Assembly (NCBI GenBank): GCA_022340665.1
Contig: JAJDNM010000145.1
Location: 1 to 32,389 of the forward strand
DNA: 32,389 nucleotides
Origin: Acidobacteriota bacterium
GTDB lineage: Bacteria > Acidobacteriota > Thermoanaerobaculia > Thermoanaerobaculales > Sulfomarinibacteraceae
Direction: 5' to 3'
Part shown: piece by piece, positions 1-32,389 of the stretch
Layout: each line of letters starts with the position of its first letter
How positions within the stretch are numbered: position 1 is the first letter of the stretch
Notes under the pieces: generated by a model
What the model was told of the DNA's origin: nothing
Database searches by the model: none
Seen by the model: only the letters and a program-made list of their open reading frames with translations
Program-made: the position numbers and the translations under genes

Positions 1-369
1 CACCGATTGAACGAGGTCGAGCGGCTGTCCGGCATCTCCATCGTACGCGCGCAGCACGTAGGATGCGACGCGGGCTCCGTCATTCGTGAACTCCACCGTG
101 ATGAAGTCGTTGGAGAGGGTTGTCGTGGTCGGTCCGGTGCCAGTAATGGCGGTGTCCGGATTCGCCTCTTCTGGCGATTCAGCCTCTTCTGCTAAGACCT
201 CCTCGTTTCCAATTCTTCCCGACTCAACCTCTTCTTTTTCAGTTGTTTGCGGCTGTTCGGTCCCTTCCGGCTGCGGTCCCGATATTCGCTGCGGCGGAGG
301 AAAGATGATCGACCATGCGAGGAGAATCGCAGCCGATAGCACGAACGCCAAAAGAAGTCTTTTCTCCAT
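1..369 (-). CDS. yidC: Membrane protein insertase YidC, N-terminal part
   Basis: YidC inserts and folds proteins in the inner membrane, with or without SecYEG. Only the first 123 codons are in the window; the gene runs off the left edge. The start [19 protein letters not shown] is the typical YidC signal-anchor helix (about residues 4-22). An acidic, Pro/Glu-rich linker follows (about 25-75). The periplasmic beta domain then begins with the family-typical wording LSNDFITVEFTNDGARV. The catalytic membrane core is outside the window. Its ATG shares one base with the rnpA stop (TGATG), so the two are probably translationally coupled. The order rpmH-rnpA-yidC is classical for the origin region and supports the call. 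The periplasmic domain indicates a Gram-negative-type YidC. Confidence 0.93.
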   Translation of the reverse strand, partial: MEKRLLLAFVLSAAILLAWSIIFPPPQRISGPQPEGTEQPQTTEKEEVESGRIGNEEVLAEEAESPEEANPDTAITGTGPTTTTLSNDFITVEFTNDGARVASYVLRAYDGDAGQPLDLVQSV

Positions 370-797
370 CAGAGAGTCGTTTTCTCCGCCATCGGCTGGC
401 TCCGCTCAAATTCCGGGTTTGCCTTCGTGACGTGTTGTGCTCTCGCAAGGCCACGACGCATACACTCGAGGTAGTCTTTCTCGAGTTCGGCCCAGGAGGC
501 CGAAGCAGTGCTGTCGCGTGCGTTGAGCACCACGTCAAGCGCCGTAGTCGCGAGTTCGGATCGGTGCACGCGATAGAGCTCGCGAAGCCGTCGCTTGCAC
601 CGCGATCGCACGACTGCACCACCCACGCGTCGTGACGCGGTCACACCGAACCGGCCGTGGTGTCCATCCGATCGCATAACAAATACCACTAGGTGCCGCC
701 CACTGACCCGGACACCTTCGCTGTACACCCGCTGAAAATCGGCCCGCTTTCTGAGCCGATATGATGCTGGAAGGAAAAACCGTTGCTCAGACAGCAA
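369..797 (-). CDS. rnpA: Ribonuclease P protein component
   Basis: RnpA is the small basic protein that binds RNase P RNA and helps it process the 5' ends of pre-tRNAs. The conserved RNR-type motif [19 protein letters not shown] and the upstream [14 protein letters not shown] identify it. I place the start at the TTG at 797, which overlaps the end of rpmH and has AAGGGG about ten bases upstream; this gives 142 residues, slightly longer than the usual 115-130. The same frame stays open further upstream, with an ATG at 875 inside rpmH that would give 168 residues. That extra N-terminus (Ala/Arg-rich) looks like an out-of-frame reading of rpmH, but a nested arrangement is known in Thermus and cannot be excluded. 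The stop overlaps the yidC start by one base. Confidence 0.92.
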
Positions 798-921
798 TCC
801 GCTTGCGCCCCTTGCGGCGGCGCGCGCGGAGGACCTTGCGGCCGCCCTTGGTGCGCATGCGCACCCGAAAGCCATGGGTCTTTTTGCGCTTGCGGTTATT
901 TGGTTGAAACGTTCTTTTCAT
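787..921 (-). CDS. rpmH: 50S ribosomal protein L34
   Basis: L34 is a very small, basic protein of the large ribosomal subunit. The 44-residue product begins [18 protein letters not shown] and continues with the Arg/Lys/Gly-rich L34 signature ([19 protein letters not shown]), which is essentially diagnostic. The family length is 44-47. A purine-rich stretch (GGGGAAGAGAGAG) precedes the ATG. The gene is first in a minus-strand operon with rnpA and yidC, and its last codons overlap the rnpA start. It diverges from dnaA across 163 bases. A good sigma-70-type promoter lies upstream. Confidence 0.97.
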
Positions 922-953
922 GATCTCTCTCTTCCCCGAATATCGGGCGCGTC

Positions 954-982
954 AAGATATCGCAGCGCCGTTTAGGTGTCAA
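954..982 (-). promoter_or_regulatory. Promoter of rpmH-rnpA-yidC
   Basis: On the minus strand there is a perfect -35 TTGACA (977-982), a 17-base spacer and TATCTT as -10 (954-959, 4 of 6 to consensus). Transcription would start near 947, giving a leader of about 26 bases. Its start holds a small inverted repeat, CCCGA/TCGGG (935-947), before the rpmH ribosome binding site. Confidence 0.75.
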
Positions 983-1072
983 GCGATAGCCGTGTCTCCT
1001 GGCGCCGCCTTTAGTCGTGTGCAACTGTTCGATTCTGCCGTTCGCAGCGCTGCATCCCGATCCGCGCTGTGA

Positions 1073-1078
1073 TAGCTT
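1073..1078 (+). promoter_or_regulatory. Possible leaderless -10 element of dnaA
   Basis: TAGCTT fits the TANNNT pattern and ends six bases before the dnaA ATG. No Shine-Dalgarno sequence is present upstream of that ATG, and no convincing -35 is visible. If it is used, transcription would start at or next to the ATG. The match is weak by itself; it gains weight from similar spacing at three other genes in this window. Confidence 0.3.
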
Positions 1079-1084
1079 ACCCCG

Positions 1085-2371
1085 ATGGACCGTTGGCAGG
1101 CTCTCCAACCGCACCTCCGCCAGATGATGGGCGACGAGGAGTACCAGACGTGGATCGAGCCCCTCGCCGTGCTTGATATCACCAATACCACGCTGACGCT
1201 GACAACCGATAACACAATCGTCGCCGAATGGGTTCGGGACCACCTTCAGCGAGATATTGAGACCGTGGCCCGCAGTCATTATGGGGCGGAGTTCCGCGTT
1301 CTCATGAACTGGGATGAGAACGCCGCACCTACCGGTGAGATGGTGAGCAAGACGATCGCTACCCACCCCTTTAACCCCGGTTTCACCTTCGAGCGTTTCG
1401 TGGTTGGGTCATCGAACCAGTTTGCGGCAGCAGCAGCAGAGGCAGTTGCCGACCGTCCAGGTAAAACCTACAACCCGCTCTATCTGTATGGCGGATCAGG
1501 GCTCGGAAAGACCCATCTGCTGCACGCCATAGCCAACCGCCTGGCGAACTTGAAACCGACCCTCAAGGTCACCTACATGACCACCGAGCAGTTCGTCAAC
1601 GAGCTCATCAACTGTATTCGCCGTAAACAGATGGACGCCTTCCGCCAGACCTTTCGCGAGGTAGACCTCCTGCTCCTCGACGACATCCAGTTCATAGCCG
1701 GAAAAGAACAGACACAGGAAGAGTTTTTCCACACCTTCAACACCCTCCAATCGACAGGCCGGCAGGTAGTATTTACGTCCGACGCTCGACCAGCTGATAT
1801 TTCTGGGGTCGAGGAACGCTTGAGATCTCGTTTTCTCCAGGGCCTGATCGCTGACATCCAGCCGCCAGACCTCGAGACCCGATGCGCGATTTTGCGCGAG
1901 AAAGCGCGTGCGATCGGGCGCGAACTCCCAGAAGACGTCGTTTTGTTTATCTCTCGGCGCGCTCAGAACAACGTACGCGAGCTCGAGGGGTGCCTGAATC
2001 GAACAATCGCATACGCCCAGCTCAAAAATTCAAAGATTTCGGTCGATGTCGTTCGAATGGCGCTCTTCGAGCTTCTGCCGGACGAGAGATCAACCACACC
2101 CTCTGACATTATCCGGTTTGTCGCTCAGCATTATGGTGTGAGAGTCGCGGATATCAAAGGCCGCTCGAATCGTCGCTCCATAGCCCTTCCCCGACAGGTC
2201 GCGATGTACCTGATCCGACAGATTCTCGAACTGAGTTTTCCAGAAATCGGCCGGATTTTTTCCAAACACCATACGACGGTCATGTACGCTGTTGACAGCG
2301 TGCAGAAAATGCGCCAGTCAAACCCGGACTTCGATGCGACATTGACCTCTTTTCAAGAACATTTCATCTGA
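1085..2371 (+). CDS. dnaA: Chromosomal replication initiator DnaA
   Basis: DnaA is the AAA+ ATPase that binds DnaA boxes and melts the origin. The 428-residue product has an N-terminal DnaB-interaction domain (about 1-78), a very short linker (about 79-92), an AAA+ core with Walker A GGSGLGKT (136-143) and Walker B LLLLDD (195-200), the NNVRELEG sensor region, and a C-terminal helix-turn-helix domain. The start is supported by the conserved Trp/Leu-rich opening beginning right at Met1. The DnaA signature, normally GRDHTTVLHA, here reads SKHHTTVMYA (from residue 393), so one residue known to contact bases in E. coli differs. The gene lies between divergent rpmH and the origin, the ancestral bacterial order. 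No ribosome binding site is visible, so it may be leaderless. Confidence 0.97.
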   Translation: MDRWQALQPHLRQMMGDEEYQTWIEPLAVLDITNTTLTLTTDNTIVAEWVRDHLQRDIETVARSHYGAEFRVLMNWDENAAPTGEMVSKTIATHPFNPGFTFERFVVGSSNQFAAAAAEAVADRPGKTYNPLYLYGGSGLGKTHLLHAIANRLANLKPTLKVTYMTTEQFVNELINCIRRKQMDAFRQTFREVDLLLLDDIQFIAGKEQTQEEFFHTFNTLQSTGRQVVFTSDARPADISGVEERLRSRFLQGLIADIQPPDLETRCAILREKARAIGRELPEDVVLFISRRAQNNVRELEGCLNRTIAYAQLKNSKISVDVVRMALFELLPDERSTTPSDIIRFVAQHYGVRVADIKGRSNRRSIALPRQVAMYLIRQILELSFPEIGRIFSKHHTTVMYAVDSVQKMRQSNPDFDATLTSFQEHFI

Positions 2372-2526
2372 AATTCCACAGGTCGCATGTGGATCGCTTG
2401 TGGACAGCGTGCATCAGCCTGTGGGGGGCGATGATTTTCCACACCCCAACACAACCGTTACACACCCCAGCTCACAAGATTTCAACTATTTAAAGTATTG
2501 CGAATATTAATATTTAAAGAGTTTCC
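2372..2526. other. Probable replication origin (oriC)
   Basis: This intergenic stretch between dnaA and dnaN has the expected parts of an origin. DnaA-box-like sites (consensus TTATCCACA) appear as AATTCCACA (2372-2380, plus), CGATCCACA (2388-2396, minus), CTGTCCACA (2399-2407, minus), TTTTCCACA (2435-2443, plus) and weaker CGTTACACA (2456-2464, plus) and TGTGGGGGG (2420-2428). None is a perfect consensus box. An AT-rich segment follows (about 2477-2526), markedly different from the GC-rich surroundings. It contains the 9-mer TATTTAAAG twice in direct orientation (2487-2495 and 2511-2519), 24 bases apart, and is the likely unwinding element. Gene orientation switches just left of dnaA, and all genes point away, as expected at an origin. 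Confidence 0.82.
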
Positions 2527-2543
2527 TCACAGATTCCATAGCC

Positions 2544-2572
2544 TCGACGACGACGACGATTCATGCTATATT
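2544..2572 (+). promoter_or_regulatory. Promoter of dnaN
   Basis: A -35 of TCGACG (2544-2549, 4 of 6) is separated by 17 bases from TATATT (2567-2572), which also carries an upstream TG, making an extended -10. Transcription would start near 2579. That rules against the in-frame ATG at 2563 as the dnaN start and supports 2614. A CGA trinucleotide run (2545-2559) covers the -35 and part of the spacer. Confidence 0.7.
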
Positions 2573-2613
2573 CTCGCCAGAAAGTACGTAGTCGTAGCAG
2601 GAAAGGGCGATTG

Positions 2614-3717
2614 ATGGAACTCAAACTGCAACGAAACCTGGTTCTTCAAGAGCTCTCGATCCTTCAGGGGGTCGTCGAACACCGAACCACCATCCCCATA
2701 CTCTCGAGCATACTCACAGAAGCCGAGGAGAATCGTCTGCGGATGGTAGCGACTGACCTTGACATGACGATCGTCACAGAATGTCCCGCCGCGGTGCATG
2801 GAGGAGGGCGCGCTACCCTCGAGAGCAAGGTGTTCCAGAATCTCGTACGAAGTCTGCCAGAGGAGGAGTTCACACTTCGGCAGGATGGCGAAGCAGTAGA
2901 AATTACGTGCGGCAGGTTTCAATCGCGTATGGCGGTATCGGACCCGTCGGAGTATCCGACCGTGCCTGAAGTTCCGGAAGTAGGCGACTATTCGCTGCCA
3001 TTGGATCTCTTTCAGCTGATGTTGGATCGGGTGGCTTTCGCAATCACTAAAGATGATCCGAAATTCCAGCTCAACGGGGCTTTGGTCAAGTTGATACCGG
3101 GGGAGATAGAAATCGCCTCCACCGATGGGCATCGTCTGGCGATGGTACGGGCGAAAGCCCCGGCTGGAGAGGTACCGTTCGAACAACAACTGTTTCCTCG
3201 GAAGCTGTTGGCCGAGTTTGCTCGGTTTGGTGACGACGAAGTACGGATCTCGGCGGGCGGTAATCATCTCGGTTTTCTGATGGGCGAGAGAACCCTCGTC
3301 TCGCGGATCGTCGAACTCCGTTTTCCGCAATATGAGCGAGTCATTGTACGGGATAATCCGAATCGGGCGCGCGTCGATCGCAAAGAACTTCTCGCGTCGC
3401 TTCGCCGCGTGAGCCTGATGGCCCATGAGAAGGCTCGAGGCGTTCGGTTCCGCTTCGACGCGAGCGGTGAGTTGACCCTTGTCTCGATCGGTTACGAGCG
3501 CGGGAGCGCTGAGGAAACGTTGAACGTCATGTACCAGGGTGACGGTTTGGAAATTGCCCTGAACGCCAGTTATCTTATTGATGTGCTTCAAGTTCTCGAG
3601 TGTGATAACGTCGAGCTCCAGCTTCGGGATAGCAACACGCAATGTGTGGTCGTACCAGTTGAAGACGACCCCCGGCTCGAAGAATACATTTACGTACTCA
3701 TGCCGATGCGGCTGTGA
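2614..3717 (+). CDS. dnaN: DNA polymerase III sliding clamp, beta subunit
   Basis: DnaN forms the ring-shaped dimer that tethers DNA polymerase III to DNA. The 367-residue length matches the family (about 366). The N-terminus MELKLQRNLVLQELSILQGV and the stretch RTTIPILSSIL are typical. Later motifs include the fold's FPQYERVI and the C-terminal YVLMPMRL, part of the peptide-binding groove (E. coli ends YVVMPMRL). I chose the ATG at 2614 because AGGAAAGGG lies just upstream and a promoter maps between it and the upstream in-frame ATG at 2563. The gene follows the origin and precedes recF after a 165-base gap. Confidence 0.96.
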   Translation: MELKLQRNLVLQELSILQGVVEHRTTIPILSSILTEAEENRLRMVATDLDMTIVTECPAAVHGGGRATLESKVFQNLVRSLPEEEFTLRQDGEAVEITCGRFQSRMAVSDPSEYPTVPEVPEVGDYSLPLDLFQLMLDRVAFAITKDDPKFQLNGALVKLIPGEIEIASTDGHRLAMVRAKAPAGEVPFEQQLFPRKLLAEFARFGDDEVRISAGGNHLGFLMGERTLVSRIVELRFPQYERVIVRDNPNRARVDRKELLASLRRVSLMAHEKARGVRFRFDASGELTLVSIGYERGSAEETLNVMYQGDGLEIALNASYLIDVLQVLECDNVELQLRDSNTQCVVVPVEDDPRLEEYIYVLMPMRL

Positions 3718-3882
3718 CCAGCACGCTCGTGTGGACCGGTTAAGAGCCGGTGCAGGTAGAGCGTTACACATGGCGCGACCATCGTTCTCATCGAGTAGCC
3801 GAACGGTGAGCACGCAGAGGAGCGATGAGAAATCGTAGCTCGTAGTGCGACGGGTGAGAGGTAGGCGTGTGGAGAGCGGGTC

Positions 3883-7392
<3,510 letters not shown>

Positions 7393-7393
<1 letters not shown>

Positions 7394-9918
7394 TGACCGA
7401 CAACCCGCCTGCTCCCCGCGAAGACCGTGTGCCAGTAACCATCGAGGACGAGCTCCGAAACTCGTACCTCGACTATGCGATGTCGGTCATCATCGGGCGC
7501 GCCCTTCCGGATGTTCGTGATGGCCTGAAGCCGGTCCATCGGCGCATTCTGTACGGCATGTGGGAGAGCGGAAACACAGCGTCTCGGCCGTACAAGAAAT
7601 CAGCCAGGATCGTCGGTGACGTCATGGGTAAATACCACCCGCACGGTGATCAGGCGATTTACGACTCGGCGGTTCGCATGGCGCAGAATTTTTCGATGCG
7701 TTACATCCTGGTTGACGGACAGGGCAACTTCGGTTCGGTGGACGGCGACTCGCCGGCCGCCATGCGATACACCGAGGTCCGCCTTACCCGGCTTGCCGAG
7801 GAGATGCTTGGCGATGACGTCGCCAAGGAAACCGTCGACTGGGCACCTAACTATGACGGTTCGTTGAGGGAACCCACCGTCCTTCCGGCTCGCGTGCCCA
7901 ATCTGCTGGTCAATGGCTCCTCCGGCATCGCGGTTGGGATGGCGACCAACATCCCGCCCCACAACCTCGGAGAAGTGGTCGATGCCGCGATCGCGCTACT
8001 CAGCGATCCGGGACTCTCGGTTGCGGATCTCATGGACTTCGTGCCAGGGCCAGACTTCCCGACGGCTGGCTTCATCCTTGGCCGGAAGGGCATCCATGAC
8101 GCATACACGACGGGCCGGGGGATTATCCGCATGCAGGCCCGGACGCGCATTCGCGAGGCAGAAAACAAGAAACGCGCAGCGATCATCGTCACCGAGATCC
8201 CGTATCAGGTGAACAAAGCCCGTCTCGTCGAACAGATAGCAAACCTTGTCCAGAGCAAGCGCATCGAGGGCATTGCCGATCTCAGAGACGAGTCCGACCG
8301 CGACGGCATCCGCGTGGTCATCGAGCTGAAACGCGACGCGGTGCCGGAAGTCGTGCAAAACAACCTTTTTGCGCTCACCCAGATGCGAACGACCTTTGGC
8401 ATCAACCTCTTGGGGGTGCTCAACAACCAGCCGAGGGTTTTCAACCTCAAAGAGCTGATTCAGTACTTCCTCGACCACCGCCGCGAAGTCGTCCTGGCGC
8501 GCACCGCCTTCGACCTCGCACGAGCACGCGAGCGGGCACACATCCTCGAGGGGCTGGTGATCGCCCTCGACAACCTCGATGCGGTGATTGCCCTCATCCG
8601 TGCCGCCGCCGACCCGGAAACCGCACGCACCGGCCTGATGGAGAACTTTGGCCTCTCAAAAATACAGGCGCAGGCAATTCTCGACATGCGGCTGCAGCGG
8701 CTGACCGGCCTCGAGCGCGACAAGATCATCGAGGAGCACGAAGAGGTTCGGCAGCTGATCGCGCATCTCGAAGCGGTGCTCGAATCCGAAGACATGGTCG
8801 CCGAGATCATCGTCGAGGAACTCGCCGCGGTGAAAAAGAAGTTCGGCGACCAGCGGCGGACCGAGATTATTGAAGATCCGAGCGAAATCTCCATCGAGGA
8901 CCTGATCGCGGAGGAAGAGATGGTCATCACCGTCTCTCGAGGTGGATATGTCAAGCGCTCGGCAGCGGCAACCTACCGCGCACAGCGTCGCGGCGGGCGA
9001 GGGCGACGGGGCATGGGGATCAAGGACGAGGACGAGGTCTGGAAGCTCTTCGTCGCTTCTACACATGCGACGATGCTCTTCTTCACCTCGACCGGGCGAG
9101 TGTTTGCGAGGAAGGTCCATGAGCTTCCGGACGTCGGACCGGCGGCCCGAGGCCGCGCCCTCGTCAACCTGCTCCAGCTTGCGCCGGATGAACACGTCCG
9201 CGCACTCCTGGCCATTCGCGACTTCGCGGAGCACGAGGATTCCTATCTTTTCTTCGCCACCCGTCTCGGGAGGGTGAAACGCACGCCGCTCCGAGACTAC
9301 GCGAATATTCGCGCCAACGGACTCCGCGCGGTGGTTATCAACGAGGGCGACAACCTACTCGGGGTCAGGCTCACTGATGGCGCCGGCCACGTGTTCATGG
9401 GCACGAACCGGGGGATGGCGATACGTTTCGAGGAGACGGACGTGCGCCCGATGGGGAGAGTCACCGCTGGTGTGCGGGGTGTAAATCTTCGCGATGGGGA
9501 TTTTGTCGAGGAGTTCGCGGCATTCGAGCCCACGGACGAGAACGACATCCTGGTAGTGACCGACCTCGGTTATGGCAAGCGAACCCAGATCTCCGATTTT
9601 CGCGTCCAGCGGCGGGGCGGGTATGGGGTCAAGCTGATTCAGCTGACTGAAAAGAACGGCGCCGTGGCAGCCATCCGATATGTTCGTGAAGAAGACGAGA
9701 TTCTCGTGGTGACCGAGGGCGGCATGCTCATCCGGACCAACGCCGCAGAAATTTCGCGATTCGGGCGAGCCGCACAGGGTGTCCGAGTGATTCGCCTCGA
9801 CGAGGGAGATCGCGTGGTGTCAGTGGCTCGAGCGGAGGCGACAGGTGATGACGATGATGACGTCACCAGCGACGATGGCTCCGAGAGCACCGACACGCCA
9901 CCCACAGATGAGGACTGA
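7393..9918 (+). CDS. gyrA: DNA gyrase subunit A
   Basis: GyrA carries the active-site tyrosine that breaks DNA, plus the C-terminal beta-pinwheel that wraps it. The 841-residue protein begins with the conserved [20 protein letters not shown] and has the catalytic Tyr in [10 protein letters not shown] (about residue 126). The GyrA-box QRRGGRG, required for wrapping, is present at the start of the C-terminal domain, distinguishing it from ParC. In the quinolone-determining region the sequence is [10 protein letters not shown]: Gln87 replaces the E. coli Ser83 equivalent, while Asp91 (Asp87 in E. coli) is kept. The C-terminus ends in an acidic tail. Translation is probably coupled to gyrB through the TGATG overlap. 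Confidence 0.97.
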
Positions 9919-10504
9919 CGACGGTTCATCGGGACATCGCGGTCATACGTCCCACCACAAGGAACCGCCGGCGCGGTCAATCCCGGCGGCCTTCCTGATC
10001 CACCAGGAGGGGGTGATAGCCGTCATCGCGGTGGTCGGCTTGGCGTTTCGACCGGGGGGTCTCGTCGTTGGACTCGCGCCGCAAACGGAATTTGCGGTTG
10101 CCATTTTTGGAGGGCTGGGCGCCGGCGCGCTCTGCGCTGCCGTCCTGTGGCTGTTCCGCCGTCTGCCGGCTCTCGCCGCGCTCGAGAAATGGCAACGCCG
10201 CATGGTTGGCAATTGGACCGTCACAGATGCTGCAGCCGTAGCCCTGTTCTCAGGTTTTGCCGAGGAGGCCCTGATTCGAGCCCTGCTCCAGCCGGTGATC
10301 GGTCTCATTCCGGCCGCGCTCCTCTTTGCCGTGCTCCACCTTGTTCCCGACCGCCGGCTGTGGATGTGGCCGGTTATGGCTCTCCTGCTCGGCGTCGTAC
10401 TGGGAGTAGTGTTCGAGTGGGGTGGGTTTCCAGCCGCGGCGTGTGCCCACATTGCGATCAACGCTGTGGCTCTCTATCGCCTCCGGCGGCCGGTGGTTTC
10501 GTGA
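9908..10504 (+). CDS. CPBP-family intramembrane metalloprotease
   Basis: A small multi-pass membrane protein of 198 residues with the three CPBP (CAAX protease and bacteriocin-processing) motifs: EEALIR (the EExxxR motif), LFAVLH (FxxxH) and HIAINAV (HxxxN/B). These carry the glutamates, arginine and histidines expected for the membrane-embedded glutamate-protease/metalloprotease site. About five hydrophobic segments are visible after a hydrophilic N-terminus of about 35 residues. The chosen ATG (9908) overlaps the gyrA stop by 11 bases; an upstream ATG at 9845 would lie deep inside gyrA and is less likely. The substrate is unknown; members act in prenyl-protein processing, bacteriocin self-immunity or stress signalling. 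Its link to gyrase is probably only positional. Confidence 0.82.
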
Positions 10505-10535
10505 GATCGCACCGAAAGGGGTTGCTTCTCGTGTG

Positions 10536-10560
10536 TACAATGTGCCCAAGTCGAGGAGGT
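10536..10560 (+). promoter_or_regulatory. Possible -10 and ribosome binding site of pdxS
   Basis: TACAAT (10536-10541) matches the -10 consensus at five of six positions, but I see no good -35 at proper spacing. GAGGAGGT (about 10553-10560) is a strong Shine-Dalgarno sequence four bases before the pdxS ATG. The 60-base gap after the protease gene leaves room for an independent promoter. Confidence 0.4.
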
Positions 10561-10564
10561 CGCT

Positions 10565-11452
10565 ATGGACCATAACGATCCACAGTTTCGTGTGAAGATC
10601 GGGCTTGCAGAAATGCTCAAAGGTGGTGTGATCATGGATGTCACGACCGCCGACCAGGCAAAGGTGGCCGAGGATGCGGGTGCTGCGGCCGTGATGGCCC
10701 TCGAGCGCGTGCCAGCCGATATCCGAGTGCAGGGCGGAGTGGCGCGGATGTCGTCGGTTGAGAAGATCGCGGAAATCCAGGACACGGTCTCGATCCCGGT
10801 GATGGCCAAAGTCCGAATCGGGCACATGGCCGAGGCAAAAATTCTCGAAGCTCTCGAAGTTGATTTCATCGACGAAAGCGAAGTTCTCACGCCAGCTGAT
10901 GAGGAGAATCATATCTTCAAGCACCCATTCAAGGTTCCTTTCGTTTGCGGGTGCCGAAACCTCGGGGAGGCCCTCAGGCGCATTGGCGAAGGCGCGGCAT
11001 TGATCCGCACGAAGGGCGAAGCTGGCTCAGGGGACATCGTAGAGGGCGTGCGCCATCTTCGCGCGGTTCAGCGGGGGATTCGAACGCTCACAATTCTCGA
11101 AGATGACGAGTTGATGAGCCACGCCAAGGAACTTCAGGCTCCCTTCGAGCTGCTTCGCTGGGTGGCTGAAAATGGACGGCTGCCGGTGCCCAATTTCGCG
11201 GCCGGGGGAATCGCCACACCGGCTGATGCGGCACTCTGCATGATGCTGGGGGCGGAGTCGGTGTTTGTCGGGTCCGGGATCTTCAAATCGGATGATCCCG
11301 CGCGTCGGGGCCGCGCGATCGTCGAGGCGGTGACGCACTGGCGGGACCCCGCGAGGCTCGCCGAGCTTTCTCGTGGCCTGGGTGAGGCGATGTCGGGGCT
11401 CGAGGCAGGAAAGCTGACGCCAGAGGAAATGCTGTCGCGCCGGGGATGGTAG
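10565..11452 (+). CDS. pdxS: Pyridoxal 5'-phosphate synthase, PdxS subunit
   Basis: PdxS is the lyase subunit of the DXP-independent pathway that makes PLP from ribose 5-phosphate, glyceraldehyde 3-phosphate and ammonia. The 295-residue protein is highly conserved across its length: [20 protein letters not shown], the lysine of VMAKVRIGH (Lys82) that forms the sugar Schiff base, and [11 protein letters not shown] (Lys150), the second catalytic lysine. [14 protein letters not shown] forms the phosphate-binding loop. The family assembles as a dodecamer with 12 PdxT subunits. It is followed three bases later by pdxT, so ammonia channelling partners are co-expressed. Organisms with this route normally lack the PdxA/PdxJ pathway. 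Confidence 0.98.
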
Positions 11453-11455
11453 TCA

Positions 11456-12040
11456 TTGAGTGCGATAGGTGTTCTCGCGTTGCAGGGCGACTGGGCTGCG
11501 CATGCGTCGATGCTTCGCGACCTGGGTGTCCCTGCAATATTCGTGAGGTCGGCGGCCGATTTCGCAGGAGTGCGGGCCCTGGTCATTCCAGGTGGTGAGT
11601 CCTCCACAATGCTTCGGCTGATGGAGACAGAAGGACTCGCGCAACGAATCGTCGAGCGCACGCGGTCCGGCATGCCTGTGCTCGCAACCTGCGCAGGGGT
11701 CATCCTTGTCGCAGAAACTGTTGTGCCGAATCAGCCGAGCCTCGGTCTTCTGTCGGTCGAGGCCGAGCGCAACGCTTATGGTCGGCAGGTTCATTCCACG
11801 GTCGCTCGAATCCAAGTCGCCCCGGCGCTGGGTCCGCCGCCGCAGATGGATGCAGTTTTCATACGGGCACCCAGGATCACGTGCAATGATCCTTCGGTGG
11901 AGGTTTTCGGCACGTGGCATGACGATCCTGTGCTGGTGCGTCAGGAGAACATACTGGCCGCCACCTTCCATCCAGAACTCACGAAAGATTCGCGAGTTCA
12001 CCAAACGTTTCTCAGCATGACGGAGGCCAAAAATGGATAG
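11456..12040 (+). CDS. pdxT: PLP synthase glutaminase subunit PdxT
   Basis: PdxT hydrolyses glutamine and passes ammonia to PdxS. The 194-residue class I glutamine amidotransferase has the family motif PGGESSTM (45-52), the nucleophile Cys79 in ATCAGVIL, and His172/Glu174 in FHPE completing the triad. The start is a TTG at 11456, giving MSAIGVLALQGDW, the canonical PdxT opening; no ATG is available at this position. The gene begins three bases after the pdxS stop and overlaps the next gene by eight bases, so the four genes from pdxS onward are probably one transcript. Confidence 0.96.
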   Translation: MSAIGVLALQGDWAAHASMLRDLGVPAIFVRSAADFAGVRALVIPGGESSTMLRLMETEGLAQRIVERTRSGMPVLATCAGVILVAETVVPNQPSLGLLSVEAERNAYGRQVHSTVARIQVAPALGPPPQMDAVFIRAPRITCNDPSVEVFGTWHDDPVLVRQENILAATFHPELTKDSRVHQTFLSMTEAKNG

Positions 12041-12791
12041 CGTCCTTCGACACGAAGAAAATCGCGGCATCCACAGGCTGGTAATGGACCACGGACCCAA
12101 TGCCCTTGACGTGCCACTGGTGGCCGCGCTCAGAGATCGCATCAGGGAGCTTGTCGAGAGTGGCTGCCCAGCAGTGGTCCTTGCCTCCTCTCATCCAACG
12201 CTCTTCTGTCCAGGGTGGGATCTCAAATTCCTGGCGCGAGCGGATCGCAATGAGATCCAGGCCTTTCTGAACGACTTCAACGCGCTGACCGTCGAACTCT
12301 TTTCATATCCCGGACCGACAGCGGCAGCGATCGGTGGCCATTCGGTGGCGGGAGGGTGCCTCCTGTCACTATGCTGCGACCTGCGCGTGATGGCAACAGG
12401 GCAGGCGCGGCAGGGCCTCTCCGAGCTCAACCTCGGCGTGCCGATTCCTGCCCCGGCTCTGCGAATGATGCGTGCCCGCCTCAGCTCACCTGCGCTCGAC
12501 AATCTCGTTTTTCGTGGCGAAGGCTGCACTGCCACCCGCGCGAGGGAGCTTGGTATCGTCCACCGCACAGCTGCCGAGCAGGACACGCTGGCTGTGACTG
12601 AGGTTGAACTCGCCACGCTGGCCAGCCGGCCGCGACGGGCGTTCATCGAGACCAAGCGCCTTCTATATGCCAAGGTTTGGGAAGCAATGAAGCAGACCTC
12701 GGCAGACGAGAACGCCGCCTTCCTCGACTGCTGGTTCGAGGACGAGACGAGGGAGCGCATCGTCGACATCGCCAGCCGGCTCAGTCATTGA
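12033..12791 (+). CDS. Crotonase-family enoyl-CoA hydratase/isomerase
   Basis: A 252-residue member of the crotonase superfamily, enzymes that stabilise acyl-CoA enolates in an oxyanion hole. The two oxyanion-hole segments are visible: CPGWDLKFL (59-67) and GGHSVAGGCLLSLCCD (101-116). In enoyl-CoA hydratases the second segment carries a catalytic Glu (GGCEL); here it is Leu110. The other acid is kept (Glu131 in LSELNLGVP). One-Glu members tend to be isomerases or other enzymes, so hydratase activity should not be assumed. The ATG overlaps the pdxT stop by eight bases. A link to vitamin B6 metabolism is not evident; the gene may simply share the operon. Confidence 0.8.
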   Translation: MDSVLRHEENRGIHRLVMDHGPNALDVPLVAALRDRIRELVESGCPAVVLASSHPTLFCPGWDLKFLARADRNEIQAFLNDFNALTVELFSYPGPTAAAIGGHSVAGGCLLSLCCDLRVMATGQARQGLSELNLGVPIPAPALRMMRARLSSPALDNLVFRGEGCTATRARELGIVHRTAAEQDTLAVTEVELATLASRPRRAFIETKRLLYAKVWEAMKQTSADENAAFLDCWFEDETRERIVDIASRLSH

Positions 12792-13738
12792 CCGCCAGCC
12801 CCGAAACGCGACAGCCGGCACCGGAAATTGTCCACGCGGCGGAGCTGGCTCGGCGATTGCCCCTTCGCTGGTCGGATGAAGATTTCGGCACCAGTCCGGA
12901 GGATGTGCTCGATCGCGGGTGGTTCTTCGGGCCAGAGGAGTGTGTTCGGGTTCTGACGCGCGCGGCACCGGTCGGTCGCGTCGCGGGCGGGGGATTCGGG
13001 CGCTCCTGGCCGCTGCTCGTAGGTTCGGGTCGGTGGACCATCGCCCCCGGGATGCCAATCGCGTTGGGGCCGAGTGCGGCGATAGGGGGCGGGTGTGAGT
13101 TTCGACGTGACGGGGGCGTCATTCTTCGCGATGTGGCCGGCACCGAAAGCCCTTTTCTGGTCGATGACGATAGTGGACCGGCGCCCGGAGAACCGTTTGA
13201 TTTGATGTGGTTCGGAGATACGGAGAGCTATACCGTGCACCGCGGGGAGCTTGAAATTCAAGATCTCTTCGGCGTGCTGCGAGTGCCGGCGACGCGGGAG
13301 GCACTCGAAGACCTCGTGGTGCGAACTCGGCGCGTGCCGGAGACGGTGCTTTCTTCCATTGACTTCGGTGATCCGGCCGGCTCCCAGGTTGTAGAGGTGA
13401 GTCGACCTGTTGCCCTCATCGCACAAGACCAGTGGCGTAATCCCAAAACCCTCCTCGAAACTCGCGAGGACATCACCGCCGCAACGGCCCGGGGAGACGA
13501 TGTTGGCGTGACCTTGGTGACCGGTGAGAGCGCGGTCTTCTGCTGTGAGGTCAGCGCAGACGGATGGCGCCTTGCTCTCCGGAGCGGAGCCTACCCCCTG
13601 AGGGAGATTCGGCTCGACCGCAGGGACGACTCTCTCCTGCTCTCTGCGACCCTCGATCGTAGGATCAATGGCACGGCGCCCGGTATGAGGCAGCGGCTGA
13701 TCTTCGATCTCCGCACGGATCTCGTGAAGCTAGGATGA
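12788..13738 (+). CDS. Unrecognised protein, end of the pdxST operon
   Basis: I do not recognise this 316-residue protein. It has no clear signal peptide or membrane segment, is rich in Arg, Asp and Glu, and looks soluble. An N-terminal part (about 1-140) with several Gly/Pro-rich stretches is followed by a part with predicted strand-like repeats (for example EVSRPVALIAQDQW and SAVFCCEVSADGWRLAL). The start is uncertain: a TTG at 12788 overlaps the stop of the crotonase gene (ATTGA), matching the tight packing of the operon. The frame extends back to an ATG at 12677, but that would overlap the crotonase gene by more than 100 bases. No strong ribosome binding site is seen. Codon use looks like that of its neighbours. 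Confidence 0.7.
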   Translation: MTASPETRQPAPEIVHAAELARRLPLRWSDEDFGTSPEDVLDRGWFFGPEECVRVLTRAAPVGRVAGGGFGRSWPLLVGSGRWTIAPGMPIALGPSAAIGGGCEFRRDGGVILRDVAGTESPFLVDDDSGPAPGEPFDLMWFGDTESYTVHRGELEIQDLFGVLRVPATREALEDLVVRTRRVPETVLSSIDFGDPAGSQVVEVSRPVALIAQDQWRNPKTLLETREDITAATARGDDVGVTLVTGESAVFCCEVSADGWRLALRSGAYPLREIRLDRRDDSLLLSATLDRRINGTAPGMRQRLIFDLRTDLVKLG

Positions 13739-13763
13739 GATCCTCCTGATTTCGCCAGTCGAA

Positions 13764-14543
13764 TCAGAATTGGTATACCCGATCCTGTTCGAGTTCCTCA
13801 ACCGCGTGCGGCAGCGTCGTTGCCGCCAACTCCCCCCTCAGCTCCTCCACGTATGGTGGCTTGAAGTGGTAGATGTACACGGGGACATCGCGGTCGAGCT
13901 TGGCGAGTTCAGCGGCGAGGGTTTGCGGAGTCAGGTGACGGCTGACGTCGGCCACCTCCTGGAGGCGATTCGGGAATGAGACCTCGGTAATGATCGCGGC
14001 GAGATCCTCGGTAGCGTTGGCGACCTCCCAGATGCGCGTCGTGGGACCGGTGTCCGATGTGAAGATCACGCTCGAAGCACCCTGGCGGAGCAGCAGCCCG
14101 GTTGTAGGAACGATATGGTTGACGTTGACCGCCTCGACTTCGAGCGTGCCACCGGGAAGCTCCCCGATCACAAAAGGCGATTCGATGACGATCTCATTGA
14201 ACCGGACTGAAGGGTAGAGGTGGTTCGGGATGCGCGTGAAATCTGGCCATGTGTCGTTGTTGAACAAGTGTCGTCGGACACCGGCGAGGACTTGTTTTGT
14301 GCAGAAAATCGACACCGGTTCTTCACTCGCACCGAAGGAATTCTCAATCAGAAACGGCAGGGAGTTTGTGTGATCCATGTGGGTGTGGGTGATGAGCACA
14401 TGCCGAATCTGTCGTTGCTCCTCGATCGTCAGGGCGCGCGTAATCGCGCCCGCATCGATCGCCACCCTTCTATCGATCAGAAACGACGTCATTCTGCAGA
14501 CAGGACTGTCGCCCCCGAAACTTCCCAGCACCCGAAATTCCAT
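13764..14543 (-). CDS. Class II 3',5'-cyclic-nucleotide phosphodiesterase
   Basis: A 259-residue metallo-beta-lactamase-fold hydrolase. The opening MEFRVLGSFGGDSP, the metal-binding motif THTHMDHTNSLPF (HxHxDH at 53-58), the later NVNHIVPTTG, FTSDTGPT and YIYHFKPPY give the metal ligands and match the class II phosphodiesterase family (yeast PDE1, bacterial CpdP type) better than glyoxalase or RNase Z families. It would hydrolyse cAMP or cGMP. I chose the ATG at 14543; the frame runs further upstream but through dprA on the other strand. TATACT lies six bases before this ATG, with no Shine-Dalgarno sequence, suggesting leaderless transcription. It converges with the unknown gene on the left and diverges from dprA. 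Confidence 0.83.
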   Translation of the reverse strand: MEFRVLGSFGGDSPVCRMTSFLIDRRVAIDAGAITRALTIEEQRQIRHVLITHTHMDHTNSLPFLIENSFGASEEPVSIFCTKQVLAGVRRHLFNNDTWPDFTRIPNHLYPSVRFNEIVIESPFVIGELPGGTLEVEAVNVNHIVPTTGLLLRQGASSVIFTSDTGPTTRIWEVANATEDLAAIITEVSFPNRLQEVADVSRHLTPQTLAAELAKLDRDVPVYIYHFKPPYVEELRGELAATTLPHAVEELEQDRVYQF

Positions 14544-14549
14544 GCCCCG

Positions 14550-14557
14550 AGTATAAC
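14550..14557. promoter_or_regulatory. Overlapping divergent -10 elements
   Basis: The same eight bases read as TATACT on the minus strand (14550-14555), six bases before the phosphodiesterase ATG, and as TATAAC on the plus strand (14552-14557), 18 bases before the dprA ATG. Each matches five of six -10 consensus positions. No strong -35 is visible for either. If both are real, the two promoters cannot be occupied at once. Confidence 0.5.
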
Positions 14558-14575
14558 CGTTACGACCCGGGTACC

Positions 14576-15646
14576 ATGAGTGCGATGAATCACGCGGACT
14601 CTCAATTGCTACGGCTCGGGCTGGTGCTTGCCGGAGGGGGCGCTCGTGTTCGCCGACTCGTGGCCCGGCTGCCGAGCGCCGAAACCGACCTTGAGGCGTT
14701 GGCCAATATCGGGGCGCCACGAGCACTGCTTGCTACGGCCGACAGGCTCGCAGCTTCGGAGGCCCCCGAGGTGATTCGGCGAATCAGCGAAATCGGATGG
14801 CGCTGGGTGGTTCCTGGGGACGGAGATTATCCGGAGCTCCTTGAGGCATCATCCGATCCTCCCCTCGGCCTGTTCGTGCGAGGGGAACTGAAGAGATCAC
14901 CAGCCGTGGCAATTGTAGGGGCACGTCGGGCGACCCCGTATGGTCTGCAAGTCGCTCGACTGCTCGGCGAGGAGCTCGGCCGCGGTGGAGTGGTCGTGGT
15001 TTCCGGAATGGCCCGAGGGGTCGACGAGGCCGCGCACCGCGGATGTTTGGAGGTGGGGGGGTCGAGTTGGGCGGTGTGGGGTGCCGGCCCGGACAGGATC
15101 TATCCACCAGAACACGCGCGGTTGGCGAATGAGTTGGCTGCGACCGGTGCGTTGGTCACCGAATACCCGCCCGGCACGCCGCCGCGACGGCATCATTTTC
15201 CGGAACGAAATCGCGTCATCGCCGCCCTGACCGCCGCCGTCGTGGTGGTTGAGGCCGCGGCGCGCTCCGGGGCGCTCATCACCGCGCGGCTCGCCAACGA
15301 GGAGGGCCGCGAGGTCCTGGCTGTGCCGGGCAACATCTTTTCGAAGCTGTCAGTAGGCCCGAACACGCTGTTGAGGGTGGGCGCGAGACCCTTGTTGACA
15401 CCCCGCGATCTCTTCGACGCCATCGGGTGCGAAGCGCCTCCTCCGGCGCGCGAGGCAGAAGATCGTGGCCTTCTCCGGTTCATCGCTCCGGGCGAGGCGG
15501 TGACGGTTGATGAAATTGCCGGGCGCGCCGGTCTCGAAGTCTCGGCCGTGCTCGCCGCCCTTGTTGCGCACGAGTTGGCCGGCGAAGTCGTACGCGAGCA
15601 GGATGGTCGGTTTGCTCTGGTGCACGTCAGGGGCAGCGGGAGGTGA
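14576..15646 (+). CDS. dprA: DNA-processing protein DprA
   Basis: DprA binds incoming single-stranded DNA and loads RecA during natural transformation; it is also found in species not known to be competent. The 356-residue protein has an N-terminal helical region (about 1-75), the Rossmann-like core with VGARRATPYG, VVSGMARGVDEAAHRG and the later FPERNRVIAAL and EAAARSGALITA motifs, and a C-terminal winged-helix domain (about 300-350, GEAVTVDEIAGRAGLEVSAV). Either of two nearby ATGs (14576 or 14585) could be the start. Its last four bases overlap trmFO (GTGA). In many bacteria topA sits between these two; here it does not. Confidence 0.94.
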   Translation: MSAMNHADSQLLRLGLVLAGGGARVRRLVARLPSAETDLEALANIGAPRALLATADRLAASEAPEVIRRISEIGWRWVVPGDGDYPELLEASSDPPLGLFVRGELKRSPAVAIVGARRATPYGLQVARLLGEELGRGGVVVVSGMARGVDEAAHRGCLEVGGSSWAVWGAGPDRIYPPEHARLANELAATGALVTEYPPGTPPRRHHFPERNRVIAALTAAVVVVEAAARSGALITARLANEEGREVLAVPGNIFSKLSVGPNTLLRVGARPLLTPRDLFDAIGCEAPPPAREAEDRGLLRFIAPGEAVTVDEIAGRAGLEVSAVLAALVAHELAGEVVREQDGRFALVHVRGSGR

Positions 15647-16971
15647 GCAACAGGGTGCTGGTAGTGGGCGGTGGCCTCGCGGGGAGCGAGGCAGCCTGGC
15701 AACTCGCTGAGGCGGGCATCGAGGTCAGTTTGGCTGAAATGCGGCCGCATCGTCAAACCCCGGTTCATCGGAGCGATCGGCTCGCGGAACTGGTGTGTTC
15801 GAACTCACTTCGCGGCGACGGGCCGGCCAACGCCGTTGGTGTTCTCAAGGCCGAGATGGAGGAGCTCGGGTCGCTGATCATTCGCGCTGCACGTCATTCC
15901 GCAGTGCCTGCGGGGGGCGCCCTGGCAGTCGATCGCGAGGCATTCGCGCGGATGGTCACGGATGCGATTTCAGACCATCCGAAGATTGGGGTCGAACGGC
16001 GCGAGATCGAGGAACTGCCGGCTGGGCCGGCAATCATCGCAACCGGACCACTGACATCTCCAGCATTTCACCACGCCCTAGACGAAGCGCTTGGAGACGA
16101 CGCGCTCGCCTTTTTCGACGCGGTGGCACCAATCGTCGCCGCGGACTCTCTTGACTTCAGCCGTCTCTTTCGTGCCTCGCGGTACGGCAAGGGCGATGGC
16201 GACGACTACCTCAACAGCCCACTTGACCGCGATGCCTATGAGCAGTTTGTGAACGCTCTGTTGGCGGCGGAGAAGGTTCCATTCAAGGACTTTGAAGAGA
16301 GGGACACGCCGTATTTCGAGGGCTGCCTACCGATCGAGGTGATGGCCGAACGGGGCCGCGACACCCTGCGTTTCGGGCCAATGAAGCCGGTCGGTCTAGA
16401 GAATCCTGCGACTGGTCGTCGGCCCTGGGCGATTGTTCAGCTTCGCCAGGATGATCTCGCGGCGGAACACTGGAACATGGTCGGCTTTCAGACCAAGCTT
16501 ACCCACGGAGAGCAGCGGAGGATTTTTCGCACCCTCCCCGGCCTCGAAGAGGCGCGCTTTGTCCGGTTGGGGATGATTCATCGGAACACCTTCATCAACG
16601 CGCCGCGGCACCTTGATCCGATGCTCCGCCTGAAAGGCAGACCAGATTTACGCCTCGCTGGTCAAATCACGGGTGTCGAGGGATACGTCGAGTCGGCTGC
16701 AACCGGTTTTTTGGCCGCCCGTATGCTGAGCGCCGAGCTCGCCGGCGTCGAAATTGGGATGCCCCCACCGGAATCGGCGATGGGCGGGTTGATGAGGCAT
16801 CTCACAGAGAGCAACCCGGAGCGATTCCAACCGTCAAATATCAATTGGGGCCTGATGGCTGTTCCGCTGGAGGTGTCGGGCGTACGAGATCGTCGTGCGC
16901 GGCGTCTCCAGCATGCGGCGATCGCGGTCGAGCGGTGTCGAGCCTGGGGGAACTCCCTCCGACAGACGTGA
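15643..16971 (+). CDS. trmFO: Methylenetetrahydrofolate-tRNA-(uracil-54) methyltransferase TrmFO
   Basis: TrmFO methylates U54 in the tRNA T-loop using methylenetetrahydrofolate and FAD, instead of the SAM-dependent TrmA. The 442-residue product starts with the FAD-binding VVGGGLAGSEAAWQLA (7-22) and contains CSNSLRGD (Cys52) and FEGCLPIEVMAERG (Cys228); these two cysteines align with those conserved in the family. RFGPMKPVGL and GQITGVEGYVESAATG (the C-terminal FAD loop) are also diagnostic. The start is a GTG overlapping the dprA stop. TrmFO occurs in Firmicutes, Cyanobacteria and some Gram-negative groups, and is absent from E. coli, which helps with the lineage guess. Confidence 0.96.
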   Translation: MSNRVLVVGGGLAGSEAAWQLAEAGIEVSLAEMRPHRQTPVHRSDRLAELVCSNSLRGDGPANAVGVLKAEMEELGSLIIRAARHSAVPAGGALAVDREAFARMVTDAISDHPKIGVERREIEELPAGPAIIATGPLTSPAFHHALDEALGDDALAFFDAVAPIVAADSLDFSRLFRASRYGKGDGDDYLNSPLDRDAYEQFVNALLAAEKVPFKDFEERDTPYFEGCLPIEVMAERGRDTLRFGPMKPVGLENPATGRRPWAIVQLRQDDLAAEHWNMVGFQTKLTHGEQRRIFRTLPGLEEARFVRLGMIHRNTFINAPRHLDPMLRLKGRPDLRLAGQITGVEGYVESAATGFLAARMLSAELAGVEIGMPPPESAMGGLMRHLTESNPERFQPSNINWGLMAVPLEVSGVRDRRARRLQHAAIAVERCRAWGNSLRQT

Positions 16972-17035
16972 CCACGATCACAACGAACTCAGAACCATAT
17001 CCTGGCTTTGAGCGTCTATCCCTATGAGGAGAGAA

Positions 17036-17281
17036 ATGGGAAAACGGTTGTCTTCACACACCCCTGGTACGAAACATGACGCGGTCGATAGCTTCCCACG
17101 CGATTTACGTCGGGCGACGGTCGTTGTAGGAGACACTGGCACTTCTGCCGAAGTGCTCGCATTTCCTCCGGGCCGGTTGGTCGAGCTGGGGGCCGAGTTC
17201 CAGCATCACGGCATGACCTGGGTAGTGACGAGTGTGCAACGAGACAGCGGCATCGCAGTTGCCGAGCCGGTCGCCTATTGA
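17036..17281 (+). CDS. Small unrecognised protein, 81 residues
   Basis: I do not recognise this protein. It is hydrophilic, with a basic first 30 residues and a C-terminal half that alternates hydrophobic and polar residues (RLVELGAEFQHHGMTWVVTS), suggesting a small beta-rich domain. There is no signal peptide or membrane segment. The start is decided by AGGAG (17027-17031) just before the ATG at 17036; an in-frame ATG at 17024 lacks such a site. It lies 64 bases after trmFO on the same strand and converges with xerC, 35 bases away. Real coding is likely from the ribosome binding site and balanced composition, but not certain. Confidence 0.6.
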   Translation: MGKRLSSHTPGTKHDAVDSFPRDLRRATVVVGDTGTSAEVLAFPPGRLVELGAEFQHHGMTWVVTSVQRDSGIAVAEPVAY

Positions 17282-17316
17282 GATGCACGCATTCGCTCCC
17301 TAGGGCCAGCTCGACT

Positions 17317-18237
17317 TCACCCCTTCGGGTGGCTTCGACGGTGGACTTCCATGAGGTGCGCTAAATCGACCCTCGTGTAAATCTGCGTGGTTGCGAGCGA
17401 ACTGTGACCGAGGAGCTCCTGAATCGCCCTCAGATCCATCCCCGCCTCTAGGAGATGGGTTGCGAAGGCGTGCCGTAGCGCGTGAGGGTGCAGGTGATTG
17501 ATATCCGCTGTTTTGCGAACGGCACGATCGAGCTGGCGACGAATAGATCGGTCGGTGAGGCGACCGCCACGCTGGTTGACGAACAACGGTTCAGTTTCGT
17601 CAATAACCCCGCGCCGCCACCGGACACGATCACCGAGATATCTTCGGATGGCGTCAGCGGCTGGCCGCCCGAAGGGTACCAGTCGTTCCTTCCGCCCCTT
17701 GCCTCGCACCCTGACCACGCGCTCATCGAGCTTGATGTCATCGAGATCGAGGGCCACGAGTTCGCTGACGCGGAGGCCGGCAGCATAGAGTAGCTCCATG
17801 GCCGCCCGATCGCGGCGCCCGGCCGCTGTGTCCGGGAAGCCTTCAAGGAGCTCCTCGATAGAATACCGGTCCGCGACATCTGGAGTCTTCTTGATGTCCT
17901 GAGGATGGGGCACTGCATCGGCTGGACTTGATTGGAGGACGCCCTCAGCGACGAGAAATCTGAAGAATGTCCGCAATGCAGCCAATCCGCGAGCCACAGA
18001 CCGAGGCTGAAGGCCGCGTGAATGGAGGTGGGCAAGGTACGTACGCAGGGTCCTCGGGGTCACATCCGTGGGAGCATTGCTGGCGAGTTCGTCGACAACA
18101 AATGTGAGGAACGAGAGGACCTCGCGCCGGTAGGCACGGAGGGTTGCCGGCGAGAGGTTGCGTTCCCATTCGAGATGCTCCAGGAATGCATCTATGAGCC
18201 ACCGGTTGTCGTGGTCGATCCCAACTCCGGTCATCAT
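17317..18237 (-). CDS. xerC: Site-specific tyrosine recombinase XerC/XerD
   Basis: Xer recombinases act at dif near the terminus with FtsK to resolve chromosome dimers. The 306-residue protein has an N-terminal SAM-like DNA-binding domain (about 10-105) and the catalytic domain with Arg156 (GLRVSEL), Lys180, His252 and Arg255 (HPHALRHAFATHLLEAG), His278 (LGHSS) and the nucleophile Tyr287 (TQIYTRV). Length and motifs match chromosomal Xer proteins rather than phage integrases, and no attachment site or phage gene is nearby. The ATG at 18237 overlaps the glycosyltransferase stop (ATGA). The open frame extends much further upstream but only inside that gene. Distinguishing XerC from XerD needs a tree; its closeness to trmFO and dprA recalls the Firmicute xerC cluster. 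Confidence 0.93.
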   Translation of the reverse strand: MMTGVGIDHDNRWLIDAFLEHLEWERNLSPATLRAYRREVLSFLTFVVDELASNAPTDVTPRTLRTYLAHLHSRGLQPRSVARGLAALRTFFRFLVAEGVLQSSPADAVPHPQDIKKTPDVADRYSIEELLEGFPDTAAGRRDRAAMELLYAAGLRVSELVALDLDDIKLDERVVRVRGKGRKERLVPFGRPAADAIRRYLGDRVRWRRGVIDETEPLFVNQRGGRLTDRSIRRQLDRAVRKTADINHLHPHALRHAFATHLLEAGMDLRAIQELLGHSSLATTQIYTRVDLAHLMEVHRRSHPKG

Positions 18238-19019
18238 GACAGGTTCTCCGGTGGGCCGCAAAACTGCCCAAGACCGCGCCACCACCAGAGCTTCAACATG
18301 TCGCGGAACATCTGAGCTGAGTGGCGAACCGCCATCACACGGGAAGCTTCGACATGTTGCCACCGGACACCGACCTCTTTCGTTTCGAAACCCCAGTGAT
18401 CTGCGAGAAGCATCAGTTCGACATCGAAGGCGAAACCATCCAGACGTTGAACGGTTGCCAGGGCCCGAGCCAGGTCGCCCGGAAAGAGCTTGAAACCGCA
18501 TTGGGTGTCGAGGATCGACGTCAAGCCGAGAAATCTGAGCATGCGATTGAATGTGCGGCCCATCAGGTCCCGATGCAATGGTTGTGGTTTTTCAATGAGC
18601 CGCCGCTCGACGGCTCTTGAGCCGACGGCCACCGCGCTACGAGAGGCGACCCGCGTCAACAGTTGCAGCTCTTCGATGGGGGCTGAAAGGTCGGCATCCG
18701 TGAGCAAGACCCATTGCCCGGTGGTGTGACTGAATCCCGTACGTACCGCAGCCCCTTTCCCACGGTTGACCGTGTGTCGCACCACGCGGAGGGTTACGCC
18801 AGGAGGGACCGCCGCGGCCTCCGCCGAGGCGGCAGTCCCATCCGATGATCCGTCGTCGACAACGATGATTTCCGCTGGCTGCCAATCCGGGTGGTCGCCC
18901 AGATAAGCGCCGATTCTATCGAGAGTATGAGGCAGGCGCTGGCCTTCATTGAACGCCGGGATGACCACCGATAACTCGCGCTCGAGTGCCTCCTGGTTCC
19001 CTTTTATCGCAAAACTCAC
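18234..19019 (-). CDS. GT2 glycosyltransferase, dolichyl-phosphate glucosyltransferase type
   Basis: A 261-residue family 2 glycosyltransferase. The opening ELSVVIPAFNEGQRLPHTLD, the VVDDGSSDGT nucleotide-binding motif (54-62), NRGKGAAVRTG and the metal-binding TDADLSAP (DAD at 108-110) are typical. DTQCGFKLF and the overall pattern fit the ALG5/DPM-like branch that transfers a sugar from a nucleotide donor to a polyprenyl phosphate at the cytoplasmic face. There is no C-terminal membrane pair, so it probably associates peripherally. The start is a GTG (19019) with GGAG nearby. It overlaps xerC downstream by four bases. No other cell-envelope glycan gene is adjacent, so the product's destination is unknown. 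Confidence 0.87.
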   Translation of the reverse strand: MSFAIKGNQEALERELSVVIPAFNEGQRLPHTLDRIGAYLGDHPDWQPAEIIVVDDGSSDGTAASAEAAAVPPGVTLRVVRHTVNRGKGAAVRTGFSHTTGQWVLLTDADLSAPIEELQLLTRVASRSAVAVGSRAVERRLIEKPQPLHRDLMGRTFNRMLRFLGLTSILDTQCGFKLFPGDLARALATVQRLDGFAFDVELMLLADHWGFETKEVGVRWQHVEASRVMAVRHSAQMFRDMLKLWWWRGLGQFCGPPENLS

Positions 19020-19050
19020 CCGTTGCTCCGAAGTCTCGACACCGTACCAA

Positions 19051-19056
19051 ACTATA
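19051..19056 (-). promoter_or_regulatory. Possible -10 of the glycosyltransferase-xerC operon
   Basis: TATAGT on the minus strand matches the -10 consensus at five of six positions and would start transcription about 25 bases before the GTG start. A -35-like TCGACT lies only 15 bases upstream, so the pairing is poor. The remaining part of this divergent gap (19020-19168) shows no clear promoter for the plus-strand gene. Confidence 0.35.
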
Positions 19057-19168
19057 GGACTCCGCCCGAGAAGTCGATGCTAAACTCCGGTCGCGAACAC
19101 ACCGCAAAATAGAGGGTTTGTGATCGATCGCATCTCGGGAGAGTTTTGCAGACGCCCTGGAGGACTTT

Positions 19169-19363
19169 ATGGAAATCAAACGATGGGAGTACAAGATCAT
19201 CAACATCCGGTCCGAGAATTACCGCATCGATCCGGCCAAGGAGAGCGAGCTCAACGAACTTGGCGATGACGGTTGGGAGCTCGTAGCAATCACCGCAATC
19301 AATTACAAGACGGCCGCCACCGATCACATCGGCATGGTGTTCAAGCGGGGCAAAGCAGGATGA
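19169..19363 (+). CDS. DUF4177-type small protein
   Basis: A 64-residue protein with the compact alternating pattern of DUF4177: an initial WEYKIINIR strand, a Glu-rich helix with LNELGDDGWELVAIT, then a closing strand ending HIGMVFKRGKAG. The family has no established function; members are short, cytosolic and often stand alone. GGAGG lies five bases before the ATG, so the start is well supported. It diverges from the glycosyltransferase gene and converges with the RDD-like gene, 12 bases away. Confidence 0.8.
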   Translation: MEIKRWEYKIINIRSENYRIDPAKESELNELGDDGWELVAITAINYKTAATDHIGMVFKRGKAG

Positions 19364-19375
19364 TCGCCCTCTCGT

Positions 19376-19861
19376 TCACGCGGTGCCGGTGACCACCTCA
19401 GAACCTCCGGCACGGCGTAAGATCGAGCCGTCCGTCCCGATGATTGCGGAGAATCCCAATGTGACAACGCCGACTGCTGCTGCGGCCAGAACCCACTTCG
19501 TGCGCGCTGGCGGCACCGGTTCCGAAAAGCTCACCCCGGCGAGCAACATTCCCGGTGTTGCCTGACGGATTACGACCAATATGGCTGTAGCGAAGATCCA
19601 CCAGACCACGGCAAGCGCTGCGGCCCAGCCAAATGCCGCCGGCGCAGGCCGCTCGCCAAGTAGGAAAATGGCGACGAGGGCACCGGTGCAGACGGCCAGC
19701 ATCACGACTAGGTCCCCCCATGCAGATGCCATCAGATTGAGGGCCGGGGGTGGCGGCGAGTCGGGGTCTCGCACCACCGACTTGGGCGGGGCAATTTCAT
19801 GGGCGCGCTCGGCCAGGGCGTCCCAGTCTCCCAGAACCTGGTCGCGGTTGTCTTCGGTCAT
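19376..19861 (-). CDS. RDD-like small membrane protein
   Basis: A 161-residue protein with a hydrophilic N-terminus (about 1-40) and three hydrophobic segments (about 43-70, 73-98 and 121-142). The stretch RQATPGMLLAGVSF resembles the second conserved motif of RDD-family membrane proteins (consensus GATPGK-LLGL), although the first RDD arginine motif is not obvious. Function is unknown; RDD proteins have been proposed to transport ions or to be envelope components. Its ATG overlaps the stop of the TPR protein by four bases (ATGA), so it is translated with it and may be a partner in the same membrane. Confidence 0.68.
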   Translation of the reverse strand: MTEDNRDQVLGDWDALAERAHEIAPPKSVVRDPDSPPPPALNLMASAWGDLVVMLAVCTGALVAIFLLGERPAPAAFGWAAALAVVWWIFATAILVVIRQATPGMLLAGVSFSEPVPPARTKWVLAAAAVGVVTLGFSAIIGTDGSILRRAGGSEVVTGTA

Positions 19862-22056
19862 CGTTCGACCAGGTTGCCAACAAAGATCTCGAGCTGCATG
19901 TCCACTGGGCGTGTTTTGTAGGTCGACACGAACTCGAGAATTCGCGGTATCTCGCTGTCTTCCGGAAGACGCTGCTGGAGATCTGTGAGATAGGTTTCAG
20001 CGGCGGGGAGATTGAACGCGCGAAGTTCTTCCAGGGCCGCGTTGAACAGATAGCGGTTATAGGCTGCGATAAGCTCGGGATCGTCGGCACGTGTCGTCAT
20101 CAACCGCTCGGCAAGCTCGACAGCAGATCGATAATCGCCAGAGTCCGCGGCATCATGGAGATCGGCCGCCGCCGGCTCCACCCCGAGAATTTCTTGGCGT
20201 ACCGTTTCGAGCCCCAGATCATTGGGGTGGGCCTTCAGTTCGGCTGTCACGCGTTCGTATGCCGCCATCCAATGTCCTTCGGCGAGGAGCTCGCTGCATA
20301 CCGCCAGACCCTCCGGAATAGGCGTCGGCACCGGTGTGGCAACCGCCGCGCGGTACCGTTCGAGGGCTCGATCAATCCGCACCTGGAAGGGGTCACCAGG
20401 GTCGTCGCTGGAGTTTTCCTCGAGCAGGAGGATGGCCTCCTCCACACGTTTCTGCTCGAACATCTCGTTCGCTTCTGCGAGGACCCTGTTCACGACGTTG
20501 ACCCGTGCTTCAGACTCCGGCTCGGGAGCGAGAACCCCGCCGAACCACATCGCGATCCCGACGAGAGCGACGCCAACAGCTGCCGCTGCAACCCACCTCC
20601 ACGGGATGTGTTTTGGTTGCACTTTTTTGGATGGCCGGGGTTTCGGCAGGTCGTCGGGCGCGCTCGGCATGGCGGCGATCTCTTCAGAAAGGTCTGCAAT
20701 CTCTGCAGCCTCATCGGTGAAAAGCTCGTCCTCGAGATCCGGCATCGCGGCGTGTCCGGCGGGTCCTGTCGAATCGGGTTGCGCACCCCGTTGAATTTCC
20801 TCCTGGAGGATGGTTGCTTCGACGTGGTTCGGGCTCAACTCGAGAACACGCCGCACAAAATCGGCTGCCAGATCAGAGTCGCCGTGTTGGTGTGCCGAAC
20901 GCGCATCCTCCAACATAGGTTCGATCCGACGATCGACCTCGTCCTTGGCATGACGGATGTGTTCGATGCGGTCGAGGGCCTCTTCGTGAGAATGGTCTAT
21001 GAGCAGAATCCTCGACCAGGCGTCAATCGCCCCGCTGTAGTCGTCGTCGGCCGCAGCCGATCCCCCCTTGAACAAAAGATCACGAATCACGGCCTGAGGA
21101 TCGTTCGGATCGACCTCTGTCTCTTCGGTGTCCTCAACAGCTGCCGCCGGCCCGGTTTCGAAGACTTCGGCGCCAGCTTCTTCATCGTCGTAATATGGTG
21201 CATCATCTTGGTCTGCTTGAGGTTCGGGACCGGGCGGCACTTCTTTTTCAGCCGGTTTTTGGGGGGTTATTTCGGCGGCGGCTGAAACGTGCGGTTGGGG
21301 AGCAGTGGGAGCCGGCTCCTCTGCGGCAGCAACATCGCCAAAAACATTCGCAGTACCGTCGCCGATGTCTGACACATCCGTGCCGGTGTCGGTGAACAGC
21401 TCACCGGTATCGACCTGGGGCCCGAAAATACCCCCGTCAGACTCTTCGAGTTCTTCTTGACGAGCGATTCCATTTTCAAGTCCGGGGGAGGCCTCGACTG
21501 TCACGCCGTGCTCTTCTATATCGGCAATGGTCTCCGCTATCCCGGTATGGTGGGGATCAAGCGCCTGCGCCATCATCACGAAGTTGGCCGCTTCGCGAGA
21601 ATCTCCCTCTGCCAGGGCTTTGCGCGCTTGTTGAAGGAAATGGGTGACCTGAGTGGCGCCCTTGGTTGCATCCTCGATTTGCGACAGGAGAAAGCGCGCT
21701 TCCTCGTGGCCCGGGATATCCAGCAACACCTGGTCGACCTTTTCTCGGGCGAGGTCGAAATCGCGTTCGTCGAAGGCTTCGACCGCCTCCACCAAAAGGT
21801 TGTTGATGACCGCGGACGTCGGAGCCTGAAGCTGTTCCAAAACGTCCCCGAGATCGATCTCCGTGGCCCCTGAAGACAGTTGCTGGTGAAGGCTTTTAGC
21901 GGGTGCGTAGGCGGGGTCCAGCCGGAGCACGAACTCGAGACCGATGAGGGCTTCCTCCTGATTCCCTTGCTGGAGCTTTCCTACCACCTGCTTGAAGGCG
22001 GTCATGACTCGATCTTGGGCCTGTTGAGAGAGCTCGGGGTTCCCGGGATACGCCAT
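19858..22056 (-). CDS. Large single-pass membrane protein with TPR-like repeats on both sides
   Basis: I do not recognise a named family. The 732-residue protein has helical TPR-like repeats at about 10-65, 85-125 and 135-185, an acidic, Pro-rich linker (about 185-320), further repeats (about 320-425), another acidic linker, one membrane helix (about 487-509), then more repeats (about 520-710). Lys/Arg residues just before the helix (PRPSKKVQPKH) predict a cytoplasmic N-terminus and an external C-terminus. The motif ELFTD occurs in both acidic linkers (219-223 and 444-448). Such proteins usually scaffold complexes. It has no ribosome binding site, but a promoter-like pair ends seven bases before the ATG. 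It overlaps the RDD-like gene and follows the sensor kinase by 59 bases. Confidence 0.75.
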   Translation of the reverse strand: MAYPGNPELSQQAQDRVMTAFKQVVGKLQQGNQEEALIGLEFVLRLDPAYAPAKSLHQQLSSGATEIDLGDVLEQLQAPTSAVINNLLVEAVEAFDERDFDLAREKVDQVLLDIPGHEEARFLLSQIEDATKGATQVTHFLQQARKALAEGDSREAANFVMMAQALDPHHTGIAETIADIEEHGVTVEASPGLENGIARQEELEESDGGIFGPQVDTGELFTDTGTDVSDIGDGTANVFGDVAAAEEPAPTAPQPHVSAAAEITPQKPAEKEVPPGPEPQADQDDAPYYDDEEAGAEVFETGPAAAVEDTEETEVDPNDPQAVIRDLLFKGGSAAADDDYSGAIDAWSRILLIDHSHEEALDRIEHIRHAKDEVDRRIEPMLEDARSAHQHGDSDLAADFVRRVLELSPNHVEATILQEEIQRGAQPDSTGPAGHAAMPDLEDELFTDEAAEIADLSEEIAAMPSAPDDLPKPRPSKKVQPKHIPWRWVAAAAVGVALVGIAMWFGGVLAPEPESEARVNVVNRVLAEANEMFEQKRVEEAILLLEENSSDDPGDPFQVRIDRALERYRAAVATPVPTPIPEGLAVCSELLAEGHWMAAYERVTAELKAHPNDLGLETVRQEILGVEPAAADLHDAADSGDYRSAVELAERLMTTRADDPELIAAYNRYLFNAALEELRAFNLPAAETYLTDLQQRLPEDSEIPRILEFVSTYKTRPVDMQLEIFVGNLVER

Positions 22057-22063
22057 GTAAACG

Positions 22064-22093
22064 ATGGTAACAGGCAGTTCAGGAGAGGGTCAA
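22064..22093 (-). promoter_or_regulatory. Promoter of the TPR gene, possibly leaderless
   Basis: On the minus strand TTGACC (22088-22093, 5 of 6) is followed after 18 bases by TACCAT (22064-22069, 4 of 6). The -10 ends seven bases before the ATG at 22056, so the first transcribed base would fall at the start codon. No Shine-Dalgarno sequence is present between them. Confidence 0.55.
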
Positions 22094-22115
22094 CGGAACC
22101 GACAGGTGACAAAAG

Positions 22116-24212
22116 TCAGTGGCCGGATGACACGAGTGCGTTTTCAAGGACGATCCGGACCCGGGTGCCGCCCTTTTCCAGAGTGCGCAACTCGAGGGTG
22201 CCACCATGCTCGGACACGACGCGATGGACGAGAGCGAGACCCATCCCTGAGCCTCGCCCCTTGGTGGAAAAAAAGGGCTCGAGCAAGGTCTCGGTGTCCT
22301 CTGTCGGGAGACCCACACCCGTGTCTACGACCTCAATGATCACGTCCTTTCCCGCGGCCCGAGCCGATATGTCGATGCTGCCGTCGCCGGAAACAGCCCA
22401 CACGGCATTATCGACGACGTTGACAAGGGCTTGTCGGAGGAGGATCGGATCCACCATGGCATCGATCTCGTCTGGCGGAAGGTTCACGCGAACCTCGACC
22501 CCCTCGCGAACTCCGCCGTACAAGGATCTCAGCTCGCGGAAAATTTGCCCGAGATTCGTCGGTTGCGGTTTGACGGCAGGCATCCTGGCGTACTCCTGGA
22601 AAGCGTCTACCAACTCTTTCAGACCAGCAACCTGAGAAATGATTGCCTCGCAGCCAGAGGTGACGATTTCTCGGCGCTCGTCGTCGAGGACGTCCGCGCG
22701 GCGTTGCATTCTTTCTGCCGCCAAGCGAATCGGCGTCAGAGGATTCCGGATTTCGTGCGCAATACGTTGCGCCACCTCGCTCCAGGCCGCCTGGCGCTGT
22801 GCCTGGATGAGTTGTGAGAGATCATCCATGGCCACAACGCGTCCGCCGCCTGGAAGGGGCCTCGAGGTGATGTCCACACGCAGAGTTTCCCCGCCAGCCT
22901 CGAGGTCGATCTCGCAACTCAGATCTGCCGGCTGGCCTGGCAATAGCCGTGCGTGAAGTTCCTCCAAGCCGGGCCGGTTGAGATTGTCCAGGGGTTGCCA
23001 AATATGTGCCCACTCTTCGTGACCCAGCATTGCAGCCGCTGCAGGATTCGGAAGGAAGTCTTCGCCGTCGGCGCTGACTGATAACACACCGGTGGACACA
23101 GTCGCGAACAACGTTGCGAGTTCTTGGTTGGACGTTAAGATCTCGGCCTCGGTAGCTCGGACACGCCGAACCATGGCGTTGAAAGAATTCACCAGCACAG
23201 CAACCTCGTCCGAGGCCGGAACCTCGACCTCCTCGAGGGCGTTGCCTTCGGCAACCCGCTGCGTGGCGCCAGCTACAACCAGAAGGGGTTCGGTGAAGCG
23301 CCGCGAAAGGTAAAGACCCACCCATACGGTTGCAAAAAGCAGAAGCAGCGTGACGGCGAGAAGAACCAGTACCGTGGTAGCGGTGATGGTGCCCTGGCCT
23401 TGCTTCATTTCCTGGAACTGGGCATCGGCGGCAATCGCGTTCTCGAGATGGAGGAGGAGGTCGCGCGGGAGCATGTCCCCGACGACGACGATGCCGCCGC
23501 CCTCGATCGGGCTCCAGGCGCGAAGCAACAAGCCGCCGCGCCATCGATCCGCCCGAACTCCGGAGGAGGGAAGATTTTCCCATCTCAGGGGTGGCAGCGA
23601 TGCCGGAATTCGCCGCGGGTCGGCGACCATTTCTTCGAGGTCTTCTTCTTCATACAACGCGACGAGATCGACTCCGAGCAGACGCTGGAGATGAGCAAGA
23701 TCTTCGCGGGCGGTGCCACGCTCGAGCTCCTCTGCGGCCACTGCGGCCTGTTGCCGCAGATTTTCTTCGATGAGCTCTCTGAGCTGGACGGTGACTTCCG
23801 CACCCCCACGCAGAATCGCTTCGACTGGGGCAGAAAACCAGCGATCGATCGATCCCTGGAGGAGATTGGTTGCAATCAGAAAGATCAGGATGACAGGAAC
23901 GAACGTGAGCCCAACGTAGGTCAACACCAGTTTGGTGCGGAAACGACTGCCAAGGACCCCTTCGCGCCGGTCGACGGCAAGTCGTATGAGATTCCGCAAC
24001 AGAATGAAGCTGAGGATGAGAATTAGAGAGACGTCGAGGTACCACAGTACGAAGAGAAGCACCCGGTTGGTCAGTTCTTCAGCAGAAGTTTCCTGGGCGC
24101 GTTGCAGGAGATAGAAGCCTCCCGTCGAGAGAATCATCAGGACGATGAATGCCCAAACGAGGAAGCGATTTTCTCGGTGGTACCGCCCCCAGGCGGCACG
24201 GAGCCGGCTCAT
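22116..24212 (-). CDS. NtrY-like membrane sensor histidine kinase
   Basis: A 698-residue sensor kinase built like NtrY. Three N-terminal membrane segments (about 16-37, 50-80, 93-118), an extracytoplasmic region, a fourth membrane segment (about 277-302), HAMP (about 303-355), a PAS domain (about 360-470), HisKA with phospho-acceptor His486 (AHEIRNPLTPIRLAAERM) and an HATPase domain with N-box LVNVVDNAVWAV, VVDTGVGLP and a Gly-rich lid (KGRGSGMGLAL). It should phosphorylate an NtrC/NtrX-type regulator, but none is next to it. The start is the ATG at 24212, sharing a base with the DUF4390 stop (TAATG). Similar DUF4390-NtrY pairs occur in other bacteria, often followed by NtrX. Confidence 0.9.
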   Translation of the reverse strand: MSRLRAAWGRYHRENRFLVWAFIVLMILSTGGFYLLQRAQETSAEELTNRVLLFVLWYLDVSLILILSFILLRNLIRLAVDRREGVLGSRFRTKLVLTYVGLTFVPVILIFLIATNLLQGSIDRWFSAPVEAILRGGAEVTVQLRELIEENLRQQAAVAAEELERGTAREDLAHLQRLLGVDLVALYEEEDLEEMVADPRRIPASLPPLRWENLPSSGVRADRWRGGLLLRAWSPIEGGGIVVVGDMLPRDLLLHLENAIAADAQFQEMKQGQGTITATTVLVLLAVTLLLLFATVWVGLYLSRRFTEPLLVVAGATQRVAEGNALEEVEVPASDEVAVLVNSFNAMVRRVRATEAEILTSNQELATLFATVSTGVLSVSADGEDFLPNPAAAAMLGHEEWAHIWQPLDNLNRPGLEELHARLLPGQPADLSCEIDLEAGGETLRVDITSRPLPGGGRVVAMDDLSQLIQAQRQAAWSEVAQRIAHEIRNPLTPIRLAAERMQRRADVLDDERREIVTSGCEAIISQVAGLKELVDAFQEYARMPAVKPQPTNLGQIFRELRSLYGGVREGVEVRVNLPPDEIDAMVDPILLRQALVNVVDNAVWAVSGDGSIDISARAAGKDVIIEVVDTGVGLPTEDTETLLEPFFSTKGRGSGMGLALVHRVVSEHGGTLELRTLEKGGTRVRIVLENALVSSGH

Positions 24213-24733
24213 TATTCTTCCCGTTGAGCCTCGAGTTGCACCTCGATCCAATCCGTCCCTTCAGTGGAGGGAAAGATCAACCAGGTGGTTCCACTCGAAA
24301 AAACTGCTCGCGACCGCACTCTGAGAAAGGCGTCGCGTCGACCCTTCGGGATCGGTATCTCAATTGGGGGCGGTGCTGCGAGCCATTGCTCGGCGACCTC
24401 CGCCGAGTCGACCTCGCGGCTGGCGGTGGTTGAACCGTTGACAATCAATTGACAAAGATACCGACCTGTTACTGCATCGAAGGTGACGGTGGTGCGAGCC
24501 ACGCCCTTCCATATCTTGCGGTCCGGGAAAAACTTTCGCCTGGAATAAACGCGCAAGAGATAATCGATCTCGACCCGTGCCCCAGAAGACACCGCCCCGA
24601 TCACCGACTCGGGAACTCCGGAAGAGAGCCCGCACTGAATAACCAATTCCTCTTCACCTCGATCGACATCGAGAATGATCGGGTTGGCGGTGATACTCGC
24701 CATCAGCAGGACGACGACTGCGAGACTCGACAT
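24212..24733 (-). CDS. DUF4390-family exported protein
   Basis: A 173-residue protein with an N-terminal signal-like hydrophobic stretch (SSLAVVVLLMASITA, 2-16) and then a beta-rich domain. Typical DUF4390 features are an early LVIQCGLSSGVPESVIGAVS segment, a YxxRVYSRRKFFPDRKIW-like region in the middle, and the late strand WLIFPSTEG. The family has no known biochemical role, but its gene commonly precedes an NtrY-type kinase, as here, with a one-base overlap. A function as a periplasmic input or partner for that kinase is a reasonable inference. No ribosome binding site is visible before the ATG. Confidence 0.8.
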   Translation of the reverse strand: MSSLAVVVLLMASITANPIILDVDRGEEELVIQCGLSSGVPESVIGAVSSGARVEIDYLLRVYSRRKFFPDRKIWKGVARTTVTFDAVTGRYLCQLIVNGSTTASREVDSAEVAEQWLAAPPPIEIPIPKGRRDAFLRVRSRAVFSSGTTWLIFPSTEGTDWIEVQLEAQREE

Positions 24734-24742
24734 GGTGCGCCG

Positions 24743-24748
24743 ATTCTA
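24743..24748 (-). promoter_or_regulatory. -10 element of DUF4390-ntrY
   Basis: TAGAAT on the minus strand matches five of six -10 positions and lies nine bases before the ATG. Transcription would begin about three bases before the start codon, leaving no room for a ribosome binding site. No clear -35 is seen. Two copies of TCCGCGG (one on each side of the spacer region) flank the likely -35 position and could be a regulator site. Confidence 0.45.
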
Positions 24749-24822
24749 CCGCGGAATCAGCCAAAGATGTTGCCGCGGATGGTACAGTGGATCGATTCAA
24801 TGACTTGCGTGGAGGGGTGGTG

Positions 24823-26340
24823 ATGGGCGCCAACATACCGGGCTGGTCACCGGAGATCGAACGAGGGTTCAAGGAGATCCTCTTTCGCTTTCTGGAGGAG
24901 ATCCAGTGCACCAGAGCAGCGCTCTATCTCTATGTTCCCGAGGGAAAGTTCCTGCTCGCCACCCAGTATGGTTTCGGCCGTCGTGATGTGCTGGCCGTCG
25001 AGCATGGCCTCCAGGACCCGATGGTGCGACGGGTCCGCGATCTCGAGTCGATGCCTACCGCATTCAATCGCAAACAAGATCTCGGAGAACTCAAGGACTA
25101 CCTGAAGAGTGCCGGAAACTCCAAACTTCTCCTCGCTCCACTGATCGCAAACGGCGAGATCATTGGCTTTGTCGATGCGCGAGACAAGGGGCGCAAGCGA
25201 GCCTTCGAGAAGGCCGACGTCGCCAGCGCCAAGGCCATCGCGTCCGCGATGGTCGAGTACGCTGGACGCACCGGGTACATTTTCTCGGAAGACGAGGTGG
25301 CGGGGCCCGAGGAAAAAGGACCGCTGACTACGGGGCCAGTCGTGCTCGGACCTCCCCGAGCGCCGATGCTCGATGAATCGGGCCTGGAGAACATCCATGA
25401 TGCGGCGCTCGAAGCGGTTCTCGATCATCAGGTGGTGGCTGTTGCTGTAACGCTGATGACGCAGGAGGAGGCTGCCACCCTCGTCAACCAACGAGAGGGA
25501 AACTCGGATTTCGACCGTGACGCGCTCGTGCGTCATCAATGTTCGGCCCTTGCCGAGGCGGGCATCGCTCCGCCTGACCGGGGCGCGTGGCAAATCGAGG
25601 TGCGTGCGGTGCCGACCACCGCTGATCCATCTCCCTCGCCGGTGATCGCATCGGCAGTTCTGATTGAGAGCCCCGATGTCGGCGCACTGGCGGCGTCGGT
25701 CATATCGGGTGGAGGCGCAAGCAGCGCCCGGGCAACGCTGATGCGTCTTCAGGCGCGTGCAGAGGATGCAAAAGAGAAATCCGCCCTCAGGTTTTCGCGC
25801 CGCAGTTTGGCGCGACGCCTGCTCCAGCCAGGGGCGCGCACCTATCCCGATCTCGTCGCCCACTCCGAGGCAGTCTCCAGGCTCGTCTTCTCGATGGCCA
25901 AGGAACTCGAGTTGGGTCCGGCCCAGGCCGAAGAAGCGGCGCTCGCTGGCCTGCTCCACGATGTCGGCATGCGCGAACTCGATTACGAACGCCTTTACCG
26001 TTCGGCTTCACCGTCGGCTGACGATCGCGTACGATTTCAGAAGCATCCCGTCATCGGCGAGAGAATCCTCTTTGGCACGGGTCTGGACAACATAGTGAAT
26101 GCGGTTCGGCATCACCACGAAAGATGGGATGGCACGGGTTACCCCGACCGTCTGGCTCGCGATGACATTCCGTTCCTTGCCCGATTGGTTCACGTCGCCG
26201 AGGTCTACGATGTACTCACATCACCAGGCCGTTATCGTCCGACGGTGAGCCAGGAAAGAGCATTTGAAGTCATAGAACGGGGCAAGGGCCATCAGTTCGA
26301 CCCGGAGATCGTGGAGGTGCTCGCGAAGGTGGTCCAATGA
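24823..26340 (+). CDS. GAF-like and HD-GYP-like domain protein
   Basis: A 505-residue cytosolic protein. The N-terminal third (about 10-160) resembles a GAF sensor domain; a linker of low complexity and a poorly defined middle domain follow. The C-terminal part is an HD-GYP phosphodiesterase-like domain with His379/Asp380 (LLHDVGM), KHPVIGERIL and HHERWDGTGYP (431-441). Two positions differ from active HD-GYP enzymes: the Lys of HDxGK is Met383, and the Asp of VADxYDA is Glu460 (VAEVYDVL). It may hydrolyse c-di-GMP weakly, act on another substrate or serve as a sensor. The start at 24823 is chosen because GGAGG lies seven bases upstream; a GTG at 24787 in frame has no such site. Its end overlaps smpB (ATGA). 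Confidence 0.85.
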   Translation: MGANIPGWSPEIERGFKEILFRFLEEIQCTRAALYLYVPEGKFLLATQYGFGRRDVLAVEHGLQDPMVRRVRDLESMPTAFNRKQDLGELKDYLKSAGNSKLLLAPLIANGEIIGFVDARDKGRKRAFEKADVASAKAIASAMVEYAGRTGYIFSEDEVAGPEEKGPLTTGPVVLGPPRAPMLDESGLENIHDAALEAVLDHQVVAVAVTLMTQEEAATLVNQREGNSDFDRDALVRHQCSALAEAGIAPPDRGAWQIEVRAVPTTADPSPSPVIASAVLIESPDVGALAASVISGGGASSARATLMRLQARAEDAKEKSALRFSRRSLARRLLQPGARTYPDLVAHSEAVSRLVFSMAKELELGPAQAEEAALAGLLHDVGMRELDYERLYRSASPSADDRVRFQKHPVIGERILFGTGLDNIVNAVRHHHERWDGTGYPDRLARDDIPFLARLVHVAEVYDVLTSPGRYRPTVSQERAFEVIERGKGHQFDPEIVEVLAKVVQ

Positions 26341-26798
26341 GCGAAGGCCGCAGGGTCCTGGCAACCAACCGAAAAGCTCGTCACGTATATCATCTTCTCG
26401 AAAGAGAAACGGCTGGTATCGAGCTTCTCGGCACAGAGGTGAAGGCGATCCGTGACGGGAAGATCAACCTCAAGGAAGCGTATGTCGCATTTGTCGGGGG
26501 GGAAGCCTTCCTGGTCGGTTGCCACGTGGGCACTTACGAAGCCTCGGGCTATGCCCATCACGACCCGATTCGCCGACGCCGATTGCTGCTCCACAAACGC
26601 CAAATCGAGCGACTGTCAGCCAAGGTCCAGGAAAAGGGCCTGACAGTGGTGCCGCTGAGCGTTTTTTCCGAGGGGAACTGGATCAAGGTGGAGATCGCTC
26701 TTGCGCGCGGCAAACAGTTGCACGACAAGCGCGAGACTCTGCGCCGGCGCACACTCGATCGCGAAGCCGAACAGGCGATCAAAGAGCGCGGCCGTTAG
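26337..26798 (+). CDS. smpB: SsrA-binding protein SmpB
   Basis: SmpB binds tmRNA and brings it to stalled ribosomes for trans-translation. The 153-residue protein has the expected beta-barrel motifs: ATNRKARHVYHLLE, GIELLGTEVKAIRDGKINLKEAYV and the RRRRLLLHKRQIERL helix, and ends in a basic tail (about 130-153) that inserts into the ribosomal mRNA channel. Length and order are normal for the family. The ATG overlaps the stop of the HD-GYP-like gene by four bases. tmRNA often lies next to smpB, but I could not find its tRNA-like ends in the following 257 bases. Confidence 0.96.
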   Translation: MSEGRRVLATNRKARHVYHLLERETAGIELLGTEVKAIRDGKINLKEAYVAFVGGEAFLVGCHVGTYEASGYAHHDPIRRRRLLLHKRQIERLSAKVQEKGLTVVPLSVFSEGNWIKVEIALARGKQLHDKRETLRRRTLDREAEQAIKERGR

Positions 26799-26817
26799 AT
26801 TTGCGACAATCGGGGAA

Positions 26818-26826
26818 TGGTATAAT
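26818..26826 (+). promoter_or_regulatory. Extended -10 promoter ahead of uvrA
   Basis: TGGTATAAT is a perfect extended -10 sequence. Such promoters need little or no -35; the best nearby candidate, TTGCGA (26801-26806), is only 14 bases upstream. Transcription would begin near 26833, giving a leader of about 220 bases before the uvrA ATG. Confidence 0.75.
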
Positions 26827-26832
26827 CGCGGC

Positions 26833-27055
26833 GTAAACGTCGCCTGGTTGGTGGCGGCCGTAAGGTACCGTGTTGCAGTGTGGAACGAGCGGGAACGCCG
26901 CGGTTCGGTCAGGTGTTTCTTTGATTGACGCCGGTTGCGGGCCCAACCACCGTGCACTGGCCTCAGCGGCCGGTGAGGGTTGAATCCACCTTACAGGTGC
27001 GGGAAGCACGAACGCGGCCGGAGCGAATGAAACCCATGGACACGGAGAATGCCGG
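26833..27055 (+). other. Structured uvrA leader or small RNA
   Basis: The 257-base gap between smpB and uvrA holds no recognised gene. Three consecutive hairpins are possible: GGTTG/CAACC (26933-26948), CACTGGCC/GGCCGGTG (26955-26975, one G-T pair) and CACCT/AGGTG (26987-26999). An interrupted palindrome GAAC-N6-GTTC lies at 26893-26906. A 37-codon frame starting with GTG at 26870 and ending at 26983 could be a leader peptide, with weak support. I see neither tRNA-like ends nor an SRP, RNase P or 6S signature, so it is best described as an untranslated leader of unknown role, or a small RNA ending before uvrA. Confidence 0.5.
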
Positions 27056-29863
27056 ATGCAGGAAGACATTATCATCCGCGGAGCTCGCGAGCATAATTTG
27101 GCCAATATCGACGTCACCATCCCGCGTGATCGTCTGGTAGTGATCACCGGAGTTTCAGGCTCCGGCAAGTCATCTCTGGCGTTCGATACCCTGTTTGCCG
27201 AGGGCCAACGACGGTACGTGGAATCGCTGTCAGCCTACGCCCGCCAGTTCCTCGACCAGATGGAAAAACCCGACGTCGACACCATCGACGGGCTGTCGCC
27301 GGCGATTTCGATCGAGCAGAAGACGACGTCGCGGAACCCCAGGTCGACGGTTGGCACGGTCACCGAAATACATGATTACCTGCGCCTCTTGTGGGCTTCC
27401 ATTGGCCAGCCTGAATGCCCGGACTGTCAGCTACCGATCCGCCCGCGGAGCGTCCAACAGATGGTCGATCATCTCCTCGGCCTGCCCGAAGATACCCGGT
27501 TCATGCTCCTGGCACCGGTCGTCGAGGGGCGCAAAGGAGAACACAGGAGGGTCTTCGCTCAAATGGTCAGGGAAGGCTTCGTCAGAGCGCGGGTAGACGG
27601 CAAGATCACCGATGCCGGGGAGCCCGCCGAGCTCGACCGCAAGCGGAGGCACACCATCGAGGTCGTGGTGGATCGACTTTCGGTTCGCGAGGGGGTCGCC
27701 ACGCGCCTTGCAGATTCTCTGGAGACCGCTCTGCGAGTCGGTGAAGGGTTGGCGCTGGCGGTCCTGGAAGATGGTGATGAAATAGTCCTGTCTGCGCGTC
27801 ACGCCTGCCCCAGGTGCGGTTTCTCGCTGACCGAGATATCTCCGCGCCTGTTCAGCTTCAACTCGCCCCAGGGAGCGTGTCCAACCTGTTCCGGTCTGGG
27901 CTTCCTGCGCGAGGTCGACCCTGACAAGCTCATCCTCGACCCCGAACGGTCGCTGGCCAGTGGTTGCCTCGCGATGGTCGGCAAAAACCCAGGCTCCTGG
28001 TTCCGCCACCAGGTAGAGCAGATGTCGGAAGCGCTCGGCTTCGATCTCCAGACTCCGTGGCGCCGCCTGCCCGAGGAGGTCCGTCAGGTGCTGATGTACG
28101 GGACCGACGGAGAACACGAGTTCGTGTGGGAAGGACGAAAGGGAGCGTACCGATATCGCGATCGATTTGAAGGGGCACTTCCGCGGCTCGAGCGGAGGTT
28201 CGCCGAAACCAGCTCCGAGGCAGTACGCCGTGAGCTCGAAAAGTATATGTCTTTCGCAGCGTGCGGCGACTGCAAGGGGACGCGCCTCCGTCGCGAAGCG
28301 TTGTCGGTCAAAATTGCGGGCAACAGCCTGGTCGAAGTCTCGGCGCTACCTGTGAATCGTGCCCTGGATTGGTTTGACGATCTCGAACTATCCGAACGGG
28401 ATGCGGAAATCGCCGCAAAGATCCTGCGAGAGGTCCGCGACCGCCTCGGCTTCCTGGTGTCGGTCGGGCTCGACTACCTGACCCTCGACCGTATGGCGGG
28501 CACGCTGTCGGGCGGTGAAAGTCAACGAATTCGACTCGCGACCCAGGTCGGTTCGAAGCTGATGGGGGTCCTCTACGTCCTCGATGAACCCTCGATCGGG
28601 CTTCATCAGCGGGATAATCGGAGGCTATTGGAAACCCTTAAGGGGATGCGAGACCTCGGCAACACCGTGGTTGTAGTCGAACATGACGAGGAGACGATCC
28701 GTGAAGCGGACTGGGTGATCGATCTCGGTCCAGGGGCGGGCCGCAATGGTGGGCGGGTGGTCGCGAGCGGACCACCTGAATCGTTGGAATCCGTCGAAGA
28801 ATCCCTCACCGGCGCGTATCTCTCTGGAAAACGCTCCATACCGGTGCCAGCCAATCGGGCTCAGGGGAACGGGCACCGGTTGGTGATCCGTGGTGCGGCC
28901 GAGCACAACCTGAAAGAGATCGATGTCGAGCTACCCCTTGGCCGCCTGATTTGTGTAACTGGCGTCTCGGGCTCCGGAAAATCAACGCTGGTGAACGAGA
29001 TCGTCCACAAGGCCGTTGCCCACGAACTCTATGGGACGCTGGCCAAGCCCGGTCGACACGCAGGTGTCGACGGAGTCGATCTTCTCGACAAGGTGATCGC
29101 GATCGACCAGTCGCCAATCGGTCGCACACCGCGCTCCAATCCCGCGACCTACACCAAGGTCTTCGATCCGATCCGAGCACTGTTTGCCGCGACCACTGAC
29201 GCCCGAGCTCGTGGCTACAAGCCGGGGCGATTCTCGTTCAACGTTCGCGGAGGCCGCTGCGAGGCCTGTCAGGGCGCCGGCCAACTTCGCATCGAAATGC
29301 ATTTTCTCCCCGACGTTTTCGTCACCTGCGATCAGTGCAAGGGCTCCCGATACAACCGCGAAACCCTCGAAGTCCACTACAAGGGCCTCAGCATCGCGGA
29401 GGTGCTTGATATGACTGTGAATCAGGCGCGTGAGGTCTTTGGGTCCGTGCCGAAGATCGTCCGAGTACTGGACACCCTGATCGCCGTTGGGCTGGGTTAC
29501 CTTCACTTGGGTCAGCCGGCCACCACCCTTTCGGGTGGAGAAGCGCAGCGTATCAAGCTCTCACGAGAGTTGGCCAAAAGAGCAACTGGTCAGACGCTGT
29601 ACCTGCTCGATGAACCGACGACCGGGCTCCACTTCGACGACGTGCACAAGCTCCTTGCGGTGCTTCACGCTCTGGTTGATCGCGGCAATACGGTTGTCGT
29701 CATCGAACACAACCTCGATGTCATCAAGACCGCCGACTGGATTCTCGATCTCGGCCCAGAAGGTGGTGAGGCGGGTGGTGAGGTCGTGGTTGCCGGTACG
29801 CCCAACGAGGTCGCGAAGTGCAAAGGTTCCCACACTGGTAAGTTCCTGAAGAATTTGTTATGA
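27056..29863 (+). CDS. uvrA: Excinuclease ABC subunit A
   Basis: UvrA recognises DNA damage and loads UvrB in nucleotide excision repair. The 935-residue protein has two ABC ATPase halves: Walker A GVSGSGKSS (32-40) and GVSGSGKST (about 636), with signatures LSGGESQRIRLATQVGSKL (about 484) and LSGGEAQRIKLSREL (about 824), each followed by a D-loop (VLDEPSIGLHQRDN and LLDEPTTGLHFDDV). Zinc modules are present: ACPRCGF and ACPTCSG in the first half, and GRCEACQGAG with TCDQCKGSRYN (about 733-765) in the second. Length is close to E. coli (940). The ATG is preceded by a GGAG about a dozen bases upstream. The long leader suggests regulated expression; uvrA is commonly SOS-controlled. Confidence 0.98.
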   Translation: MQEDIIIRGAREHNLANIDVTIPRDRLVVITGVSGSGKSSLAFDTLFAEGQRRYVESLSAYARQFLDQMEKPDVDTIDGLSPAISIEQKTTSRNPRSTVGTVTEIHDYLRLLWASIGQPECPDCQLPIRPRSVQQMVDHLLGLPEDTRFMLLAPVVEGRKGEHRRVFAQMVREGFVRARVDGKITDAGEPAELDRKRRHTIEVVVDRLSVREGVATRLADSLETALRVGEGLALAVLEDGDEIVLSARHACPRCGFSLTEISPRLFSFNSPQGACPTCSGLGFLREVDPDKLILDPERSLASGCLAMVGKNPGSWFRHQVEQMSEALGFDLQTPWRRLPEEVRQVLMYGTDGEHEFVWEGRKGAYRYRDRFEGALPRLERRFAETSSEAVRRELEKYMSFAACGDCKGTRLRREALSVKIAGNSLVEVSALPVNRALDWFDDLELSERDAEIAAKILREVRDRLGFLVSVGLDYLTLDRMAGTLSGGESQRIRLATQVGSKLMGVLYVLDEPSIGLHQRDNRRLLETLKGMRDLGNTVVVVEHDEETIREADWVIDLGPGAGRNGGRVVASGPPESLESVEESLTGAYLSGKRSIPVPANRAQGNGHRLVIRGAAEHNLKEIDVELPLGRLICVTGVSGSGKSTLVNEIVHKAVAHELYGTLAKPGRHAGVDGVDLLDKVIAIDQSPIGRTPRSNPATYTKVFDPIRALFAATTDARARGYKPGRFSFNVRGGRCEACQGAGQLRIEMHFLPDVFVTCDQCKGSRYNRETLEVHYKGLSIAEVLDMTVNQAREVFGSVPKIVRVLDTLIAVGLGYLHLGQPATTLSGGEAQRIKLSRELAKRATGQTLYLLDEPTTGLHFDDVHKLLAVLHALVDRGNTVVVIEHNLDVIKTADWILDLGPEGGEAGGEVVVAGTPNEVAKCKGSHTGKFLKNLL

Positions 29864-29899
29864 GGCCAGCCGCGGCAGGAGTTTCGCGGACAATTCCGG

Positions 29900-30658
29900 T
29901 CAAGCCAGGATCGAATACCCACCGTCCACAATCAGCGTCTGGCCATGGATCATGGATGCATACTCGGTGCACAGGTAAACCACCACATTCGCGACATCCT
30001 GCGGATGAACCAATCGCCCAGCCGGGGTCCGTTCCCGAGCGCTTTCCAGGAGCTGTTCGCGGTTCGGAAAATGCAGCAGCGCGTCGGTATCCACTGTGCC
30101 CGCTGAAACTGCGTTGATCCGAAGCCCTTCGGGCGCGAATTCCGCCGCCAGGTGACGCACCATCGACTCCAGGGCGGCCTTGGATGCACCGACCGCAGTG
30201 TAGTTGGGGATGGCTCGTAATGCACCGAGCGAGGACACCGCGACCAGGGCTTTCTCGCCACGCGAGGACAGATTCAGAAAATGCTGGGTTATTGGCAACA
30301 AGGCGGCAGCGTTGATATGCATGGCCCAATCGAAGTGGTGCATAGTGAGCTCTCGGGCAGGCCTGAGTACTCCGGATGCCGCGTTCGAGACGACAATGTC
30401 GAGCCCTCCCCACGCCGCGTCGATCGCGGAGAAGAGTCGCTCCACATGCTCTGGCTTGGCCACATTTCCCTTGAGCACGAGGGCTCGGACACCCCGTGCC
30501 TCGATCTCTGCCGCAGTCTCTTCCGCTCGTGCCCTGTTCCGGAGGTAATTGATTGCCACGTCAACCTTGAAATCGGCCAGGGAAAGAGCAATCGCGCGGC
30601 CGATGCCGCGAGACGACCCGGTCACCAAGGCTCGATTACCACGGAGTTTGAGATCCAT
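29900..30658 (-). CDS. fabL: Enoyl-[acyl-carrier-protein] reductase, FabL type
   Basis: FabL reduces the enoyl-ACP double bond in the last step of fatty acid elongation using NADPH. This 252-residue SDR protein has the Rossmann motif TGSSRGIGRAIALSLA (13-28), the SNAASG motif and the active-site pair Tyr153/Lys160 separated by six residues (YTAVGASK), which distinguishes FabI/FabL from the usual YxxxK of SDRs. The C-terminal region (TVDTDALLHFPNRE, ARERTPAGRLV, GQTLIVDGGYS) matches the B. subtilis FabL pattern closely. The ATG at 30658 is chosen because AGGAGG lies five bases upstream; an ATG at 30676 would sit on the promoter. It converges with uvrA and diverges from HU. Confidence 0.88.
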   Translation of the reverse strand: MDLKLRGNRALVTGSSRGIGRAIALSLADFKVDVAINYLRNRARAEETAAEIEARGVRALVLKGNVAKPEHVERLFSAIDAAWGGLDIVVSNAASGVLRPARELTMHHFDWAMHINAAALLPITQHFLNLSSRGEKALVAVSSLGALRAIPNYTAVGASKAALESMVRHLAAEFAPEGLRINAVSAGTVDTDALLHFPNREQLLESARERTPAGRLVHPQDVANVVVYLCTEYASMIHGQTLIVDGGYSILA

Positions 30659-30676
30659 TTGCACCTCCTGGGTCAC

Positions 30677-30705
30677 AAACTACCCTCTGAATCGCCAGAA
30701 AACAA
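30677..30705 (-). promoter_or_regulatory. Promoter of fabL
   Basis: On the minus strand TTGTTT (30700-30705) is followed after 17 bases by TAGTTT (30677-30682). Both are moderate matches, but the spacing is ideal. The leader would be only about 12 bases, just enough to include the AGGAGG of fabL. The -35 overlaps the left arm of the palindrome in this gap. Confidence 0.55.
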
Positions 30706-30726
30706 GCGGGGACAGGGGTTTTCTGG
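30695..30726. promoter_or_regulatory. Palindromic operator candidate between fabL and hup
   Basis: CCAGAAAAC (30695-30703) and GTTTTCTGG (30718-30726) form a perfect 9-base inverted repeat with a 14-base spacer. It overlaps the putative fabL -35 and lies just upstream of the hup -35. Neither predicted transcript includes it, so it should act as DNA, most likely a repressor or activator site. The regulator is unknown. Confidence 0.55.
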
Positions 30727-30736
30727 TGATTTCCCC

Positions 30737-30765
30737 TTGACAGCGCGACAGCAGGCCGCCAATAT
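30737..30765 (+). promoter_or_regulatory. Promoter of hup
   Basis: A perfect -35 TTGACA (30737-30742) lies 17 bases upstream of CAATAT (30760-30765), a weak -10. TATGTT (30763-30768) is an alternative -10 with longer spacing. The leader would be about 20-25 bases and contains GGAGG before the ATG. Confidence 0.6.
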
Positions 30766-30795
30766 GTTCACTACATCAAAAACCTGGAGGTTCCG

Positions 30796-31089
30796 ATGAA
30801 CAAGACTGAAATGGCGATGAAGCTTGCAAAGAAGACCGGCATCAGTCAGGGCAAGGCCGCGGAGATCATCGACACGATGTTCTCTGCCCATCCGCGCAAG
30901 GGCCTGATTGCCACTGCTTTGGATGCAGGTGAGAAGGTGACGATTCCCGGCTTCGGCACGTTTGCCACCAAGCAGCGCGGTGCGCGCCAGGGCCGCAATC
31001 CGGCCACCGGCGCGACGATCATGATTCCGGCGAAGAAGTACGTGCACTTCAAGCCGGGCAAGACTCTCCGCGAGCGCGTCGAGAAGTAA
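30796..31089 (+). CDS. hup: DNA-binding protein HU
   Basis: HU is a small dimeric protein that bends and compacts DNA. The 97-residue product starts MNKTEMAMKLAKKTGISQGKA and contains the family signature IPGFGTFATKQRGARQGRNPATG, with the intercalating Pro in RNPATG, followed by IPAKKYVHFKPGKTLRERV. HU monomers are usually 90-95 residues; the few extra residues lie around SAHPRKGLIA. GGAGG lies before the ATG. It is transcribed alone, between its own TTGACA promoter and a strong terminator. IHF-type identity cannot be ruled out by eye, but the sequence resembles HU. Confidence 0.94.
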   Translation: MNKTEMAMKLAKKTGISQGKAAEIIDTMFSAHPRKGLIATALDAGEKVTIPGFGTFATKQRGARQGRNPATGATIMIPAKKYVHFKPGKTLRERVEK

Positions 31090-31168
31090 GGAGCGGGTTG
31101 CCGCCGGTTTTGCGGGGTCGAACCTCTGCGAACCGCGGTGAGAAGCCGACCCTGCCTGGGTCGCTTAT

Positions 31169-31203
31169 CGAGGCCGGGCTGACGCCCGGCCTCGTCATTT
31201 TTT
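31169..31203 (+). terminator. Intrinsic terminator of hup
   Basis: An 11-base-pair perfect stem (CGAGGCCGGGC at 31169-31179 paired with GCCCGGCCTCG at 31184-31194), a TGAC loop and a run of six T ending at 31203. There is no T-run for the opposite strand, so it serves the hup transcript only. The 79 bases between the hup stop and the stem carry no gene. Confidence 0.92.
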
Positions 31204-31220
31204 GACGGATTTTGCCGTCG

Positions 31221-32389
31221 TCATCGGGTGACGAAACGATAGGCCTTGGTGACGGTGACGCGGGTTTTCACCCGCACGTCGTCTTTTGTCGCCGGCCTGA
31301 ATCGGTATTTTCTGACAGCGTCCATCACCGCCTGTGGAATCCCGAAGCCCTCGTGATCGGCTCGGAGGACTGTCAGGTCCTCAACTGCTCCTTTGGCATT
31401 GACCGTCGCCTGCAGAATCACGATCCCGCGTCGCCTCGAATGGAGGGCGGCCCGCGGCCATGCGACCGGAGCTTCCTTGAGGATGACCGGCAGCGTGTCC
31501 ACATTTGAAGGGTCGACAAAATCATTCTCGGCCACCACCGAAGGCGGCACGGCATCTGTCGGTTGCAGTGGGGCGGCGGCGGTCGGAGAGATTGTCGGCC
31601 GCGGCGGCGGTCGGGTTTCAGCAACTGCTGTCGCCTCTTCCGGAGGTGGGGGACTGGCTACCGACTGGAGTTCGGCCTCGAGCTGCGCCGCTTCGGCGGC
31701 CTGGATGTGCTCTGCCTCGAGATCCGCCTCCTGCTGAAGCTTTGCCTCTTCCTCGGCCGCGATCTGACGTTGGAGCTCCTCGCGACGGTGCTCCTCCTCA
31801 CTGTCGCTCTGTCCTTGCGAGGCGCGGCGCTCGCTGTCGGCCAGACGCCGCTGCAGCTCCTCGATCTTTTCCTGCCGTGCGGTCAGCTCCTGGCGTATCT
31901 CCTCTTCTTTCTCCGCCATCATGTCGGAGACCAGGGCTTCAGCCAACTTTCGCATCTTCTCGTCCTGAGCTCGACGCTGGGCAGCGATCTCCTCGGCGGT
32001 GGGCGTTGGTGGGGGTGGGGGAACCGATGATCCTCGGCCAATCGTGAACCATAGGATCAGGGCAGTCGCTGCCGCGGCGACGACACCAGCGCCAATCCAC
32101 AGGCCCCTGCCGGCTCGAGAGTGTTGCTCGCCTGAACTCGGTGACTCCATGATGGCCTCTGGATCTACGACAGGTTTCAGATACGGCCCGACGTCGATCT
32201 TCCTTTCTGCGGCGATCTGCTCTTCCTCGGCTTCGATCTCGGAACGGAAGAGGCGATCGACGAAGAGTGCGAGGTTGAAGGTCGTGGGACTGTAGGCGCC
32301 TCCGTAGAGAAGCCTGTCGAGCTCCTTCTTGAAATCGGCGGCAGAACCGAAGCGGTTCTCGGGGCGTGGGGCAAGTGCACGCTCGAGCA
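31221..32389 (-). CDS. Ser/Thr protein kinase fused to a TonB C-terminal domain, partial
   Basis: The reading frame is open from the right edge of the window, so the gene's 5' part is missing. The first visible residues (LERALAPRPENRFGSAADFK, then ELDRLL) are the end of a PknB-type kinase domain. A juxtamembrane stretch (about 25-90) follows, then one membrane helix (about 95-116), a Pro-rich hinge, a long charged coiled coil (about 130-240), another Pro-rich segment, and a TonB C-terminal domain (last 80 residues, with WPRAALHSRRRGIVILQATV and VMDAVRKYRFRPA). The ATG at 32150 would give an apparently complete TonB-like protein of 309 residues, but the frame and kinase motifs upstream show it is internal. 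The kinase would be cytoplasmic and the TonB domain periplasmic. Confidence 0.85.
   Translation of the reverse strand, partial: LERALAPRPENRFGSAADFKKELDRLLYGGAYSPTTFNLALFVDRLFRSEIEAEEEQIAAERKIDVGPYLKPVVDPEAIMESPSSGEQHSRAGRGLWIGAGVVAAAATALILWFTIGRGSSVPPPPPTPTAEEIAAQRRAQDEKMRKLAEALVSDMMAEKEEEIRQELTARQEKIEELQRRLADSERRASQGQSDSEEEHRREELQRQIAAEEEAKLQQEADLEAEHIQAAEAAQLEAELQSVASPPPPEEATAVAETRPPPRPTISPTAAAPLQPTDAVPPSVVAENDFVDPSNVDTLPVILKEAPVAWPRAALHSRRRGIVILQATVNAKGAVEDLTVLRADHEGFGIPQAVMDAVRKYRFRPATKDDVRVKTRVTVTKAYRFVTR

Follow-up and report, generated by a model that had tools for sequence, protein, structure and literature searches.

TonB domains are usually regarded as energy couplers, and the PASTA kinases PknB and IreK combine a cytoplasmic kinase fold with one transmembrane (TM) helix and an envelope-facing outer part. 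Bacterial pseudokinases are, to our knowledge, largely unstudied, and the outer part of EssB/YukC is, as far as we know, not a TonB domain. The force transducers TonB and TolA consist of a TM helix, a periplasm-spanning segment and a C-terminal TonB fold, an order shared by the protein described here, and they engage their motors by the SxHxLxS motif (text excerpt of PMC12204202). SjdR is a TonB-like septum protein (text excerpt of PMC8262864), and in Enterococcus the transglycosylase MltG is phosphorylated by the membrane kinase IreK (text excerpt of PMC12369325).

Seven families of bacterial pseudokinases are named in the main text of a recent review (PMC12599244). According to this text, the MviN pseudokinase domain (ActPs3) of Mycobacterium is tied to peptidoglycan synthesis and, like the protein reported here, is linked to the membrane and has lost its catalytic motifs; the GLW pseudokinases share with our protein a pseudokinase followed by a TM region and the replacement of HRD; and EssB/YukC is likewise a transmembrane pseudokinase scaffold (PMC12599244). 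MviN and EssB are thus precedents for non-catalytic pseudokinase scaffolds (PMC12599244, main text). Neither "TonB" nor "Acidobacter" occurs in the main text of that review, and in the open-access PMC literature we found no description of a kinase or pseudokinase fused to a TonB domain. Here, we describe an apparently unstudied architecture, in which a family of bacterial pseudokinases carries an outer domain new to such proteins.

Results

The stretch of DNA analysed here, referred to as the window, is an entire contig (C145, 32389 bases) of an Acidobacteriota genome assembly of 153 contigs. At positions 1085-9918, it carries a row of genes that, from their translations, we take to be dnaA-dnaN-recF-gyrB-gyrA, and the contig therefore probably lies near the replication origin. 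Towards the other end, a minus-strand frame (31221-32387; 388 codons plus stop) is stop-free to the contig end. Based on this open frame and on orthologs, it is the 3' part of a gene for a protein with a pseudokinase, a TM helix, a coiled coil and a TonB_C domain, the 5' part lying beyond the contig end. In the direction of translation, the minus strand encodes the end of the pseudokinase C-lobe (32307-32387; subdomain XI region, ...RPENRF..., aligned to the family model from position 251 of 643), a signature juxtamembrane motif GGAYSPTTFNLALFVDRLFR in a block that is near-invariant across 32 alignment rows (32244-32303), a TM helix without His identified by a hydropathy scan (32040-32105), a periplasmic coiled coil transferred by alignment from the secondary structure of an ortholog model, where it forms two helices of ~60 residues (31629-32006), a Pro/Ala/Thr-rich linker with low pLDDT for the same stretch in the ortholog model (31503-31628), and a TonB C-terminal domain identified by Pfam and a structure model (31224-31520; Pfam core 31239-31463). 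In other words, the succession of kinase C-lobe end, TM helix, coiled coil and TonB_C that the initial annotation had read from the letters is confirmed by the open frame, Pfam, the models and the orthologs. The convergent neighbour, which is outside the system, encodes an HU-type DNA-binding protein (30796-31089, plus strand; PF00216, E 5e-30), and an intrinsic-terminator-like hairpin lies between the two genes (31169-31194, plus strand). The frame also contains an in-frame internal ATG (32148-32150, minus strand), a possible false start. As had been cautioned, this ATG could mislead annotation: if 32150 is taken as the start, the product is a TonB-only protein of 309 aa. Together with the contig break, it exemplifies how annotation can miss such a protein.

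Because the window is a complete contig, no rightward extension is possible and the 5' half of the gene sits on another contig. The genome contains one other strong match to the family model (C40:3-632, minus strand; 334 bits). This match covers model positions 2-211 and the window aligns to positions 251-641 of 643. As in relatives, mltG (PF02618, C40:700-1566) is directly upstream of the C40 piece, here at a distance of about 50 nt. Most likely, therefore, the two contigs carry parts of a single gene, separated by an unassembled gap of about 39 codons. The contig-end kinase pieces on C150 and C38 were ruled out as the missing half by their intact HRD and DFG motifs, and the piece on C54 stops before HRD/DFG; only C40 fits the family model. 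By itself, the C40 half scores below the Pfam Pkinase cut-off (28.4 vs 31.7 bits), and the window fragment alone, with too few kinase residues, has no Pfam kinase match. Those relatives that have names belong to the Thermoanaerobaculales, e.g. Candidatus Sulfomarinibacter kjeldsenii. The initial annotation had feared a stop or frameshift just beyond the window, or the absence of an upstream kinase domain; relatives have one unbroken frame of about 621-673 aa, and in full-length orthologs a kinase-fold domain does precede the part encoded in the window.

A structure model of a full-length ortholog, based on the 32-row alignment (mean pLDDT 84.5), contains a kinase fold within residues 5-300 at most, which matches PknA (4ow8) with a Z of 24.7 and an rmsd of 3.1 over 256 aligned residues at 22% identity. 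Consistently, Pfam Pkinase matches 31 of the 32 alignment rows at E 0.001. However, the designation as a Ser/Thr kinase did not survive inspection of the upstream catalytic motifs: the C40 half reads HGF (HGFLDP) at the HRDxxP site, GFG at the DFG site and VWLR at the beta-3 Lys, and this half and the orthologs lack the HRD Asp, the DFG Asp, the beta-3 Lys, the alpha-C Glu and the catalytic-loop Asn. To count these residues, we used 106 distinct family members, among which 104 were readable (L078 and L079 are unreadable at the catalytic positions); L044 (identical to L165), L017 (on the contig of L078) and the re-fetched copies L082-L111 and L169-L192 had been dropped beforehand, and the relative L164, in which TonB_C was not detected, was excluded. 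In the alignment of the readable members, the HRD Asp is kept in 0/104 and both catalytic Asps (HRD, DFG) are absent in 94/104; an Asp at the DFG position is present in 10/104, none of which belongs to the class. At the beta-3 site, Lys is found in 5/104 members and Arg in 82/104, and the catalytic-loop Asn is present in 1/104. Six kinases of these genomes served as controls under the same alignment procedure, and all of them (6/6) keep every residue checked. The kinase-like features that persist are H143, G144, P148 and the APE Glu (91/101).

Thus, the family has the hallmarks of bacterial pseudokinases, i.e. a kinase fold, lost catalytic motifs and conservation at the family level. Judged by its residues, the family is a pseudokinase that has retained the fold and lost catalysis. 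Matches to the NCBIfam MAD6 kinase model (87.6 bits vs a cut-off of 460) and to PknB-type models reflect the kinase fold only. In a tree of kinase domains from the same genome group, 17 pseudokinases form one clade with a support of 100 versus 22 active-type kinases, which fits one ancient loss of catalysis. A few divergent relatives (L146, L154, L155 and L164) have HGLVWPG or HGLLWPG at the HRD site, reminiscent of the proteobacterial GLW pseudokinases.

The most constrained stretches of the protein are cytoplasmic, namely H-G-x-x-x-P and the PTTFNLA motif. The PTTFNLA segment is among the most constrained positions, with F286 in 104/104 members, A289 in 102 and N287 in 100. At the DNA level, the PTTFNLA pattern has one match per genome in 11/11 genomes, always inside the pseudokinase gene, and the reversed pattern, used as a control, has one match across all 11 genomes together.

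A hydrophobic TM helix was detected by hydropathy scan in 103/104 members; the finder failed on L154, and at least two entries of this set (L017/L078) are duplicates of each other. The SxHxLxS motif is present in 0/104 members and none has a His in the TM core, while a His is found in the TM helix of the stand-alone TonB that the genome of the window encodes next to ExbB. The suggestion in the initial annotation that the TonB domain senses rather than energises is therefore plausible. In the ortholog model, the TM helix is followed by two helices of ~60 residues each, corresponding to about 125 residues of coiled coil, and a Pro-rich linker. The TonB_C domain of the window scores 37.6 bits in Pfam (cut-off 24.6; E 3e-9), and TonB_C is found in 32/32 alignment rows. 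The C-terminal 99 residues encoded in the window were modelled with a pLDDT of 94.4; the best match of this model is FoxA-bound TonB (6i97_D; Z 11.4, rmsd 2.1, 90 aligned residues), although fold likeness to receptor-bound TonB by itself is no proof of receptor binding. Other TonB domains come next, and TolA domains score lower (Z 3.3-6.7). Weak Pfam matches to DUF2749 and US30 in the window, and to ZapG-like in 1/32 rows, were taken as coiled-coil noise.

A survey of the architecture, advised at the outset, revealed that it is widespread. Among the genomes of the class, 122/148 have a family match at E 1e-20, and leaving out six weak genomes (best E above 1e-40) gives 116/148; in a sample of the phylum, 78/297 genomes, single-contig genomes among them, match at E 1e-30. 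All class members not cut by a contig end have TonB_C except the divergent L164; L068, L081, L137 and L165, which are cut by contig ends, show none. Outside the class, 20/20 fetched loci have the motif and a TonB match, and their kinases are further decayed. One genome contains two tandem pseudokinase-TonB genes, neither with the catalytic Asps (L135:1528-5600; G037:C60).

The usual gene order in the class is ruvX-mltG-pseudokinase. ruvX (PF03652) is upstream in 76/80 class loci with at least 1.7 kb of upstream sequence, and mltG in 65/84 with at least 600 bases. mltG (PF02618) was found in 0/7 genomes of family f2 (G020, G021, G023, G025, G030, G033 and G034), all of which have kept the pseudokinase, and outside the class 0/20 loci have mltG or ruvX as a neighbour, with at least L205 having almost no upstream sequence. 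MltG therefore cannot be an obligatory target, and since f2 lacks mltG, we do not accept an exclusive partnership with MltG as a sufficient explanation. The link of the pseudokinase to a cell-wall enzyme is suggestive, not obligatory.

At a separate locus, the same genome encodes a protein with the order receiver-kinase-TM-TonB_C (C10:28760-31726; L166:6764-9730). Here, the kinase is intact (HRDVSPQN, DFG, VAIK), and the receiver domain scores just below its cut-off (29.2 vs 30.2 bits). Thus, the idea of a working kinase joined through a TM helix to a TonB domain fails for the window gene and holds for this paralog, in which the residues are intact. The paralog is divergent from an exbB-exbD-exbD-tonB operon (ExbB, two ExbDs and TonB by Pfam), and the divergent genes also include what are presumably yebC and ruvC; the three genomes compared all share this order of homologous frames around the paralog. 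Among 43 fetched homologues, 42 match HRD[VI]SPxN and the remaining one reads HRDMSPQN, and the DFG pattern was matched in 40/43, the other three reading DFGIV. None of three active paralogs aligned has the PTTFNLA motif. At E 1e-130, the active paralog is present in 101/148 class genomes, i.e. in 95/116 genomes with the pseudokinase versus 6/32 without it; this co-occurrence is inflated because one genus lacks both, and the counts ignore phylogeny.

In 35/37 genomes encoding the two proteins, the pseudokinase TonB domain gives a lower score with the active paralog of its own genome than with the best other pseudokinase; in G047 and G165, the score with the active protein of another genome slightly exceeds that with every other pseudokinase, G049 ties, and the comparison excludes L209 and L211, close relatives of G149. 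In one genome (G011; L059:8986-10878, L218), the pseudokinase TonB domain shares 81% identity with the TonB domain of the active kinase encoded in the same genome and only 31-38% with those of five pseudokinase orthologs. The remainder of this protein is ordinary, with 55-67% (kinase) and 37-56% (coil) identity to orthologs, and the usual short-chain-dehydrogenase cluster neighbour follows the gene. With an identity of 81%, the domain cannot stem from identical copies joined during assembly. The TonB-domain tree agrees with an exchange with starred support; it was built from few columns, and many of its forks are open. In G149 (L198, L250), the two TonB domains are 59% identical, with a tree support of 92; G176 and G163 of the same family have 59% and 53% identity, respectively, to the active protein of G149, and the pseudokinase TonB domain of G149 is 34-43% identical to those of three pseudokinases of other families. 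This could be a second exchange or concerted evolution. Thus, from the sequences compared, TonB domains have apparently been exchanged between dead and active kinase, clearly in one lineage (G011) and moderately in a second (G149), and the one clear and the one moderate case suggest that dead and active kinases can use the same partner.

Discussion

Based on the data reported here, the anatomy of this protein is firm: a cytoplasmic pseudokinase is joined through a single inner-membrane helix and a coiled coil to a periplasmic TonB domain. From this anatomy we infer a function. Because a large branch of the Acidobacteriota has retained the architecture, often beside the gene for a cell-wall enzyme, the protein probably reports on the state of the envelope without phosphorylating. 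We suggest a model, to which we give about an even chance of being correct, in which it is a non-catalytic envelope-sensing scaffold with the active paralog as a possible partner. In this model, the TonB domain would dock, through addition of a beta-strand, on a partner in the outer membrane or the periplasm, and the coiled coil would relay TonB-domain engagement or spacing across the membrane. In the cytoplasm, the pseudokinase and the PTTFNLA motif would form a docking platform, the partner of which would alter envelope growth. Signalling by the pseudokinase would need no phosphotransfer of its own, and the active kinase-TM-TonB paralog of the same genome would be a likely partner. In a bolder version, which we consider doubtful, the dead and active receptors would constitute a sensory pair acting on the same outer-membrane or periplasmic partner by interchangeable, unpowered TonB domains, and the dead receptor would set the state of the active one by allostery. 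If true, such a pair would use TonB for signalling inwards instead of for energy transduction outwards.

Alternatively, the protein could be a passive tether, i.e. a motorless link of the TolA/TonB type from the inner membrane to a partner in the outer membrane or wall, in which the kinase fold dimerises or anchors and there is no signalling. The TM helix, the periplasm-spanning helix and the TonB C-terminal domain are as in TonB and TolA (text excerpt of PMC12204202), and the loss of the catalytic residues would fit as well, but a pure tether does not explain why the most constrained stretches, PTTFNLA and H-G-x-x-x-P, are cytoplasmic. Moreover, TolB_N homologues are present in the genome itself and in 6/8 genomes searched, so that a Tol system probably exists already, which also makes replacement of TolA less likely; on balance, we regard a tether as unlikely. 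Were the protein instead energised, ExbB-ExbD would drive it to power TonB-dependent transporters with the pseudokinase as a gate. Although its TonB domain is nearest to receptor-bound TonB and the exbB-exbD-exbD-tonB operon is at hand beside the active paralog, 104/104 members are without SxHxLxS and without the TM-core His that the ExbB-adjacent stand-alone TonB possesses, making this the least probable of the readings.

The genes around the pseudokinase, with mltG directly upstream in 65/84 class loci and next to the C40 half, raise the possibility of a dedicated regulator of the adjoining transglycosylase, and phosphorylation of MltG by IreK in Enterococcus provides a precedent (text excerpt of PMC12369325). 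However, this protein is by its residues incapable of phosphorylating, f2 keeps the gene without mltG (0/7), and outside the class the neighbour is missing (0/20); dedication to MltG is, therefore, improbable. It is somewhat more improbable still that the degenerate pocket binds nucleotide and performs other chemistry, as in SelO or SidJ. Some pseudokinases have been found to carry out new chemistry (PMC12599244, main text), and the fold and the APE Glu (91/101) are retained here; yet the Lys, the alpha-C Glu, the HRD Asp and the catalytic-loop Asn are lost, as is the DFG Asp in most members, while SelO keeps the Lys and the DYG/DFG Asp (PMC12599244, table).

Returning to the envelope-sensing scaffold, the conservation of the pseudokinase-TonB architecture across the class and beyond suggests that TonB folds may also sense and report to the cytoplasm. 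Specific tests are made possible by the paralog with its intact kinase, by the adjacent mltG and by the TonB-domain swap that has occurred naturally.

By the features compared, the family differs from each of the described systems. ActPs3 is actinobacterial and part of MviN, and its description in the main text of the review names neither a TonB domain nor PTTFNLA, so that description and taxon distinguish it (PMC12599244). The GLW pseudokinases are mainly proteobacterial, with GLW for HRD and LLLL/W for Lys (PMC12599244, main text); by contrast, HGF is found in the protein described here and in f1/f2 members, with HGLVW only in L146, L154 and L155, distant members that may be remotely linked to the GLW group, and the beta-3 Lys site reads VWLR in this protein and has Arg in 82/104 members. 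EssB/YukC belongs to type VII secretion in Firmicutes, unlike this protein of the Acidobacteriota. Compared to TonB and TolA, the protein is without the SHLS motif and has a large cytoplasmic pseudokinase, and compared to the PASTA kinases PknB and IreK, it has a dead kinase, a TonB outer domain and a two-membrane envelope. Finally, the C10 paralog has the same kinase-TM-TonB order and is present in most of the same genomes, but differs in its extra receiver domain, its intact catalytic residues and its exbB-exbD-tonB neighbours.
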